Source: Halalkalirubrum salinum (GTDB taxonomy: Archaea > Halobacteriota > Halobacteria > Halobacteriales > Haloferacaceae). Taken from it: 64,000 bases of DNA. A program made the position numbers and the translations under genes. Each line of letters opens with the position of its first letter. Positions within the stretch are counted from its first letter, which is position 1. The notes under the pieces are model-generated. The model was not told the DNA's origin. It did not search any database and saw nothing but the letters and a program-made list of their open reading frames with translations. Below are positions 1 through 64,000 of this stretch, piece by piece. Where the stretch lies: assembly GCF_005543295.1 (NCBI RefSeq), contig NZ_SRSG01000020.1, positions 1-64,000 of the forward strand. The letters are read 5' to 3'.

Positions 1-39
1 GATGTCTAACGTTTCTCTGAGCAGGTCTTCGAGTTGCAT
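1..39 (-). CDS. possible 5' end of a gene running off the left edge
   Basis: On the minus strand an ATG at 37-39 opens a frame that stays open to base 1 (MQLEDLLRETLDI). It would be divergent to the gene at 221, with an AT-rich intergenic stretch between. Only 13 codons are visible, so neither the gene nor its function can be confirmed. A 9-bp inverted repeat (19-27 and 56-64) overlaps its start and may be an operator or chance. Confidence 0.25.
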   Translation of the reverse strand, partial: MQLEDLLRETLDI

Positions 40-220
40 AACCACCACTCACTACGACCTGCTCGCTTCTCAAACTCCCTAAACTAGACAGTGCCAGATG
101 TTGTGAGTGTACTGTATAGTGATATATTCCTCAATTGAGTATCAGTATATGAGAGGCAAATCCCAACTCATCCATGTGTTATTATTATATTGACACCAAT
201 GTTTTTATCTACTAGCTTCG

Positions 221-874
221 ATGTGTGACATGATGATGCATCACGGGGAGACGAGGGGAGAAGCCACATCTGGCGCCGTTCGGGAGACGGCCAGGGAGCT
301 GGCTGACCTGATGTGCCGGGGGTTTGTCGCTCACGATCGGGGAAAACGCGAGGAAGCGATTGAGGCGTTTACGACAGTTGATGCGTGGCAGTTTCAACAT
401 CTGTCTGCGGACAAGGCGCGATTAGCCGCGACGGCGTACGTCGACGCGCTCTGGGAGAAAGATACCGTTGAGCTTCGTTCGCTTCAGCAGGGTTCTTTGA
501 ATACAGACTCCCTCAAGGCGTCTGACTGGAGTCCAGTCGCAGAGCGATTCCGTGCACGGGCAGCTGTCGTTGGGATGGACCCGGCGTATGCCGAACAGAG
601 CACGATCGCGTGGAAGCGACACAAGACAGGGGGTGATTACTGGACACCCATGCAGCGCGCACAGGTCCATGAAATCCGTGCAGCGATCGGAAATGACACG
701 TATCCGGACAAGCCAAAGCACGGCCAGTCCGGATTTGGACCGGAGGCCGCTCGCTACGCGCTCGCGATCGAGTTACACGACATGCACACGAGCGAACACT
801 GGATACAGGCCAAACGAGTCATGGTTCCGTACTACGAGTGTATCCTTCGCAAGCAAACTCATGAGCAAAACTGA
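221..874 (+). CDS. hypothetical protein, 217 aa, overlapping a histidine kinase gene
   Basis: I do not recognise a family. The protein is soluble, with no signal peptide or membrane segment and a short Met/His-rich start (MCDMMMHH). The middle looks mostly helical and the C-terminal part has scattered His, Trp and Tyr residues. Its 3' end overlaps the next gene, a receiver/PAS/histidine kinase, by 14 bp in another frame, which implies translational coupling and suggests a shared signalling role (inference). The 220 bases upstream are AT-rich and hold the likely promoter. The start is the first ATG; ATGs a few codons further on are possible alternatives. Confidence 0.7.
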   Translation: MCDMMMHHGETRGEATSGAVRETARELADLMCRGFVAHDRGKREEAIEAFTTVDAWQFQHLSADKARLAATAYVDALWEKDTVELRSLQQGSLNTDSLKASDWSPVAERFRARAAVVGMDPAYAEQSTIAWKRHKTGGDYWTPMQRAQVHEIRAAIGNDTYPDKPKHGQSGFGPEAARYALAIELHDMHTSEHWIQAKRVMVPYYECILRKQTHEQN

Positions 875-2342
875 GAGTACTCCTCAAATGAACGGTGATT
901 TGTCGTATCTCATCGAAGACGAGATTAGGGCTTCACAGATCAAAACGCTCGTTGTCGACGACGATCGCGACCTTGCAGACCTAACTGCGACGTTCCTCGA
1001 GCGCGAACAGGGTGCGTTCGAGACAACCGTCGAGACGACCGTCGCTGCGGCGCTTGATCGTATCGAAGAGATCGACTTCGATGCGATCGTTAGTGACTAC
1101 GACATGGGCCGGCTCAATGGGCTCGATTTTCTTGAACGAGTTCGTACAGAGTACCCGGATATCCCATTCATTTTATTCACCGGCAAAGGGTCTGAAGAGA
1201 TTGCGAGCGAGGCGATTTCGAAGGGTGTCACCGATTATCTCCAGAAGGAAACGGGTGCAAGCCAGTACTCAGTGCTGGCGAATCGGCTGCTCAACGCCGT
1301 TGAAAAGCATCGAGCGACCGAGACGGTAAAGCGGTCTGAGCGCCGTTTTAGCCGATTGGTAGAAAACTCCACGGACGTCATCTCGATCGTCGGCGAAAGT
1401 GGGGCGTTCGAATATGTCTCGCCATCAGCTGAGCGGATTCTCGGTTACCCACCGAGCGAACTCCTCGGAGAGTGGGTGTTTGATTACGCTCACCCAGACG
1501 ACAGACAAGAGGCGATGGAGAAGTTTTTCGCCGCGGTAGAAAATCCGGAGATTCAACCGACCGTCGAGTTTCGATTTAATGATCCCGATGGTGAGTGGCC
1601 GGTATTACAATCTCGTGGACGCAATATGCTTACCGACGAGTGTATTCAGGGATTCGTTATCAACAGTCGTGATATTTCGGATCTCAAGGAACAAGAACAG
1701 GCGTTGAGACAACGAAATGAACAGCTCGAAGATATGAAACGGGCGATCTCTCACGACATCAAGAGTCCGCTGAGCGTCGCTTCGAACTCACTTGTACTAT
1801 ACGACGAAACCGGAGACGACGAACTCCTCCAGAAAGTTGATCGATCGATCAGCCGGATTGAGGGACTGATTGATCAGACGATAGCGTTAGTCGAGCAAGG
1901 GACTGACGTTACTGATTCCGATCGAATCTCGCTTACGGACGTCTGTACTGCCGCGTGGGACATGGTTAACACAAACGGCGCGGAGCTTCATATCGACAAC
2001 TCCCGAGAATTTACTGCGGACCCAGATCGGCTCCAGCGAGTCTTCGAGAACCTCTTTCGAAATGCCGTCGAACACTCGGGTAGTGACGTGACCGTCTCGG
2101 TCGGAACAACCAACGAAGGAATATATGTCGCCGATGATGGGCCGGGAATCCCTGAAGAAGACCGTGAAGTGATCTTCGAGACGGGGTATACAACCGCTGT
2201 TGATAATACTGGATTTGGACTCCCAATCGTCAAACAAGTTCTACTCGCACACGGTTGGGAAATCGACGTTGGTGAGAGTGATGCTGGCGGCGCACGGTTC
2301 GATATTGCGGGTGTCGAGTTCGTGTCATCCGTTTACAAATAA
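861..2342 (+). CDS. sensor protein: receiver domain - PAS - histidine kinase
   Basis: A 493-residue cytoplasmic signalling protein. Residues 27-145 form a receiver domain with the acidic pocket D33-D35, phospho-acceptor D79 and conserved K129. Residues about 160-275 are a PAS domain. The HisKA H-box has phospho-His H298 (ISHDIKSPL). The ATPase domain has an N-box (residues 395-405), G1 DDGPGI (425-430) and G2 GFGLPI (451-456). There is no transmembrane segment, so it should sense a cytoplasmic signal or receive phosphate from another kinase. This order is common among haloarchaeal kinases. The ATG at 861 gives a complete receiver domain; the open frame extends upstream only as a shadow of the preceding gene. 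Confidence 0.9.
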
Positions 2343-2466
2343 AGCAGGCCGCGTGCCTCAGAATTATGCCTTCAGGCAGTTCACCGATGAATATTCATCG
2401 GCATCTCGATCACTTGTGAATGGCCGCGGGCGAAACCCGTTAATGGCTCCAAAACCAACCAGTTGT

Positions 2467-3375
2467 ATGGTCGAAGCGACCGACATTTCGGAGCTCAAGC
2501 GGGGCACCGAACTTGTCAAACGGGGGTTCGCACAGATGCAGAAAGGCGGCGTCATCATGGATGTCGTCACACGCGAGCAAGCACGTATTGCCGAGGACAC
2601 GGGTGCGGTTGCGGTGATGGCCCTAGAGGCTGTTCCGGCCGACATCCGGAAACGCGGCGGCGTTGCTCGAATGCCTGATCCGACGAATGTGACAGAGATC
2701 ATCGAAGAGGTGTCCCTGCCAGTAATGGGCAAGGCCCGAATCGGCCACCACACTGAGGCACAAATACTCCAATCACTTGGTGTTGACATGATCGACGAGT
2801 CCGAAGTGCTCACGCCGGCCGATGATGCCTTCCACATCGACAAACGCGAGTTCACTGCGCCGTTCGTTTGTGGGGCGCGAAACCTCCCTGAAGCGCTTCG
2901 ACGTATCCATGAGGGTGCGGCAATGATCCGCACGAAAGGTGAAGCGGGCACTGGCGACGTGAACCAGGCGGTTCACCACCAGCGGACGATGATGAACCAG
3001 ATCCGGACGATCGAGGGGCTTGATTTCCAGGAGCGCGAAAAGTGGGCCAGAGAACACGGCGCACCACGCGAACTCGTTCACGAAGCCGCCGAACTCGGCC
3101 GACTTCCTGTCGTGAACTTCGCCGCGGGCGGAATCGCGACCCCTGCAGACGCGGCGTTGATGATGCACCACGGCTGTGACGGGATCTTTGTTGGCTCTGG
3201 TATCTTCGGGGCAGAGGACCCGGAGACGATGGGCACGGCAATTGTCGAGGCTGTCAACAACTGGGACGATCCAGACGCGCTCGCGGACATCGCCACCGGC
3301 GTCGGTAAGGGGATGAAAGGCCAATCCAACGTCGATCTCCCGGAAGAAGAAAAGCTCCAGAGTCGCGGCGTATAG
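2467..3375 (+). CDS. pdxS: pyridoxal 5'-phosphate synthase subunit PdxS
   Basis: The 302-residue synthase subunit makes PLP from ribose 5-phosphate, glyceraldehyde 3-phosphate and ammonia. The family signature is clear: a (beta/alpha)8 barrel beginning [16 protein letters not shown] with conserved D32, the catalytic-lysine motif [10 protein letters not shown] (K89) and the phosphate-binding motif TKGEAGTG. The C-terminal tail is usual. The glutaminase partner PdxT is not in this window and is presumably elsewhere. The gene stands alone, about 120 bp after the sensor kinase, and is convergent with thrB. Start chosen at 2467, where family similarity begins. Confidence 0.97.
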
Positions 3376-3410
3376 GACACACCGACAACGTATTTTTATT
3401 TCGACGACAG

Positions 3411-4292
3411 CTACTGATCGAGTATTGTCGCTCCTTCACCGACGCGCACACGATAGGCCCGCGAATCGACGTCGTGGGTCGCAAATGTCTCGAGCATCGC
3501 GGCGGCGATCGCACGCTGATCGCGCGCATGACACGCCGCGATCACTGTTGGACCGGCCCCGCTGACAGTGACGCCAATCGCACCCGCGTTGAATGCGGCC
3601 GATCGGACGTCTTCGTAGCCGGTGATAAGTGAGGCCCGCGCCGGTGTGATAATTGGGTCGTCCATGCCGGCACCGACCAGTTCTGGATCATCTCGGCACA
3701 TCCCGGCGGTGAGTGTTGCTGCGTTGCCCACCGTTTCAACGAGTTCTTCGATCGACGCACTCTCTGGAACAACACGGCGAGCATCCCGCGTCGAGACCGC
3801 AATATCGGGCAGGCAGGCGACGAGTGGGATCGACGTGTCGATCGAGCGGACGCCGTTTGCGGTTGCGATGGTGAATCCTCCGAGAATCGATGGGGCGACG
3901 TTGTCGGCGTGTGCTGCCCCGGAGACAACGGCTTCGCCCTCGGCGGCGATTGGAACCAACTCTTCGCGAGTGAGGCCGCGATCGTACAGTTCGTTGAGTC
4001 CCACGGCCGCGGCCGCGGCGCTCGCTGCGGAGGAACCCAGCCCCGAGGCAGGTCTGATTCCCTTGTCGATCTCGATGTGTGCTGGCGCGGACAGCGCTTC
4101 GACGACTGCACCCACGGTGTTCTTTTTTGGATCCTCGGGGATAAACTGGCTTCCGACGCCCGTTATGTCGATTGTCGTCTCCGCTGCTTTCTCCACGCGG
4201 ACGATGTCTGCGGGTCGATCGAGCGCGACGCCGAACACGTCGAAACCGCTGCCGAGGTTTGCGCTTGTCGCCGGCGCTCGAACGGTAACCAT
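3411..4292 (-). CDS. thrB: homoserine kinase
   Basis: A 293-residue GHMP-family kinase that phosphorylates L-homoserine in threonine biosynthesis. The N-terminal motif APATSANLGSGFDVFG and the ATP-binding loop GLGSSAASAAAAAVGLNELY identify homoserine kinase within the family, and VSGAGPTVIA is the C-terminal GHMP motif. I prefer the ATG at 4292 (MVTVRAPATSANLG), which gives the canonical start; another ATG lies two codons upstream at 4298. It converges with pdxS, with only a T-rich gap of about 35 bp between the stops. Confidence 0.95.
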   Translation of the reverse strand: MVTVRAPATSANLGSGFDVFGVALDRPADIVRVEKAAETTIDITGVGSQFIPEDPKKNTVGAVVEALSAPAHIEIDKGIRPASGLGSSAASAAAAAVGLNELYDRGLTREELVPIAAEGEAVVSGAAHADNVAPSILGGFTIATANGVRSIDTSIPLVACLPDIAVSTRDARRVVPESASIEELVETVGNAATLTAGMCRDDPELVGAGMDDPIITPARASLITGYEDVRSAAFNAGAIGVTVSGAGPTVIAACHARDQRAIAAAMLETFATHDVDSRAYRVRVGEGATILDQ

Positions 4293-4373
4293 GCACATCG
4301 GTAACGGCAGTCGATTAAAAAAGGTAGCGAAGCGAATCCACCGATTGAAGCGGTTTGAGATCTCCCGTTATAT

Positions 4374-4619
4374 TCAGTTCCGCCCCGTGACGAATACCAT
4401 CGGCCCGACGACGATCAGGCCGACACCAAGGAGCAACATGTAGTCCGGCATCGTCGGCGACAGCATGAACACCGCACCGAAGGTCGTCACGACGAGGCCG
4501 ATGATCCGGACGGATTTCAACGGGAGCGTCGCCAGCACGGCCACTACGAACGTGATCAAGAGCACTTCCGCGAGGGTGTAATCAATCAGGATTTCGTCGA
4601 TGAACTGTAGGGGCAGCAT
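4374..4619 (-). CDS. small membrane protein, 81 aa
   Basis: An 81-residue hydrophobic protein with about three predicted membrane segments (around residues 12-30, 34-52 and 55-75) and almost no soluble part. No catalytic motif is visible and I do not recognise the family. It follows another small membrane protein on the same strand (4717-5010) and may be co-expressed with it. Start taken at 4619 (MLPLQF); an in-frame ATG at 4652 would add eleven polar residues. Confidence 0.7.
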   Translation of the reverse strand: MLPLQFIDEILIDYTLAEVLLITFVVAVLATLPLKSVRIIGLVVTTFGAVFMLSPTMPDYMLLLGVGLIVVGPMVFVTGRN

Positions 4620-4716
4620 TCTCGTACCGGTAGATGGCGGTGAAACGCGCATTAAAGTTCCGTTCTTCGGCGCACGCGCCCGCTATCGATCGGACAGAGA
4701 TCGACGCAAACAACAG

Positions 4717-5010
4717 CTATCGATCGGACCCGCCGTCGCGATCGTGTTCGTACAGTCCGGACGACTCAACAGTATCCGGTGAGTCACGACCCTCGGGTCC
4801 GCGGATGTCGATGTGTCTGAGCCACCCAAACCACAACACGAATACCATGGTCCCGTAGCCGGCCACGAAGACAACAGAGCCAAGAATATCGAATCCGGCC
4901 TGGCCAAACGCCCAGCGGGCAACACCCGAGCCGCCGACGCCGGCCAGCAATACCAGCGCCAACAGCAGCCGATCGGACTTGAGAAATTCACGGAGACTTG
5001 TTTCGCCCAT
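4717..5010 (-). CDS. small membrane protein, 97 aa
   Basis: A protein of about 97 residues with two membrane segments in its first two thirds (LLLALVLLAGVGGSGVARWA and a second beginning FDILGSVVFVAGYG), then a polar acidic tail. No motif identifies a function. It lies between the Gfo/Idh oxidoreductase and the small membrane protein at 4374, all on the minus strand. Start placed at 5010 (MGETSLREFL); an ATG ten codons upstream is also open. Confidence 0.65.
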   Translation of the reverse strand: MGETSLREFLKSDRLLLALVLLAGVGGSGVARWAFGQAGFDILGSVVFVAGYGTMVFVLWFGWLRHIDIRGPEGRDSPDTVESSGLYEHDRDGGSDR

Positions 5011-5049
5011 GACAATCTGTACGGCTTGAAGCCATCTCAATGGTTCGGT

Positions 5050-6027
5050 TCAATCGAGCGAAACGGGCGCGCCGCTGGCAGCACTTTCATAGAGTGCGTC
5101 AATAACGCGCATGTTTGCGATCGCTTCTGTGCCATCGGTCCGCGGCGGTACACCTGCGTCAACACATTCTGCGAGGTGTTCGACTTCGAGCCGATACTGA
5201 TCGATCGGATCGAACGTTTCGACGTTTCGCTCTCCGTCGACCTCGTAGGTCAACTCTAGTGAGTCGTCCGTTGGGGCATCGAAGGCATCTGTAACTTCGA
5301 GCCAGCCGTTCGATCCCTCCACGCGGTATCGCTGGATCAATGGCGTGTCAAAGCTCGACGCAATCTGTGCGGTCGAACCGTCGTCGTACTCGAGAATTCC
5401 AGTAAGGGAGGTATCGACGCCCGTCTCCCGTGAGTCGTCTGCGTGTGCGTACACGCGATCGGGCTCGCCGAGGAACCGTCTTGCAGCCGAAACGGCGTAA
5501 CAGCCCACGTCCATGAGTGAGCCGCCGGCCAGCGCTGGGTTCAATCGGATGTCCTCGGGATCACCAAAGAGCGGAAACTGAAACGATGCTGACACAGATC
5601 GCACGTCCGAGAGCGCCGAAGCAGCGATCTCGATCGCTCGTTCGGTTCGAGGGTGATATCGATACATGAACGCCACCATGACCGTTATCCCGCGATCGGC
5701 ACAGTGCTCGACAACCTCGCGTGCCTCGTTTGCGTCGCTCGCAAGCGGCTTCTCACAGAGGACGTGCAAGCCGGCGTCAGCCGCACGCTTCGTCCACTGG
5801 GCGTGTAGTGCGTTCGGCACCGGGATGTAGACGGCATCGATCTCGTCGTCCTCGAACAACGCCTCGTAGCTGCCGTAGTATCGCGGAATCGAAAACGGCG
5901 CGGCAACCTCCCTTGCTCGGTCGAGATTTCGCGATGCGATCGCACCGACGCGGTGGTCGCTCGATTCGATCGCCGGCAGGACTGCTTTTTGTCCAATTCC
6001 AGCCGTACTGAGGATTCCAAACTCCAT
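5050..6027 (-). CDS. Gfo/Idh/MocA-family NAD(P)-dependent oxidoreductase
   Basis: A 325-residue sugar-dehydrogenase-type oxidoreductase. The N-terminal Rossmann fold begins FGILSTAGIGQKAVLPAI, and VLCEKPLAS is the family's signature EKP motif, whose lysine lies at the active site. The C-terminal alpha/beta domain carries the conserved substrate-side stretch GGSLMDVGCYAVSAARRF. Haloarchaeal relatives include xylose and glucose-fructose oxidoreductase-like enzymes, but substrate cannot be read from sequence. It is probably monocistronic; its upstream region contains a 24-bp perfect tandem duplication (6061-6108). Confidence 0.85.
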   Translation of the reverse strand: MEFGILSTAGIGQKAVLPAIESSDHRVGAIASRNLDRAREVAAPFSIPRYYGSYEALFEDDEIDAVYIPVPNALHAQWTKRAADAGLHVLCEKPLASDANEAREVVEHCADRGITVMVAFMYRYHPRTERAIEIAASALSDVRSVSASFQFPLFGDPEDIRLNPALAGGSLMDVGCYAVSAARRFLGEPDRVYAHADDSRETGVDTSLTGILEYDDGSTAQIASSFDTPLIQRYRVEGSNGWLEVTDAFDAPTDDSLELTYEVDGERNVETFDPIDQYRLEVEHLAECVDAGVPPRTDGTEAIANMRVIDALYESAASGAPVSLD

Positions 6028-6060
6028 AACAAAACCAACCGATCGTCACGGGATAATACG

Positions 6061-6108
6061 ATCGGCCACTCACCCCGGCGATCGATCGGCCACTCACCCC
6101 GGCGATCG
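6061..6108. repeat. 24-bp perfect tandem duplication
   Basis: Two identical 24-bp copies (6061-6084 and 6085-6108), each beginning ATCGGCCACTCACC and ending GGCGATCG. They lie in the gap upstream of the oxidoreductase gene (minus strand) and upstream of the zinc-finger gene (plus strand). Each unit starts and ends with part of the palindrome CGATCG, so the junction creates CGATCGATCG. Confidence 0.95.
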
Positions 6109-6166
6109 TGCATGGTTTGCGCACACTGACTGAAACGCTTATTTACACGCTCACGTGACATCGAGT

Positions 6167-6352
6167 GTGGACATAACGGACGACAACCAGATCAGGTGCA
6201 GCCGATGTGACGAATACATCTCTCTGGACGATGCGGTTGCGATCGAGAAGGGTGTCTCGATCGTCAAGCCGCTGTGTCACGACTGTCTCGGCGTGATCGG
6301 CGTGCCGAAAGGGTACGATCTGAGTCGCGATCTTTCGTATCTCAAGCGGTGA
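6167..6352 (+). CDS. small zinc-finger protein
   Basis: A protein of about 61 residues with two zinc-knuckle pairs, CSRC near the N-terminus and CHDC about 30 residues later, typical of haloarchaeal mini zinc-finger proteins of unknown function. There is no ATG; a TATA-like TTATTTA at 6139-6145 places transcription near the GTG at 6167 (leaderless start). An in-frame GTG at 6155 is the alternative and would give 65 residues. The last 26 bases, including the stop codon, are repeated twice more immediately downstream. Confidence 0.75.
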   Translation: MDITDDNQIRCSRCDEYISLDDAVAIEKGVSIVKPLCHDCLGVIGVPKGYDLSRDLSYLKR

Positions 6353-6404
6353 GCGATCTTTCGTATCTCAAGCGGTGAGCGATCTTTCGTATCTCAAGCG
6401 GTGA
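6327..6404 (+). repeat. 26-bp unit x3 copying the 3' end of the zinc-finger gene
   Basis: Three perfect head-to-tail 26-bp copies at 6327-6352, 6353-6378 and 6379-6404. The first encodes the last codons and the TGA stop of the zinc-finger gene (ending SYLKR-stop). Because the stop is inside the unit, the extra copies lie beyond it and do not change the protein. The absence of mismatches suggests a recent origin. Confidence 0.97.
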
Positions 6405-6500
6405 GTCGACCGAGGGACGTCGCAAATGTGAGACTATGTGGGACTGTGCGGTGCGTCGGCTGGATGCATGCGAGCTGATCGCAGGCCGACTGCCTTCCGT

Positions 6501-6513
6501 GACAGTTAAGTAA
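6501..6513 (+). promoter_or_regulatory. probable promoter of tRNA-Ser / rps13 operon
   Basis: The stretch GACAGTTAAGTAA resembles the haloarchaeal BRE/TATA arrangement of strong stable-RNA and ribosomal promoters. Transcription would begin about 25 bases downstream, near 6533, giving a leader of some 60 bases before the tRNA. Confidence 0.45.
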
Positions 6514-6592
6514 CGCAGACGAGCACCTATGAGTGCAGATACTGTAGGGGCGGCGTGTCCCGAGTCCGAGAGGGCGACGATACAAACCGCGT

Positions 6593-6677
6593 GTTGCGGT
6601 AGCCAAGCCTGGCCCAAGGCGCTGGGTTGCTAACTCAGTGGCGTAATGCCCCCGGGGTTCGAATCCCCGCCGCAACG
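6593..6677 (+). tRNA. tRNA-Ser(GCT)
   Basis: The acceptor stem GTTGCGG (6593-6599) pairs with CCGCAAC (6670-6676), followed by discriminator G at 6677. The anticodon loop TTGCTAA gives anticodon GCT, reading AGC/AGU serine codons. There is a long variable arm, as expected for serine, and a T-arm CGGGG-TTCGAAT-CCCCG. CCA is not encoded. It lies 20 bp before rps13 and is probably processed from the same transcript. Confidence 0.96.
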
Positions 6678-6697
6678 CTCGCATCAACAAACTAGCT

Positions 6698-7219
6698 ATG
6701 AGTGCAGAAGAACCACAAGACGGCTCGCCGGAGGAGGACGAGGACCTCCGTTACTTCGTTCGGATCGGGACAACCGATCTCGACGGGACGAAGACGGTCG
6801 AGCGCAGTCTCACGGAGATGAACGGGATCGGCCAGCGGACGGCGCGAATCGTCGCCGAAACCGCCGGTGTCGACCGAACGGCGACGTTCGGGCTCCTCGA
6901 CGAAGACGAGATCGACGCGGTCGTCGACGTCGTTGAGAACTTCTCGGAACACGTCCCATCGTGGATGGTGAACCGCCAGAAGGACTTTTACACCGGCGAA
7001 GACGACCACGTCGTCGGCTCCGATCTCAACCAGCAACGCACACAAGACATCAACCGAATGCAGATGATCAACTCCTACAAAGGGGTCCGCCACCAGCGCG
7101 GACAGAAGGTCCGTGGACAGCGAACGAAGTCCACAGGCCGGACCGAGGGGACGATCGGTGTCAATGTCGAAGAGATCCGCGAAGAACAGGCCGAAGAGGC
7201 TGCGGGTGACGACGAATGA
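6698..7219 (+). CDS. rps13: 30S ribosomal protein S13
   Basis: A 173-residue archaeal S13p (uS13) of the small-subunit head. Family features are an acidic N-terminal extension, then RYFVRIGTTDLDG, the helix-hairpin MNGIGQRTARIV and the basic C-terminal stretch YKGVRHQRGQKVRGQRTK, which contacts rRNA and the subunit bridge. The acidic tail is typical of halophiles. It opens the ribosomal operon; its stop overlaps the ATG of rps4 by 4 bp. Confidence 0.98.
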   Translation: MSAEEPQDGSPEEDEDLRYFVRIGTTDLDGTKTVERSLTEMNGIGQRTARIVAETAGVDRTATFGLLDEDEIDAVVDVVENFSEHVPSWMVNRQKDFYTGEDDHVVGSDLNQQRTQDINRMQMINSYKGVRHQRGQKVRGQRTKSTGRTEGTIGVNVEEIREEQAEEAAGDDE

Positions 7220-7743
7220 CCACCGGCAACAACACAAAGAACTACGAGACGCCGAACCATCCGTTCCAGGGCGAGCGAATCGCCGAAGAGAGCGGACTGC
7301 TCGGCCGCTACGGGCTCAAAAATAAAGAAGAGCTGTGGCGCGAACAGTCGGAGCTTCGGCGTATGCGCCGAGAGGCTCGCCGACTTATCGGCGACGCCCA
7401 GGGCGACATTGACGTGGCTGCAGAGGAAGGCGCGGGGTTCCTCTCGCGACTTCGCCGCTACGGAATCCTCGGCGAGAACGACGAGATCAACGAGGTCCTG
7501 TCGCTCGATGTAACTGATCTGCTCGAACGCCGCCTCCAGACCATTGCGTACCGCAAGGGACTGGGCAGCACCCCGAAGCAGGCCCGACAATTCATCACAC
7601 ACGGTCACGTCACGATCGACGGCGCCCGTGCGACGACCCCGGCCCGCAAGGTCGAGGTCGGTGAAGAATCGACCGTCGTGTTCGACGAAACAAGCCCGCT
7701 CTCGGATGACCTCCATCCCGAGCGCGCGGAGGCACAGGAGTAA
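7216..7743 (+). CDS. rps4: 30S ribosomal protein S4
   Basis: A 175-residue uS4, the primary 16S rRNA-binding protein that nucleates the 30S body. The S4 RNA-binding domain is at about residues 103-165 (ERRLQTIAYRKGL followed by ARQFITHGHVTIDG). The N-terminus has the archaeal YETPNHPFQGERI start. It overlaps rps13 by 4 bp and is followed 6 bp later by rps11, indicating one operon. Confidence 0.98.
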   Translation: MTTGNNTKNYETPNHPFQGERIAEESGLLGRYGLKNKEELWREQSELRRMRREARRLIGDAQGDIDVAAEEGAGFLSRLRRYGILGENDEINEVLSLDVTDLLERRLQTIAYRKGLGSTPKQARQFITHGHVTIDGARATTPARKVEVGEESTVVFDETSPLSDDLHPERAEAQE

Positions 7744-7749
7744 CTACCA

Positions 7750-8139
7750 ATGAGCGAATCAGCCGACGACAAGTGGGGAATTGCCCACGTGTACGCGTCG
7801 TTTAATAACACCCTCATCACGATCACCGATCAGACGGGCGCCGAGACGATCGTCAAGTCCTCTGGCGGCTCTGTGGTGAAGCAAAACCGAGACGAGGCGT
7901 CGCCGTACGCAGCCATGCAGATGGCTGAGTCCGTCGCCGAGCAGGTCAAAGAGGCCGGCATCTCTGGGATCCACGTCCGCGTTCGCGGCCCTGGCGGTAA
8001 CGGAAACAAGTCTCCCGGCCCCGGCGCACAGGCGACGATCCGAGCGCTCGCACGCGCGGGGCTCGAAATTGGCCGCATCGAAGACGTGACGCCGATCCCA
8101 CACGACGGGACTCGAGCGCCGAAAAATAAACGGGTATAA
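7750..8139 (+). CDS. rps11: 30S ribosomal protein S11
   Basis: A 129-residue uS11 of the 30S platform. The hallmark segments are present: [19 protein letters not shown], the central [10 protein letters not shown] helix, [20 protein letters not shown], and the C-terminal [14 protein letters not shown]. It lies between rps4 and rpoD in the conserved archaeal S13-S4-S11-Rpo3 order, with gaps of 6 bp on both sides. Confidence 0.98.
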
Positions 8140-8145
8140 CGACAG

Positions 8146-8895
8146 ATGAGTGCCGAATTCGACGTCGAGTTCATCGAACGCGACGACAGGAGCGCACGGT
8201 TCCTCGTCCACGGGTTGACCCCCGCGTTCGCTAACGGGATCCGTCGCGCGATGATCGCGGACGTCCCGACCCTGTCGATCGACACGGTCCGGTTCATCGA
8301 GAACTCCTCGGTCATGTTCGACGAGATGATCGCCCTCCGACTGGGCCTCATCCCGCTAACAACGCCGCTTGCGGACTACGAGATCGGCGAGACGGTCACG
8401 GTCGCGCTCGATGTCGAGGGACCGGCGACCGCGTACTCCGGAGACATCACGACTTCGGACGGGCTGGTCGAACCCGCCGACAAAAATATCCCGATTATCA
8501 AGCTCAATCAGGGCCAACGCCTCGAATTCGAGGCCGACGCCGTGCTCGATCGCGGGAAAGAACACGCCAAACACCAGGGTGGTGTGTCGGTGGGTTACCG
8601 ACATCTCCAGCGAGTGGAGGTTATCGGTGATCGCGGCGAGTTTGACGAGGAGGAACCACACATCCTCCGTGGGGTCATCGAGACCGAAGACGGCGAACTC
8701 GTCGCAACCGACGAGTTCGACAACGACCTCACGAACCGCTACCCCGGAAAGGAGGTATCGGTGACCGACGTCCCCGGTGCGTTTGTCTTCCACGTGGAGA
8801 CCGACGGATCGCTGTCGGTCGAGGAACTGGTCGACCGGGCCGCCGAGTCGATCGGCGATCGCGCCGCGGAGCTGAAAGACGCGGTATCGGTCTAA
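8146..8895 (+). CDS. rpoD: DNA-directed RNA polymerase subunit Rpo3 (D)
   Basis: A 249-residue archaeal counterpart of the bacterial alpha N-terminal domain and eukaryotic Rpb3; it dimerises with Rpo11 to nucleate polymerase assembly. Family motifs are [23 protein letters not shown] near the N-terminus (given here only as a landmark, residues about 19-42) and LGLIPL. The Fe-S cluster insertion found in some archaeal D subunits seems absent, as I see no cysteine cluster. It ends this transcription block; a 206-bp gap with a new promoter separates it from tRNA-Leu. Confidence 0.97.
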
Positions 8896-9063
8896 GAAAC
8901 GAAACACAACATACAGCACACAGAACACCACTATGCCCCATTCGATCCACTCACGCGTCAAGGCGGCTCGCAGGCTCCCTGAGCCGTGCCGCCGATCGGA
9001 CGCGCGTCGACGGTCGGCAGCGCTCGGAGCCCCGAGCCGGCAGGCCGATCACGGGTGGACCGA

Positions 9064-9076
9064 AAGTGGTTTTACG
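9064..9076 (+). promoter_or_regulatory. probable promoter of tRNA-Leu / L18e-L13-S9 operon
   Basis: AAGTGGTTTTACG contains a purine-rich BRE-like part and a TATA-like TTTTAC. The expected start point about 25 bases downstream falls just before the tRNA at 9102. In Haloarcula marismortui the S9 operon is reported to be co-transcribed with tRNA-Leu, which fits this arrangement. The rest of the 8896-9101 gap holds no supportable gene. Confidence 0.45.
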
Positions 9077-9101
9077 GGGCGCGCGGTATCACGGAGTGCG
9101 T

Positions 9102-9186
9102 GCAGGGATAGCCAAGTCTGGCCAACGGCGCAGCGTTCAGGGCGCTGTCCCATAGGGGTCCGCAGGTTCAAATCCTGCTCCCTGCA
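9102..9186 (+). tRNA. tRNA-Leu(CAG)
   Basis: The acceptor GCAGGGA (9102-9108) pairs with TCCCTGC (9179-9185), with discriminator A at 9186. The anticodon stem CAGCG/CGCTG encloses the loop TTCAGGG, giving anticodon CAG. There is a long class-II variable arm and a T-arm GCAGG-TTCAAAT-CCTGC. It heads the L18e-L13-S9 operon, 35 bp before rpl18e. Confidence 0.96.
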
Positions 9187-9221
9187 CTCCGTTATTTTCA
9201 GATTACTAGAGGTTACACATC

Positions 9222-9578
9222 ATGAGTAGCAACAAAACAAATCCGAGACTGCAGCGTCTCATCGCCGAGCTGCAGACGGTTTCGAGCGAATCGGATGCCC
9301 CCGTATGGGCCGATGTCGCCGATCGCCTGCAGAAGCCACGGCGGACGCACGCCGAGGTCAACCTCGGTCGCATCGAACGATACGCACAGGAAGACGAGAC
9401 TGTCGTTGTACCCGGCAAGGTGCTGGGCAGCGGCGTCCTCCAAAAGAACGTCACCGTCGCAGCGGTCGACTTTTCGAACACTGCCAGAAAGAAGATCGAA
9501 CAGGTCGGCAACGCGGTGACGCTTGAACAGCTTACAGATGAAAACCCCGAGGGATCGAACGTGCGGGTGATCCGATGA
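9222..9578 (+). CDS. rpl18e: 50S ribosomal protein L18e
   Basis: A 118-residue L18e (uL15-like fold, specific to archaea and eukaryotes). Recognisable stretches are [42 protein letters not shown] and the C-terminal half [18 protein letters not shown]. It overlaps rpl13 by 4 bp and is the first protein gene after tRNA-Leu. Confidence 0.98.
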
Positions 9579-10012
9579 GCCTCGCAGAGTTCGACGCAGA
9601 CCTCGTCGTTGACGCCCGTGACTGCATTCTCGGGCGTGTCGCAAGCGAGGTCGCCCAACGAGCGCTCGCCGGCGAGACGGTCGCGATCGTCAACGCCGAG
9701 CACGCGGTCATCACGGGCAACGAAGAATCCACGATGGAGACCTACCGCAAGCGCGCGGAGATCGGCTCCGATCGCGGCCCGTACTACCCGAAACGCCCCG
9801 ATCGGATCTTCAAGCGCGCGGTTCGCGGGATGCTTCCGCACAAGACGAAACGCGGCCGCGAGGCGCTTTCGAACGTCCGCGTCTACGTCGGCAACCCGTA
9901 CGACGAGGACGGCGAGGTGCTCGAGGGTACCTCGTTGGATCGACTGTCGAACATCAAATTCATCTCGCTCGGCGAGATCTCCGAGAAACTGGGTGCGAAC
10001 GTCACATGGTAA
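9575..10012 (+). CDS. rpl13: 50S ribosomal protein L13
   Basis: A 145-residue uL13. Landmarks are [18 protein letters not shown] at the N-terminus, [11 protein letters not shown], and [20 protein letters not shown] followed by [11 protein letters not shown]. It overlaps rpl18e (4 bp) and rps9 (7 bp), which indicates tight translational coupling in the operon. Confidence 0.98.
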
Positions 10013-10404
10013 CCAACACAAGCGGTAAAAAGAAGACTGCCGTCGCACGGGCAACCGTTCGCGACGGGAACGGTCGAGTGCGTATCAACTCCCAGCCGGT
10101 CGAGCTGGTCGAACCAGAGATTGCACGACTCAAGATGCTTGAGCCGTTCCGCATCGCTGGCGACGATCTGCGAAATCAGGTCGACATCGACGTCTCGGTC
10201 AGCGGCGGCGGCTTCAGCGGCCAGGCCGATGCGACCCGGACTGCGATCGCTCGTGGGCTTGTCGAGCATCTTGCAGACGCCGAGCTCAGAGAGGCATACA
10301 TGGAGTTCGATCGATCGTTGCTCGTCAACGACGTTCGCCAGTCCGAACCCAAAAAGTGGGGCGGGCCGGGAGCGCGTGCACGCTACCAGAAATCCTACCG
10401 CTGA
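10006..10404 (+). CDS. rps9: 30S ribosomal protein S9
   Basis: A 132-residue uS9 whose C-terminal tail reaches the P-site tRNA. The family signature [20 protein letters not shown] and the C-terminal stretch [18 protein letters not shown] are intact, ending with the conserved KSYR. It overlaps rpl13 by 7 bp, and rpoN follows after 12 bp. Confidence 0.98.
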
Positions 10405-10416
10405 GGTGATCCAGTT

Positions 10417-10611
10417 ATGATGATACCCGTCCGGTGTTTCACGTGCGGCAACGTGATCTCCGAACACTACGAGGAGTTCGATGCTCGTGCGCGCGAAGGC
10501 GATGAGGACCCAGCAGCGGTGCTTGACGACCTCGGCGTCACCCGGCATTGCTGCCGACGGATGATGGTATCGCACACCGATCTCGTCGACGTCGTCTCAC
10601 CGTATCAATGA
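10417..10611 (+). CDS. rpoN: DNA-directed RNA polymerase subunit Rpo10 (N)
   Basis: A 64-residue zinc-bundle subunit corresponding to eukaryotic Rpb10. It begins [14 protein letters not shown] and carries the atypical pair CFTCG...CCRRMM that together coordinates one zinc. It helps anchor the Rpo3/Rpo11 platform. Its TGA overlaps the ATG of rpoK by 4 bp. Confidence 0.97.
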
Positions 10612-10802
10612 AAGGATACTATAATCGATACGAGAAAGCACGCATTCTAGGCGCGAGAGCGCTCCAGATATCCTATGGTGCGCCAGTACTCGTCGAGACC
10701 GAGCAAGCGGAACCTATCCTCATTGCAGCCGAAGAGTACGACGCGAATGTACTCCCGTTCACCGTCAATAGGGAAGGCAAATTCAACAGAGAGGGCAACT
10801 AG
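10608..10802 (+). CDS. rpoK: DNA-directed RNA polymerase subunit Rpo6 (K)
   Basis: A 64-residue omega/Rpb6 homologue. The signature is [20 protein letters not shown] followed by APVLVE and PILIAAEEY. Start at 10608 within an ATGA overlap with rpoN. The C-terminal [11 protein letters not shown] is slightly extended. Its stop directly abuts the ATG of enolase at 10803. Confidence 0.97.
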
Positions 10803-12008
10803 ATGACCAAAATAACCGCAGTCTCGCTCCGCCGAATCCTCGATTCGCGGGGCAACCCGACTGTCGAAGCAGACGTACTCACCGAGTCGGGCGGCTTCGG
10901 CCGCGCGGCGGCCCCTTCAGGGGCATCAACGGGCGAGTACGAAGCGATCGAACTGCCGCCAGAGGAAGCGATCGCAAATGCCAGAGAGCACGCCGTCCCA
11001 CGGCTGGTCGATACGGCCTTCGCGGGCAACCAACGCGAAGTTGACGCGGCGCTCAGAGCGGCCGACGGCACCGACAACTTCTCTGAGATCGGCGCGAACA
11101 GTGCGGTTGCGATCTCGATGGCCGCTGCGAAGGCGGGCGCAGACGTACTCGGCGCGCCGCTGTATCAACATCTCGGCGGTGCGTTCCGTGGCGAGAACTT
11201 CCCGACACCCCTCGGGAACGTGATCGGCGGCGGCGAACACGCAAAGGACGCAACCCATATCCAGGAGTTCCTCGCTGCGCCGGTTGGTGCACCGAGCGTC
11301 TCCGAAGCAGTATTCGCGAATGCAGCGGTCCACGGCGCAGTCGGCGACATTCTCGACGATCGAGGCATTCCCGCTGCAAAAGGCGACGAGGGCGCGTGGG
11401 CTCCAGCAGTCTCGGACGCAGAGGCGTTCGAGATTGTCGAAGAAGCCACCGATCGCGTGGCCGACGAACTCGGCTTCGAGATCGGCTTTGGGCTCGACGT
11501 TGCAGCCGCGGAGTTGTACGACGACGACGCTGAGGCGTACGTCTACGGTGAGGAGACGAAGTCGACGGCCGAACAGATCGACTACGTCGCTGACCTCGTC
11601 AACGAGTACGACCTTGTGTACGTCGAAGATCCACTCGACGAGAACGACTACGAGGCGTTCGCCGAGTTGACCGATCGCGTTGGCGATCAGACGCTGATCT
11701 GTGGTGACGATCTGTTCGTCACTAACGTTGAGCGACTCTCCGACGGGATCGAACTGGGCGCAGCGAACTCTATTTTGATCAAACCGAACCAGATCGGCAC
11801 GCTGACTGACGCCTTCGACGCGATCGAACTCGCGGTTCGGAACGGCTACGAGACGATTATCTCGCACCGATCTGGAGAGACCGAAGACACGACGATCGCC
11901 CATCTCGCCGTTGCGACCGACGCGGGCTTCATCAAGACTGGTACGGTCGGCGGCGAGCGCACAGCCAAACTGAACGAACTTATCAGAATCGCGGAAGACG
12001 CAGTATGA
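10803..12008 (+). CDS. eno: enolase (phosphopyruvate hydratase)
   Basis: A 401-residue glycolytic/gluconeogenic enzyme that interconverts 2-phosphoglycerate and phosphoenolpyruvate. N-terminal landmarks are [19 protein letters not shown] and [11 protein letters not shown] (mobile catalytic loop); magnesium ligands lie in the barrel ([27 protein letters not shown]); the catalytic-lysine strand is [10 protein letters not shown] and the signature [13 protein letters not shown] is intact. It starts immediately after rpoK and overlaps rps2 by 4 bp, the usual archaeal context. Confidence 0.98.
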
Positions 12009-12817
12009 CGGACAACGAAAACGAACTCGAAACCGCGCCCGATGACGTTGAGGAGGCCGCAGCCGACGAGGCTGCTCCCGCTGAGACGGAACCGGACGCT
12101 ACAGAAGACGCAGCGCCCGCCGAAGCGGCAGCCGACGAGGCCGCCGCTGCGGACGAACCAGAGACGGCTGAGGAGGCCGACGACGAGGCAGCAGACGCAG
12201 GCCCCACGTTCGACGAAGACGTGATGCCGGACGACGAGGCAGACCTGTTGATCCCCGTCGAAGACTACCTCTCGGCGGGTGTCCACATCGGGACCCAGCA
12301 GAAGACGAAGGACATGGAGCGGTTCATCCACCGCGTCCGCGACGACGGCCTCTACGTGCTCGACGTGAGCCGAACCGACTCGCGGATCCGCACGGCTGCG
12401 GACTTCCTGGCGAACTACGATCCCGAACAGATTCTCGTTACCTCCTCGCGGCAGTACGGTCGGTTCCCTGCCGAGAAGTTCGCCGAGACGATCGGCGCAC
12501 GCGCTCGGACCGGCCGATTCATCCCCGGAACGCTCACGAACCCCGACTACGCGGGCTACATCGAGCCTGACGTCGTCGTTGTGACCGACCCGATCGGTGA
12601 CGCCCAGGCGGTCAAAGAGGCGATCACGGTCGGTATCCCGGTCATTGCGATGTGTGACTCGAACAACCAACTGTCGAACGTCGACCTCGTCATCCCGACG
12701 AACAACAAGGGTCGACGTGCGCTGTCGGTCGTCTACTGGCTGCTCGCCAACGAGACGCTCGATCGGCGCAACGCAGGCACGGTCTACGCCCTCGAAGACT
12801 TCGAGGCAGACCTGTAG
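12005..12817 (+). CDS. rps2: 30S ribosomal protein S2
   Basis: A 270-residue uS2. The core starts at about residue 78 ([18 protein letters not shown]) and includes [26 protein letters not shown] and [14 protein letters not shown]. The first 75 residues are an Ala/Glu/Asp-rich low-complexity extension, as seen in other haloarchaeal S2 proteins. It overlaps eno by 4 bp and ends the ribosomal cluster. Downstream sequence turns T-rich near 12838. Confidence 0.97.
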
Positions 12818-12847
12818 GCAGCCGGACGATCGGACGATTTTGTGTTT

Positions 12848-13363
12848 TTATACAGAAAGCTGATCGCAGGCTTCATTGTACGCAAGGGTTGCTTGCGCGA
12901 TCGCTAAATTTTGCCGAGTCGTCTTCCAGGCGCTGAGATCTTCCCATCCGGTAGTTGATTCGGTATCAAGTTTGGGAGCGAGCTCTTCGGGAGATGCCAC
13001 ATCATATCGATCCTCATATTGGCCAATTTCTGACTTCATTCTCCTGATTTCATCAAGTAGCTCATCGCGGGTTACTTTTTTACGGAGTTCACGGATTCGA
13101 GACATAAGTACACGGTCAGCACTTCTTTTGTACAGTGTGACCTGTCCGTCTCCCGTTGTCTCGGCAAGCCCTGTGTTCACGAGCGCGTTGCAATGTCGAC
13201 GGGCGGTTGGCTCACTGACGTGGGCACGCTCGCCAATAGTCGCGGCCGACTGTCCATCGTGGGTTTGCTCGATGATTTCGTATACCCGTTCGAAGGGAGT
13301 GGTCTCAGCTTTCCACTTCGAAGTGACATGATCGTTAATATTGCCCCACGTGTCAGCGGTCAT
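12848..13363 (-). CDS. winged-helix DNA-binding protein
   Basis: A 171-residue protein with an ArsR/MarR-like winged helix at about residues 20-80: VYEIIEQTHDGQSAATIGER, then AHVSEPTARRHCNALVNTGL as the recognition helix region, and a wing (AETTGDGQVTLYKR). The C-terminal half is helical with a charged coiled-coil-like stretch. It probably represses itself or neighbours; the ligand is unknown. It belongs to a large haloarchaeal-specific family, judging from composition (inference). Start at 13363 (MTADTWGN); the upstream extension is not protein-like. Confidence 0.8.
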   Translation of the reverse strand: MTADTWGNINDHVTSKWKAETTPFERVYEIIEQTHDGQSAATIGERAHVSEPTARRHCNALVNTGLAETTGDGQVTLYKRSADRVLMSRIRELRKKVTRDELLDEIRRMKSEIGQYEDRYDVASPEELAPKLDTESTTGWEDLSAWKTTRQNLAIAQATLAYNEACDQLSV

Positions 13364-13398
13364 ACTCCGTAATTCGGCCACGGAAACAAATAGTTGTT

Positions 13399-14283
13399 TC
13401 AGAACCCATCGGTTTCCATGACGCCGAATCGATCGCCGATCGGCCCCTCGAACCACGCGACCGTCCGACCCCCAAACGACTCGGATTCGCCGAGTGCGTA
13501 GGCGGAGTGGGCGGCCTCAATCGAGTCCACACCGAACAGACAGCACGCCGGTCCCGGCGGATATCGATCGAGGCGATCGGCAAGGCTAACAAAACGTCCA
13601 GACTCGTCTTCAGCACTACCTTCGTTTCCCTCAGTCGACGGCTTCGCAAACGAGATCGGCGCACCCGGAACTGTTCGAAGCGAGAGCCCGGGAGCCGAAT
13701 CAGCGTGTTCGATCGGCGTCGGAATCCCGAAGAGTCGTTCGAAGCGATCGATCCACCCCGTATCCTCCACGAGTAACACAATCTCTGCAACACCGGTAAT
13801 CGGCCCTTCATGGGTCCACGCGTCCGGAACGCGGTAGGATCGGGGCGTTCGATCGCGGACGAAAAACGGGAGCATGAACCGATCGGGCTCGGGGCCAACG
13901 AACAGTTCGTCCCACTCGATCGTCGTCTCGTCCGGCCGGGTTCGGCCGCCGCGCTGTGGGCCGACGATCGGCTCGCCGGCGTCGATCGCGGCCTTCGCGG
14001 CTCCGGTGATATCCTGAGCCCGTAGACACCACGCACACGGGCCTGCGTCAGTTTGGATGTGCGCCGGCCAGCGAACCGTATCACCCGGCTCGGTCGATTC
14101 AGTCGGCGCGATCAACTCGAGGTACGAGCCGTCGGCAAACGGGAGCATCGACATCTGTGTCGTTCCGTCGGCGTGGGTTCCGCCGAACGTGGCCGAGAGT
14201 CCAACCTTCTCAAACTCTTCGACAGCACTTTGATGATCGCGCCACGCGCTCGCGAGGTGATCGATCGACACGGGTGGAAGCAT
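13399..14283 (-). CDS. VOC superfamily / glyoxalase-like protein
   Basis: A 294-residue protein that resembles glyoxalase-like VOC proteins: it begins LPPVSIDHLASAWRDHQ (a typical metal-ligand His position), followed by FADGSYLELIAP with a likely metal-ligand Glu. A second repeat appears in the C-terminal half (ITGVAEIVLLVEDTGW). Substrate is unknown. It is divergent from the lysE-type gene with a gap of about 90 bp. The ATG at 14283 matches the family start. Confidence 0.75.
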   Translation of the reverse strand: MLPPVSIDHLASAWRDHQSAVEEFEKVGLSATFGGTHADGTTQMSMLPFADGSYLELIAPTESTEPGDTVRWPAHIQTDAGPCAWCLRAQDITGAAKAAIDAGEPIVGPQRGGRTRPDETTIEWDELFVGPEPDRFMLPFFVRDRTPRSYRVPDAWTHEGPITGVAEIVLLVEDTGWIDRFERLFGIPTPIEHADSAPGLSLRTVPGAPISFAKPSTEGNEGSAEDESGRFVSLADRLDRYPPGPACCLFGVDSIEAAHSAYALGESESFGGRTVAWFEGPIGDRFGVMETDGF

Positions 14284-14371
14284 ACACCTGAGTCGATCGG
14301 CATCAAAATAAACGCGCGGGAAATCACCGGCAACCACGACGGTTTTGTGAGCGGACGCAGAGCGTAGGAGT

Positions 14372-15011
14372 ATGCTCGAACCGGCGGTGCTGGTGTCGTT
14401 CGTGCCGGCGGTGCTTGCGATCGTCGCCACGCCGGGACCGGACTCGATCTACACGCTGACACAGAGCCTCCGGGAGGGCCGCACCGCCGGGGTCGTCGCC
14501 GGTGCCGGCACCGCAACTGGGGTGTTGGTACACACCGCCGCTGCTGTGGTCGGGCTGGCGGCACTCCTCCGGGCCACGCCAGACGCGTATCTCGTGGTCA
14601 CCTACGTTGGGGCTGCGTATCTGGTGTATCTCGGCGTGCAGCTGATCCGTGCAGAAGGGACGTTCGAACTCCGCGATTCGATCGCAGATGAGACCCGTTC
14701 ACTCGCCCGATCGTATCGACAGGCAGTCATGATCAACGTCTCGAATCCGCAGGTCGCGCTGTTCGTGCTCGCGTTCTTTCCGCAGTTCGTTCCGCCCGCG
14801 GCGAACGCACCCGCACAGCTGTCCCCTTCTCGGGGCAGTGTATGCAGGTGTCAGCCTCCTGTACCTCGTCGTCGTCGCAACCTTTGCGGGCCGTGCCCGA
14901 CATTTCTTGCTCGAATCCGATCGCTCACGTCGGGCGATCCGGTATCTCAGCGGCGGTGTGCTGATCGCCTTTGGTCTCCGACTTGCGGCATCGGGGACCG
15001 CGATCGCGTGA
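14372..15011 (+). pseudogene. LysE/RhtB-family exporter, frameshifted
   Basis: The N-terminal 150 residues read as a LysE-type amino-acid exporter: LVSFVPAVLAIVATPGPDSI with the family's PGPD motif, then GVVAGAGTATGVLVH and several membrane segments. After FPQFVPPAANAPAQLS the frame becomes Arg/Pro-rich nonsense. Removing one C from the run CCCC at 14823-14826 restores the frame: it continues LLGAVYAGVSLLYLVVVATF and ends at TGA 15009-15011, giving about 212 residues, the normal family length. This is either a real one-base insertion that breaks the gene or a sequencing error. Without correction the frame would run to 15091. Confidence 0.85.
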
Positions 15012-15051
15012 TTGCCCGTCGTTTTCAGGCCCCAGCGGCCTGTGGTGTCCG

Positions 15052-15062
15052 CGCATATATAT
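15052..15062 (+). promoter_or_regulatory. TATA box for the pirin gene
   Basis: CATATATATTC lies about 30 bases upstream of the GTG at 15088, the spacing expected for a leaderless archaeal transcript. It also supports the choice of GTG as start, because no ATG is available at the beginning of the domain. Confidence 0.55.
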
Positions 15063-15087
15063 TCGGCGAGGTACTACAGACGCCACT

Positions 15088-15840
15088 GTGAGTTCTCGAT
15101 CGACAGCGACGCTGCACAAAGCCCCCCGGAGCGACGCGTTCGTCGACCAGGGGCCGTTTCGGATCCGATTCAATTTCCCTGGCCGGGCTGTCCCGGGCCA
15201 CGACGACCACGGCTACGGGCCGCTCGCGACGATCGCCGAGTCGTTCATGGACCCCGACACGCTGATTCGGATGCACCAGCACCGAAACGAGGAGATCATC
15301 TCGTGGGTTCCACGCGGAGTCATGCGCCACGACGATCGACAGGGAAATAAACTCGTCACCGACCCCGAGCACCTGCTCGTAATGAGCGCTGGTAGCGGCT
15401 TCTGGCACGAAGAACGGACACTCGCTGACGATCCGCCGCTGCGGATGCTGCAGATCTTTGTCCGGCCACACAGCCTCGGTCTCGAACCTGGGATTCAACA
15501 CGAACGACTCCCCAAACCTGCACCGAACGAACCCCGACATGTCTTCGGTCCAGAGGGATCTGACGCGCCGTGTTACGTTCGAAACAATGTGCATCTCTAC
15601 GACATCAACCTCTTTGAGGGTGCGACAGTTTCGTTGCCAGCGGAGTCGGGCTGGGACACGTACTTGTACGTCTTTGACGGGGCGGTTTCGGCGATTGACT
15701 CCTCGATTGAGGCGACCGAAAGCGCAGTATTCGTCGGCAATGAACCGCTGTCAATCACTGCTAAATCGGATTCGCTTGTCGTTGTATTCTCCATCGACCC
15801 GGATGCACCGATTACCCGACAGGGGACGATCGGCAGATAA
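15088..15840 (+). CDS. pirin family protein
   Basis: A 250-residue bicupin. The N-terminal cupin has the pirin signature: FPGRAVPGHDDHGYGPLATI, then PDTLIRMHQHRNEEIISWV with metal-binding His residues, VMRHDDRQGN, and a glutamate in WHEE. The second cupin occupies the C-terminal half. Pirins are non-haem iron proteins acting as redox sensors or quercetinase-like enzymes; the role here is unknown. Start is GTG at 15088, supported by a TATA box 30 bases upstream. The open frame extends further upstream only into the lysE-like gene. Confidence 0.85.
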   Translation: MSSRSTATLHKAPRSDAFVDQGPFRIRFNFPGRAVPGHDDHGYGPLATIAESFMDPDTLIRMHQHRNEEIISWVPRGVMRHDDRQGNKLVTDPEHLLVMSAGSGFWHEERTLADDPPLRMLQIFVRPHSLGLEPGIQHERLPKPAPNEPRHVFGPEGSDAPCYVRNNVHLYDINLFEGATVSLPAESGWDTYLYVFDGAVSAIDSSIEATESAVFVGNEPLSITAKSDSLVVVFSIDPDAPITRQGTIGR

Positions 15841-16061
15841 AAATCGACCGTGATCACAGATCCCGCGTGAGACACACGCGGGTTGGTACATTCCCCAGTT
15901 CCCTTGTGATCACTGTGGCGGACACCGTATTACCGGCACACCACACTGCGCAGTATATTGTTCCACCGATATAAACATGCCCACCTGAGTACATATTCAC
16001 GTGGGACAGACTGGAGGGACTGGACAACAATCCCTATTACGGTGCCGAACGACCTGCGCGT

Positions 16062-17078
16062 ATGACTGTTTCAAGCGCGCCGGGCAAGGTCTATCTTTTT
16101 GGTGAGCACGCGGTCGTCTACGGCGAACCGGCGATCCCGTGTGCGATTGAGCGACGTGCAACCGTTGGTGTTGAGCCTCGTGAGGATGGTCATGTCCGGG
16201 TTGAGGCCAACGATCTCACACTCGACGGATTCGCAGTCGAATATCGTGGCTCAACGAGCGAACGCCCCGATGTCGACGTTTCCTCAGAACTCGTTGATGC
16301 GGCTATGGGATACATTGATGCGGCGGTGACACAGGCGCGGGCAGCCGCAGACGCCCCGAAATCGGGGTTTGATATCTCAATCCAAAGTGACATCCCGCTC
16401 GGTGCTGGACTCGGTTCCTCGGCGGCGGTTGTTGTAGCGATCATCGACGCTGCAACCCGCGCGCTCGACTCACCGATCGACAAACGCGAAGTGGCCGATC
16501 GCGCCTACCACGCCGAGTTCGAGGTTCAAGAGGGGCAGGCGTCTCGGGCAGACACGTTCTGTTCGACGATGGGCGGAGCGGTCCGCGTTGAGGGTGAGGA
16601 CTGTCGAACGATCGAAACCCCGCGGCTGCCGATTGTCGTCGGCTTTGACGGGGGCGCAGGCGACACAGGTGCGCTCGTCTCAGGCGTTCGATCGCTCAAA
16701 TCCGAGTACGGGTTTGCAGCCGACACCGTCGAGTCGATCGGGGATATCGTTCGCCACGGTGAGACCTTGCTGGCCGATGCTGATCCAACTGGTGCGCCCC
16801 CGACAGAACTGCTTGCGGAGCTCGGTGAGCTCATGAACTTCAACCACGGCCTGTTGTCTGCGCTTGGGGTTTCCTCGCGATCGCTCGATACGATGGTGTG
16901 GGCTGCCCGCGAGGCCGAGGCCCACGGTGCGAAGCTGACTGGTGCCGGCGGTGGCGGCTGCATCGTCGCCCTCGATCCGACCCCCGAGACACGGACCGCA
17001 CTTCGGTTCACCCCCGGCTGTGAGGACGCGTTCCGCGCGGAGTTGTCGATGGAAGGGGTTTGTGTCGAGGAGCCGTAG
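16062..17078 (+). CDS. mvk: mevalonate kinase
   Basis: A 338-residue GHMP kinase that phosphorylates mevalonate for archaeal isoprenoid lipid synthesis. It begins VSSAPGKVYLFGEHAVVYGE (family motif), with the ATP loop PLGAGLGSSAAVVVAIIDA and the C-terminal GAKLTGAGGGGCIVAL. Its stop directly precedes the ATG of the isopentenyl phosphate kinase gene at 17079, so the two kinases of the archaeal mevalonate pathway are co-transcribed. The 221-bp gap upstream (15841-16061) contains the end of the pirin unit and the mvk promoter; I see no other gene there. Confidence 0.97.
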   Translation: MTVSSAPGKVYLFGEHAVVYGEPAIPCAIERRATVGVEPREDGHVRVEANDLTLDGFAVEYRGSTSERPDVDVSSELVDAAMGYIDAAVTQARAAADAPKSGFDISIQSDIPLGAGLGSSAAVVVAIIDAATRALDSPIDKREVADRAYHAEFEVQEGQASRADTFCSTMGGAVRVEGEDCRTIETPRLPIVVGFDGGAGDTGALVSGVRSLKSEYGFAADTVESIGDIVRHGETLLADADPTGAPPTELLAELGELMNFNHGLLSALGVSSRSLDTMVWAAREAEAHGAKLTGAGGGGCIVALDPTPETRTALRFTPGCEDAFRAELSMEGVCVEEP

Positions 17079-17822
17079 ATGATCGTCCTCAAACTCGGCG
17101 GGAGCGTCATCACCGACAAAGACACTCCAGAGACGGTTGATGACGCAGCGCTCGCTGCAACGGCCGATGTGATCGCTGACGTGACGACAGCCCGTCCGCT
17201 TGTGATTGTCCACGGCGGTGGGAGCTTCGGACACGTCCATGCGGCCGAACATGGGGTATCAACGACGACGGGGACACGCGACTACGCCGGTGCCTATGCG
17301 ATACATGACGCGATGAAGCGGCTCAACGCAGCGGTGCTCGCGGCGCTGCACGAACGATCGATCCCCGCCCTCCCGGTTCATCCGTTATCGATCGCCAGCC
17401 GCGACACCGAGGGGGCCTTGTCGTTTCCCGTTGGCGCTGTGCGCCGGCTCATAGACACGGGATTCGTCCCGGTCGTCCACGGCGACGTTATCGCCCACGA
17501 AGGAGCTGGAGTGACTGTCTTGAGCGGCGACGAGATCGTCACCCACCTCGGAGCTGCGTTGTCGGCTGATCGAGTCGGGATCTGCTCGACGGTCCCCGGC
17601 GTGTTCGACGAGGACGGTGAGGTGATATCAACAATCAGTTCCTTCGGGGCGGTCGAATCTGCTCTCGGTGCCAGCGAGTCGACCGACGTGAGTGGCGGCA
17701 TGGCGGGGAAAGTTCGCGCGCTGTTGGAACTTGAGACGCCCGCGTCTATTTTTGGCCCGCACGCGCTCTCAGCGTTTTTAGCTGGCGAGTCGCCGGGAAC
17801 GCTTGTTGATCGATCGACATAG
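17079..17822 (+). CDS. ipk: isopentenyl phosphate kinase
   Basis: A 247-residue amino-acid-kinase-fold enzyme that converts isopentenyl phosphate to the diphosphate in the archaeal variant mevalonate pathway. N-terminal VLKLGGSVITDKD and the glycine-rich HGGGSFGH, with the family's catalytic His (H52), distinguish it from other members of the fold. SGDEIVTHLG and VSGGMAGKVRA are further landmarks. It directly follows mvk with no intergenic bases. Confidence 0.95.
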   Translation: MIVLKLGGSVITDKDTPETVDDAALAATADVIADVTTARPLVIVHGGGSFGHVHAAEHGVSTTTGTRDYAGAYAIHDAMKRLNAAVLAALHERSIPALPVHPLSIASRDTEGALSFPVGAVRRLIDTGFVPVVHGDVIAHEGAGVTVLSGDEIVTHLGAALSADRVGICSTVPGVFDEDGEVISTISSFGAVESALGASESTDVSGGMAGKVRALLELETPASIFGPHALSAFLAGESPGTLVDRST

Positions 17823-17894
17823 CGGGCAGCCATTCCACGCGGCGTTCGATCCGTGGACAACAGCCTTATTCGCCCCGCTGTCGGACGTACGAAC

Positions 17895-18941
17895 ATGGAT
17901 CGCTCGGACGTTTCGGCTCGACTCTCGGAGGTATCCGATCCGGATCTCGACGACGATATTGTCTCGCTTGGACTGGTGAACGCGATCGAGATCGACGAGG
18001 AGACACAGACCATTCGCATCTCGCTTGCGCTCGGTGCGCCGTTTGCCCCCCACGAAAATGAGATCGCCGCTGGCGTGCGATCGGCGCTTTCTGATACCGG
18101 CTATGAGATCGACCTGACGGCGAAACTTCCTGACGTAGTCGGAGCAGACGAGGCCGTACTGCCCGGTGTAAAAAACATCATCGCGGTCGCCTCGGGCAAA
18201 GGCGGCGTCGGCAAGTCCACCGTTGCGGTGAATCTCGCTGCCGGACTGTCGGCGCTCGGCGCGCGGGTCGCGCTGTTCGACGCCGACATCTACGGCCCGA
18301 ACGTGCCGCGGATGGTCGCCGCCGACGATCGCCCCGAAGCGACCACAGACGAGACCATCATTCCGCCAGAGCGCTACGGCATGAAGCTCATGAGTATGGA
18401 CTTCCTCGTCGGCCCCGATGATCCGGTCATCTGGCGCGGTCCGATGGTACACAAGCTTCTCACCCAGCTGGTCGAAGATGTCGAGTGGGGCGAAATCGAC
18501 TACATGGTGCTCGATCTGCCGCCGGGAACTGGCGACACCCAGCTAACGGTCCTGCAAACGCTGCCGCTCACGGGCGCAGTGATCGTCACAACGCCCCAGC
18601 AGGTTGCCCTCGATGATGCGAACAAGGGACTCCGGATGTTCGGCAAACACCAGACAAACGTCCTCGGCATCGTCGAGAACATGTCGGGCTTTCTGTGTCC
18701 GGACTGTGGCGGCCGTCACGACGTGTTCGGCTCCGGCGGCGGACGGGCACTCGCAGACGAAGAGGGCCTCCCATTTTTAGGTGCGATCCCGCTCGATCCG
18801 GACGTCAGAACTGGCGGCGACGGCGGGGATCCGATCGTCCTCCGCGAAGACTCAGAGACCGGCAATGCGTTTCGCGTGATGGTCGAAAACGTCGCGAATA
18901 ACGTCGGTATTGTCCGCCGGCGGGAGGCCACGCGGGAATGA
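17895..18941 (+). CDS. Mrp/NBP35-type Fe-S cluster carrier ATPase
   Basis: A 348-residue P-loop ATPase (ApbC/NBP35/Mrp) involved in Fe-S cluster delivery. Residues 1-80 are a MIP18/DUF59 domain. The deviant Walker A SGKGGVGKST is at 100-109 and the switch motif DLPPGTGDTQL follows LVEDVEWGEIDYMVL. The CPDC pair (C268, C271) binds the bridging cluster in a dimer. Start at ATG 17895; an upstream in-frame GTG at 17853 is less likely. It overlaps the next small gene by 4 bp. Confidence 0.94.
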   Translation: MDRSDVSARLSEVSDPDLDDDIVSLGLVNAIEIDEETQTIRISLALGAPFAPHENEIAAGVRSALSDTGYEIDLTAKLPDVVGADEAVLPGVKNIIAVASGKGGVGKSTVAVNLAAGLSALGARVALFDADIYGPNVPRMVAADDRPEATTDETIIPPERYGMKLMSMDFLVGPDDPVIWRGPMVHKLLTQLVEDVEWGEIDYMVLDLPPGTGDTQLTVLQTLPLTGAVIVTTPQQVALDDANKGLRMFGKHQTNVLGIVENMSGFLCPDCGGRHDVFGSGGGRALADEEGLPFLGAIPLDPDVRTGGDGGDPIVLREDSETGNAFRVMVENVANNVGIVRRREATRE

Positions 18942-19264
18942 CTCGTGATTCATCAGAAAACGCCGATGAACCGCTAGACGAGGACAGCGAACCGGACGCG
19001 ATCGAGGCCGCAGGACTCGATCCGATCGTCGCGCCCGACAGCGACGCGGAATTCGAGCCCGATCCAGAACGGATGCGCACACTTCGGGCGATTGCTGACG
19101 ACGTGCGCGGAGAAGGGACCGAGCGCAAACAGTTGGCAGCGATCCTCTATCGGGTGAGCGATCTGTACGATCCAGACCAGCACACGTCTCCCGAGGAGAT
19201 CTATCTGAACATGCGACATATTATGTCGATCAAAGCGGCTGGTGGACTCAGGGCAGAAGAGTAA
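18938..19264 (+). CDS. hypothetical acidic protein, 108 aa
   Basis: A protein with a very acidic first half and a helical second half (RMRTLRAIADDVRGEGTERK, then AAILYRVSDLYDPDQHTSPE). No known family motif. Its start overlaps the Mrp ATPase stop by 4 bp, so it is probably co-translated and could be an accessory to Fe-S assembly (inference from context only). It contains no cysteine, so it is unlikely to carry a cluster itself. Followed by 285 bases without a gene that hold the 40-bp repeats. Confidence 0.75.
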   Translation: MTRDSSENADEPLDEDSEPDAIEAAGLDPIVAPDSDAEFEPDPERMRTLRAIADDVRGEGTERKQLAAILYRVSDLYDPDQHTSPEEIYLNMRHIMSIKAAGGLRAEE

Positions 19265-19397
19265 GACCCCAAAACGGGAGACACGACAGCGGGAAATCTC
19301 GGCACTGACCGCAAAAAGAAAGACGGCGACACTCACAGATCCGACACACGCGATCGAAGGAATTGGCTCACTCCGGTGCGGCGTTCTGCGTTACCTG

Positions 19398-19597
19398 TGA
19401 TAGCGATCAGCCGATCGCCGGGAGGTATCCTGGCCGGTGATAGCGATCGGCCACGAAGCCGAAAGCATCTTACTCGGTAATAGCGATCGGCCGCTCAACC
19501 AGAGCCACCTTAGCCGGTGATCGTAACCGGACGCCAGGCCGAGGGCATCTTAGCCGGTGATCGTAACCGGCCGCTCAGCCGAGAGCATCACATCCTG
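19398..19597. repeat. 40-bp unit x5, last copy inside the 3' end of the UspA gene
   Basis: Starts of TGA/TAATAGCGATCGG-like segments occur exactly every 40 bases at 19398, 19438, 19478, 19518 and 19558. The copy at 19558-19597 encodes the C-terminus of the UspA protein (minus strand, ERPVTITG-stop); the other four lie beyond its stop and are progressively diverged. Most units carry a short inverted repeat, clearest as GCCGGT-7 nt-ACCGGC at 19553-19571. As the period is not a multiple of three, the outer copies are not coding. Confidence 0.9.
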
Positions 19598-20368
19598 CGT
19601 GATACTGCCCATGAGTACTTCTTGCAGTCCCGATCGCTTCCGGCCGCCCATGACGATGCTGTCTGCATCTTTTTCGGCAGCCATATGTAGTATCTTGCGG
19701 GCCACCTCGCCGCCGATCGCAACACGTTCGACAGGAATCCCCTCATCCTCGAGGACATCAGCTGCTTCTACGGCCGCCCCGATCTCATCGAATGTGTGGG
19801 GAGGTGCTCCCTTGTAGTCCTGATGGCGGAACACGACGAGCACGGTCGCTTCGACCGTCGCAGCCGCTTCGGGTAGCCCCGCAACGTACGCCGCCTGATG
19901 CTGTGCGCGATCCGCGTCGGCGTCGACTGGAACGAGAACCTGTCGGATTCCTTCACTTGGCACGGTCGTCTCGCTCGTAATGGTAACCGGGCGATCGGCC
20001 GAGAGCATCACATCCTGGACCGTACTCCCAAGCAGCACCCGGGAGACGCCTGAGCGCTTGCGGCCGCCCATGACGATCTCGTCAGCATCGAGTTCGTCAG
20101 CGGAACGGACGATCTGTTGAGAGACGCCGCCGTCATCCACGGTTCGTGTCACCGACACGCCCTCGCCTTCGAGAAGGTTGGCCGCCCCGACGGCAGCATC
20201 AATGTCCGAGAACTCTACCTCGTCGGCGTTGCTAAACTCCTCAGGGGATACCACGAAGAGGACTGTCGCCTCGACGTTGGTGGTCGCGTTTGGAAGCTGC
20301 GACACGTACTGTGCTTGGTGGAACGCACGTTCCTCGCTTTCGTCGACCGGAATGAGTACTCTATACAT
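19550..20368 (-). CDS. tandem universal stress protein (two UspA domains)
   Basis: A 272-residue protein made of two UspA domains (about 1-135 and 140-272). Each begins with a VLVPVD/VLIPVD strand and ends with the nucleotide-binding motif MGGRKRSG...(L/M)GS followed by DVMLSA(D/E)RPVTIT, so both are predicted to bind ATP. Usp proteins respond to stress, but no specific role can be assigned. The gene has its own TATA box just upstream of a near-leaderless start. Its 3' end takes part in the 40-bp tandem repeat. Confidence 0.92.
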   Translation of the reverse strand: MYRVLIPVDESEERAFHQAQYVSQLPNATTNVEATVLFVVSPEEFSNADEVEFSDIDAAVGAANLLEGEGVSVTRTVDDGGVSQQIVRSADELDADEIVMGGRKRSGVSRVLLGSTVQDVMLSADRPVTITSETTVPSEGIRQVLVPVDADADRAQHQAAYVAGLPEAAATVEATVLVVFRHQDYKGAPPHTFDEIGAAVEAADVLEDEGIPVERVAIGGEVARKILHMAAEKDADSIVMGGRKRSGLQEVLMGSITQDVMLSAERPVTITG

Positions 20369-20392
20369 AACGTTTGATAGTTGTGTTTTTGG

Positions 20393-20400
20393 ATTATAAT
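20393..20400 (-). promoter_or_regulatory. TATA box for the UspA gene
   Basis: On the minus strand ATTATAAT lies about 28 bases upstream of the ATG at 20368, predicting a transcript that begins at or next to the start codon (leaderless). Confidence 0.55.
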
Positions 20401-20567
20401 ACTAGTCAATATTCCCACAGAACGAGAACCGATAAGCGCCAATTAGCGTGGCACAAAGCCTGAAAGTCACGGATTTCGACATTCGCTCACCCGTGCACGG
20501 AATGTCATATCCTGCGTAGATGTGTCTGTTCACATCGCCGGACCGCAGAACAGTTCTGAGTCTCCCA

Positions 20568-20641
20568 AGCCAGGACGGGGATTTGAACCCCGGAAGTCTC
20601 GATTACAAGTCGAGTGCATGAACCGCCCATGCTCTCCTGGC
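20568..20641 (-). tRNA. tRNA-Thr(TGT)
   Basis: On the minus strand the acceptor GCCAGGA (20641-20635) pairs with TCCTGGC (20575-20569), with discriminator T at 20568. The anticodon stem CTCGA/TCGAG holds loop CTTGTAA, giving anticodon TGT. The D-arm and the T-arm CGGGG-TTCAAAT-CCCCG are intact, and no CCA is encoded. It lies downstream of the GNAT gene on the same strand. Confidence 0.96.
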
Positions 20642-20664
20642 GCGTTCGTACTCTATCGATTCGG

Positions 20665-21141
20665 CTATGAATTGTTATTGCTTTCGAATCGCTTCGTCAG
20701 TTCGACGCGATGTGGATCGTAGCCCATCCGGTCGTAGAACCGGCGAGCGTCGTGGTTCTCCCACAGTACTTCGATCGTCACCACTATTGCGCCAGCCGAC
20801 TGCAGCGCCTGCTCTGCGCGATCGAGCAACGCGGTCCCAATCCCCTCGTTTCTGTGTCCGTCCTTCACGAAGAGGTTCGAGATGACCCCGCGGGTCTCGT
20901 CTTCGATGTACGATCCAGTGGCGAGTTCGCAGGTGACGAATCCGACGATCGATCCATCCGTCACCCGCGCGACGAACGCGCTGTCGAAAACAATCGCGCG
21001 TGCGATCTCTTCTCGGACCTGATCGCGGTTTGCTTCCGTACGAAGCCGCGATCCGTGTCTGCGTTGATCGGTCGCAAGCGAGATCCACGCGTCGACGATC
21101 TCCTCGGCATCCGCCGTCGTAGCGGGCTCGATTTGTGTCAT
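20665..21141 (-). CDS. GNAT family N-acetyltransferase
   Basis: A 158-residue acetyltransferase. The acetyl-CoA site is visible as VISNLFVKDGHRNEGIGTALL (motif A, Q/RxxGxG/A variant; residues about 94-114), and the C-terminal part ends with ENHDARRFYDRMGYDPH, the usual motif B region. It transfers an acetyl group to an amine of unknown identity. Start at 21141 (MTQIEPATTAD) aligns with the beginning of the domain; an upstream ATG at 21180 adds 13 residues. Confidence 0.88.
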   Translation of the reverse strand: MTQIEPATTADAEEIVDAWISLATDQRRHGSRLRTEANRDQVREEIARAIVFDSAFVARVTDGSIVGFVTCELATGSYIEDETRGVISNLFVKDGHRNEGIGTALLDRAEQALQSAGAIVVTIEVLWENHDARRFYDRMGYDPHRVELTKRFESNNNS

Positions 21142-21184
21142 CGTTTCAGTATTCGGTCCGTATCTGTCGCAAATGGCCACTCGG

Positions 21185-22390
21185 TCATTCCTTGTCTCGC
21201 AGCAGCGTGCGGACGACGCCCGTCAATATTTCTCGGCCGATCGCGGCGTCGGCCAGCGAGATCGACTCGTCGGCGGTGTGTGCTTCCTCAAGCCGTCCCG
21301 GCCCCCATGTCACAGCCGGGATTCCGGCGTCGTTGACGAAGTTCCGTGCGTCGGTCGCCGCCTCGATGCCCCACGGCTCGGCGACGCCACCCCCAGGCCC
21401 GACTGCCTCAACCGATCGCTCCTGAAGCAGCCGCGCCAGGGGATGATCTATCGGAATTGACGACGACTCGTACGTCTGTATCCGTTCGATTGTCGCGTCG
21501 AGGCCGTAATCGGTTTGGACGCGATCGAGTAGCGCGTGGATCTCCGAATCGACTGCGTCGATCGACTCACCGGGTGGAACGCGCCGATCAAGCACAAGCG
21601 TCGCGGTGTCGGGAATGACACCGAGGTTCGAGCCAACTCCAGATTCGAACTCGGTGACCGTCGCCCGTGCCGCTCCAGCGAGTGTTGTGTCGCGACGCTG
21701 GAGTTCACGGTCGTAGTCGTCGATCGCAGCAAGCAGTGGGCGTGCCGCGTCGATCGGGTTCTCGCCCGTGTCGGGCTGGCTTGCGTGGGTCGACTCACCG
21801 TGGACAGCGATCCGGTAGACAGCCAATCCCATTGTGCTTGTTGCGACCCTGAAATCGGTTGGTTCGAGCACGATCCCGAAATCGCCACCGTACCCGCGTT
21901 CGAGCAGTGTTTTCGTCCCTGGGTTTGCGGTTTCTTCACCCATGGCAGCGTGAAAGACCACAGATCCAGGCAGATCCCCACTTCGGAGTTCTGGTGCAAG
22001 CTCACGGAGGAGACACATCGCGATCGCGAGCCCCGTCTTCATGTCCGCACTCCCGCGGCCGTATAGCCGACCATCCTCGATTGTTCCCCCGTAGGGATCG
22101 ACCGACCACCGGTCACGATCGCCGGCCGGAACGACGTCGAGGTGGCCGTTCAACACGACGGTTGGTCCCGCTGCGGTCCCGACGTGTGCGGCTACCTGCA
22201 CTCTGTCTGGGTCCGGTTCCTCAATCAGTTCGGCAGTTATTCCTTCGCGGGTGAGCCACTCGTGGACGAATCTCGCAGCCGGACTCTCGTTACCCGGTGG
22301 GTTCTCGCTTGGGATTTCGACGAGCGCCGCTGCCAGCGATCCGATCTCCTCGATAGACTCGTCTTTGGAGGGTGGTGATCGATCGCTCAT
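21185..22390 (-). CDS. M20 family peptidase/deacylase (ArgE/DapE type)
   Basis: A 401-residue metallohydrolase. Metal-binding motifs are VVLNGHLDVVPAGD (His and Asp of the first signature), YGRGSADMKTGLA (bridging Asp), and AAMGEETANPGTK (catalytic and ligand Glu); the dimerisation domain is in the middle (GLAVYRIAVHGESTHASQP). The family includes acetylornithine deacetylase and succinyl-diaminopimelate desuccinylase as well as peptidases; the substrate cannot be set from sequence. Its start is 5 bp before the stop of the upstream gene region at 22395, so it may be co-transcribed with the PLP enzyme. Confidence 0.88.
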   Translation of the reverse strand: MSDRSPPSKDESIEEIGSLAAALVEIPSENPPGNESPAARFVHEWLTREGITAELIEEPDPDRVQVAAHVGTAAGPTVVLNGHLDVVPAGDRDRWSVDPYGGTIEDGRLYGRGSADMKTGLAIAMCLLRELAPELRSGDLPGSVVFHAAMGEETANPGTKTLLERGYGGDFGIVLEPTDFRVATSTMGLAVYRIAVHGESTHASQPDTGENPIDAARPLLAAIDDYDRELQRRDTTLAGAARATVTEFESGVGSNLGVIPDTATLVLDRRVPPGESIDAVDSEIHALLDRVQTDYGLDATIERIQTYESSSIPIDHPLARLLQERSVEAVGPGGGVAEPWGIEAATDARNFVNDAGIPAVTWGPGRLEEAHTADESISLADAAIGREILTGVVRTLLRDKE

Positions 22391-22394
22391 GTGC

Positions 22395-23570
22395 TTATCC
22401 CAAGACGCGTTCGATCGCCTGATCGAGGTCTGCAATGAGATCATCGTGGTGTTCGATGCCTACCGACAGCCGGACGAGACTCGTCGGGATCCCGGCGGCC
22501 TCTAGCTCCTCGGCGCTTAGCGTCCGGTGGGTCATCGGTGCCGGCTGTTCGATGAGACTCTCGACAGCACCGAGTGACTCTGCGAGTTCGAACAGCTCGG
22601 TGTTCGTGACAATCTGGCTCGTCTCCTCTAAGCTCGCGTCAAGTTCGAGACTTACCATCCCGCCGAAATCATGCATCTGCGCTGTGGCGACGTCGTGGTT
22701 CGGGTGGTCAGCAAGTCCGGGGTAGTACACCTGCGAAACCGCCGCGTGGTCCGCCAGGAACTCGGCGATCGCCATCGCGTTCTCACAGTGGGTCTGCATG
22801 CGACCTGCCAGCGTTTTTGCGCCACGGAAGACGAGGAAACAATCGTACGGACTCAGCGTCGCGCCTTGGTTGTACGCGATGACGTCGACCTTTTCGGCGA
22901 TATCCTGATCGTCCGTAACGAGTGCGCCGGCCATCACGTCCGAGTGACCGGCGACGTACTTGGTCAGCGACTCAACGACGATGTCAGCGCCGAGTTCGAG
23001 TGGGCGCTGGAGATACGGCGAGGCGAAGGTGTTGTCAACGGCGACAACTGGATCGCTTTCGGCGGCTGCACACCGGTCGACGACACCGGAAATGTCGGTG
23101 ATTGTCAACAGTGGATTCGACGGCGTTTCGAGGTAAACAAGCGCCGTCTCTGGCCGTATCGCGTCGCCGATCGCTGTGAGATCAGTTGCGTCGACAAACG
23201 TCACCTCGACGCCAAACGATGAAAAGACGCGAGTGAGAAGCGTGTGTGACTCGGCGTAGAGATTTTCGCCGGCAACGACGTGGTCGCCGCTCGAGAGACA
23301 GGCGGTGAATACCGTGTTTATTGCGGCCATTCCGCTGGCGAAGGTCCGTCCGTACTGTCCCCCTGCAAGGTCTGCAATCCGCCTGTCGAGTGCCGTTCGT
23401 GTGGGGTTCGACAGCCGCGTGTAGCGGTGCTCGCTGATTCCCTCGCTCGGTGATTCGTACGCATACGTCACGCTGTTGTAGATCGGCGGCACCACGGCCC
23501 CCTCGGCGTCAGGTTCGTAGCCGGCGTGGATCTGCCGGGTTTCGAACCGATAGCCCGATCGGTCTGTCAT
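22395..23570 (-). CDS. Cys/Met metabolism PLP-dependent enzyme (cystathionine gamma-synthase/lyase type)
   Basis: A 391-residue fold-type I PLP enzyme of transsulfuration. Signature features: RYTRLSNPTRTALDRRIADL, the cofactor-proximal FASGMAAI, AVDNTFASPYLQRPL with the PLP-binding Asp, and VESLTKYVAGHSDVMAG with the Schiff-base lysine. The C-terminal SVGIEHHDDLIADLDQA is conserved. Synthase and lyase cannot be separated reliably from motifs alone. The promoter region has TAATAAATA at 23594-23602, about 28 bases before the ATG, suggesting a leaderless transcript. It is divergent from the ABC substrate-binding gene. Confidence 0.92.
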   Translation of the reverse strand: MTDRSGYRFETRQIHAGYEPDAEGAVVPPIYNSVTYAYESPSEGISEHRYTRLSNPTRTALDRRIADLAGGQYGRTFASGMAAINTVFTACLSSGDHVVAGENLYAESHTLLTRVFSSFGVEVTFVDATDLTAIGDAIRPETALVYLETPSNPLLTITDISGVVDRCAAAESDPVVAVDNTFASPYLQRPLELGADIVVESLTKYVAGHSDVMAGALVTDDQDIAEKVDVIAYNQGATLSPYDCFLVFRGAKTLAGRMQTHCENAMAIAEFLADHAAVSQVYYPGLADHPNHDVATAQMHDFGGMVSLELDASLEETSQIVTNTELFELAESLGAVESLIEQPAPMTHRTLSAEELEAAGIPTSLVRLSVGIEHHDDLIADLDQAIERVLG

Positions 23571-23797
23571 GCTACAGTGCTGGATAAGCAGTCTAATAAA
23601 TACCTTGTTGTCCGGTTTGTCAACTCGGATTCGACAGTCCCTCAGAGCACTGATGTGATCGTTACTACCTGTAGTGCTTGACATATTCGAAAATGATAGT
23701 TGCACTCATGCCACATACATGAGCTCGAAAACTGGTGAAAACAAACGCCTCGTGGCTATTTTGCTTTTTTCGGCGATCGAATGGGGGCAGACTTAAT

Positions 23798-25177
23798 ATG
23801 AATGACTCTCTACAAAACTCCGAGATGGTACGGAAAATACAACGACGCGACGTGTTGAAGTCGGCAGGCCTTGCTGGGTCCGCCGCGATTACCGGGCTTG
23901 CAGGCTGTACTGGTGGCGGTAACGGTAACGGTGACGATGGCAACGGCAACGGCGGTAACGGTGGGAACGGCAACGGCGGTTCGGACGGCCCCGATGTGCT
24001 CACCGTCATCGGATATCCAGAGGATGCGATTCAATTGTTCCGTGACTACTACAGCGCCTACGGCGACGACGTCGACATTCTCATCCCGGACGGGCTTCGG
24101 GACCCGGACCTTCCGGGACAGGTTGGCGATGACATGTCGAACATCATCGGCACCGCGCCTGCGGCGGGCGGTCCGAACCAGTCGGCGTTCGAAGACCTTT
24201 TTCAGGACGAGTATGGCGAGTCGCCTGGTGTGTTCACCTCCCAGTCGTACGACTCGGCGGCGATCGGTATCCTCGCGAACGCCGCGGCCGGCGAAAACTC
24301 CGGACCCGCGATCCGCGACCAGATGCGCAACGTCTGTAATCCCGGCGGGATGGAAATCGGTCCCGGAAACTTCATCGAAGGCGTCGAGGCAGCCGCAAAC
24401 GGTGAAGAGATCCAGTATCAGGGCGCGTCGAGTTCGACGAACTTCGACGAGAACGGCGATCCAGCCGAGGCAGCGTATGCCCTCTGGGAGTTCGACAGCG
24501 ATGGCGGAACGACAGACATCGAAACCCAGACGTTCGAAGGCGGAGAGCCCGACGGGGCTGGCCCCTCTGCGGACGAGAGCCCCGGTGGCTTCGACCGCGA
24601 GATCATGCTCGGAATCTTACTGCCTGAGACCGGCTCGCTCGCTTCGACGGGCGGTCCAATGATTCAGGCTGCAGAGATTCCAGCGATGCAAGTCAACGAC
24701 TCCGATCTCGATCTCGAGGTGGACACGCAACTCGAAGACACCGAAACGAACTCCCAGTCTGGCGTCAGCGCGGCGAACTCGCTCGTCAACGGGGGGTATC
24801 CGTACATCTGTGGAACCGCGTCTTCTGGCGTGAATGTTCCGGTGTGTCAGGAGGTTCTCATTCCGAACGAGGTCGTCGGCTGTTCGCCGTCAAGTACTGC
24901 GCTGTCGGTGACGAACCTCGAAGACGACGGCTTCATCTTCCGGACGGCGCCTTCGGACCGGCTGCAGGGCCGCGTCATGGCGCAGGTTGCCTCTGACAAC
25001 CTCGGTGGATCGGCGTCTTCGACGCTCTACGTCAACAACGACTACGGACAGCAGCTCTCTGAGCGGTTCTCGGGGGTCTTCGAAGACGAGTTCGACGGGA
25101 GTATCCTGGGTGAAACTGCGTTCAACCAAGGTGAATCCTCGTACTCCTCGGTCGTCAACGAGGCGATGTCTTCGTAA
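23798..25177 (+). CDS. branched-chain-type ABC substrate-binding lipoprotein, apparently circularly permuted
   Basis: A 459-residue secreted lipoprotein. It carries a Tat motif (RRDVLKSAG; R16, R17) and a lipobox LAGC with C37, then a Gly/Asn linker to residue 64. Residues 65 to about 255 (DVLTVIGYPEDAIQLFRDYY onward, including GVFTSQSYDSAAIGILANA) match the usual C-terminal half of type I periplasmic-binding proteins. Residues 265-459 (EIMLGILLPETGSLASTGGP, later STLYVNNDYGQQL and QGESSYSSVVNEAMSS) match the usual N-terminal half, yet come second and end the protein. In canonical order NEAMSS would be followed by GPDVLTV. All parts are open and in frame, with no sign of decay. It converges on livFGMH, the likely permease. 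Confidence 0.9.
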   Translation: MNDSLQNSEMVRKIQRRDVLKSAGLAGSAAITGLAGCTGGGNGNGDDGNGNGGNGGNGNGGSDGPDVLTVIGYPEDAIQLFRDYYSAYGDDVDILIPDGLRDPDLPGQVGDDMSNIIGTAPAAGGPNQSAFEDLFQDEYGESPGVFTSQSYDSAAIGILANAAAGENSGPAIRDQMRNVCNPGGMEIGPGNFIEGVEAAANGEEIQYQGASSSTNFDENGDPAEAAYALWEFDSDGGTTDIETQTFEGGEPDGAGPSADESPGGFDREIMLGILLPETGSLASTGGPMIQAAEIPAMQVNDSDLDLEVDTQLEDTETNSQSGVSAANSLVNGGYPYICGTASSGVNVPVCQEVLIPNEVVGCSPSSTALSVTNLEDDGFIFRTAPSDRLQGRVMAQVASDNLGGSASSTLYVNNDYGQQLSERFSGVFEDEFDGSILGETAFNQGESSYSSVVNEAMSS

Positions 25178-25340
25178 GTCTGGCGTCGATACGCACCAAC
25201 GTACTTTTTTTAACCAAGGTCAAGAAGCGACAGGTATCGATCGGCCGATCGACCGACTGCAGTTTGATCGCCGCAGGTGCGGACCGCCCTGTTGGACGAT
25301 CGCATCGACACGATACTGTTGTGCGAGCTGTACGGGTGGT

Positions 25341-26198
25341 TCAGCCGCCGAGGAAGTCCTGTCGCACCTGCGGATCGTTCAACAGGGTCAGCCCCTCGTC
25401 CTCGTAGCGGTTCTTGCCGTCGACAAAGACGTAGCCGCGATCACAGCGCCGAAGCGCCTTCTTTGCGTTCTGTTCGACCATCATGATCGCAGTTCCGTCG
25501 GCGTTGATCTCGTCGATCCGATCGAACATCTCGTCGACCAGATCAGGGGCAAGCCCCGCCGAGGGCTCGTCGAGTAACAATAGCTTTGGATCCAACATCA
25601 GCGCACGACCCATTGCGAGCATCTGCTGTTGGCCGCCAGAAAGCGTTCCCGCCTTCTGGTGTTTTCGTTCTTCGAGGATCGGGAATCGATCGAACACGTC
25701 ACGAAGCCGGTCCTCTGGCACCTCATCGAGGATGTACGCACCCATTTCGAGATTTTCGATAACCGACAGCGAGGGGAACACGTTGTCGTTTTGGGGCACG
25801 TATCCGAGTCCAAGGTGGATGATATCCTCCGGTTTGGTTCCGGTGATGTCCGCCCCATCAAAGACGACTGATCCACCCATCAGGTCTGTGATCGCGAACA
25901 CGGATTTCATCACCGTCGACTTGCCGGCCCCGTTTGGGCCGACGATCGTCACGTACTCGCCATCGTTGACGTCGAGATCAACGTCAGTGAGGATCTGTAG
26001 ATCGCCGTAGCCGGCGTCCAGGTCCCGGATCGACAGCAGGCTGTCTTCGTAGAGCGTGATCTCCGTCGCAGCCGATGTCGGCTCAGCAGCATCCGTCTCA
26101 CTGTTCTCAGCGTGGTCATCCGCCGTATTCGCGTCTACATCCGCCTGCGTCTCCTCGTCTGCGCCTCGATCGGACGCGGCGGCGTCTGCGTCGCTCAT
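25341..26198 (-). CDS. livF: branched-chain-type ABC transporter ATPase LivF
   Basis: A 285-residue ATPase of the HAAT (LivF) type. After an acidic low-complexity N-terminus of about 50 residues the ABC domain has Walker A VGPNGAGKST, Q-loop GYVPQNDNVFPSLSVIENL, signature LSGGQQQMLAMGRAL, Walker B LLLLDEPSAGLAP and the switch His region replaced by MMVEQN, as is normal for LivF. It overlaps livG by 4 bp and is the last gene of the livHMGF operon. The 163-bp gap to the convergent substrate-binding gene has a T-tract at 25204-25210. Confidence 0.95.
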   Translation of the reverse strand: MSDADAAASDRGADEETQADVDANTADDHAENSETDAAEPTSAATEITLYEDSLLSIRDLDAGYGDLQILTDVDLDVNDGEYVTIVGPNGAGKSTVMKSVFAITDLMGGSVVFDGADITGTKPEDIIHLGLGYVPQNDNVFPSLSVIENLEMGAYILDEVPEDRLRDVFDRFPILEERKHQKAGTLSGGQQQMLAMGRALMLDPKLLLLDEPSAGLAPDLVDEMFDRIDEINADGTAIMMVEQNAKKALRRCDRGYVFVDGKNRYEDEGLTLLNDPQVRQDFLGG

Positions 26199-27043
26199 AC
26201 CTCACCTCCGAGGTACGCCTCGATAACCTGCTCGTTGTTCCGAACTTGATCGGGTGTTCCCTCCGTGAGGATGTTACCTTGGTGCATGACGATGACTTTA
26301 CTGCAGTTTTGCATAATGAGGTCCATGTCGTGTTCGACGATGAGGAACGTGTATCCCTGATCACGCAGGTCGTGGATGTGCTCGAGGAGGCGCTCTTCGA
26401 GCGTCGGGTTGACGCCGGCGAACGGCTCGTCGAGCAGCAACATATCCGGATCGGTCAAAAGTGCCCGCGCGAGTTCGAGCAGCTTTCGTTGTCCCCCCGA
26501 GAGATTGCCGGCGTACTCCTCGGCGAGGTGATCGATGTCGAAGAAATCCAACGTCTCCCAGGCCCGCTCGACAAGTTCGTATTCCTGTTGATTCACGTCT
26601 TCGCGGGCCAGCACCGATCGCCACAGCTTTTCGCCGCGTTGGTTTTTCGGTGCGACCAACATGTTTTCGAGAACGGTCATCTCAGAGAGCTCGCGAGCGA
26701 TCTGAAACGTTCTAACGAGGCCGCGGTTTGCGACCTCGTACGGTTCCAATCCGGTGATGTCCGTTCCGTTGAATTCGACGACCCCCGAATCGGGAGTGTG
26801 AACCCCGGTAATGCAGTTGAACGTCGTCGATTTGCCGGCCCCATTTGGTCCAATGAGGCCTGTCATTGTCCCACGCTCGACCTCGAAGCCAGCATCGTCG
26901 ACCGCAGTGATGCCGCCGAAGGTCTTACGGAGATTTCTGACCCAGAGCGGGATTTCGTTGACATCAGCGGTTCCTCGGTTTGTTTCCAGTTCCTCGTCGG
27001 TGCCCGTGTGGGCGGGTTCAGATCGAGACTCAGCCTCACTCAT
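26195..27043 (-). CDS. livG: branched-chain-type ABC transporter ATPase LivG
   Basis: A 282-residue ATPase. Walker A is IGPNGAGKST, the signature LSGGQRKLLELARAL, Walker B LLLDEPFAGVNP, and the H-loop LIVEHDMDLIM. The C-terminal YLGGEV is typical of LivG. An acidic N-terminal 35 residues precede the domain. Its ATG at 27043 overlaps the livM stop by 8 bp; further in-frame ATGs upstream lie inside livM. It pairs with LivF on the cytoplasmic side of the permease. Confidence 0.95.
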   Translation of the reverse strand: MSEAESRSEPAHTGTDEELETNRGTADVNEIPLWVRNLRKTFGGITAVDDAGFEVERGTMTGLIGPNGAGKSTTFNCITGVHTPDSGVVEFNGTDITGLEPYEVANRGLVRTFQIARELSEMTVLENMLVAPKNQRGEKLWRSVLAREDVNQQEYELVERAWETLDFFDIDHLAEEYAGNLSGGQRKLLELARALLTDPDMLLLDEPFAGVNPTLEERLLEHIHDLRDQGYTFLIVEHDMDLIMQNCSKVIVMHQGNILTEGTPDQVRNNEQVIEAYLGGEV

Positions 27044-28442
27044 CGGTCTCACCTCCATCGCTCGCGAGTGATTTATTGCTGGCAGGACGATCGAGCGGCA
27101 CGCTCGAAGCAATCTCTTTTCTGTGACCCAACAACCCGTCGGGCCGGCGGTGCATCAACACAATGAGCACAACGCCCATGAGCACGAGCTGAAGTTGTCG
27201 CATATTGTCGACGGTGTACAGGAAGAACGGGACGATGTCCGCGCTGAGGATGGGTGCGACCGCCTGCGCAAAGCTCGAGGGCGCACTCGGCTCGCCGAGT
27301 ACGGTTTCGATGACGTTTTTCGCGTAGCGTGGTCCTTGGAACAGGAAGGCAGCAAAGATCGCTCCGCCCATGACGCTGCCGGTGTTTGAGCCTGCGCCAC
27401 CGATGATCAGCGCAATCCAGATGTAGAACGTGATTCGAGGCCGGAACGTATTGGGCGTGACAGACCCTTGCGTTCCGAACCAAAGGATGCCAATGAGCCC
27501 CATGAGCGCACAGCCGACCACGAACGACTTGATTTTAAACTGGTTGGTATTCTTACCCAGCGCGTTCGTCACGTCTTCGTCTTCTCGAATCGCCTTGAGG
27601 ACGCGACCGAACGGTGAGTTCCCCGTGCGCCGAAGCAGGACATAAAATCCACCAAGGATCAACAGCAGTACGGCCGCGTACGCGAAGGTATCAATCACCG
27701 ATTTCGGGTTTCCTGGAGTGAACACCGAGATGCCGTTGACGATAATTCCGATGTATATCTCCGTCCAGAGGAAGCCGTCTTGACCGGTCACCAGATCGAA
27801 CGGAAGACTCAGTGCTCGGATGAGTGCCTCAAGCGGATCAGTGAAATCGAGGATGAGGCCATTTCCGCCGCCGAGACCGAGGGTGTAGCCACCAACGGTA
27901 CCCTCACTGAGGGTATTCGAAAGCAGCGCGAACCGAACAATTTCTGACAGTGCGATCGTGACGATCGCAAGGTAGTCCGCCCGCAGCCGCAATGCCGGAA
28001 GCGCGGCGAGAAAGCCGAGCAGCCCTGCCGCGAGCACGCCGCCGACGATGCCGACAGAGAGCGGCAACCCCAATCCACCGACTTGGGCTGCGCTCGTTCC
28101 AGTACCATATACCGGCTTCGAGAGGATCGCCGTCACGTACACGCCGGTTGCCATGAACCCCACAATACCGATGTTGAAAAGCCCAGTGTATCCCCACTGG
28201 AGGTTGAGCGCGAGTGCGGACATCGCAAACAGCGCGATCCAAAACGTTAGTTGGCCGAGCTGATTGACAAGCCCTCGGACGGGAAATCCAATGACGAAAC
28301 CCGCGATCATATAAAGCGCGTACGTTGTTAATAAAAGCGCCAACAGCATCGTCCCGTCATTCGGAAACGTGATGCCGAAAAGCGACACTGCCTCCTCGTC
28401 GTCGCGCTGTGCGTACTCGCCGTCTGGTTCGGTGTCTGTCAT
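27036..28442 (-). CDS. livM: branched-chain-type ABC transporter permease LivM
   Basis: A 468-residue permease with about ten membrane segments. The family region SALALNLQWGYTGLFNIG is clear, followed by FMATGVYVTAILS; the coupling-loop stretch RRTGNSPFGRVLKAIREDED is the EAA-like cytoplasmic contact with the ATPases, and ALNLQWGYTGL is diagnostic of LivM. Acidic polar tails lie at both ends. The ATG at 28442 overlaps the livH stop by 4 bp. Confidence 0.94.
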   Translation of the reverse strand: MTDTEPDGEYAQRDDEEAVSLFGITFPNDGTMLLALLLTTYALYMIAGFVIGFPVRGLVNQLGQLTFWIALFAMSALALNLQWGYTGLFNIGIVGFMATGVYVTAILSKPVYGTGTSAAQVGGLGLPLSVGIVGGVLAAGLLGFLAALPALRLRADYLAIVTIALSEIVRFALLSNTLSEGTVGGYTLGLGGGNGLILDFTDPLEALIRALSLPFDLVTGQDGFLWTEIYIGIIVNGISVFTPGNPKSVIDTFAYAAVLLLILGGFYVLLRRTGNSPFGRVLKAIREDEDVTNALGKNTNQFKIKSFVVGCALMGLIGILWFGTQGSVTPNTFRPRITFYIWIALIIGGAGSNTGSVMGGAIFAAFLFQGPRYAKNVIETVLGEPSAPSSFAQAVAPILSADIVPFFLYTVDNMRQLQLVLMGVVLIVLMHRRPDGLLGHRKEIASSVPLDRPASNKSLASDGGETDE

Positions 28443-29557
28443 GCTGTCGACCTCCCTGCGAAGATTCCCTGTGGACGAACAATCAAAAAGAGAATCATCA
28501 CGAAGAACGCGGCTGCACGGGCGAACCCGGAAGGAATCCAGATCACTGCCGTCGATGCGACGATGCCGATGACGAGTCCACCGACAATCGCCCCGTAGAC
28601 CGATCCGATTCCCCCGAGAATGACCGCCGCGAAGATGAGCAACAACAACAGCCAGCCGTCGTTCCAGCTCAGTGTCCCCTTCCAGAGCACAAACATAAAG
28701 CCAGACACGCCGGTCAGTCCACCGCCAATAATCCACGTCGCCCGGATGACTCGCTCTGTCGGAATGCCAGTAATCCGTGAGAGCGACTGATCGTCGGACA
28801 TGGCCCGCATCGCCTTGCCGAGTTTGGTCCGCTGCAACAGCAGGTGGACGCCGAGCATCAAGCCGCCGGCAACAACAATGAGCGCCAGATCGTGCATTGT
28901 GAACACGACGGATCCATCGATGATTGTCGGTCTGATGTCTGGAACTGCCCCAGCAGCGGTCGTTCCACGCGTTCCGGGATCGAACACAAACCGGAGCATG
29001 TATCTGATTGCGAAGGCAGCCCCGATACTCGTGATGAGGAGTGGAATACCGCCCGACCCACGGATTGGTTTGAACACGAATCGATCCATAAGCAGGGCAA
29101 GTGCGATCGTAAATCCGCAGGCAACGATCAGTCCGGCGACTACTGCAAGCGGCGTTGAGACGACGTTAATTCCAAGCGCTCCACCAAAGACCGAGCCGCC
29201 TGCACCGACCAAAAGTAGCGATCCGATACTCGACTCTGCGCCGAACCGGCCAGCGATGAGATACGTCGTCGCCCAGCCGGCGAACGCCCCAGCGGTAATG
29301 TAATCCCCATGTGCGAAGTTCGCGAAATTCAGGATGCTATACGTCATCGAGAGCCCGATACCAGCCAGCCCGATCACTAACCCTCGCATGAGTCCATCCC
29401 ATACCAGAGAAAGTATTCGCGCAAACGTAATATCGCCCGTCGCGAGCTGTCGGACGACGTCAATAATCAACACTACTCCAACGACAATCAGGAAGGCAGC
29501 CATCGGATTTTTTGTGACCAGCCGCCGCCCGTTCTGTGCTATGTTTGCTGTCTCCAT
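28439..29557 (-). CDS. livH: branched-chain-type ABC transporter permease LivH
   Basis: A 372-residue permease with about eight membrane segments. Motifs: GLAGIGLSMTYSILNFANFAH (residues about 60-80, the LivH signature with NFAHGD), FVFKPIRGSGGIPLLITSIG, and the coupling loop RTKLGKAMRAMSDDQSLSRI. It is the first gene of livHMGF. A TATA box lies about 35 bases upstream of the ATG. No substrate-binding gene is found upstream of it on the same strand; the only one nearby is the convergent gene at 23798. Confidence 0.94.
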   Translation of the reverse strand: METANIAQNGRRLVTKNPMAAFLIVVGVVLIIDVVRQLATGDITFARILSLVWDGLMRGLVIGLAGIGLSMTYSILNFANFAHGDYITAGAFAGWATTYLIAGRFGAESSIGSLLLVGAGGSVFGGALGINVVSTPLAVVAGLIVACGFTIALALLMDRFVFKPIRGSGGIPLLITSIGAAFAIRYMLRFVFDPGTRGTTAAGAVPDIRPTIIDGSVVFTMHDLALIVVAGGLMLGVHLLLQRTKLGKAMRAMSDDQSLSRITGIPTERVIRATWIIGGGLTGVSGFMFVLWKGTLSWNDGWLLLLLIFAAVILGGIGSVYGAIVGGLVIGIVASTAVIWIPSGFARAAAFFVMILFLIVRPQGIFAGRSTA

Positions 29558-29590
29558 GCGTACCTCTTACACAGTTCGATAATGATGTGA

Positions 29591-29600
29591 TTATATAAAA
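29591..29600 (-). promoter_or_regulatory. TATA box of the livHMGF operon
   Basis: On the minus strand TTTTATATAA lies 34-43 bases upstream of the livH ATG, predicting a start point near 29570 and a leader of about a dozen bases. Confidence 0.6.
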
Positions 29601-29737
29601 CTTCTCAGAACGCTTTCGTCGTCGCTTGCATATCAATTACAGGTCGCCGAACCGTGTTGATACAAATTTTGATACAAAACAGTAGACATATGTCCATATC
29701 GAATCCCAGAGATTCGAGACTACGAGTTATGTGTTTA

Positions 29738-30283
29738 TCACACGTCGGCACAGTTTGGACACCGCATCTGCCCATTGATTTGCGTCAGCTCGGCGCTCAA
29801 CGAGCCACAGAGTTCACAGATACTGTGTTGTGGTTCTGTGTCTCCTTCGGTTTCGTAGCTGGGATCGCTCATGCGATCGACTCGGCCATCGCTTACGGCG
29901 GTATCTGGATCGCCCACGGCTAACAGGAGGTCCCGTTCAGTGACGACACCAATCGGCCCCTCCCCGTTGACGACAAGTACCGAGGCCACATCGTCTGTCA
30001 CCAACTGCTTGCGGACTGCTGAGAGTCCGGCGTCATCTGGGACCGTTGGGACCGTTGCATCCATGATCTCGTTGACGGGCCGATCGGCCGATCCGCTCTC
30101 GAGCGTTGCGTCGAGTAGTTCGTGAATTGAGACCTGCCCGATCGGTTCGTGTCCCCGCATGACGACAATGCAGTTCGCTGTCTCTTCGACAGCCAGCGAG
30201 GCTGCATCCGCGAGCGTATCCGATTCGCTCACGCCAACGAATTCGTGGCGCATCACATCACGTGCTGTGCTATCTGTGTGCAT
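29738..30283 (-). CDS. CBS-domain protein with C-terminal zinc ribbon
   Basis: A 181-residue protein with two CBS domains: the first starts STARDVMRHEFVGVSESDTL and contains ANCIVVMRGHEPIGQVSIHE; the second contains DDVASVLVVNGEGPIGVVTE. CBS pairs bind adenosyl ligands. The C-terminus has a zinc ribbon CELCG...CPNC. The combination suggests a regulatory protein that senses energy charge and contacts nucleic acid or protein. It is upstream of livH on the same strand but separated by about 180 bp with its own livH promoter, so linkage is weak. Confidence 0.85.
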   Translation of the reverse strand: MHTDSTARDVMRHEFVGVSESDTLADAASLAVEETANCIVVMRGHEPIGQVSIHELLDATLESGSADRPVNEIMDATVPTVPDDAGLSAVRKQLVTDDVASVLVVNGEGPIGVVTERDLLLAVGDPDTAVSDGRVDRMSDPSYETEGDTEPQHSICELCGSLSAELTQINGQMRCPNCADV

Positions 30284-30692
30284 GGTAGTATCTACGAGCC
30301 AACGCGCTAAAAACTATGTGCGGAATCATTATATTTTCTGCCGTCGTACATCCATGACGTATGGCGTTTTCTTCCGGTACTCGCAGCGTCCGATCGCTTC
30401 GTGACTCTTGAGTGGAAGGTGCCTCTCTGTGTTGTGTTTTGAATCAAGAACGTACTTCACGGCTTCTTGATGTGATAATCTGTAGCTGTACTTCACGGCT
30501 TCTTGACGTGATAATCTGTAGCTGTACTTCTCGGTGCGAAAATCAAAAACTGTACCTGCCGTCTCCCAATTTGACTGCAGTTACTCTAATTCGATGGAGC
30601 GCTGTGGCGGTCGCCATCGAATCCTTCCCGATTTTTTGGCGAAAAAAGCGCAAATCCGAACCCACTTATCCTGTGATATCCATCCACACGCA
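30284..30692. other. gene-free intergenic stretch with a 36-bp repeat
   Basis: About 410 bases between the divergent CBS-domain and aspartate-semialdehyde dehydrogenase genes. The sequence is less GC-rich than its surroundings and must hold both promoters. The only structure I see is the 36-bp tandem repeat at 30453-30535. Small open frames here are Cys-rich, repeat-derived and not credible. Confidence 0.6.
30453..30535. repeat. 36-bp tandem repeat, two full copies plus a partial third
   Basis: Copies at 30453-30488 and 30489-30524 differ at one base (GATGTGAT versus GACGTGAT); a third begins at 30525 and matches for about 11 bases with one mismatch. Each unit starts GTACTTCACGGCTTCTTGA and ends TCTGTAGCT. 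It lies roughly 160-240 bases upstream of asd. Confidence 0.95.
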
Positions 30693-31733
30693 ATGACAGT
30701 ACAAGTTGGCATTCTTGGCGCGACAGGCGCGGTCGGACAGCGGTTCATTCAACTGCTTGACGATCACCCAATCTTCGAGATTGCTGCGTTGACTGCGAGC
30801 GAACAGAGTGCAGGCAAGACGTACCGCGAAGCGGCCAAATGGCGGGTCAACACGCCGATTCCCGAAGAGATCGCCACAATAGAGGTCGGTCGAACAGATC
30901 CCGCGGACGTTTCTGACGACGTTGATCTGCTCTTTTCCTCGCTGCCTTCCAGCGTCGCTGCGGAGGTCGAACCGGCGTTTCTCGAGGAGGGATACGTGAT
31001 GTCGTCAAACTCCTCGAACGATCGAATGGCCGATGACGTCCCGCTGACGATCCCCGAAATCAACCCTGACCACCTCGGGCTGATTGAGGTCCAGCGAGAC
31101 AATCGCGGCTGGGATGGCGCGCTCGTGAAGAACCCCAACTGCTCGACGATCACGATGGTGCCGACGCTGGCGGCGCTCGACGAGTTCGGGCTCGATCGCG
31201 TCGACGTAACAACCCTGCAGGCCGTCTCAGGGGCGGGCTACTCGGGTGTCACGTCGATGGAGATCATCGACAACGCGATTCCACACATCGGTGGCGAGGA
31301 GTCAAAAATGGAAACTGAATCCAGAAAGCTGCTGGGCTCGTTCGACGGCGCAGAACTGTCGATGCACGACGCGTCGGTCAACGCCTCGTGCAACCGGATC
31401 CCGACGCTTGATGGCCATCTCGAGAGCGTGTTCGTTGATCTTGCCGACGAACCTTCGCCAGCAGAGGCGCGGCAGGCACTCGCGGCGTACCCCGGAATCG
31501 ACCTGCCGAGTGCGCCCGACCAACTCATCCACGTGTTCGGCGACGACGAACCCGATCGCCCGCAGCCACGGCTCGATCGCGACCGTGCGGAGGGAATGCA
31601 AATAAGTGTTGGCGGCGTCACTCCCACGCCACAGGGGCTGAAGTATAACTGTCTTGCACACAACACGATCCGCGGTGCTGCCGGGGCGAGCGTCCTGAAC
31701 GGTGAGTTACTCGTCGAGGAAGGCTGGATCTGA
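30693..31733 (+). CDS. asd: aspartate-semialdehyde dehydrogenase
   Basis: A 346-residue enzyme of the archaeal/fungal type that reduces aspartyl phosphate to the semialdehyde for lysine, threonine and methionine synthesis. The NADP-binding start is VGILGATGAVGQRFIQLL; the active site is KNPNCSTITMVPTLA with the catalytic Cys; QAVSGAGYSGV and the C-terminal AHNTIRGAAGASVLNGELL are conserved. Start at 30693 follows immediately after a gene-free region. Confidence 0.96.
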   Translation: MTVQVGILGATGAVGQRFIQLLDDHPIFEIAALTASEQSAGKTYREAAKWRVNTPIPEEIATIEVGRTDPADVSDDVDLLFSSLPSSVAAEVEPAFLEEGYVMSSNSSNDRMADDVPLTIPEINPDHLGLIEVQRDNRGWDGALVKNPNCSTITMVPTLAALDEFGLDRVDVTTLQAVSGAGYSGVTSMEIIDNAIPHIGGEESKMETESRKLLGSFDGAELSMHDASVNASCNRIPTLDGHLESVFVDLADEPSPAEARQALAAYPGIDLPSAPDQLIHVFGDDEPDRPQPRLDRDRAEGMQISVGGVTPTPQGLKYNCLAHNTIRGAAGASVLNGELLVEEGWI

Positions 31734-31755
31734 GCGCAGCGCCTCGAATCGGTTC

Positions 31756-31884
31756 TTAGAGGAAGACGTGGATTCCGACGACGAATGCGATCGAGATACA
31801 GATCACGAACAGGATAACCACAGCCATCGCTGAGAGGTTCCCGCGATCGCTCGCGGCGACACCGAACCGCAATCTCTCATTCAT
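31756..31884 (-). CDS. 42-residue single-span membrane protein
   Basis: Too short for usual gene calling, but a convincing minus-strand frame from ATG 31882-31884 to TAA 31756-31758. It encodes a polar N-terminus (MNERLRFGVAASDRGNL) and one strongly hydrophobic segment, about residues 20-37 (AMAVVILFVICISIAFVV), ending GIHVFL. A TATA-like TATTAATAC lies upstream near 31935. It converges with asd and follows the large dehydrogenase gene on the same strand. Function unknown. Confidence 0.65.
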   Translation of the reverse strand: MNERLRFGVAASDRGNLSAMAVVILFVICISIAFVVGIHVFL

Positions 31885-31997
31885 GTTCTGATATTCTCGT
31901 GGGCCGCAGCGGTTGGTCGCTGTTCGACGTCACTGTATTAATAGCGTGCGCGCTAAGTATCAGTAATGATATTCAGACAACTGATCTGCACGGCCGC

Positions 31998-34985
31998 TTA
32001 CAGCGCTGATTCGAGCACCGAGATCGGATGCGGCGGCATCGACTCGCCGTCGCGGTCGCCGAGTTGCGATCGACAGGAACCACCAGGTGCGATCACGCGG
32101 TCGGCCTCGCTCTCGTCGATCTTCTCGAAGAGGATTGAGCCGATCGCTTGAGAAAGCTCGTAGTGTTCGGACTCGTACCCGAACGAGCCGGCCATGCCAC
32201 AACAGCCCGAATCCAACGGTGTGATCTCGAATCCAAGCCGATCGAGGACAGCTGGCGTATGGTGATCTTTTGCGATCGCCTTCTGGTTACAGTGGCCGTG
32301 GTACGCCAGCCGATCGGCCGGCGATGTGACCGAGAGCCGCTCGTCGATCCGGTGGACATCGAGGAACTCCATGACCCCGTAGGCGTTCGCACCGACAGTT
32401 TGGACAGCGTCCCCAGCAAGGAGATCGCCGTACTCGTCCTGAAACATCACGGCGTCGGCCGGTTCGACGAACAGTACGGACCAGCCCTCCGCTACCTTCG
32501 GTTTCAGCGCCTCGACGTTCTGTTCTGCACACTTGTGGGCGTCGTCGAGAAATCCGAGTGAGTACGCCGCCCGGCCGCTCGGCGCGAGATCGGCTGGGAT
32601 GTCGACGTGGACACCGGCGGCTTCGAGGACGCGAACTGCCGCGCAGCCGGTCTCCGGATAGCTGTAGTTCGTGTACGTATCGGGGAACAACAGGACCTTG
32701 TGGTCGGCGTCTTCGAGTGGGACCGCTGCGCCGCCGCGTTCGTCGAACCAGTCGACGAGCGTCGTCCGGGTAAACGTCGGGAGTTCTCGATTAGGGGCGA
32801 TGCCAACCACCCGGTCCATGAGCCACCGCGCGCCAGGCACTCGTGGTGCGACGTTCGAAAGCGGCGCGACCGCGCTTGCGAGTTGGGCGTACCGATCGAT
32901 GTGCCCGAAGAGGCGATCGCGCAGCGATGAGCCCGACCGCTCATGGGTTGCGTGTTTGATTTCGGCTTTGAGCTTCGCCATGTCAACACCCGTCGGGCAG
33001 GCGCGCTTGCAGCCCTTACAGCCGACGCACATGTCGAGGACCGTCTCCTGGAAGCGATCGCTGTACAGCTCTGCCTCGGGGAGATCACCGCTGATTGCCG
33101 CTCTGAGGAGATTCGCTCGCCCCCGGGTCGACTGTTGTTCGTCCGCTGTCGCCCGGTAGGTTGGACACATCGTCCCCGAGTCGGTCTGCCGGCAGGTTCC
33201 ACAGCCGTTACACAGCTCCACAAGGTGCGAAAAGCCACCTTCCTCCGAAAAGTCTTGGACCGTCTCTCGCTCTGTGGTTTCGTAGTCTGCGCCGTACCGG
33301 AGGTGATCCCGCATGTCTGTGGGATGTTCGTCGGTGTAGACGACCTTCCCGGGGTTCATCCGCCAGTCAGGATCGAACGTGGTCTTCAGTTCCTGAAAGG
33401 CCGACCAGAGCGCCGGCCCGTACATTTTCGGGTTGAATTCTGTCCGTGCGAGTCCGTCGCCGTGTTCGCCCGAGAACGCCCCGTGGTGCTCGACGACGAG
33501 GTCTGTTACATCGTCGGCGATCGAGTGCATCGTCTCGATGCCCTCAGTCTCCTTCAACGAGAGGATCGGCCGAATGTGGAGCGTTCCGCTGCCGGCGTGG
33601 GCGAAGTACGCCGCCGACGTGCCGTGTTTGTCGAGGACATCTCGAAATGCGTCGACGTACTCGGCCAGTTCCTCGGGCGGGACCGAGGCGTCCTCGATGA
33701 ACGGATACGGCTTCGCGTCGCCTTCGAGGCTCATCAAAAGCGGGATCGCCGCCTTTCGAAGCTTCCACAGTTCGGCCTGCGCGTCAGGGTCGTAGGCCTC
33801 CCTGACGGCGAAGGCGTCCCCGTCGTCAACGAAGTCAGCAGTGAGATCGGCGATCGCGTCCTCGAAGTCGCCGCGATCGGCACTCGCGATCACCTCGTCG
33901 TCAAACTCGATGAGCAGCGACGCGGCGGTTCCCTCGGGAATCTGTTCGACGTACTCGTGGTACTCCGCGGAGCCTTCGGCGAGGCGGAATACTTCGTCGT
34001 CCATCAGTTCGACGCCGCTCACGGGGTGTGTGAGCGCGACAGGAACTGCGGCCATCGCCTCGATCAGATCGCCAAAACAGTACAGCGCGAGCGCTGTCTG
34101 CTCTGGCTTCGTCACGAGTGACAGCTCCGCTTCAACGACGACGCCAAGCGTTCCCTCAGCGCCGACAAACAGCTTTGAGAGGTTGATTACCTCCTCACCC
34201 GCGTCGTTCTCGTAGATTACCTTGTGGAGGTTGTATCCCGAGACCGATCGCTTCAGGGTCGGATACCGCGTATCGATCTCGGCTGCGTTGTCCTCGACGA
34301 GTCGGCGAACCGTCCGGTACAGTGCCGCTTCACGGTCGTCACCGGCGACGAGGCGATCCCACTCCTCGCTGTCGAGAACGACTTCGCCGGTCTCGATTAC
34401 CGAGCCATCCGCGAGCACGACCGTGAGTGATTCTGTGTAGGCGTCGGTGATCCCGTAGCGTACGGAGTGTGCCCCTGTCGAATTGTTGCCGATTCCGCCG
34501 CCGACGGTCGCCCGTGCCGAGGACGCCGGATCGGGCGCGAACTTCAGCCCGTAGGGTGCGAGGGCGTCGTCGAGGTCATCCTGTACGACGCCCGGTTCGA
34601 CGACCGCACGCTTGGCGTCCGGGTCGATCTCGAGGATCGAATCCATGTGTCGCGAAAGATCGAGCACGAGACACCCCGGACCGACTGTCTGGCCCGCGAG
34701 CGATGTCCCCGCTCCGCGAGCGAGGACCGGCAATCCGCGTGCTGCGGCGACCTCCATCGCGACCCGCACGTCCTCGACATCAGTGGGAAATACGACGCCG
34801 GCGGGCTCCGCACGATAGATGCTCCCGTCGGTCGCGTACAGCACCCGCGCGTACTCGTCAAACCTGATTTCTCCACGGAGGCGATCGGCCAATGCCTCGG
34901 CTGCTTCGGCCCACTCGTCGGTCTCCAGCGGGCGAATGTGCTCGGAGTCCGTAATATCATATGTGGCCGCATCCTCAACTGCCAT
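31998..34985 (-). CDS. FAD- and Fe-S-containing D-lactate/glycolate-type dehydrogenase
   Basis: A 995-residue fusion of GlcD- and GlcF-like parts. Residues about 50-280 are an FAD_binding_4 domain (ARGAGTSLAGQTVGPGCLVL, GGGIGNNSTGAHSVRYG), followed by the FAD-oxidase C-terminal domain (YFAHAGSGTLHIRPI). Two ferredoxin-type cluster motifs follow: CNGCGTCRQ...CPTY and CVGCKGCKRACPTG. The C-terminal CCG-type region includes GCAAVR, HGHCNQKA and GCCGMAGSFGYE. It oxidises a D-2-hydroxyacid such as D-lactate and passes electrons to the membrane chain. It is divergent from the FAH-family gene, and a D-2-hydroxyacid dehydrogenase lies nearby. Confidence 0.92.
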   Translation of the reverse strand: MAVEDAATYDITDSEHIRPLETDEWAEAAEALADRLRGEIRFDEYARVLYATDGSIYRAEPAGVVFPTDVEDVRVAMEVAAARGLPVLARGAGTSLAGQTVGPGCLVLDLSRHMDSILEIDPDAKRAVVEPGVVQDDLDDALAPYGLKFAPDPASSARATVGGGIGNNSTGAHSVRYGITDAYTESLTVVLADGSVIETGEVVLDSEEWDRLVAGDDREAALYRTVRRLVEDNAAEIDTRYPTLKRSVSGYNLHKVIYENDAGEEVINLSKLFVGAEGTLGVVVEAELSLVTKPEQTALALYCFGDLIEAMAAVPVALTHPVSGVELMDDEVFRLAEGSAEYHEYVEQIPEGTAASLLIEFDDEVIASADRGDFEDAIADLTADFVDDGDAFAVREAYDPDAQAELWKLRKAAIPLLMSLEGDAKPYPFIEDASVPPEELAEYVDAFRDVLDKHGTSAAYFAHAGSGTLHIRPILSLKETEGIETMHSIADDVTDLVVEHHGAFSGEHGDGLARTEFNPKMYGPALWSAFQELKTTFDPDWRMNPGKVVYTDEHPTDMRDHLRYGADYETTERETVQDFSEEGGFSHLVELCNGCGTCRQTDSGTMCPTYRATADEQQSTRGRANLLRAAISGDLPEAELYSDRFQETVLDMCVGCKGCKRACPTGVDMAKLKAEIKHATHERSGSSLRDRLFGHIDRYAQLASAVAPLSNVAPRVPGARWLMDRVVGIAPNRELPTFTRTTLVDWFDERGGAAVPLEDADHKVLLFPDTYTNYSYPETGCAAVRVLEAAGVHVDIPADLAPSGRAAYSLGFLDDAHKCAEQNVEALKPKVAEGWSVLFVEPADAVMFQDEYGDLLAGDAVQTVGANAYGVMEFLDVHRIDERLSVTSPADRLAYHGHCNQKAIAKDHHTPAVLDRLGFEITPLDSGCCGMAGSFGYESEHYELSQAIGSILFEKIDESEADRVIAPGGSCRSQLGDRDGESMPPHPISVLESAL

Positions 34986-35034
34986 ATCTTAAATACTGTA
35001 ATTAATCATTATAAATTTGCGTATCGCTGGAGCT
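34986..35034. promoter_or_regulatory. divergent promoter region between the dehydrogenase and the FAH-family gene
   Basis: A 49-bp AT-rich gap. On the plus strand TTATAAAT (35009-35016) lies about 25 bases before ATG 35035; on the minus strand the same AT-rich block gives ATTTATAAT about 25-30 bases before the dehydrogenase ATG at 34985. One TATA region therefore appears to serve both directions, so the two genes are probably co-regulated. Confidence 0.5.
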
Positions 35035-35061
35035 ATGAATTCGGCGCACCCACGAGGCGGC

Positions 35062-35805
35062 ATGCGACTGGCACGGATCGACACCCCGGACGGAATCAAG
35101 CAGGGACCGATCGATGACGGCGCTGTCGAGAGCGACGGTGAGCGGTACGAGATCGGCACTGATGGGATGTTGGCCGCGCCGTGTACTCCGACTTCGATCT
35201 ACTGTGTCGGACGGAACTACACGGCAACGCTCGACCAGATGGCGTACGATCGTCCTGACGAGCCGGACTTCTTTATCAAGCCGCCGGGATCGATCGCCGC
35301 CCACCGCGAGAAGATCTCATACCCCTCGTTTACCGAAGAGCTGACCTACGCCGGCGAACTCGCTGCCGTAATCGGTGAACGCTGCCATCGTCTTGCGTAT
35401 GAGGAGGCCGAGTCGGTCATCCGCGGATACACGATCATGAACGACCTTGACGCGCTGGATCAGCAGGGCCGAACAGCCCGCAAGGCGTTCGTCGGCTCAG
35501 GCCCTCTTGGTCCGTGGATCGAAACCGACCTCGACCCAACAGCGATCGACATGCACACCGAAATCAACGGCGACAGAAGACAGGAGTCGAACACTGAGTT
35601 GATGTTGTTTGACCCCTTCGAGATCGTCTCGTACCTCTCAGCGCGATTTGTCTTCGAGCCCGGCGATGTGATCGCCTTCGGGAGCCCGGCGAACCCGGGG
35701 ACCGTCGAGCCGGGCGATACGATCGAGATTACTTACGACGGCGTCGGGACGTTATCGAACACGATCGCCGAACCAGCCGACTCTGCGGCTTCGTGGAAAA
35801 AATAA
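35062..35805 (+). CDS. fumarylacetoacetate hydrolase family protein
   Basis: A 247-residue enzyme of the FAH superfamily (hydrolases, decarboxylases and oxaloacetate tautomerases acting on small oxoacids). Landmarks are YCVGRNYTATLDQM, EPDFFIKPPGSI, the metal-binding stretch ELTYAGELAAVIGERCHR, and GYTIMNDLDALDQQ; the C-terminal half has VIAFGSPANPGTVEPGD. Start at 35062 is preceded by a GAGG sequence and agrees with family starts (MRLARI); the promoter would also allow a leaderless start at ATG 35035, adding nine residues. Confidence 0.9.
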   Translation: MRLARIDTPDGIKQGPIDDGAVESDGERYEIGTDGMLAAPCTPTSIYCVGRNYTATLDQMAYDRPDEPDFFIKPPGSIAAHREKISYPSFTEELTYAGELAAVIGERCHRLAYEEAESVIRGYTIMNDLDALDQQGRTARKAFVGSGPLGPWIETDLDPTAIDMHTEINGDRRQESNTELMLFDPFEIVSYLSARFVFEPGDVIAFGSPANPGTVEPGDTIEITYDGVGTLSNTIAEPADSAASWKK

Positions 35806-35810
35806 CGCGA

Positions 35811-36758
35811 CTACGCTACGCGGTTTTCGAGATCTTCACCCGAGTCAAGCGCCGTGACGTTCGCCGCGAGGATGTCGCTCAGCCGTTCGTAGTAGTACGG
35901 CGTGTGGCCCGCGTTGTGTGGGGTGATCTGGACGTTGTCGAAGTCCCAAAGCGGGTGTCCCGGCGGAAGCGGTTCGGGATCAGTGACGTCCAACACAGCG
36001 CCCCCGAGGCGGTTCGATCGGATCGCAGAAACGAGCGCATCGGTGTCGACGACCGGACCGCGGGCGATGTTGACGAGCGTCGCGTGCGAGGGAATTGTCA
36101 ACAGCGCGTCGCTGTCGATCAGTCCCTCGGTCTCGTCGGTGAGCGGGCAGGCGAGGACGAGATGATCGGTCCGCGCGAGTGCTTCGTGGAGCCGATCGAA
36201 ACCCATCACTTCGTCAGTTGGTCCACCCTTTTCGGGAGAGTAGCGGACGCCGATCGTTTTGACGCCGAAGGGTTCGAGCCGCTCGGTGATCGCGTGGCCG
36301 ATGGCACCGAGGCCAACGATAGTTACCGTCGATCCCTGTAGCTCTCGCGTCTGGAACGACCGCCACTGGTGGTCCTCGGCCTGCCGAATCGCTCGAGGGA
36401 AATCACGCGCCTGCATGACGAGCGCGCCCACAACGTACTCGGCGATATTCGGTCCGTGGACTCCTGAGGCGTTCGTCACGGCAACGTCGTTCGCTTCGAG
36501 TGTTGAGATTGGGAGGTGACCGGTCCCAGCGTAGATGCACGCGAACAGATCGAGATTCTCAGCCCGCTTGAGGTCGTCTGTGTCCAGATTAAAGCCCGTG
36601 GCGATCCGCGCGGATTCGAGGAACTCGCGCTCTTCGCTCGGCGTTCGGGCGATTACGACCTCACGATCGGGCAGGCGCTCACGGATCGCGGCGGCGTATT
36701 CGCCCATCGCGAGGCCGTGGATCTTCTGGCGAAGCACGACGATGTCTGGATCCTGCAT
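35811..36758 (-). CDS. D-2-hydroxyacid dehydrogenase, NAD(P)-dependent
   Basis: A 315-residue member of the D-isomer-specific 2-hydroxyacid dehydrogenase family. The Rossmann motif TIVGLGAIGHAITERLEPFG is at about residues 150-170; catalytic residues fall in VNIARGPVVDTDALV (Arg), DVTDPEPLPPGHPLW (Glu) and ITPHNAGHT (His). N-terminal region CIYAGTGHLP and ASGVHGPNIAEYVVGALVM are typical. It converges with the FAH-family gene and is close to the D-lactate-type dehydrogenase. Start at 36758 (MQDPDIVVL); the upstream extension is Gly/Phe-rich and unlikely. Confidence 0.92.
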   Translation of the reverse strand: MQDPDIVVLRQKIHGLAMGEYAAAIRERLPDREVVIARTPSEEREFLESARIATGFNLDTDDLKRAENLDLFACIYAGTGHLPISTLEANDVAVTNASGVHGPNIAEYVVGALVMQARDFPRAIRQAEDHQWRSFQTRELQGSTVTIVGLGAIGHAITERLEPFGVKTIGVRYSPEKGGPTDEVMGFDRLHEALARTDHLVLACPLTDETEGLIDSDALLTIPSHATLVNIARGPVVDTDALVSAIRSNRLGGAVLDVTDPEPLPPGHPLWDFDNVQITPHNAGHTPYYYERLSDILAANVTALDSGEDLENRVA

Positions 36759-36893
36759 GCCCGTACGCAGATACTGAAATCCAAAGAAACCACCCTTCCC
36801 GGAAAAGCCCGAGCCGGATTTCGACACTGATCAAACGCCGATAGCCGACGACGGTCCGGAGCGTTTAATAGCTAAACGCGGCCCGTTGAGGGT

Positions 36894-38279
36894 ATGGAAC
36901 GGACAGACGTGGCAATCGTCGGTGGCGGCCCCGCCGGTTCCTCCGCGGCGCATGCGGCCGCCAGCGCCGGCGCGGATGCGATCGTCCTCGAAAAAGGGGT
37001 CCCGCGTGCCGATCGCGAGGGACTCGGCCCCGATTCGACGGACGCGGCCGGCATCTTGGACTACTGGGTCGACATCATGGATATTGATCCCGCAGAGTTT
37101 GACGACGGGATCATCCACCAGACGCTCGATCGCGCGGAGTTCATCGGACCCACTGAGTCGGTGACGCTGCGATCGACCGGGATCGACTCTTCGTACGATC
37201 ACTTCGGGTACACCTTCTTCCGGGCGAAGTTTGACGACTGGATGCGCGACAGAGCCGAGGACGCGGGCGCGGAGTACCGGGTCAAGGCGTCAGTCAGAGA
37301 CGTCGAGACCGATCTTGACGCCACGGGTGCGGACCCGCGACACCTGGTGGAGGTCGCAAACGGCGATCACATCGGCGCGGACTACCTGATCCTCGCAGAC
37401 GGCCCACAGCGGACCGTGACAAACCGCGTGCTCGATCGATACCTCCCGGACGGCTCGAAGGCCTCCGAGCGACTCGCCTCACGTACCGTGAACCACATCG
37501 CGTATCAGGAGTACCGCGAGTTTCCCGAGGAGGTCTTCAAAGAAGTCCAACACGCGATCAAGTTCTGGTGGGGCGTCATGCCCGGCCACACCGCGTATCC
37601 GTGGGTCTTCCCGAACGACGAGCCGATCTGTCGTGTTGGGTTGACGATGCCGATCGGCCTCGACATCGACGATATCGAAAATCGGGATGACTACGAACTG
37701 TTGCGCCCCGATGACGACCGAATCCCCAAAGGCAGTGAGTACATTCACCGTCTGCTCGAATGGGAGTACGGCGACGAGTACGACATCGAGTCGGACTTTC
37801 CGATCGTCGAGACCCGCGGCAAGCGAAACGGCACCGAGACGTATCCGATCTCCTCGACCAAGCCGATCGACTCACCGGTCGACGCTGGGATCGCCGTCGC
37901 CGGCGGTGCGATGGGAACGACGTCGGCGTTCCACGAAGGTGGCGATCACGTGGCCATCCGGACCGGCGCGATTGCCGGCGAACTCACAGCGAAGGGCGAT
38001 CTTTCGGGATACAACGATGCCTGGAAGGACGCGATCGGCGACGAAATTCTGCGGAACGTCACCTTTGCCGAACTCGCTCGTGGCTACGGGCCGGCCGACT
38101 GGGACCGGACGTTCAAAACGACGGCAGATATGCTCGGCGATGGGGGGCTTCGATCGTTCAACAAGAAGTTCACCGCGAGCGTCGGTGGGATGAAGATCCT
38201 CTATCGGTACAAAAAACAGAAGCGATCGTTCCGCAAGAAGGGCTACACCCAGCTTACCGAAGACGAATACGTCTACTGA
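36894..38279 (+). CDS. FAD-dependent oxidoreductase of the geranylgeranyl reductase family
   Basis: A 461-residue flavoprotein. It begins with the dinucleotide-binding motif VAIVGGGPAGSSAAHAAASA and VLEKGVPRADREGLGPDSTD; the substrate-side motif FRAKFDDWM and VAGGAMGTTSAFHEGGDHVA (second FAD motif) are typical of archaeal (di)geranylgeranyl lipid reductases. These saturate isoprenoid chains of membrane lipids or related cofactors; the exact substrate is not readable. The C-terminal 60 residues are basic and may contact the membrane. It is convergent with the SDR gene. Confidence 0.85.
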   Translation: MERTDVAIVGGGPAGSSAAHAAASAGADAIVLEKGVPRADREGLGPDSTDAAGILDYWVDIMDIDPAEFDDGIIHQTLDRAEFIGPTESVTLRSTGIDSSYDHFGYTFFRAKFDDWMRDRAEDAGAEYRVKASVRDVETDLDATGADPRHLVEVANGDHIGADYLILADGPQRTVTNRVLDRYLPDGSKASERLASRTVNHIAYQEYREFPEEVFKEVQHAIKFWWGVMPGHTAYPWVFPNDEPICRVGLTMPIGLDIDDIENRDDYELLRPDDDRIPKGSEYIHRLLEWEYGDEYDIESDFPIVETRGKRNGTETYPISSTKPIDSPVDAGIAVAGGAMGTTSAFHEGGDHVAIRTGAIAGELTAKGDLSGYNDAWKDAIGDEILRNVTFAELARGYGPADWDRTFKTTADMLGDGGLRSFNKKFTASVGGMKILYRYKKQKRSFRKKGYTQLTEDEYVY

Positions 38280-38309
38280 ACCTCCGAACCGACGATCGAA
38301 CCACAACAC

Positions 38310-39041
38310 TCAGCGGAACTGCATCCCGCCGTTGAGATTGACAATTTCTCCCTGTATATACTCGGTTTCGAGGAGATACTCGATTGTCTCCGCGACCGTC
38401 TCTGGCTGGCAAGCGTACGCTGGAAGGTGTGTATCGATGTTCTCGTGTCCTCTGAACTCAACTGCCTCCAGATATTCGAGAATCTCGTCATTCATGGCTG
38501 TCTCGACAGGACCGGGCGCAACCGCGTTGACCTGCAGGCCCTCCTCGCCGTACTCGCGGGCAAGCGCCCGAGTCAGGCCGTGAAGGCCGGCTTTGCTCGC
38601 GGCGTAACTCGCGTCGACGGTCCCAGCAGTGCCGCCGATCGAGGAGACGAACACCACGTTCCCGCCCGGAAGGAGGTGGTCGATCGCCGCGCGGGTGACG
38701 TAGAACGCACCGGTGAGGTTCGTCTCGATCACGCGGTGCCACTGCTCGTCGGTCGTCTCGCTTGTCCGTGCGGGATCGACGATGCCGGCGTTGTTCACGA
38801 CCGCATCGAGGCCGCCAATCGCCTCGACAGTCGTTTCGACCATGGCGTCCGCTGCGGCAGAATCGGTGAGATCTCCCTGGACGGCCACCGCGTTCGAACC
38901 CGCGCGCTGAGCCTTCCTAACGACCTCCTCCGCGGCTGCAGCGGATTCGTTGTATCCCACCGCAATGTCATGGTTTCCAGCCAACTGTCTCGCCGTTGCC
39001 CGGCCGATCCCGCTGCTCGCACCGGTTATGAGTACTCGCAT
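38310..39041 (-). CDS. short-chain dehydrogenase/reductase (FabG-like)
   Basis: A 243-residue classical SDR. The cofactor motif is LITGASSGIGRATARQLAG (TGxxxGxG), with NNAG in DAVVNNAGIVDP, and the catalytic Ser in VVFVSSIGG and Tyr-Lys in YAASKAGLHGL. C-terminal INLNGG-type end (VNLNGGMQFR) is standard. 3-oxoacyl reductases and many other SDRs look like this, so substrate is open. Start at 39041; an upstream ATG at 39065 adds eight residues. AT-rich bases around 39045-39070 suggest the promoter. Confidence 0.9.
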   Translation of the reverse strand: MRVLITGASSGIGRATARQLAGNHDIAVGYNESAAAAEEVVRKAQRAGSNAVAVQGDLTDSAAADAMVETTVEAIGGLDAVVNNAGIVDPARTSETTDEQWHRVIETNLTGAFYVTRAAIDHLLPGGNVVFVSSIGGTAGTVDASYAASKAGLHGLTRALAREYGEEGLQVNAVAPGPVETAMNDEILEYLEAVEFRGHENIDTHLPAYACQPETVAETIEYLLETEYIQGEIVNLNGGMQFR

Positions 39042-39150
39042 GATATTAGTAACTAATATATCCAACTAATCACTTCTGGTTTTGCGCTGCTGGCGATCGA
39101 CAGCGCATCAGCTCGACGACGAGGGGTGACAGGCGAAGCTACGCCAGGAA

Positions 39151-39336
39151 CTAGACAGTCGCTGCTTTCTTTCGGGTAATGTACCCGGCGACGCGGTTTC
39201 GGACGCCTTTCGACTCGATCGTCGTGAGCTGGCCGACGTTCTGTTTGTTCGTTTCGAAATCGGTATTGAACGCCTGCGGATAGCGCTCGAGGAGCGCCAA
39301 CGCGAGCTGTTTGATGTATTTCGGCTTGATTGCCAT
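39151..39336 (-). CDS. rps17e: 30S ribosomal protein S17e
   Basis: A 61-residue eS17, archaeal/eukaryotic-specific. The sequence starts MAIKPKYIKQLALALLERY and includes FNTDFETNKQNVGQL and RNRVAGYITRKK, the whole family core. It stands alone here, upstream of the SDR and downstream of purM on the same strand. Confidence 0.96.
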   Translation of the reverse strand: MAIKPKYIKQLALALLERYPQAFNTDFETNKQNVGQLTTIESKGVRNRVAGYITRKKAATV

Positions 39337-39418
39337 ACCGTCAGGTACCCTTGTCGAGCACTAAAACGATTCGTTCTGTGGTTTCTCTTCGGTGTCCAGC
39401 GAAGCCGGCCTCACCCGT

Positions 39419-40435
39419 TCAAAGCGACAATCCGCGGATTGACACGCCTGCCCCAGTTTCGACCCGGCCGATCGTCCGACCGTCGGTCTGTGCAGCGAGC
39501 GATTCAGCAGCGTCCGCATCGGCGATCGCGGCGACAAAACCCGTTCCCATGTTGAACGTTCGGTGCATCTCCTCGTCGGAGACGTTGCCGCGCTCCTGGA
39601 TGAACTCGAACACGGGTTGGGCGTCGAATGGATCGTCGATCGCATAGTGGTGCTCGCCAAGCCGTTCGAGGTTCGTCCACCCACCACCGGTAATGTGAGC
39701 GGCCCCTCGGACGCCAGCCTCGCGCATTGGATCGAGCAGGTCGGTGTAGATCCGTGTCGGCTCCAACAGCGCCTCGCCGATCGTTTCGTAGCCTTCGAAG
39801 AGACACGGATCCGTGTAGGAGCCGTCATCCATTGTCGCCGCTTTGCGTGCGAGCGTGAGACCGTTCGAGTGAATCCCTGAAGACGGCCACCCGACGAGCG
39901 TGTCGCCCGGCTTGGCCTCGCCGTCGAACAGCGCGTCCTTCCTGGCCAATCCGGCGCAGGCCCCAGCGAGATCGAGGCCTCGGACGACCTCCGGCATTAC
40001 TGCGGTCTCGCCCCCAACGAGTTCGATACTCGCGGCCGCTGCGCCAGCGGCGAGGCCTTCGCCGATCTGTTCGGCAAATCGTTCGTCGGGTGTGTCGATC
40101 GCCAGATAGTCGACGAACGCAACCGGCCGGACGCCCGCCGCGACGAGATCGTTGACGTTCATCGCGATACAATCGATGCCGACCGTCGAGTAGTCCTCGA
40201 GTGCCTCGGCGACGAGCAGCTTCGTGCCGACGCCGTCGGTCGCGAGCGCGAGATAGCGATCGCCGATGTCGAACAGCCCGGCGTAATCGCCCGTCCCCTC
40301 GCCGGCTGCACCGACAAGCGCCGCAGTCGCCGCCTCGCTGGCGTCGATATCCACGCCTGCGTCGGCGTACGTTAACTCCTCGTCGGCTGTGTCGCGCTCT
40401 CCAGCGCCGTTTGCGTTATCCGGCGTCTCGCTCAT
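39419..40435 (-). CDS. purM: phosphoribosylformylglycinamidine cyclo-ligase
   Basis: A 338-residue AIR synthetase, step 5 of purine synthesis. Landmarks: TYADAGVDIDASEAATAALV, LALATDGVGTKLLVAEAL (ATP/substrate loop), GIDCIAMNVNDLVAAGVRPV, SIELVGGETAVMP, and the C-terminal HITGGGWTNLERL and MGTGFVAAI. All are in order and the length is normal. It converges with nothing; rps17e follows after about 80 bp on the same strand. Confidence 0.97.
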   Translation of the reverse strand: MSETPDNANGAGERDTADEELTYADAGVDIDASEAATAALVGAAGEGTGDYAGLFDIGDRYLALATDGVGTKLLVAEALEDYSTVGIDCIAMNVNDLVAAGVRPVAFVDYLAIDTPDERFAEQIGEGLAAGAAAASIELVGGETAVMPEVVRGLDLAGACAGLARKDALFDGEAKPGDTLVGWPSSGIHSNGLTLARKAATMDDGSYTDPCLFEGYETIGEALLEPTRIYTDLLDPMREAGVRGAAHITGGGWTNLERLGEHHYAIDDPFDAQPVFEFIQERGNVSDEEMHRTFNMGTGFVAAIADADAAESLAAQTDGRTIGRVETGAGVSIRGLSL

Positions 40436-40563
40436 GGCTCAGTTGGGTTCGCGATCGGACAAAACCCTACTGATTGTCGCAGCGGATATATCCATCAATG
40501 TGGGTATTTGTTACCTCACAGTCGAATTAAATCTCACAATCGTGTATTTGCCGCTCCAGAAAT

Positions 40564-41193
40564 CTAGAGGCCGATCGTCGAAAGCGCGAGCAGCGTCGCG
40601 ATCACGCTCGGAACAAACACCGCGGCCCAGATGAGTTTGCTCCACGTGAGCACCGTCTTGCCGTCCAGTGGGCCGTACGGGATCATGTTGAACGCCGCTA
40701 AAAAGAGGTTGATGACGAGCCCGTAGGCACCGATCTGCCCGATGATGCCACCGATCGAAGAGCCAATGAGGAACACTGGGACGAAGACGACCGCGAGCAC
40801 GAGGTTCGTCACCGGGCCAGCGATCGCGATGATGCCGTTCTCGCGCTGGGTGATGTACCCACGGTGGTGAACCGCGCCAGGAGCGGCGAAAATGAACCCC
40901 AACATCGCACTCATAATTGCGAGGAACAGCATGCTGTAATCGGCCCGGAACGCCGCAGTCTGGCCGAATCGAACTGCGACGACTTTGTGCGCCACCTCGT
41001 GTAAGAGGAATGCGACACCCGCGGTGAGCAGGCTCACAAACAACAGCGGTCCCGCGATGATCGCCCCGATCGCGCCTGCGCCGCCGCCGAAAAACAGCGC
41101 GAACGCGAGGCCGAGCGCCACCCACGCGATCGCGAGATCTTTGAGTTCCGAATTGCTGAACTGGTAGCCAGCGATGGTGTGTCCACCGCTCAT
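40564..41193 (-). CDS. M50-type site-2 protease-like membrane metalloprotease
   Basis: A 209-residue integral membrane protein with about five membrane segments. The zinc motif HEVAH is at residues 65-69, inside the second hydrophobic stretch, and the second M50 motif NMIPYGPLDGK supplies the third ligand (Asp). It has no PDZ domain and so belongs to the minimal archaeal type. Its start overlaps the stop of the TraB-family gene by 4 bp; the two are on one transcript. Confidence 0.88.
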   Translation of the reverse strand: MSGGHTIAGYQFSNSELKDLAIAWVALGLAFALFFGGGAGAIGAIIAGPLLFVSLLTAGVAFLLHEVAHKVVAVRFGQTAAFRADYSMLFLAIMSAMLGFIFAAPGAVHHRGYITQRENGIIAIAGPVTNLVLAVVFVPVFLIGSSIGGIIGQIGAYGLVINLFLAAFNMIPYGPLDGKTVLTWSKLIWAAVFVPSVIATLLALSTIGL

Positions 41194-42884
41194 CGCACCA
41201 GCCCCCAGATAAGTTCGGCACTATTTCTTGCCCCGTCAATCATCAACTGCGAGACGCCCTCGATGCCGCCGAGATCAGCCGCAAACAGCGGCAACACATA
41301 CGTTACGAACAAGACACTCGCGATGATGCTGCCGACGTTGGTAAGCGCAACGATCATGATGAGCTTGAACAGCGGGACGTCGAACATGTCCGAGAGAATA
41401 TCACCGACCGGACGGGTCTCGTCGGACAACAGCTCGTTGAGCGTTGAGATGTCGCCGATATTGACAGAGAGATGTCGAAGCTCGAGGTAGCCGGTGAACC
41501 ACCCCGGTGCCAAAAGCGGGTTGATCGAGGTCATCCACGCGACCGCACCGCCGACGCCCGCCGAACTCCAGCGTGCGCCTGCGAGCTTCGCCAGCCCAGC
41601 AGCGAACACTGCGTTGATGAGGAACCACGCGCCGAACAATCGCAAGAGGAAGCCGTTCCTGACGCCGGCCATCGCCAACAGGATGAAAAACGAAATGAGC
41701 GCGATCGAGATACCGTATGCGACGAGTTTGCCCCACGGAATCCCGCGTCCTCGCTCAGTCCCCGTGATCGATTCCATCGGTGGTAGGGATGTCGGTTCGG
41801 CGAGATACCCTTCGATCCCCTCGCGGTGGCCTGCGCCGACAACCGCCAGGACATTATACCCTGCTTTGCGCAATCCGACGAGCTGGTGGGCGATGTAGGC
41901 GTCGCGCTCGTCAATGAGCGCTTCGGCTCCGCCCGGGCTGAACTGGCGGAACTCCTCCATCATCATCGTCACCACGTCGGCGTCGGTGAGCTCGTCGATG
42001 TCCAACTCGTCGATTCCGCCGTGTTCGGCTTCGGTCGGGCCACGGAGCCCGATCAGGCCGGCTGCGAGCACGCCGACTGCGACGCCAGCAGCGATACCCA
42101 GCGTGAGGCTGCCGAGCACGGTGATCACAAAGTCGCCGAGAAATCGAGTTACGATCCCATCGGCGAGCCCGAACCCGACGCCACCAACAATGCCAACGCC
42201 AACTCCGCTCGCGATCGCCGCGTAGAGGCGATCCTCCCCGGAGAGAAACGCGCCGCCGAGGGTGTCGACGGCGATCGCAACGACGCCACCCAACAGGAGG
42301 CCGCCAGTCACACTCGTCAGCAAGGCACTCGAGATCCCGAGTGTCCCGCCGAAGATCGCGATTCCCGGTCCGGCGAGCAATCCAAGGATCAATCCGACCA
42401 TGATACCGACGACCCGCCGATCGGTAATCCCGAACGCTAAGCCGCCGATCATTCGAAGCTTCTCGAGGACGGTCATCCGCGCCCAGAAGCGTTGGATTGT
42501 CTCTTGGATGTCACGATCGACAAGTGCGACGTCGATTCCGTGCGCTTCAGCGGTTTCGATTGCCGCGAGCATGTCCGCGCCGGGTTGGACGTCGAAGCGT
42601 TCGCCGAGGCGGGTCTGGACGTACGAGAGCATCCAGTAGGCGAGGAACTGAAACACCGTATTACCGCTGAGCAGATCGCTTGCGTCTAGATCCTCTGGAT
42701 CCTCGCCCTGCATCTGTCGATACCGACCCTCATCAAGCTCGACGGCGACGATGTCGGGTGACTCCTCGCCGATCGCCGATTTCACCTCATCGACGCTCTG
42801 TTGGGAGACGTGTGCGGTGCCGACGACAGTAACGCTGCCGGCTCCGTCCGGCTTGGCGGTTGTCGTGTCCGCGGGCGTACTCAT
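41190..42884 (-). CDS. TraB/PrgY family membrane protein
   Basis: A 564-residue protein. Residues about 15-160 form the TraB domain with the conserved motifs VTVVGTAHVSQQSVD, IVAVELDEGRY and, later at about residue 345, VVGAGHREGIEGYL (Gly-x-Gly-His). The rest is hydrophobic with many Gly-rich membrane segments. Bacterial TraB/PrgY proteins limit pheromone activity and are suspected metalloproteases of the EreA/ChaN-like fold; the archaeal role is not known. It overlaps the M50 protease gene by 4 bp, suggesting a joint membrane proteolysis function (inference). Confidence 0.88.
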   Translation of the reverse strand: MSTPADTTTAKPDGAGSVTVVGTAHVSQQSVDEVKSAIGEESPDIVAVELDEGRYRQMQGEDPEDLDASDLLSGNTVFQFLAYWMLSYVQTRLGERFDVQPGADMLAAIETAEAHGIDVALVDRDIQETIQRFWARMTVLEKLRMIGGLAFGITDRRVVGIMVGLILGLLAGPGIAIFGGTLGISSALLTSVTGGLLLGGVVAIAVDTLGGAFLSGEDRLYAAIASGVGVGIVGGVGFGLADGIVTRFLGDFVITVLGSLTLGIAAGVAVGVLAAGLIGLRGPTEAEHGGIDELDIDELTDADVVTMMMEEFRQFSPGGAEALIDERDAYIAHQLVGLRKAGYNVLAVVGAGHREGIEGYLAEPTSLPPMESITGTERGRGIPWGKLVAYGISIALISFFILLAMAGVRNGFLLRLFGAWFLINAVFAAGLAKLAGARWSSAGVGGAVAWMTSINPLLAPGWFTGYLELRHLSVNIGDISTLNELLSDETRPVGDILSDMFDVPLFKLIMIVALTNVGSIIASVLFVTYVLPLFAADLGGIEGVSQLMIDGARNSAELIWGLVR

Positions 42885-42936
42885 TGGGCCAGCTACACAG
42901 TCTCGCCGTTTACTTGTGTCGAACTACGGTCGCAGC

Positions 42937-43047
42937 TATAGTAGCGTTTGCAACTCTTTTCAGCAGCCATCAGCATATCTGATTCGAGAGAGGCTGTTCC
43001 AACAGATTCTGAATTGAAGTGGGAAGATAATTGCAAACGCTACTATA
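42937..43047. repeat. 17-bp perfect inverted repeat with 77-bp spacer (MITE-like or operator)
   Basis: TATAGTAGCGTTTGCAA at 42937-42953 is exactly complementary to TTGCAAACGCTACTATA at 43031-43047. The whole unit is 111 bp and has no coding potential. It lies between divergent traB (start 42884) and the winged-helix gene (start 43129). The sequence TCGCAG occurs just outside both ends (42930-42935 and 43052-43057), but not directly adjacent, so a target duplication is only hinted at. Confidence 0.85.
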
Positions 43048-43128
43048 CTCATCGCAGTCCCCGTCTTTGGATGCTACACAGACGAGAAAACAGAAGATTT
43101 GTACGTCTGCGGGCCACTCTATGGCGAT

Positions 43129-43842
43129 ATGGCGAAGCTCCTGCCCTCCCTCTCCGACGTGCCGCCGGCGACGAACGAGGAGCCTCGCGTTGTCGGTCTC
43201 GACAGCGAGGATGCGGACTCGGTCATCAACGCCCTCTCATCAGAAACCGCTCGAACCGTCCTTCATGCACTCCACGATCGCCCGGACACTCCGGCCGAAC
43301 TCGCCGATCGTGTCGACACTACGCTCCAAAACGTCCAGTACCACATCGGAAAACTCGAAGATGCAGAGCTGGTTGAGGTTGTCGATACGGTGTACTCCGA
43401 GAAGGGTCGTGAAATGAAGGTCTACGCTCCCGCTGACGAACCACTCGTGTTGTTCGCTGCCGCAGAGTCCGATCGAAGCGGAATCAAAGAGACGCTCATG
43501 GGACTACTCGGGGCGATCGGACTGCTCGGCGTGGTGAGCCTATTGATTCAACGATGGGCTGGGACCGAACAGGCTGCACAAACCAGCGATGGTGACGTCG
43601 GAGCAATGACCAACGAAGAAAGTGACCAGCCCGAGGCCGCTGACGACGCCGCGATGGACGCGGATGCGACGGCTGCTGACGAACCAGGTGTGATCGAGCA
43701 GATCGTCGATTTCCTTGCCAGCGCACTCACAGACGTGATCGACGCGATCGTCACCCTCGAACCCGGAGCGGCATTCTTTCTGGGTGGCCTCTGTGTGCTG
43801 CTCGTCGGGTTCGCCGTGTGGTACCGCGCTGGAAGTATGTGA
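43129..43842 (+). CDS. membrane-anchored winged-helix regulator
   Basis: A 237-residue protein. Residues about 30-100 form an ArsR-like winged helix (INALSSETARTVLHALHDRP, then TPAELADRVDTTLQNVQYHIGKLEDAELVEVVD). Two hydrophobic segments follow: about 125-142 (LMGLLGAIGLLGVVSLLI) and a C-terminal one (FFLGGLCVLLVGFAVWY), separated by an acidic Ala-rich stretch. The DNA-binding domain would face the cytoplasm, tied to the membrane. It is divergent from traB and separated from it by the 17-bp inverted repeat, which may be its binding site. Start at 43129 (MAKLLPSL). Confidence 0.85.
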   Translation: MAKLLPSLSDVPPATNEEPRVVGLDSEDADSVINALSSETARTVLHALHDRPDTPAELADRVDTTLQNVQYHIGKLEDAELVEVVDTVYSEKGREMKVYAPADEPLVLFAAAESDRSGIKETLMGLLGAIGLLGVVSLLIQRWAGTEQAAQTSDGDVGAMTNEESDQPEAADDAAMDADATAADEPGVIEQIVDFLASALTDVIDAIVTLEPGAAFFLGGLCVLLVGFAVWYRAGSM

Positions 43843-43913
43843 GCCTCACGAGATTTCCCCCTCGATGCGTCGAGAGGAACAGCTATTCATACCCCCAACG
43901 TATATGTGTGAAC

Positions 43914-44420
43914 ATGGAACATACGGCCCGCATCGAGGGAATCGGTATGGGCGTCGGTCCAGACGGCGCGAGCGTCCCTGCAGTGATCCTCGAAGCCGAA
44001 AACGAGTACGTCCCGATTTTCATTACTGACGATCAGGCACAGTCGATCCAGCTCGCACTCGAGCGACAGTCCTTCGAACGGCCACTCACCCACGACTTGC
44101 TGGTCGAGATGGTCACGGAATTCGGCGGTGCGATCGATAGCGTCCGGATCGACGACCTCGCAGATGGAACGTTCTTCGCAAAGGTAACGGCCGAACGGTA
44201 CGAAGACGGCGAACCCGAACCCTTTACATTTGACGCGCGCCCGAGCGACGCGCTCGCCATTGCTGTTCGGATCGACTGTCCGATCGTGATCTCAGAAGCT
44301 GTGTTGGATGCCGCAGGCCGCCCGCCGTCGACGATCGACATCTCGCCCACCGACGATGCAAGCCACGAACACGCGCTTGACACCCGCGAAGATCCCGAAC
44401 ACGAACCAGACGGCCACTGA
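43914..44420 (+). CDS. bifunctional nuclease family protein (DUF151)
   Basis: A 168-residue member of the BFN/DUF151 family: VPAVILEAENEYVPIFITDDQA, then IQLALERQSFERPLTHDLL and the C-terminal FDARPSDALAIAVRIDCPI with VSEAVLDAAG. Family members have been reported as nucleases in plants and bacteria; activity here is not established. The C-terminal 25 residues are an acidic His-rich tail. Start at 43914, with TATATG bases just before giving a plausible promoter. Confidence 0.87.
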   Translation: MEHTARIEGIGMGVGPDGASVPAVILEAENEYVPIFITDDQAQSIQLALERQSFERPLTHDLLVEMVTEFGGAIDSVRIDDLADGTFFAKVTAERYEDGEPEPFTFDARPSDALAIAVRIDCPIVISEAVLDAAGRPPSTIDISPTDDASHEHALDTREDPEHEPDGH

Positions 44421-44503
44421 GACGCACCGCTGGCTCTCTTCGGCACTGGTCTCATTTCTGACGTGGAGGGCGTGCTATCGCCGATCGGCCGACGCCCCCT
44501 GAA

Positions 44504-44944
44504 TCAGCCCTGTTCTTTAGCTTGCGCTTCGGCCACGAGTGTTTCGCCCTCATCAGTGCCGACAGTCAACTCCGGAACTGCAACAGGCGTATTGTCTTCG
44601 TCGATAGCGACAAAGACAAAGTACGACTCGGTCGTCTGCTCACGCTCACCATTGGTTGGGTCTTCACCGTAAGCCCGCACGCGAACTCGGATACTCGTGC
44701 GGCCGGCCTGGTAGACATACGCCTCTAAAAACGCGATATCACCGATCTGGAGCGGTTGGGTGAAGTCAACTGAATTGATATGGGCGGTCACGCACGGTTG
44801 GCCCGCAAACCGCATTGCACTCATCGCGGCCACTTCGTCCATCCAGTGGAGCACCCGGCCGCCGTGGGTTGTCCCGTAGTTGTTGGCGTGGTGTGGCTGC
44901 ACGCGGTTTCGATCCTCGATGAAGGTATCCATCAGTTCAACCAT
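44504..44944 (-). CDS. acyl-CoA thioesterase, hotdog fold
   Basis: A 146-residue protein of the cytosolic acyl-CoA hydrolase (YciA/BFIT-like) type. The hotdog helix region is NYGTTHGGRVLHWMDEVAAM with active-site-type Asp, followed by CVTAHINSVDFTQPLQIGD and the strand FLEAYVYQAGRTSIRVRVRA. It hydrolyses acyl-CoA thioesters; chain preference is unknown. It is convergent with the DUF151 gene and has its own promoter toward 44960. Confidence 0.9.
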   Translation of the reverse strand: MVELMDTFIEDRNRVQPHHANNYGTTHGGRVLHWMDEVAAMSAMRFAGQPCVTAHINSVDFTQPLQIGDIAFLEAYVYQAGRTSIRVRVRAYGEDPTNGEREQTTESYFVFVAIDEDNTPVAVPELTVGTDEGETLVAEAQAKEQG

Positions 44945-45066
44945 TACTCGTCAGTTCGTCGGGGACAGTAACAAACCCACCGACGCACCAACGTGGTCTT
45001 GGTTCGTACGATCGACGGCGTCTGATTGAGCCAGACGACCACGACCAAGACCACGACTACGGCCAA

Positions 45067-46182
45067 TCAGGGATCGGGCCGTCGGCCGAGCGTGACGGTC
45101 TCCACCACTTCCTCGCCGTCACGGCGGACCGCCACGTCGACCCGATCGCCCGGCGACGTTTCGAGTGCGAGATACCGCGACAATGACGACTGATCAACGA
45201 TCGGCACATCGTCCAGCTGGCGGATTACGTCGCCACCAATCGGATACTCTGTCCCGTCGATCGTATCTGACTCGGGGGCCCCCTGTAATATCCCGGCGGA
45301 GGGACCGTCGTCGGGAACCTCGACGACCATCACCCCGCGGGTATCTGGCAGCTCGTTCAACTCTGCGACCGGCGGATCGACCGGGACTGACCTGATCCCA
45401 AGCTGCGAGTGGTCATAATCGCCGTCAGTTGCCAGTGCAGGGAGGACGCGTCGGGCCAACGCCGCCGAGATGGCGAAGCCGATGTTCTCGCCACTCGTCG
45501 CCGAGACAACTCCAGCGACCCGTCCGTCGGTCGTGAGAAGCGGCCCGCCGCTGTTGCCTGGATTCAGCGCCGCGTCCGTCTGCACGGTGTCGGCGATCGA
45601 GTAACCGAGCGGACCCGGAAGCGATCGGTTTCGACCGCTTATTACGCCCTGGGTGATTGTCTCCGGGAGGTCGAGCGGTGCGCCGATCGCGATCACTGCC
45701 GCGCCAATTGGCGGAACGCGATCGACGAGCGACAACGAGACTGCGTCGTCGGGCACGCTGTCGATCCTAACGACAGCGAGATCGCTGTACGGGTCTCTGC
45801 CGACGAGCGTGCCCTCGTACCACGCGCCCTCGTGAAATGTTACGTTGATGTCCGCGTCCTCGGGGATGACGTGGTCGTTCGTGACGAGCAGTCGATCGTC
45901 CGCACCGTCGACGTCGGCTGGATCGATGAGGAATCCCGATCCCTGTCCTCGCCCCGTACGGTCGGTAGTTTCGATCTGTGCGACGGCAGGAACTGTCGCC
46001 TCGTAGAGGTCTGCGTATCCGCCTGAATCGATACCGATAGAGGCGTTTTCGACAGCAACGGTTGGTGAACTGCTCGTCGACTGCGTCGTATCTGCAGATT
46101 CGCGTGTCGTGATCGGCGCGGCACACCCCGCGAAAATCGCACTCGCGGCGATCGAAAGAACCCCGCGTCTGGTCGGCTCCAT
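45067..46182 (-). CDS. HtrA/DegP-like secreted serine protease
   Basis: A 371-residue exported protease anchored as a lipoprotein: signal with RR (R5, R6) and lipobox FAGC with C20. The trypsin-like domain carries the triad H104 (VTNDHV), D134 (YSDLAVV) and S211 (NPGNSGGP). A PDZ domain follows at about 270-365 (GVMVVEVPDDGPSAGILQGA, then IGGDVIRQLDDVP). It degrades or refolds misfolded proteins outside the membrane. Start at 46182 is the first ATG giving the signal peptide. It is divergent from aroC with a gap of about 150 bp. Confidence 0.93.
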   Translation of the reverse strand: MEPTRRGVLSIAASAIFAGCAAPITTRESADTTQSTSSSPTVAVENASIGIDSGGYADLYEATVPAVAQIETTDRTGRGQGSGFLIDPADVDGADDRLLVTNDHVIPEDADINVTFHEGAWYEGTLVGRDPYSDLAVVRIDSVPDDAVSLSLVDRVPPIGAAVIAIGAPLDLPETITQGVISGRNRSLPGPLGYSIADTVQTDAALNPGNSGGPLLTTDGRVAGVVSATSGENIGFAISAALARRVLPALATDGDYDHSQLGIRSVPVDPPVAELNELPDTRGVMVVEVPDDGPSAGILQGAPESDTIDGTEYPIGGDVIRQLDDVPIVDQSSLSRYLALETSPGDRVDVAVRRDGEEVVETVTLGRRPDP

Positions 46183-46331
46183 GCGATCGGTTGGCAGCGG
46201 GTGAACAAAAACGATCGGTGTGGCCGATTGCAGTCTGCGACGAGACTGCCAACGGTGTCCAACTGCGCCAGTTACTGCGGCCAGTTGCACCGATTGCAAG
46301 GTTCAAATGCCCCCGCCCGTACGATACGTAT

Positions 46332-47483
46332 ATGAACGGCAATCGGTTTGGGCGTCTGTTTCAGGTGACGACCTACGGGGAGAGCCACGGGAAGGCGATG
46401 GGTGTGACAGTCAGCGGCTGTCCAGCGGGCCTCGAACTCGACGAGGACGACATTCAGTACGAACTCGATCGCAGAAAACCTGGCCAGTCGATGATCACGA
46501 CAAGCCGGGGTGAGCCCGACGCGGTGACGATCAACTCCGGCGTTCAGGACGGCTACACGACAGGCACGCCGATCGGAATGGTCATCGAGAACAAAGACGC
46601 CCGCTCTGGCAAGTACGAGCCCTACGTCACTGCGCCACGACCGAGCCACGGCGATTTCACGTATTCGGCGAAGTTCGGAACACGAAACTGGGGCGGCGGC
46701 GGCCGATCCTCGGCTCGGGAGACGGTCAACTGGGTCGCTGCGGGGGCGATCGCGAAACAGATCAACGAGAAACACGGTATCACCGTCAAGGCCCACGTGA
46801 ACCAGATCGGCGATGTTCGGGCCGAAGACGTGATGTGGGAGGATATGCTCGAACACACTGAGGACAACGAGGTCCGATGTGCAGATCCGGATGCAGCCGA
46901 ACGGATGCGAGAGGTCGCCGACCAGTATCAAAAGGAGGGCGATTCGATCGGCGGGTCGATCTACTTTGAGGCTCGTGGTGTCCCGCGTGGACTCGGCGCG
47001 CCGCGGTTCGATTCCTTTCCCGCACGGTTGGGTCAGGCGATGTTTTCTATTCCAGCGACCACTCACGTCGAGTTCGGGCTCGGCAAGGAAGCCCGGACGT
47101 GGAGTGGCAAGGACAGAAACGAGGACTGGGAGTTCAACGAAGCGGGCGATCCGGTCCCGAAAGGCAACAAACACGGCGGGTTACAAGGTGGAATCACGAC
47201 TGGCCAACCAATTTGGGGAGAGGCGACGTGGCATGCGCCGACTTCCATCCCGAAAAAACAGGAGACTGTCGACTGGGAGACCGGCGAGACCAAAGAGATC
47301 CAGGTAGTCGGCCGCCACGATCCAGTACTCCCACCGCGAGGCGTTCCTGTCGTTGAGGCGATGTTGAACCTCACGATCCTCGACTTCATGCTGCTCAGCG
47401 GACGGATCAACCCCGATCGACTCGACGACAATCCTGGACAGTATGACACCGAGTATCATCCGACTAGTCCAGTTAACGAATAA
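46332..47483 (+). CDS. aroC: chorismate synthase
   Basis: A 383-residue enzyme, last step of the shikimate pathway, needing reduced FMN. Family signatures: RFGRLFQVTTYGESHGKAMG, GCPAGLELDEDDIQYELDRR, GGGRSSARETVNWVAAGAIA, and HGGLQGGITTGQPIWGEATW; catalytic His residues are in these motifs. The C-terminal RHDPVLPPRGVPVVEAML is conserved. It begins just after a TATA-like ATACGTATATG. The downstream 322 bp before the oxidoreductase operon have no gene. Confidence 0.97.
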   Translation: MNGNRFGRLFQVTTYGESHGKAMGVTVSGCPAGLELDEDDIQYELDRRKPGQSMITTSRGEPDAVTINSGVQDGYTTGTPIGMVIENKDARSGKYEPYVTAPRPSHGDFTYSAKFGTRNWGGGGRSSARETVNWVAAGAIAKQINEKHGITVKAHVNQIGDVRAEDVMWEDMLEHTEDNEVRCADPDAAERMREVADQYQKEGDSIGGSIYFEARGVPRGLGAPRFDSFPARLGQAMFSIPATTHVEFGLGKEARTWSGKDRNEDWEFNEAGDPVPKGNKHGGLQGGITTGQPIWGEATWHAPTSIPKKQETVDWETGETKEIQVVGRHDPVLPPRGVPVVEAMLNLTILDFMLLSGRINPDRLDDNPGQYDTEYHPTSPVNE

Positions 47484-47541
47484 GAAACGCACGAGCGCTT
47501 GCTCTCCGGGAAAACCGAGAAGTGAACTCGAAATCAGATCC

Positions 47542-47580
47542 TCTTACGCTGCGTAAGATCTTGTTTATCGCTGTTTTTTT
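47542..47580 (+). terminator. hairpin plus T-tract after aroC
   Basis: TCTTACG-CTG-CGTAAGA (47542-47558) forms a 7-bp stem with a 3-base loop, followed by T7 at 47574-47580. T-runs alone suffice in archaea; the hairpin may help. The remaining 47581-47805 gap is unusually AT-rich, holds the promoter of the oxidoreductase operon (a TATA-like CTTTTACC near 47746) and no gene that I can support. Confidence 0.5.
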
Positions 47581-47805
47581 GATCATCGGTATCATTCGAA
47601 TGTCCTTATATTCCATTACCTATGAAACGTTCGTGTATTATGAGGGATGTACTGCTGAACAAATACATCTCCACGACAAATAATGGACAATTGTCTATCG
47701 AACTCCTTTCTTAATGATTGTTCCTTGCGAATGCATAGCAAAGTCTTTTACCACGTCATCGTAACGTAAGAACACTAGTGGCCCACAGAGGCCGTGACCG
47801 TAATT

Positions 47806-49704
47806 ATGACTGACGACGAACTTATCTGGCGAATTGCAGGCGGTTCTGGCGACGGGATCGCCTCGACGAGCCAGAACTTCGCAAAAGCACTGATGCGTTC
47901 AGGGCTGGACGTATTTACACATCGACACTACCCGTCACGCATCCGTGGCGGCCACACGTACACCGAGATTCGCGCGTCGAGCGAGCCAGTCACGTCCCGT
48001 GGAAACGGGTACAACTTCCTGCTCGCGCTCGGTGACTCGTTCGCACGGAACCCACAGGAAGGTGCGTACTACAAGAACGAGGAGATCAAACCGCTTTCGG
48101 AGAACCTCGACGAACTCCGCGAGGGTGGCGTGATCGTCTACGACTCCGGACTGCTCGACGCCTCCGAGATCGAGGACTTCGACGAGCGTGTCGAAGCGAA
48201 CAACTGGCACGTCTACGACATCGATCTCCGATCGATGGCGCGAGACGTTGGTCGAGAAGTCATGCGTAACACCGCCGGTGTTGGCGTTACGTGTGCGCTT
48301 GCGGGTATTGATACCCAATATGTCGAGGATCTGATGACCGACGCGATGCCCGAGAAAATCCTCGAACCAAACCTCGAGATCCTCGAGCGCGCGTACAACC
48401 ACGTCCTCGAAGAGTACGACGCGGACGCCCACGACGTGACCGCTCCGACAGGCGAACACGACGAGGAGCAAGTCTTGTTGTCTGGGTCGGACGCGATCGC
48501 CTACGGCGCGATCGACGAGGGCTGCCGGTTCATTGCCGGCTACCCCATGACGCCGTGGACAGAGGTCTTTACGATCCTCTCACAGAACTTCCCGAAGATC
48601 GGGGGCGTCTCCGAGCAGGTCGAAGACGAGATTGCTGCGGCTGCACTCGCGATCGGCGCGAGCCACGCCGGTGTCAAGGCGATGTCCGGCTCATCCGGTG
48701 GCGGCTTTGCGCTCATGAGCGAACCGCTTGGACTCGCAGAGATGACCGAGACGCCGGTCGTCCTCATCGAGGCCATGCGCGCTGGGCCGTCGACCGGTAT
48801 GCCGACCAAGACCGAACAGGGCGATCTCGAACACGTCCTGTACACCTCACAGGGCGACTCCCATCGGGTCGTCTTCGCACCCGGGACCGTGAGCGAAGCG
48901 TACGACCAGACTCGACAGGCGTTCCGGATCGCCTACGAGTACCAGGTTCCGTCGATCATCCTCTACGATCAGAAACTCGGCGGCGAGTTGATCAACGTCC
49001 CGGCGAGCCACTTCGATCGCGAGCCGAACCCGGACCTCGGTAGCGTGCTAACCGAAGCAGAGCTCGAAACCGCGCCGCACGCGGAGACGGGCAAGTACCA
49101 GCGCTTCCAACACGACGTCGAAGACGGTGTGAGTCCGCGATCGATCCCCGGCCAGGAGAACGGTCGCTTCCTCGCGACGGGGAACGAACACACGCCAGAG
49201 GGGCACATCGCAGAGACACCCGAGAACCGGGTTGCGCAGATGAACCGTCGGCTGCAAAAAGCCGAAGCGATCCGCGCAGACCTCGACAGCCGCGAGGAGA
49301 CCCACCAGACGTATCACGGCGATGACGAAGCCGAGTACGGACTCATCACCTTCGGTAGCCAGCAAGGAACCGTCGAGGAAGCTGTCGACGTCCTCGCCGA
49401 CCAGGGATACTCGGTCAAATCTCTCGGTGTGAGCGACCTCATGCCGTATCCTGCTGAGGAAGTCTCGGCGTTCCTCGACAGCGTCGACGAGGCGCTCATC
49501 GTCGAAATGAACGCTTCCGCGCAGTTCCGCGGGCTCACGCAAAAGGAACTCGGACAGTACGGCGAGAAGCTCTCGAGCCTGCTGAAGTACAACGGGAACC
49601 CGTTCGAACCGGCAGACATCGTGGAGGGATTCAAAACGACAATTATCGAAGGCGACGAACTCTCCGGTCAGGAAACGACGTTCGTGCCTGCGGCAGGTGA
49701 CTGA
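47806..49704 (+). CDS. porA: pyruvate/2-oxoacid:ferredoxin oxidoreductase, alpha subunit (gamma-alpha fusion)
   Basis: A 632-residue subunit. The first 190 residues are the gamma domain (LIWRIAGGSGDGIASTSQNF, HYPSRIRGGHTYTEIRA); from about residue 225 comes the alpha pyrimidine-binding domain (SGSDAIAYGAIDEGCRFIAG, then YPMTPWTE), with the C-terminal transketolase-like domain DLMPYPAEEV. It works with the beta subunit to decarboxylate a 2-oxoacid to acyl-CoA and reduce ferredoxin. Two-subunit enzymes for pyruvate and 2-oxoglutarate both exist in haloarchaea; subunit lengths favour pyruvate, but this is not proven. It ends 2 bp before porB. Confidence 0.88.
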   Translation: MTDDELIWRIAGGSGDGIASTSQNFAKALMRSGLDVFTHRHYPSRIRGGHTYTEIRASSEPVTSRGNGYNFLLALGDSFARNPQEGAYYKNEEIKPLSENLDELREGGVIVYDSGLLDASEIEDFDERVEANNWHVYDIDLRSMARDVGREVMRNTAGVGVTCALAGIDTQYVEDLMTDAMPEKILEPNLEILERAYNHVLEEYDADAHDVTAPTGEHDEEQVLLSGSDAIAYGAIDEGCRFIAGYPMTPWTEVFTILSQNFPKIGGVSEQVEDEIAAAALAIGASHAGVKAMSGSSGGGFALMSEPLGLAEMTETPVVLIEAMRAGPSTGMPTKTEQGDLEHVLYTSQGDSHRVVFAPGTVSEAYDQTRQAFRIAYEYQVPSIILYDQKLGGELINVPASHFDREPNPDLGSVLTEAELETAPHAETGKYQRFQHDVEDGVSPRSIPGQENGRFLATGNEHTPEGHIAETPENRVAQMNRRLQKAEAIRADLDSREETHQTYHGDDEAEYGLITFGSQQGTVEEAVDVLADQGYSVKSLGVSDLMPYPAEEVSAFLDSVDEALIVEMNASAQFRGLTQKELGQYGEKLSSLLKYNGNPFEPADIVEGFKTTIIEGDELSGQETTFVPAAGD

Positions 49705-49706
49705 TC

Positions 49707-50645
49707 ATGAGTGCATTCAACGCAATTGACGGCGGACGTGAGGTTGACAGAAACGACTACACACCCGGCATCGAGCCCCAGCCGACGTGGTGTCCTGGGT
49801 GCGGTGACTTCAGCGTGCTCAAAGCGCTGAAAGGTGCATCCGCGGAGTTGGGCAAATCGCCTGACGAGATCCTGCTCACCACGGGGATTGGCTGTTCGGG
49901 GAAGCTCAACAGCTACTTTGAGAGCTACGGCTTCCACACGATCCACGGCCGATCGCTCCCGATCGCCCGCGCGGCGAAACTCGCGAACCCTGGCCTCGAG
50001 GTCGTCGCCGCAGGCGGCGACGGTGACGGCTACGGTATCGGCGGGAACCACTTCATGCACACCGCCCGCGAGAACCACGATATGACGTACATCGTGTTCA
50101 ACAACGAGATCTTCGGGCTTACGAAGGGACAGACCTCCCCGACGAGCCCGAAGGGTCACAAATCCAAGACCCAACCGTCTGGCAGCGCGAAGGATCCGAT
50201 CCGTCCACTGTCACTGGCGCTGACGTCTGGCGCCTCCTACATTGCCCGGACGGCAGCGGTCAATCCAAATCAGGCCCAAGAGATCATCGTCGAAGCGATG
50301 GAGCACGATGGATTCGCCCACGTCGACTTCCTCACGCAGTGTCCAACGTGGAACAAAGACGCCAGACAGTACGTCCCGTACGTGGATGTTCAGGAGTCCG
50401 ATGACTACGACTTCGACATAACCGATCGTCGCGAGGCGATGGACATGATGGCCGAAACCGAGGACGTCCTCCACGAAGGAACCGTCCTTACCGGTCGCTT
50501 CTACGTCGACGAGGATCGCCCATCCTACCAAGAGGAGAAACAGGCGATCGGCGAACTGCCTGAACAACCGCTCGCCGAGCGGTACTTCGACGACTCCTAC
50601 GAGTGGGAGCGATCGGCTGATACGTTCCTCGACAAGCACAAGTAA
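49707..50645 (+). CDS. porB: pyruvate/2-oxoacid:ferredoxin oxidoreductase, beta subunit
   Basis: A 312-residue TPP-binding subunit. Cysteines of the Fe-S site are in TWCPGCGDFSVLKAL and TTGIGCSGKLNSY; the TPP/Mg motif is AAGGDGDGYGIGGNHFMHTA with NNEIFGLTKGQTSPTS. The third cluster-region cysteine is in FLTQCPTWNK. No separate delta (ferredoxin) subunit is present, as usual in haloarchaea. It is translationally linked to porA; a Lrp-type regulator gene follows 85 bp later. Confidence 0.9.
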   Translation: MSAFNAIDGGREVDRNDYTPGIEPQPTWCPGCGDFSVLKALKGASAELGKSPDEILLTTGIGCSGKLNSYFESYGFHTIHGRSLPIARAAKLANPGLEVVAAGGDGDGYGIGGNHFMHTARENHDMTYIVFNNEIFGLTKGQTSPTSPKGHKSKTQPSGSAKDPIRPLSLALTSGASYIARTAAVNPNQAQEIIVEAMEHDGFAHVDFLTQCPTWNKDARQYVPYVDVQESDDYDFDITDRREAMDMMAETEDVLHEGTVLTGRFYVDEDRPSYQEEKQAIGELPEQPLAERYFDDSYEWERSADTFLDKHK

Positions 50646-50730
50646 TCCTCCGCATCGCTGCGGGTTTCTGTGGGCCTAAAATCGGTTATCGGTTCGCAAG
50701 ATATTTTTTGTTCCGACGGAAATATAGTGT

Positions 50731-51159
50731 ATGAGCACGACGTCGACGGCGAATCGAATCCTTTCTGTCCTCGAGGACGACGCGAAGGCATCGTACGGTG
50801 AAATTGCCGAACGTGCAGGCGTCTCGAAGCCAACCGTTCGAAAGTACATCAAAGAACTCGAAGAGTCTGGGGTGATCGTGGGATACTCGGCTGACGTCGA
50901 TCCAAAAAAGCTCTCCTCACAGTCGATCGCGTTCGTTGGCATGGACGTCGACAGCGGCCGATACGTCGAGGTCACTCGCAAGCTAAAGGCGTTGCCGGCG
51001 ATCGAATCGCTGTATACCTCTTCTGGCGATCACATGCTAATGGCAGAGGTGCGTGCGGCCGACGGCGACGAACTTGGCGAGATCATTGCCGAGGATATCA
51101 TGACCATTGATGGCGTTACGGCGGCGCATCCATCGTTCCTGCAGGAACGGCTCAAGTGA
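50731..51159 (+). CDS. Lrp/AsnC family transcriptional regulator
   Basis: A 142-residue regulator. HTH at about residues 8-60 (ANRILSVLEDDAKASYGEIA, then ERAGVSKPTVRKYIKELEES), and a C-terminal RAM effector domain (AFVGMDVDSGRYVEVTRKL, MLMAEVRAADGDELGEII). Position right after porAB suggests it controls 2-oxoacid or amino-acid metabolism. ATATTTTTTG at 50700-50709 is a fitting TATA region for a near-leaderless transcript. Confidence 0.93.
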   Translation: MSTTSTANRILSVLEDDAKASYGEIAERAGVSKPTVRKYIKELEESGVIVGYSADVDPKKLSSQSIAFVGMDVDSGRYVEVTRKLKALPAIESLYTSSGDHMLMAEVRAADGDELGEIIAEDIMTIDGVTAAHPSFLQERLK

Positions 51160-51169
51160 GACAATGGTC

Positions 51170-51622
51170 ATGTCCGCTGTTGATGTCGTGATGTGGTCAC
51201 TGCACACCGCGTTCGCAGGTGCATGGACTGGGAGCGTGTTGTTCTTTTTTGCTGCGGTGCTTCCCGCGGCATCGCGTGGCTCGATCGACGGGCCGACACT
51301 TTCGGCGATTGCGACGAAACTTCGATGGCTAACGCGAGCGGGAGTGGTGGTGTTCGTGGCGACCGGCGGGCACATGGCCGGCACACGATATACATTTGAC
51401 TCTCTTCTGGGGACGGGTCGGGGGCACCTCGTGCTCACAATGCTCGTTTTGTGGTTCGTGTTGACTGCCTTGGTAGAGATTGGCGGCAGTCGGATCGAAA
51501 GCGCCGACTCAAACGGGCAGGATGCGGCCGCAGCTGGGCGACCGATCTTCCTTGTGGCAGGGATCGTCGCCCTCGGTTTGTTGATCGACGCAGGGCTTCT
51601 TGCCTCTGGGCAGATTGTCTGA
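51170..51622 (+). CDS. CopD-like four-helix membrane protein
   Basis: A 150-residue integral membrane protein with four hydrophobic segments. It resembles CopD-like/DUF families: DVVMWSLHTAFAGAWTGSVL near the N-terminus carries a membrane His, FVATGGHMAGTRYTFDSLLG follows, and it ends GLLIDAGLLASGQIV. CopD proteins are linked to copper uptake or haem binding; the role here is not known. Start at 51170 (MSAVDVV) or two codons earlier at 51164; it starts about 10 bp after the Lrp gene and may be co-transcribed. Confidence 0.8.
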   Translation: MSAVDVVMWSLHTAFAGAWTGSVLFFFAAVLPAASRGSIDGPTLSAIATKLRWLTRAGVVVFVATGGHMAGTRYTFDSLLGTGRGHLVLTMLVLWFVLTALVEIGGSRIESADSNGQDAAAAGRPIFLVAGIVALGLLIDAGLLASGQIV

Positions 51623-51660
51623 TTGAACTGTGAGGTGAGTGCAGTCAGAAAAAATACACG

Positions 51661-52473
51661 CTAGCGCCGATCGTCGAAGAAGTCGATCGCCGCCCGGTCG
51701 AACGCGCGGCGGTGCTCGGCGAATGCGCCGTGGCCGCTGCGGCGGAATAAAAACAGTTGCGCGTCGGGAATCGTTTCGGCAGTTTCGATCATGGTTTGCT
51801 CATCGAAGAATGGGTCCTCATCGCCGCCGATGAGCAGCGTCGGCGCCTCGATATCGCCAACTCGATCGCAGGCGTCAAACGTCGAAAGCGCGTCCAGCGA
51901 GATCGACACGTCTGCAGAAACTGGCGGGTCGCCGAAGACGCGATCCGTTGGGAGCCACTGAAGCCTACCGTAGAGCGAGCCACGCCAGTCAGAGAAGGTC
52001 AGATCGGCGGCTTCACTGTAGAGCGCCTCCCAGTCGTGGTCCGATGCGAAGTCTCGCCAGCGTGCCGCGATCGCTTTTCCCTCCTCGCTGAGCCGGCATG
52101 CGGCGGTCCCGACGACCAGCCGCCGAACTACGTCTGGGTGAGCACTCGCCAGCTCTTGGGCGATGCAACTCCCCATCGAGATACCTAACACGTCGACAGG
52201 ACCGTCGAAGCGCGATGAAAGTGCCGCCGCGTAGCTGTCTGCCATTGATGCGATCGACGCGTCCGCAGCGAGCCCTGTTGGCCGTCGGACGAGGTACACC
52301 CGTCGATCGGGGGTATACCGCCGTAGTGACCACCGGAGGAGCCACGTACGAATTCCGTCGATGGGGCCGACAAGACTGTCGGCGAGACCCGGTATCACGA
52401 CGAGTGGCCGATCGCCGGTTCCGAACTGGACGTACGGATGGGTGTGATCGAGAGATCCTGTTGTCGTTGGCAT
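51661..52473 (-). CDS. alpha/beta hydrolase
   Basis: A 270-residue alpha/beta-hydrolase. The nucleophile elbow is VLGISMGSCIAQELA (GxSxG with Ser at about residue 118), the acid is in TLLIGGDEDPFFDE, and the catalytic His in RRSGHGAFAEHR near the C-terminus. N-terminal PLVVIPGLADSLVGP is the oxyanion region. Substrate unknown. It converges with the CopD-like gene. Confidence 0.9.
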   Translation of the reverse strand: MPTTTGSLDHTHPYVQFGTGDRPLVVIPGLADSLVGPIDGIRTWLLRWSLRRYTPDRRVYLVRRPTGLAADASIASMADSYAAALSSRFDGPVDVLGISMGSCIAQELASAHPDVVRRLVVGTAACRLSEEGKAIAARWRDFASDHDWEALYSEAADLTFSDWRGSLYGRLQWLPTDRVFGDPPVSADVSISLDALSTFDACDRVGDIEAPTLLIGGDEDPFFDEQTMIETAETIPDAQLFLFRRSGHGAFAEHRRAFDRAAIDFFDDRR

Positions 52474-52557
52474 ACTAACGCGTTGGAGCGGCGCTAACTT
52501 GAGGATGTGGACTCACCTTGTCGATTTGTCTGATCGACCTGTTCGATCGCGTTTCGG

Positions 52558-52983
52558 CTACGGAGAAATGACGATCGGCTCTCTTTGTTGCTCTACGAAC
52601 GGCGCTTGCCGGCGCTCGATCCGTCGGAGCCGCGGTGCAATCGTGTCGATCGCGGTCTCAAGATTCACTACTGAGCGCTCGAGTTGTGTCCGTGTTCCTC
52701 GGGTACGGTCTCTGCGGTATACCGCGATGTCAGCGGTAGGTTCGGCGTTTTGCGCCGGCACGAGCACGAACTCGATCGGCACTGTGGGATGTGTACAGAT
52801 CAACACCTGCGTGAGCGCCTCCTGACCGTACTGGACGATGTCCACTCTCACATCCCAATCGCCTGGTAGTCGCATCGAATACCATCCAAGATCGACCACG
52901 TCGGCGATCGTTTCGATCTCTCTTACCTCCTCGAGGGAACGGTTTTCTACCCCGAACAACCACCGATAGACTGCGTGTAACAT
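52558..52983 (-). CDS. hypothetical protein, 141 aa
   Basis: Unrecognised. A soluble protein without signal peptide, containing an amphipathic start (MLHAVYRWLFGVENRSLEEV), a central strand-rich portion (VDIVQYGQEALTQVLICTH) and a basic C-terminal third (RRIERRQAPFVEQQREP). No cysteine cluster or catalytic motif. It is upstream of the hydrolase on the same strand and divergent from the HTH-10 regulator at 53137. Confidence 0.65.
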   Translation of the reverse strand: MLHAVYRWLFGVENRSLEEVREIETIADVVDLGWYSMRLPGDWDVRVDIVQYGQEALTQVLICTHPTVPIEFVLVPAQNAEPTADIAVYRRDRTRGTRTQLERSVVNLETAIDTIAPRLRRIERRQAPFVEQQREPIVISP

Positions 52984-53136
52984 GCCCCAATTATCTATGT
53001 TGATATTTCAAGACGCGAACGCAGATCGTGTCTTGCTCCCACACATGATATTGAATTGATGTATATTAACCGTTTCGCCGGCGATACCGATTGGATGGCG
53101 ACACTTATTTGCGACCGCTGCTCCCGATTGTAGGTA

Positions 53137-53778
53137 ATGAGCGATGGGATTCGGGCGGAGGTGTGTCTGCCCACCGTTCCGGATCATCCGTTGGCGTCGT
53201 TGACCGTCGACGGGCCACCGATTCGATCGGTGACACGGTGTGTTCCATCTTCGGACGCTGAGGAGGCAGTTTTTGAGTTTTTATTCGACACCAATGCGGT
53301 CAATTCCTCGAGCGATCGCCTCCAGCGGGTGTTCGAATACGGGGAGAAAACGGCGCTACGGATTCGTGAGTCGGACCTCAAATCGAGTCCCCACGCGATT
53401 GTCGAACGCCACGATTCGCCAGTTATCGAAACCCAAGCTCGAGAGGGTTCACTGTACCTCACCTTTCACGCGGTGGACCTCCCGACGCTGCGATCGATCC
53501 TCGAGGATATCCGCGACCAGTATCCAGATATGCAGGTCATCCGCCTTTTGCAGTCCTCTGGACAGCCACAGGAGACCGATGTGATCTACATCGATCGCAG
53601 CGAACTGACCAAGCGCCAGCGTGAGGTACTGCAGACCGCGTACGATCGTGGGTATTTTTCACATCCGAAGGGGGCAAACGCGAGCGAGATTGCGGACGAA
53701 CTCGGAATCGACCGATCGACGTTTGCCGAACATCTCGCGGCCGCACAGCGCAAACTTCTCGGCTCAGTAGTCGAGTGA
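53137..53778 (+). CDS. HTH-10 family (bacterio-opsin activator-type) regulator
   Basis: A 213-residue regulator. The N-terminal two thirds are a sensor-type domain without obvious cofactor site. The C-terminal 55 residues form the HTH_10 motif: RSELTKRQREVLQTAYDRGY, then FSHPKGANASEIADELGIDR and STFAEHLAAAQRKLL. Such proteins form a large haloarchaeal family that includes Bat. Start at 53137 is ATG; about 150 bp separate it from the divergent gene upstream. Confidence 0.9.
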   Translation: MSDGIRAEVCLPTVPDHPLASLTVDGPPIRSVTRCVPSSDAEEAVFEFLFDTNAVNSSSDRLQRVFEYGEKTALRIRESDLKSSPHAIVERHDSPVIETQAREGSLYLTFHAVDLPTLRSILEDIRDQYPDMQVIRLLQSSGQPQETDVIYIDRSELTKRQREVLQTAYDRGYFSHPKGANASEIADELGIDRSTFAEHLAAAQRKLLGSVVE

Positions 53779-53863
53779 TGGGTTTCGTCGGTACTCAAGA
53801 CACGTTCTCGGGGGGTGAGAACGCGGCCAGCACTTCTTGACAATTGCTACTGTGTACTTCCAT

Positions 53864-54013
53864 ATGGCTACCTGTGAGAAACAGTTCGTTTGTCCGTCCT
53901 GTGGACAGGCGTTTGTGGTCACCGAGGGGATGGCCGCCACACTTCGTGAAACCGGCTGTGTGGCCTGTCGGAGCGACGTCTCAGCCGATGATTTCGTTCG
54001 TGCAGAAGAGTAG
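53864..54013 (+). CDS. 49-residue zinc-ribbon protein
   Basis: A small frame from ATG 53864 to TAG 54011-54013. It has two CxxC pairs, FVCPSCGQAF and GCVACRSDV, and an acidic end DDFVRAEE. It is clearly paralogous to the minus-strand protein at 54545-54685, sharing FVCP(S/A)CGQ, E-x-M-x-x-T(L/I) and V-S-x-DDFV. Function unknown; mini zinc-finger proteins are frequent in haloarchaea. Confidence 0.8.
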   Translation: MATCEKQFVCPSCGQAFVVTEGMAATLRETGCVACRSDVSADDFVRAEE

Positions 54014-54059
54014 CTGTTCTCGTGGGATTTATTACCGGTGTATGCGGACGTAGCAGTAC

Positions 54060-54512
54060 ATGAGTATCAGTCGCGAGGTCGAGATGTCGGTGGCAGACGT
54101 CGACGCATTCTTAGGAAGCCACGAGACCGGCGTCCTGTCGCTTGCTCGCGGAGCCAAACCGTACGCGATCCCGATCTCCTACGGGTACGACGCAGACGCG
54201 CGCCAGTTGTATCTGCGGTTAGTCTCGACCCCCGAAAGCGAAAAACGCGAGTTCCTTTCGTCGGATCCAGACGGCCGAATTGTCGTGTACGATCAAGACG
54301 GCGACGTATACCGGAGTGTGGTCCTCACGGGGGACCTCAAGCGGATCGACCCAAACGATCTGACTGTCGAGACGATCGAACAATACGGCGAGACGCGTCG
54401 ACCGCTGTTCGAGATATGGGCACAGGGAAAGGCAGATCTCGACATTGAGCTGTATCGATTTGTCCCCGAAACGATCAGTGGTCGAAAAGTAACTGTCAAC
54501 AGAGACGAGTAG
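54060..54512 (+). CDS. pyridoxamine 5'-phosphate oxidase-like flavin-binding protein
   Basis: A 150-residue split-barrel protein of the PNPOx-like superfamily: DAFLGSHETGVLSLARGAKP followed by YAIPISYGYDADARQLYLRL fits the FMN/F420/haem-binding beta-barrel. The C-terminal third includes the strand FEIWAQGKADLDIELYRFVP. Haloarchaea have several such proteins and none has a safe substrate assignment. It lies between two paralogous zinc-ribbon genes. Confidence 0.85.
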   Translation: MSISREVEMSVADVDAFLGSHETGVLSLARGAKPYAIPISYGYDADARQLYLRLVSTPESEKREFLSSDPDGRIVVYDQDGDVYRSVVLTGDLKRIDPNDLTVETIEQYGETRRPLFEIWAQGKADLDIELYRFVPETISGRKVTVNRDE

Positions 54513-54544
54513 TCTGACGGATACACGGACTCCGAAACTGACAC

Positions 54545-54685
54545 TCACTCCCCAGCGACGAAGTCGTCACCTGAAACCGTTGTCGTACACACTGGACACC
54601 CTGTGTTGAGAATTGTCTCCCGCATACTCTCGTTGACTTCGATCGTCTGCCCGCACGCCGGACAGACAAACTCCAGACGGTGCAT
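54545..54685 (-). CDS. 46-residue zinc-ribbon protein, paralogue of the one at 53864
   Basis: A minus-strand frame from ATG 54683-54685 to TGA 54545-54547. Two CxxC pairs, FVCPACGQTI and GCPVCTTTV, with an acidic end DDFVAGE. It aligns end to end with the 49-residue protein at 53864 and converges with the flavin-type gene. Too short for standard gene finding, but the homology between the two supports both. Confidence 0.8.
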   Translation of the reverse strand: MHRLEFVCPACGQTIEVNESMRETILNTGCPVCTTTVSGDDFVAGE

Positions 54686-54805
54686 CACTGTCGGCGTTCC
54701 TCAGACGTAGAATGTGCAAGGAGGATTAAAACACCTCCTGTTTCTGGGCTAGAGATCCGGCCAAACCGTTATTACAACACTGTGTGAGTGTAGATACGCC
54801 CTGAA

Positions 54806-55744
54806 ATGGCACCTATTCCCTCCAATCGAGCTACCACACAGAATACGCTCCTTATTGTAGTTGCGTGCGCAGTCGTAGCCGGTGCATTCGCCGCACCGCT
54901 CGTCTGGAGCGCGACGACAGGACCTGACGGTTCTGTGATGGTTGTTTCGGTTGATACGACTCTTACTGACGCAACGACTGATGAAATAACAGCTGATCTG
55001 CGAGAGGCCCGGAACGATCCTGACATCGAGGCAGTCGTCTTGCAGGTGAACAGCCCCGGTGGATCGGTCACCGCCAGCGAAGGCCTATTCTTCGCAGTCG
55101 AACGTACCGCCGAGGAGATGCCAGTGATCGCGCAGGTGCAGTCGACGGCCGCTTCCGGCGGATACTATATGATCGCGCCTGCCGACGAGATCTACGTCTC
55201 ACCTGGCTCAATCGTTGGTAGCGTCGGTGTACGAGCGACATATGCCGATTCTCCATCTGTTGACGGGGAAATCACAACTGGACCGGACAAAAACGGCGGA
55301 TTTACTGAAGACGAAATCACGAGACAGGTCGACTCGATGCAGGACACCTTCATCGATTCGGTGACAACGCATCGCGGCGATAAGCTCGCACTCTCTGAGA
55401 CAGAACTCGCGAACGCGAAAGTATATGTCGGAACTCAAAGTGTGAACAATGGTCTCGCCGATTCGATTGGCGATCGCGATATCGCGATCGATCGTGCTGC
55501 CACTGAGGCGGGGCTTGATAACTATCGGATTGAAAAACGATCACATACGGTGACCGGCGCACTCGGGCTGCTCGGTGGCGCAAATGAAACCAAGACAGAC
55601 GGAGTAACAGTCGAGACTCCCACATATCTTGCGCTGTACGGTTCAATCGCTGATTATCAAGCTGAAGGATCGGCGTCTCCTGACCATGTCGCGGGGAATA
55701 ATCAAACTGCGGTCGCTGATGGAGGTGAGTCGAATGGACGATAA
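54806..55744 (+). CDS. sppA: SppA-type signal peptide peptidase (S49 family)
   Basis: A 312-residue membrane-anchored serine protease. One N-terminal transmembrane segment (about residues 14-34), then the S49 fold: NSPGGSV at 82-88, the catalytic Ser117 in STAASGGYYMIAPADEIY and the general base Lys, most likely K162 in TTGPDKNGGFTEDE, equivalent to the family's Ser-Lys pair. It degrades signal peptides and other membrane peptides outside the cytoplasm. Its 3' end overlaps the next gene by 11 bp. The 62 residues after about 250 are a non-family tail. Confidence 0.92.
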   Translation: MAPIPSNRATTQNTLLIVVACAVVAGAFAAPLVWSATTGPDGSVMVVSVDTTLTDATTDEITADLREARNDPDIEAVVLQVNSPGGSVTASEGLFFAVERTAEEMPVIAQVQSTAASGGYYMIAPADEIYVSPGSIVGSVGVRATYADSPSVDGEITTGPDKNGGFTEDEITRQVDSMQDTFIDSVTTHRGDKLALSETELANAKVYVGTQSVNNGLADSIGDRDIAIDRAATEAGLDNYRIEKRSHTVTGALGLLGGANETKTDGVTVETPTYLALYGSIADYQAEGSASPDHVAGNNQTAVADGGESNGR

Positions 55745-56777
55745 AACTCGTACAATCGGTGTTTATGCTGGCGTGTTCGTCGGGATAATCCTCGCAATCG
55801 CTCTCGCGGTGGGTGTCGCGGGCTTCGTTGTCGGTGGCGGCCCCGCCGATGTCACCCCGATAGCGGACGATCGCTATGCGGACAGTACCCCTGAGCCTGT
55901 TTCCGAAAATGGGACAATCGAAATCGATCAAACCGCCGAATCGAAGACCGTCTTGATCGATCGCGGCCACAACAACGACTTCACGCGCGAGGAGATCGAA
56001 CCGATGGTGACCGCGCTCGTGTCTGCTGGTCACGAAGTTGAATATCACGAACCGACCGAAGACCTCACGGCCTCATTACAGGAGGCCGACGCGTTTGTCG
56101 TGATTGAGCCAGCCCAGCCATTAACGGCTCGTGAAGCCGACGCTGTCGAACGGTTTGGCGACGCAGACGGCCGTGTCGCGTTCTTCGGCGCGCCAGAGCC
56201 GGCTGCGATTGGTCTGGGTGGATTGCTTGGTAGTACCGCTGGGACAGGTCCCTCCCCAGAGGTCGATTCTGTCACCTCACCATTCGGCATTGCGTACGGT
56301 GCTGGGTACCTCTACAATATGGAACGTAACGCGAACAACTTCAAATCAATATACGCACAGGGAGGCGACGGTGACCTCGCTACTGGTGTTGACGAGGTGG
56401 TCATTGACGCTCCCGCGCCGATCGAAACCGATCGCGGGACGACCGCCCTGACAGCTGCTGGTGCTACTGCATCGGAAACCAGAGCAGAAGACGACTACTC
56501 GGTCGCCGTCCAGAATGGCCCGGTCGCTGCGATCGGTGATGCGGGAATACTCGCTCCAAACGAGTACCAAAAGGCAGACAACGAGGTGTTCATCGGAAAC
56601 CTTCTGACGTTCCTCACGGCTGGTGACAAGACCGAAGGCGTACCTGAACCATCGGAGGACGAAGCCGGACCAGTGCCGCCGAGTGAACCCGAAGAACCGA
56701 CACCACCAAGTGAGCCAACAAATCCCGATGAACCGGGTGATGGAGCGAACGAATCGGAGGCCGGTGGGTCGGACTGA
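55734..56777 (+). CDS. DUF4350-like membrane-anchored extracytoplasmic protein
   Basis: A 347-residue protein with one N-terminal membrane segment (about residues 8-31, GVYAGVFVGIILAIALAVGV) and a large outer domain resembling DUF4350: KTVLIDRGHNNDFTREEIEP and the stretch ADAFVVIEPAQPLTAREADA, then VERFGDADGRVAFFGAPEP. Such domains look like glutamine-amidotransferase-like folds without a clear active site. The C-terminal 60 residues are Pro/Glu/Ser-rich. It overlaps sppA by 11 bp and the next gene by one base. Confidence 0.82.
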   Translation: MDDKTRTIGVYAGVFVGIILAIALAVGVAGFVVGGGPADVTPIADDRYADSTPEPVSENGTIEIDQTAESKTVLIDRGHNNDFTREEIEPMVTALVSAGHEVEYHEPTEDLTASLQEADAFVVIEPAQPLTAREADAVERFGDADGRVAFFGAPEPAAIGLGGLLGSTAGTGPSPEVDSVTSPFGIAYGAGYLYNMERNANNFKSIYAQGGDGDLATGVDEVVIDAPAPIETDRGTTALTAAGATASETRAEDDYSVAVQNGPVAAIGDAGILAPNEYQKADNEVFIGNLLTFLTAGDKTEGVPEPSEDEAGPVPPSEPEEPTPPSEPTNPDEPGDGANESEAGGSD

Positions 56778-57691
56778 TGGACGCCCAGAGACGCGACCTG
56801 TTGGCTATGAGCGGGTTGACGCTCATCGGTACAATTTCGATCCCAGTCCATCAAGCGTCCGCATCGAAGCGATCCAACAACACCGGCGATAGCCTCGACA
56901 CAGTTGGTTCGCTATCTGTGAGCGCCAAAGCAATCGATGCTATTGGATCGGCGGGATATCCGTCACTGATTGAGCGAATGCATACGGCCGGACAAATCGA
57001 CGTCACATCGATCGAGGGAACTACCGGGATCAGATCTGACGGGACTACGACCGGATTGTTCACTGCCACCGGTTCGTTCGATCCAGTCGCTGTCCGATCA
57101 GCCCTTCGAGCCGAGGGGATCGAATCAACGGTGGTGCCCGACGCCTCTGACGAGAGCGGTCACGAACGGATGCTCCTGTCTACGTATCCGCTTGCGATTG
57201 AGGTCAAATCGTCGACCATGATAATCGCCCGAGACCGATCTGCCGAGGAGGCGGTGTCACTACTCGTTGATAATCCGACAAGCGCGGCGACGATCGCCTC
57301 GCCCGACACCGAATTTGATCAACGGCTCTCTGGAGCACTCGTTGGAACGGTCTCACTCGGGTCGATCGGTCGATCTCGCCTCATTGATCGACTTACCCGG
57401 ATTTCCGAACCAGTCGCCACAGTGATCGAGACGGCTCAATCGATCGGTATCGAGGTGAGTATCGATGACAACACTGCTACTGCAGAATACGGTGCTATCG
57501 TCGATCCGACGGCGATTTCGGTTTCGTCAGTTCGAGCCTCGATCGAGTCACTGTGCTCTGATTCGGCAGTCGAGTTCACCTCAGTTGAGCTCTCTGAACA
57601 AATACTCTGGACGACGCTATCGATTCCCGTCACTGCAGCTGTTGAAACACACTCGAAGCTCACCGATAGTGTCGGCACAGAAAAATCGTGA
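56777..57691 (+). CDS. secreted protein of unknown function, Tat-type signal
   Basis: A 304-residue protein starting with a twin-arginine signal (QRRDLLAMSG followed by a hydrophobic stretch and an ASA cleavage site near residue 30). The mature part is Ser/Thr-rich, acidic, contains no cysteine, and has alternating strands and helices without a motif I recognise. It shares one base with the DUF4350-like gene (TGATG overlap), so sppA and the two unknown genes form one operon. The antisense frame opposite is a shadow. Confidence 0.75.
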   Translation: MDAQRRDLLAMSGLTLIGTISIPVHQASASKRSNNTGDSLDTVGSLSVSAKAIDAIGSAGYPSLIERMHTAGQIDVTSIEGTTGIRSDGTTTGLFTATGSFDPVAVRSALRAEGIESTVVPDASDESGHERMLLSTYPLAIEVKSSTMIIARDRSAEEAVSLLVDNPTSAATIASPDTEFDQRLSGALVGTVSLGSIGRSRLIDRLTRISEPVATVIETAQSIGIEVSIDDNTATAEYGAIVDPTAISVSSVRASIESLCSDSAVEFTSVELSEQILWTTLSIPVTAAVETHSKLTDSVGTEKS

Positions 57692-57783
57692 AAGCCTGAC
57701 AGCGCACTAGATCTGCGTGTAATAATACTCCACGCCCGATCGATTCTGCAAGTCTTAAGCGGCCAAAGCACCGATCCGAATGT

Positions 57784-58473
57784 ATGAGTGAGGAGTCGGC
57801 AGATCTCGAAGAATCCGATGTCGCTGAACCGACCGATGCAACGGACAGCGAGCAAGAATCGGACGCCGAGACCCCTGCCAACGAGGTCTTCGAAGTTGAT
57901 CCGGAAGCGGTAGTTGTGGAGGTCCGCGATGTTGATGAGGACCTCGGCGACGCCGTCGAAGCCATTGTCGATCGACTCGCAACCGCCAAAGCGACGATCG
58001 ATACCCACGAAGAGACGATCGATACCCACGAAGAGACGATCGATACCCACAAAGACCGAATTGAGGAGCTCGAACGCAAACTCCGTCGATCGAAGGCAGA
58101 CTTTCAAAACTACAAAAAACGCAGCAAGCGAAAACAGGACCAGATTCGCGAACGGGCCACCGAGGACCTCGTTGCGAGGCTCACGAAAGTCCGAGACAAC
58201 CTCGTTCGTGCGCTCGAGCAAGATGAGGACGCCGACATCCGTCCGGGTGTTGAATCGACACTCTCGGAGTTCGATCGGATCCTCGGAGAGGAAAACGTCG
58301 AGATTATCGAACCTGAACCCGGCGACGTGGTCGACCCAGAGCGCCACGAGGTGATGCTCCGGGTCGAAAGCCACCAGCCGGCCGGATCGATCGTCGATGT
58401 CTACCAGCCGGGCTATGAGATGGCTGAGAAGGTCCTTCGACCCGCACAGGTAACGGTTAGCGACGAAGAGTAG
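57784..58473 (+). CDS. grpE: nucleotide exchange factor GrpE
   Basis: A 229-residue co-chaperone that releases ADP from DnaK. The first 45 residues are an acidic, haloarchaeal-type extension. A long coiled coil follows, containing three heptads [14 protein letters not shown] (71-91), then [16 protein letters not shown], and the C-terminal beta domain with [20 protein letters not shown] and [16 protein letters not shown]. The heptads are encoded by a 21-bp tandem repeat. A TATA-like TCTTAAGC at 57754 sits about 30 bases before the start. Confidence 0.95.
57994..58056 (+). repeat. 21-bp in-frame tandem repeat x3 within grpE
   Basis: Units at 57994-58014, 58015-58035 and 58036-58056. The first two are identical (ACGATCGATACCCACGAAGAG in sense, 21 bases, seven codons); the third differs at two positions. 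They encode three heptads and so lengthen the coiled coil without disrupting its register. Confidence 0.95.
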
Positions 58474-58637
58474 CCCCACAGAGCAGACAGAACGGTCTCA
58501 TTGCGGTCGATTTAAACCCTCCGACAGAGGGTACTTCAAATTTCAAAAAACCGCTATACGCCGACGAGATTCTTCTCACGTGTGAGTTAGCATATCTAGT
58601 AACCTTTAACCGACACAAGCCGGTAATTGAAACCAAG

Positions 58638-60533
58638 ATGACGAGCAACAAGATTCTCGGTATCGATCTCGGTACCACCAACAGCGCGTTTGCGGTCATG
58701 GAGGGTGGAGATCCCGAGATCATCGTCAACTCGGAAGGTGACAGAACCACGCCGTCGGTCGTCGCGTTCACCGATGACGCCGAGCGACTTGTCGGTAATC
58801 CGGCGAAAAATCAGGCAGTCCAGAACCCCGATCGGACGATCCAGTCGATCAAACGCCACATGGGCGAAGAGGATTTCGCGGTCGAGATCGACGGCGAGGA
58901 GTATACGCCCGAACAGATCTCGGCGATGATCCTCCAGAAAATTAAACGCGACGCTGAGGAGTATCTTGGTGACGAGGTGGAAAAAGCTGTCATCACTGTC
59001 CCAGCGTACTTCAACGACAAACAGCGCCAGGCGACGAAGAACGCCGGGGAGATCGCGGGCCTCGACGTCGAGCGGATTGTCAACGAGCCGACTGCCGCGT
59101 CGATGGCATACGGCCTCGACGACGACTCGGATCAGACGGTTCTCGTGTACGACCTCGGCGGCGGAACCTTCGACGTGAGCGTTCTCGACCTCGGCGGTGG
59201 CGTCTACGAGGTTGTCGCGACGAACGGGGACAATGACCTCGGCGGCGATGATTGGGACCAGGCGATCATTGACCACCTTGCCGACGAATTCAAAAACGAT
59301 CATGGAATCGATCTCCGCGAGGACCGACAGGCCCTCCAGCGGCTCAAAGACGCCGCAGAGGAGGCAAAGATCGAATTGTCGAGCCGAAAGGAAGCGAAGG
59401 TCAACCTTCCGTTCATCACAGCGACAGATTCGGGTCCAGTCCATCTCGAAACGTCGATCACGCGCGCAACGTTCGAGTCGATAACGAATGATCTGATCAA
59501 GCGGACGGTTGGGCCGACAAGACAGGCGCTGACAGACGCCGGCTACAGCACCGACGACATCGACGAGGTCATTCTTGTCGGCGGCTCGACCCGGATGCCA
59601 CAAGTCTCTGAGAAGGTCGAAGATATCATCGGCAAGGAGCCCAAAAAGAACGTCAACCCCGACGAGGCGGTCGCACTCGGTGCGGCGATCCAGGGCGGTG
59701 TCCTTGGCGGCGAGGTCGACGATATTGTTCTGCTCGACGTGACGCCGCTGAGCCTCGGGATCGAGGTCAAAGGCGGGCTCTTCGAGCGGCTGATCGAAAA
59801 GAACACGACAATCCCGACTGAAGAGTCGAAGATCTTCACGACCGCCGCAGCCAACCAGACGTCCGTACAGGTTCGGGTCTTCCAGGGCGAACGCGAGATC
59901 GCCGAGGAGAACGAGCTGCTCGGCGAGTTCATGCTGGCAGGTATCCCGCCAGCGCCAGCGGGGACTCCACAGATTGAGGTCTCTTTCAGTATCGACGAAA
60001 ACGGGATCGTCAACGTGTCCGCGGAGGACAAAGGCTCCGGAAACCAGGAGAACATCACGATCGAAGGCGGTGCGGGCCTCTCAGACGAAGAGATCGAACG
60101 TATGCAAGAGGAGGCCGAACAGCACGCCGAAGAGGATGAAAAGCGCCGCGAGCGGATCGAGGCCCGAAACGAGGCCGAAAGCGCGATCCAGCGTGCAGAA
60201 ACCCTCCTCGAAGAGAACGAGGAGAACGTCGACGACGAGTTGCAGGCAGACATTGAGTCTGCGATCGAAGACGTCGAGGGGACACTCGAAGACGAAGACG
60301 CAAGCACCGAGGAACTGCAGGACGTGACAGAGGCGCTCTCGGAGTCGCTGCAGGAGATCGGCAAGCAGATGTATCAACAGCAGGCCCAGCAGGCACAGGC
60401 TGGCCCCGGCGGTGCTGGTGCCGCTGGCGGCCCCGGTGGAGCCGACGCGGGATTCGGTGACGCCGCGGGCAACGCAGACGGCGACGAGTACGTTGACGCC
60501 GACTTCGAGGACGTCGACGACGACGAAAACTGA
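58638..60533 (+). CDS. dnaK: chaperone DnaK (Hsp70)
   Basis: A 631-residue Hsp70. Actin-like ATPase signatures: [48 protein letters not shown], and [13 protein letters not shown]. The substrate-binding domain begins about residue 370 ([14 protein letters not shown]). The C-terminal tail is Gly/Ala-rich and strongly acidic (ending DDVDDDEN). It lies in the usual grpE-dnaK-dnaJ order, 165 bp after grpE and with its own AT-rich promoter region (CTTTAACC near 58606). Confidence 0.98.
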
Positions 60534-60588
60534 CCAGCCACACAACCAATTCACACATGAGACGGGATAGCCCGAAGGAGCACGACCG

Positions 60589-61737
60589 ATGAGCGAGGAC
60601 TTCTATGAGGTGCTCGGCGTCTCGAAAGACGCGTCTGAGGACGACATCAAAAGCGCGTACCGGAAGAAGGCTGCACAGTATCATCCGGACGTGAGCGACG
60701 AGCCAGACGCTGAGGAGCAATTCAAGAAGATCCAGAAAGCAAAGGAGGTGCTCACCGACGAGGAGAAACGCCAGGCGTACGATCGCCTCGGCCACGAGCG
60801 CTTCGAGCAGGCTGAAAAGCGCGGCGGCACCAACGGCGCCGGCGGCGGCTTCGGCGGTGCGGGTGGTTTCGGCGGCGCGTCCGGCGCAGGTGGCTTCGAG
60901 GACCTGTTCAATCAGTTCTTCGGCGGCGGTGGCGGTGGTCGCTCACCCAACCGTCCACGGCAAGGTAGAGACCTTCGAACCTCGATGTCGATCGACCTCG
61001 AGGATGCCTACGAGGGCGTTACAAAGCAGTTCTCTGTCACTCGTCCCGAGACGTGTCCTGACTGCGACGGCAAGGGCTACCCGCCGGAGGCAACCGTTCA
61101 GACCTGTCCGGAGTGCAACGGACAGGGGCAGGTCACCCAAGTCCAACAGACGCCGTTTGGCCGCGTTCAGCAGTCGACGACCTGTCGGCGCTGCGGCGGC
61201 GATGGCGAAATCGTCGACGAGCAGTGTTCGACCTGCTCGGGGCAGGGGCAGGTTCGATCGGAGGCGAGCCTCTCGGTCGAGGTTCCGGCTGGGATTCGAG
61301 ACGGCCAGACGCTTCGGATGGAGCGCGAAGGCGCACCCGGAGAGAACGGCGGTCCTAATGGCGATCTGCTGATCGATATCGAGATCCGCGGCCACGAGGA
61401 CTTTGAGCGCGACGGTGATGACCTTCGGTACGACTGTCCGATCTCGTTCCCACAGGCGGTCTTCGGCGCGACGATCGAGGTCCCAACGATGGATGGCAAG
61501 GTCGAGTTCGACGTTCCCGAGGCAACCCAAAGCGGCGAAACGTTCCGACTCCGTGGCAAAGGAATGCCGCGGCTCCGCGGACGAGGACACGGCGATCTGT
61601 ATGTGACTGTTCAGGTTGTCACGCCAGACAGTCTCAACGACGACCAGCGCGACGCGCTCGAAGCGTTCGCCGAGGCCGGTGGCGAAGAGGTCGACGTCTC
61701 GGAAGGCTTCTTCGACAAGATCAAAAAGTCATTCTGA
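60589..61737 (+). CDS. dnaJ: chaperone DnaJ (Hsp40)
   Basis: A 382-residue type I DnaJ. J-domain with AAQYHPDVSDEPDAEEQFKK (HPD motif), a long Gly/Phe-rich region (GGFGGAGGFGGASGAGGF), the zinc domain with four CxxCxGxG repeats (CPDCDGKG, CPECNGQG, CRRCGGDG, CSTCSGQG), and the C-terminal peptide-binding domain (VPAGIRDGQTLRMEREG, RLRGKGMPRLRGRGHGDLYV). It delivers clients to DnaK; 55 bp separate it from dnaK. Confidence 0.98.
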   Translation: MSEDFYEVLGVSKDASEDDIKSAYRKKAAQYHPDVSDEPDAEEQFKKIQKAKEVLTDEEKRQAYDRLGHERFEQAEKRGGTNGAGGGFGGAGGFGGASGAGGFEDLFNQFFGGGGGGRSPNRPRQGRDLRTSMSIDLEDAYEGVTKQFSVTRPETCPDCDGKGYPPEATVQTCPECNGQGQVTQVQQTPFGRVQQSTTCRRCGGDGEIVDEQCSTCSGQGQVRSEASLSVEVPAGIRDGQTLRMEREGAPGENGGPNGDLLIDIEIRGHEDFERDGDDLRYDCPISFPQAVFGATIEVPTMDGKVEFDVPEATQSGETFRLRGKGMPRLRGRGHGDLYVTVQVVTPDSLNDDQRDALEAFAEAGGEEVDVSEGFFDKIKKSF

Positions 61738-61788
61738 ACTTGCCTCGATTTCGGTACGTTCACCACGCCGCCGTGCAAAGAAATAATC

Positions 61789-62550
61789 ATGGAGACGCTA
61801 CCGGACCTGCTTGCCCGTGAGCGGCGATCGCCGACGGCGGCAGTGCGATTTCTGGCGACTGATCGTGAGATGAGCTATCGAGATTTCATCACGACTGCCT
61901 ACAAGTCCGCGAACGTGCTGCGATATCTCGGGGTAAGCGAGGGTGCAACGGTCGCGATCGATCCCCGTCCGGCCCCAGAAGCACTCCTCGCGTTTTTTGG
62001 TGCTGCACAACTCAGCGCAGTCGCGACATTCGATCTTGCGAGTTCGTCTCCGCGGGTTGTGCTTTCGCACGTCGATCGTGAGGCTGACTTCGACGTCGAA
62101 CCGGGGACACGACTCGCGGTGTACAACGGACCACCGACCGACTCTGCGACAACCCACTGGGAAGCAGAAGTGTGGAGCGAAAATCCAGCAACACCACCCA
62201 GCGATGCGACACCGGATACTCCGGTTCTCGTCGGCGAGGATTCGACGTACACCCACGGAGCTCTCCTTTCGGCTGCAAGTGATGTCGTCGACACACTCGA
62301 GCTAACCGCTGACGAGACGCTTGCCGTGTTGACGCCGTTCAGCGATCCCCGAACGATCGCCGCAGGGGCGATTGCCGCCCTCTCGGTCGGCGCGACTGCA
62401 GTCTTTGTCGGCGACCGACAGGCAGTCGACGACGTCGATAGAGCAACCCTTGAGAGATCTGACGCCATCATCGCGGACCCAAACTCAGATCACCCCACGT
62501 TCGGGATCGATCGAGCCTATGACATCTCCGACAGTCCGCTCAACTCGTAG
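61789..62550 (+). CDS. degenerate AMP-synthetase-like N-terminal domain protein
   Basis: A 253-residue protein resembling only the N-terminal lobe of acyl-CoA synthetases: it begins LPDLLARERRSPTAAVRFLA, followed by MSYRDFITTAYKSANVLRYL and SEGATVAIDPRPAPEALLAF, in family order. The ATP signature (YSSGTTGTPKG in the neighbour) is absent, replaced by DSTYTHGALLSAASDVV, and the C-terminal adenylation parts are missing. It is therefore unlikely to be catalytic and may be a regulatory or scaffold relative. It converges with a complete-type synthetase gene. It starts 51 bp after dnaJ. Confidence 0.75.
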   Translation: METLPDLLARERRSPTAAVRFLATDREMSYRDFITTAYKSANVLRYLGVSEGATVAIDPRPAPEALLAFFGAAQLSAVATFDLASSSPRVVLSHVDREADFDVEPGTRLAVYNGPPTDSATTHWEAEVWSENPATPPSDATPDTPVLVGEDSTYTHGALLSAASDVVDTLELTADETLAVLTPFSDPRTIAAGAIAALSVGATAVFVGDRQAVDDVDRATLERSDAIIADPNSDHPTFGIDRAYDISDSPLNS

Positions 62551-62571
62551 CACCTTTCGGGCGCCATCACC

Positions 62572-64000
62572 TCACCGTGCGGCTTTGATCGCTTCGAGCG
62601 CCTCTGGGTTTTCCATACTGGAGAGGTCGCCGGGATCCTCACCTGCGTGGGCGGCAGCGATCGCCCGACGGATTATTTTGCCGCTTTGGGTCTTGGGGAA
62701 CGCCGAGACGAACAAGATCTCCTTCGGACGGAAGGGCTTGCCGTGTTCTTCACCGACGATCGAACGAAGCTCCTCACGGAGATCGTCACTGGGCTCGACA
62801 CCGTCTTCTAATACAACGTAGGCAACGACCGCTGTGCCCGTCGTGTCGTCGGGCACACCGACTGCGGCGGCCTGGTTGACGGCCTCGTGGTCGATCAATA
62901 CGCCTTCGATCTCTGCGGGGCCGACTTTCCGGCCGGCGACGTTGAGCGCATCGTCCGCACGGCCGTGGAGGAACCAGAAGCCGTCCTCGTCTTGTTGTGC
63001 CCAGTCGCCGTGATCCCACAAATCCCTCCACGTGCTCCAGTATTCCTCGAGGTAGCGATCGTCACCGGACCAAAGCGATTTTGACATCGACGGACAGGAG
63101 TCCCGCGCGACGAGGTAGCCCCGCTCGTGGCTTTCGCGGATACTGTTCCCGTCTGCGTCGACGATGTCAATGTCCATTCCGAGTCCTGGTCCACCGAGGG
63201 TGCACGGCTTCAGCGGCTGGGTCGGCATCGGCATCAAAAAGCAGCCGCAGATCTCTGTGCCGCCGGAGATGTTGATGATCGGCGCCTCCCTGCCTCCGAC
63301 GTGCTCGTAGAACCACATCCAGGACTCGGGGTCCCACGGCTCACCGGTCGATCCGAGCAACCGCAGGCTCGACAGATCGTGGCCCTCCAGGATTGAATCA
63401 CCGTGTTTTCGGAGTGCCCGGATCGCAGTTGGCGAGATTCCAAACGTCGTAATTCCGTGGCGATCGATCATTTCGAAGAGCCGATCCGGCCGCGGATAGT
63501 CTGGTGCCCCCTCGTACATGAGTACCGTGCCGCCGAAGGCATGATTGCCGATGAGTGTCCACGGCCCCATCATCCAGCCGATGTCTGAGAGCCAAAAGAA
63601 GCGATCGTGTGGCTTTTGATCGAAGCCGAAGTGGATCTCCTTTGCACATTGTGTGAGTACCCCTGCGTGGGTATGAACGATCCCCTTCGGCGTGCCCGTT
63701 GTTCCGGAGGAGTACAACAGCATGGACTCGTGATCCGACGGGACTGATCGTGTTTCGAACGCGTCCGATTGGCTCCCGACAGCGTCGTCCCACCACACGT
63801 CCCGATCGTCATCCCACGGAATCTGTTCTGTCTGCTCGGTTTCGTCGCCGGTAGGCTCGTTGCCAGTGTGCTCGAGGGCGGTTCGCGAGCCGAGTCGATC
63901 GTAGACGATGACATCGTTGACGGACTCAGTTGCGTTGATTGCCTCGTCTGCGGTCTCTTTCAGATACACCGGCGAGCCACGGCGGTAGAACCCGTCGCCG
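62572..64000 (-). CDS. acyl-CoA/acetyl-CoA synthetase (AMP-forming), 5' end beyond the window
   Basis: The visible 476 codons are the C-terminal part of an AMP-forming synthetase. Core motifs: LLYSSGTTGTPKGIVHTHAG (ATP-binding P-loop), GITTFGISPTAIRALRKHGD, INISGGTEICGCF, and the C-terminal FLHGRADDALNVAGRKVGPA with the catalytic lysine in KTQSGKIIRR. It activates a short-chain acid to its CoA thioester. The N-terminal quarter runs past base 64000. It converges with the degenerate synthetase-like gene at 61789. Confidence 0.9.
   Translation of the reverse strand, partial: GDGFYRRGSPVYLKETADEAINATESVNDVIVYDRLGSRTALEHTGNEPTGDETEQTEQIPWDDDRDVWWDDAVGSQSDAFETRSVPSDHESMLLYSSGTTGTPKGIVHTHAGVLTQCAKEIHFGFDQKPHDRFFWLSDIGWMMGPWTLIGNHAFGGTVLMYEGAPDYPRPDRLFEMIDRHGITTFGISPTAIRALRKHGDSILEGHDLSSLRLLGSTGEPWDPESWMWFYEHVGGREAPIINISGGTEICGCFLMPMPTQPLKPCTLGGPGLGMDIDIVDADGNSIRESHERGYLVARDSCPSMSKSLWSGDDRYLEEYWSTWRDLWDHGDWAQQDEDGFWFLHGRADDALNVAGRKVGPAEIEGVLIDHEAVNQAAAVGVPDDTTGTAVVAYVVLEDGVEPSDDLREELRSIVGEEHGKPFRPKEILFVSAFPKTQSGKIIRRAIAAAHAGEDPGDLSSMENPEALEAIKAAR

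Follow-up and report, generated by a model that had tools for sequence, protein, structure and literature searches.

The locus considered here raises a simple question: can the substrate-binding lipoprotein of an importer carry its two halves in the reverse of the usual order and still be a working protein? A first-pass annotation of a 64,000-nt stretch of Halalkalirubrum salinum DNA (contig NZ_SRSG01000020.1, positions 1 to 64,000, forward strand; hereafter "the window") had read the open reading frame at 23798-25177 (+) as a circularly permuted relative of LivJ. Based on the sequence comparisons and structural models described below, we consider it very probable that this gene encodes a working, naturally permuted lipoprotein of the LivJ/LivK family that delivers an amino acid to a LivHMFG importer, and that the permutation is derived and has been kept by selection.

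The gene and the order of its two halves

The frame at 23798-25177 (+) has no internal stops, and the earlier claim that it is free of frameshifts and stops held when we checked it. Codon-position G+C is normal across both halves. The signal region of the protein reads RRDVLK...LAGC (twin-arginine plus lipobox), and Met10, R16, R17, G36, and C37 are nearly invariant among 48 permuted homologues, in agreement with the Tat/lipobox signal originally assigned to it. The start was initially placed at 23798, which is the first in-frame ATG. Although the gene is annotatable from there, its start codon is likely Met10, 27 bases downstream at 23825, because nearly all of the homologues begin at this residue and a TATA-like CTTAAT is located ~28-33 bases 5' of its codon. 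The resulting features are listed in Table 1.

Table 1. Coordinates of the binding-protein gene, its parts, and the neighbouring genes in the window
Feature	Position	Strand	Remarks
Tat signal peptide and lipobox	23825..23908	+	RR at residues 16-17; LAGC, with predicted lipidated Cys37
Gly/Asn/Asp-rich tether from lipid anchor to fold	23909..23989	+	Residues 38-64; from sequence
C-terminal half of LivJ-type protein, placed first	23990..24538	+	Residues 65-~247; PF13458 profile 191-311
Linker from natural C-terminus to natural N-terminus	24539..24598	+	~20 residues (248-267), ends GGFDR; absent from canonical relatives
N-terminal half of LivJ-type protein, placed last, and stop	24599..25177	+	Residues 268-459; PF13458 profile 2-189
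livF-like ABC ATPase	25341..26198	-	Convergent with binding-protein gene
livG-like ABC ATPase	26195..27112	-	ORF limits; true start uncertain
livM-like permease	27036..28445	-	Start ~28445, estimated
livH-like permease	28439..29557	-	liv transporter neighbourhood
CBS-domain protein	29738..30283	-	Window ORF

The Pfam family PF13458 (Peripla_BP_6) matches the window protein as two swapped pieces, with residues 269-459 corresponding to positions 2-189 of the profile and residues from 65 onward to positions 191-311. The native protein scores 91.8 bits, compared to a gathering cut-off of 31.7, and both halves match; what it lacks is the usual arrangement of the profile, in which the N-half precedes the C-half, and it is because of this swapped order that we class it as a permuted variant. 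When the halves were put back in the canonical order, they gave a single continuous match to profile positions 2-311 and the score rose to 103.3 bits. Similarly, the re-ordered protein aligned with T. maritima LivK (3td9) in a single continuous alignment (3-313, E 1.4e-16), whereas the native-order protein aligned in pieces.

Each half also aligns to LivJ-type relatives, including canonical orthologues, in which the counterpart of the first-placed half is found downstream of the N-half. The half that normally starts the protein comes last and runs up to the stop, as originally described. The half that normally ends it is indeed placed first, from residue 65, but extends to ~247 and not to ~255, and the linker between the two is ~20 residues long rather than the 10-15 first estimated. 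A mistaken view of the family order can be rejected, given that the PDB, Pfam, close orthologues, and outgroups all show the canonical order, which also prevails in the rest of the family. Sequence, profile, predicted structure, and orthologue comparison all support the view that the window ORF encodes a circularly permuted LivJ-type lipoprotein.

Predicted fold

The AlphaFold2 model of the window protein, made with the 48 permuted homologues, has a pLDDT of 84.7 overall, ~92 over residues 62-459, and <50 over residues 1-61, with a pTM of 0.80. The permuted protein is therefore predicted to form a confident two-lobed type I fold, which was the outcome that the permutation hypothesis called for. 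A canonical orthologue from Halogranum amylolyticum (L061), modelled with 33 canonical relatives, gave a pLDDT of 87.1 and a pTM of 0.85. The helix and strand orders of the two models are cyclic shifts of each other, broken between helix 234-241 and strand 247-251 (canonical numbering, L061 model), which places the break in a loop between helix and strand, in agreement with the first-pass annotation.

Each half of the permuted model matches LivJ/LivK structures. In Foldseek comparisons with LivJ and LivK in the PDB, the canonical model aligned over ~380 columns (for 3td9, TM 0.73 by query and 0.89 by target), compared to only ~190 columns and a TM of 0.34 for the permuted model. Since a Foldseek alignment is sequential, alignment over half of the length is as expected for a permutation. 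VIA-align placed residues 267-459 of the permuted model on residues 1-192 of 3ipc; here too, the alignment lies mainly over 266-459, without whole-length rows, because it is sequential and not because the fold differs. If lobe I of LivJ spans residues ~1-120 and 250-329 and lobe II the remainder, which we take to be the case, the new termini would fall within lobe II and the new linker would connect lobe II to lobe I.

The locus and its canonical counterparts

The binding-protein gene in the window adjoins, and converges on, livF-livG-livM-livH, and this order of transporter genes was found in 90 permuted and 39 canonical loci (129/129). In a number of other genomes, a relative of the CBS-domain protein is encoded immediately 5' to the binding-protein gene. 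The canonical haloarchaeal orthologues (from Halogranum, Halobium, Halobaculum, and Natronomonas; L059-L068) share with the window protein 50-60% identity per half, the same type of signal and, where the transporter is present, the same convergent neighbours. They differ in having the canonical order, no internal linker, and a two-residue helix-strand junction between the halves. As the same convergent arrangement surrounds both forms, the two substitute for one another at orthologous positions, and the permutation is therefore derived and occurred at this locus. That the permuted form is derived is also indicated by the canonical order in the non-Halobacteriales orders of the phylum and in Halanaerobium.

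The canonical relative in Halanaerobium (Bacillota; L073-L078) is ~40% and ~30% identical in the two halves and has its own livGFHM set, which is perhaps the result of inter-domain transfer. Another canonical relative, in a Thermoplasmatales MAG (L079; 37%/27% identity), is convergent on livF-G-M-H as in haloarchaea, and reflects either transfer or mis-binning.

At two loci, L041:8001-10805 and L206 (G210:C1:1783968-1786860), two permuted genes follow one another head to tail next to one liv transporter, and tandem duplication therefore recurs at this site. Two permuted genes are also present in G065, G121, G137, G177, G181, G190, G194, and G214. The second copies of such tandems may have different substrates.

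Junctions, linkers, and a proposed route

In canonical proteins, the halves meet at ...SALxx-PDxL..., with just two residues between helix and strand. Permuted proteins fall into four clades (A, which contains the window protein, B, C, and D; see below) and, in every one of them, the chain terminates two to five residues past that helix and the first half begins at PDxL. In all permuted clades, ~45-49 residues separate the FDxxGD motif from the natural N-terminus, compared to a canonical tail of ~26, i.e., ~20 residues have been added. The added linker reads PDGxGPSADxxPGGxxR in clade A, LSEEDxNATAADPVGVDSFTAR in clade B, DIPQPEPxGSGSDSGRT in clade C, and GGSDGGGGSDSIPGSSSDRT, or a linker of similar length, in clade D. 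Those of clades A, B, and C/D are thus dissimilar in sequence, while similar in length. In clade B, the linker lacks Gly enrichment and, in many cases, carries the N-glycosylation sequon NAT (e.g., the L095 gene at 7892-9271 (-)).

The 3' end of the linker in clades A, C, and D resembles the canonical mature N-terminus (GGxxR[TE] before the first strand), as would be expected had the C-terminal tail of one copy been joined to the N-terminus of another. No comparable scar is present at the junction of canonical genes, and reversion from a permuted ancestor is therefore unlikely. We suggest that canonical genes at this locus gave rise to the permuted gene, probably starting with a tandem duplication, after which the C-half of copy 1 would have been fused to the N-half of copy 2 and the outer halves lost. 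The Gly/Ser-rich linkers may have mediated such a duplication, as the first-pass annotation proposed. A canonical tandem-duplication intermediate was sought in the fetched loci, where only permuted-permuted tandems were found.

Two residues near the linker set clades A and B apart from canonical group G. In the strand encoded by 24467-24493 of the window (residues ~224-232), which follows FDENGDxx, clades A and B have Ala where group G has Val and, a few residues further on, Phe where group G has Tyr. It is possible that the shared Ala and Phe represent convergent adjustment beside the new linker.

Number of independent permutations

In a tree of the binding protein, built with both halves restored to the canonical order, the permuted genes formed the separate clades A, B, C, and D. 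Clades B, C, and D were recovered from each half alone, and clade B sat with canonical group G in both half trees, albeit merely by proximity in the tree of the C-half. The AU test rejected a single permuted clade (p 0.027), and gave p 0.09 (first set) or 0.045 (set with denser B and G) for A+B; A+C+D as a clade was not rejected (p 0.28). Mean identity of clade B in the N/C halves is 62/58% to group G, compared to 47/50% to clade A, and 17 fixed residues unite B with G against A, while only 4 unite B with A against G.

Evidence independent of the binding protein came from a tree of the four transporter proteins (1185 columns), in which two clade C loci, L199 and L200, are under a provisional label. 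Clade B grouped with canonical loci L092, L093, and L096 (support 99), clades C and D grouped together (100), and clade A fell within a larger group with canonical L060, L091, L214, L100, and L227 (95-96). AU tests on the transporter rejected all permuted loci as one clade (p 2.5e-5), A+B (p 3.5e-6), and B+C+D (p 0.008), and did not reject A+C+D (p 0.07). At least two independent permutations are thus well supported by the sequence data, and our best estimate is three (A, with the window; B; and C+D). Because the binding-protein AU tests for separate origins are marginal, the case for two events is stronger than that for three.

One might argue instead for a single ancient permutation, with the gene spreading between Liv loci and conversion by canonical copies making clades B and C+D look canonical. 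The breakpoint is common to all permuted clades within a few residues, as a single origin would predict, A+C+D survives the AU tests, and conversion is possible given that some genomes hold both permuted and canonical copies. However, we regard this scenario as unlikely. The two halves of clade B side separately with group G (with the proviso noted above for the C-half), the diagnostic residues are spread over both halves, and the adjacent livFGMH genes place clade B in the same way. In addition, no homology is apparent between the linkers of A, B, and C/D. 

In one genus (g13), the permuted genes belong to clade B in some species (E ~1e-250) and are exclusively clade A-like in others (E ~1e-110), a pattern that looks as though whole operons were exchanged.

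Proposed function of the permuted protein

We propose that the permuted protein works as follows. After export, the chain would receive its lipid at Cys37, which would hold it at the outer face of the membrane. In canonical terms, it would begin in the middle of lobe II, reach the natural C-terminus, cross the ~20-residue linker to the natural N-terminus, and return to the loop from which it started, thereby re-forming a normal Venus-flytrap fold of two lobes. The binding protein would then hand its amino acid to the LivHMFG importer encoded convergently alongside. Such a role is suggested by the family match, the genomic linkage, and conserved pocket motifs. Among the 48 permuted sequences, S343 and T367 are invariant and Y73 and D98 nearly so; by motif alignment, these would be the equivalents of LivJ Ser79, Thr102, Tyr202, and Glu226. 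The substrate is probably an amino acid, branched-chain or otherwise hydrophobic.

The permuted protein could also function outside transport, as a sensor, a scavenging lipoprotein, or a domain-swapped dimer. Receptors, too, use the lipid-anchored type I binding fold, and permuted termini can favour swapped assembly. A function of this kind nevertheless seems quite improbable, as the convergent linkage to a complete livFGMH set is conserved in both forms and the binding protein and transporter are co-inherited in the trees.

Compared to the canonical protein, the transport-linked permutant would keep the three natural lobe crossings, add a flexible fourth connection, and have its membrane tether shifted from lobe I to lobe II. 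Recurrence at a single loop may reflect selection, or merely a loop that is tolerant of new ends. The idea that three permutations occurred at the same loop because they are useful, with the tether on lobe II and the fourth connection tuning closing and importer docking, is one that we put forward only tentatively.

Distribution, integrity, and selection

Most of 80 loci from reference genomes match the whole window protein collinearly, with 50-92% identity, and a sister genome has the same swapped order at 96% identity. A permuted query matched 190 genomes at E up to 1e-60 when a sample of 392 from the Halobacteriales was searched, and ~160 of these, from nine families, contain a full-length collinear permuted copy (counted from the table at E <1e-90, a value reached only by full-length collinear matches). 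Canonical full-length relatives were found in 159 genomes of the same sample. Some genomes, e.g., G013 and G054, have the permuted gene plus a canonical relative elsewhere. Among haloarchaeal plasmid matches, no full-length collinear permuted copy indicative of plasmid-borne spread was evident; those matches that cover both halves are two joined pieces, like canonical copies.

Permuted frames are intact in 137/138 cases (all fetched loci), and pairwise dN/dS values of the permuted genes are 0.06-0.26; the permuted gene is kept by purifying selection. The sole broken permuted frame (L053:2451-3553) is frameshifted and located on a metagenome-assembled contig, and a canonical copy is frameshifted in Halolamina rubra (L066:6055-7298); these frameshifts represent either sequencing error or true decay.

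Given that some genomes have a canonical relative elsewhere, we considered whether the permuted gene could be a decaying or non-functional shuffled copy beside a working canonical partner. This is very improbable, and the pseudogene reading is rejected on the basis of the intact frames and low dN/dS. Moreover, a close canonical orthologue is absent from the window's genome, where it is the permuted gene that holds the transporter-linked site. The other LivJ-type paralogues in that genome are distant (<=36% identity over the halves), so that the second full canonical copy that might have exposed a chimera is not there. An assembly chimera or a misannotated canonical gene, for which only the oddity of the half order speaks, is ruled out for practical purposes, as is chance, by the presence of the same order in the sister genome and in dozens of independent assemblies, complete chromosomes included, and by the uninterrupted frame with its normal codon-position G+C.

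Relation to known systems

Natural circular permutations are usually recognised by distant structural resemblance, with the event itself lost in time. Compared to canonical LivJ/LivK (PF13458; 3td9, 4n0q, 3ipc, 2lbp), the window protein is alike in both halves and in its predicted two-lobed fold, aligns end to end once re-ordered, and is likewise encoded by a lipoprotein gene beside livFGMH. It differs in its reversed halves, its new linker of ~20 residues, and new termini within the equivalent of lobe II. Judged by sequence, predicted fold, and locus, it is a member of the LivJ family that departs from the others only in linear order. Canonical homologues exist, order is the sole gross difference from them, and a two-lobed fold is predicted, as expected of a natural circular permutant.

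There is a precedent among substrate-binding proteins of ABC importers. The CPSARST study described natural circular permutation in glycine-betaine-binding proteins, namely 2B4L (B. subtilis OpuAC) versus 1R9L and 1SW1 (ProX), which have a type II fold and <24% identity, without locus-level orthology having been shown (PMC2395249). The window protein, by contrast, is of type I fold, has canonical orthologues that are 50-60% identical to it and occupy the same locus, and belongs to a permuted form with several origins. In Pfam and PDB searches, it matched no glycine-betaine family above threshold, its matches being to Peripla_BP_6 and LivJ/LivK only. The OpuAC paper makes no mention of permutation (PMC2861598). 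In the open-licence literature, we found no report of a natural permuted LivJ (type I), leucine-binding, or haloarchaeal binding protein, in line with the first-pass annotation, to which none was known. Bilobal binding proteins can withstand permutation, as seen from the engineered permutants used in biosensors; the latter are laboratory constructs, whereas the window protein is encoded by a natural gene.

The circular permutation originally proposed for this gene has been borne out, but the case is far from isolated: the permuted form is fixed and widespread among haloarchaea, has canonical orthologues in the same genomic place, and probably originated more than once. The permuted members of the LivJ family fall into a blind spot, in that a sequential structure search recovers half of the fold and profile matches split into two pieces, and they can therefore be missed. 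The rearrangement seems to be old and widespread in salt-loving archaea, and seems to have taken place at the same spot at least twice. Across hundreds of genomes, permuted and unpermuted orthologues that are 50-60% identical are found at one shared position relative to the operon, and the permutation has seemingly recurred at a single site. This system makes it possible to test how permutations become fixed, why one loop has been used repeatedly, and what effect a moved anchor has on transport.
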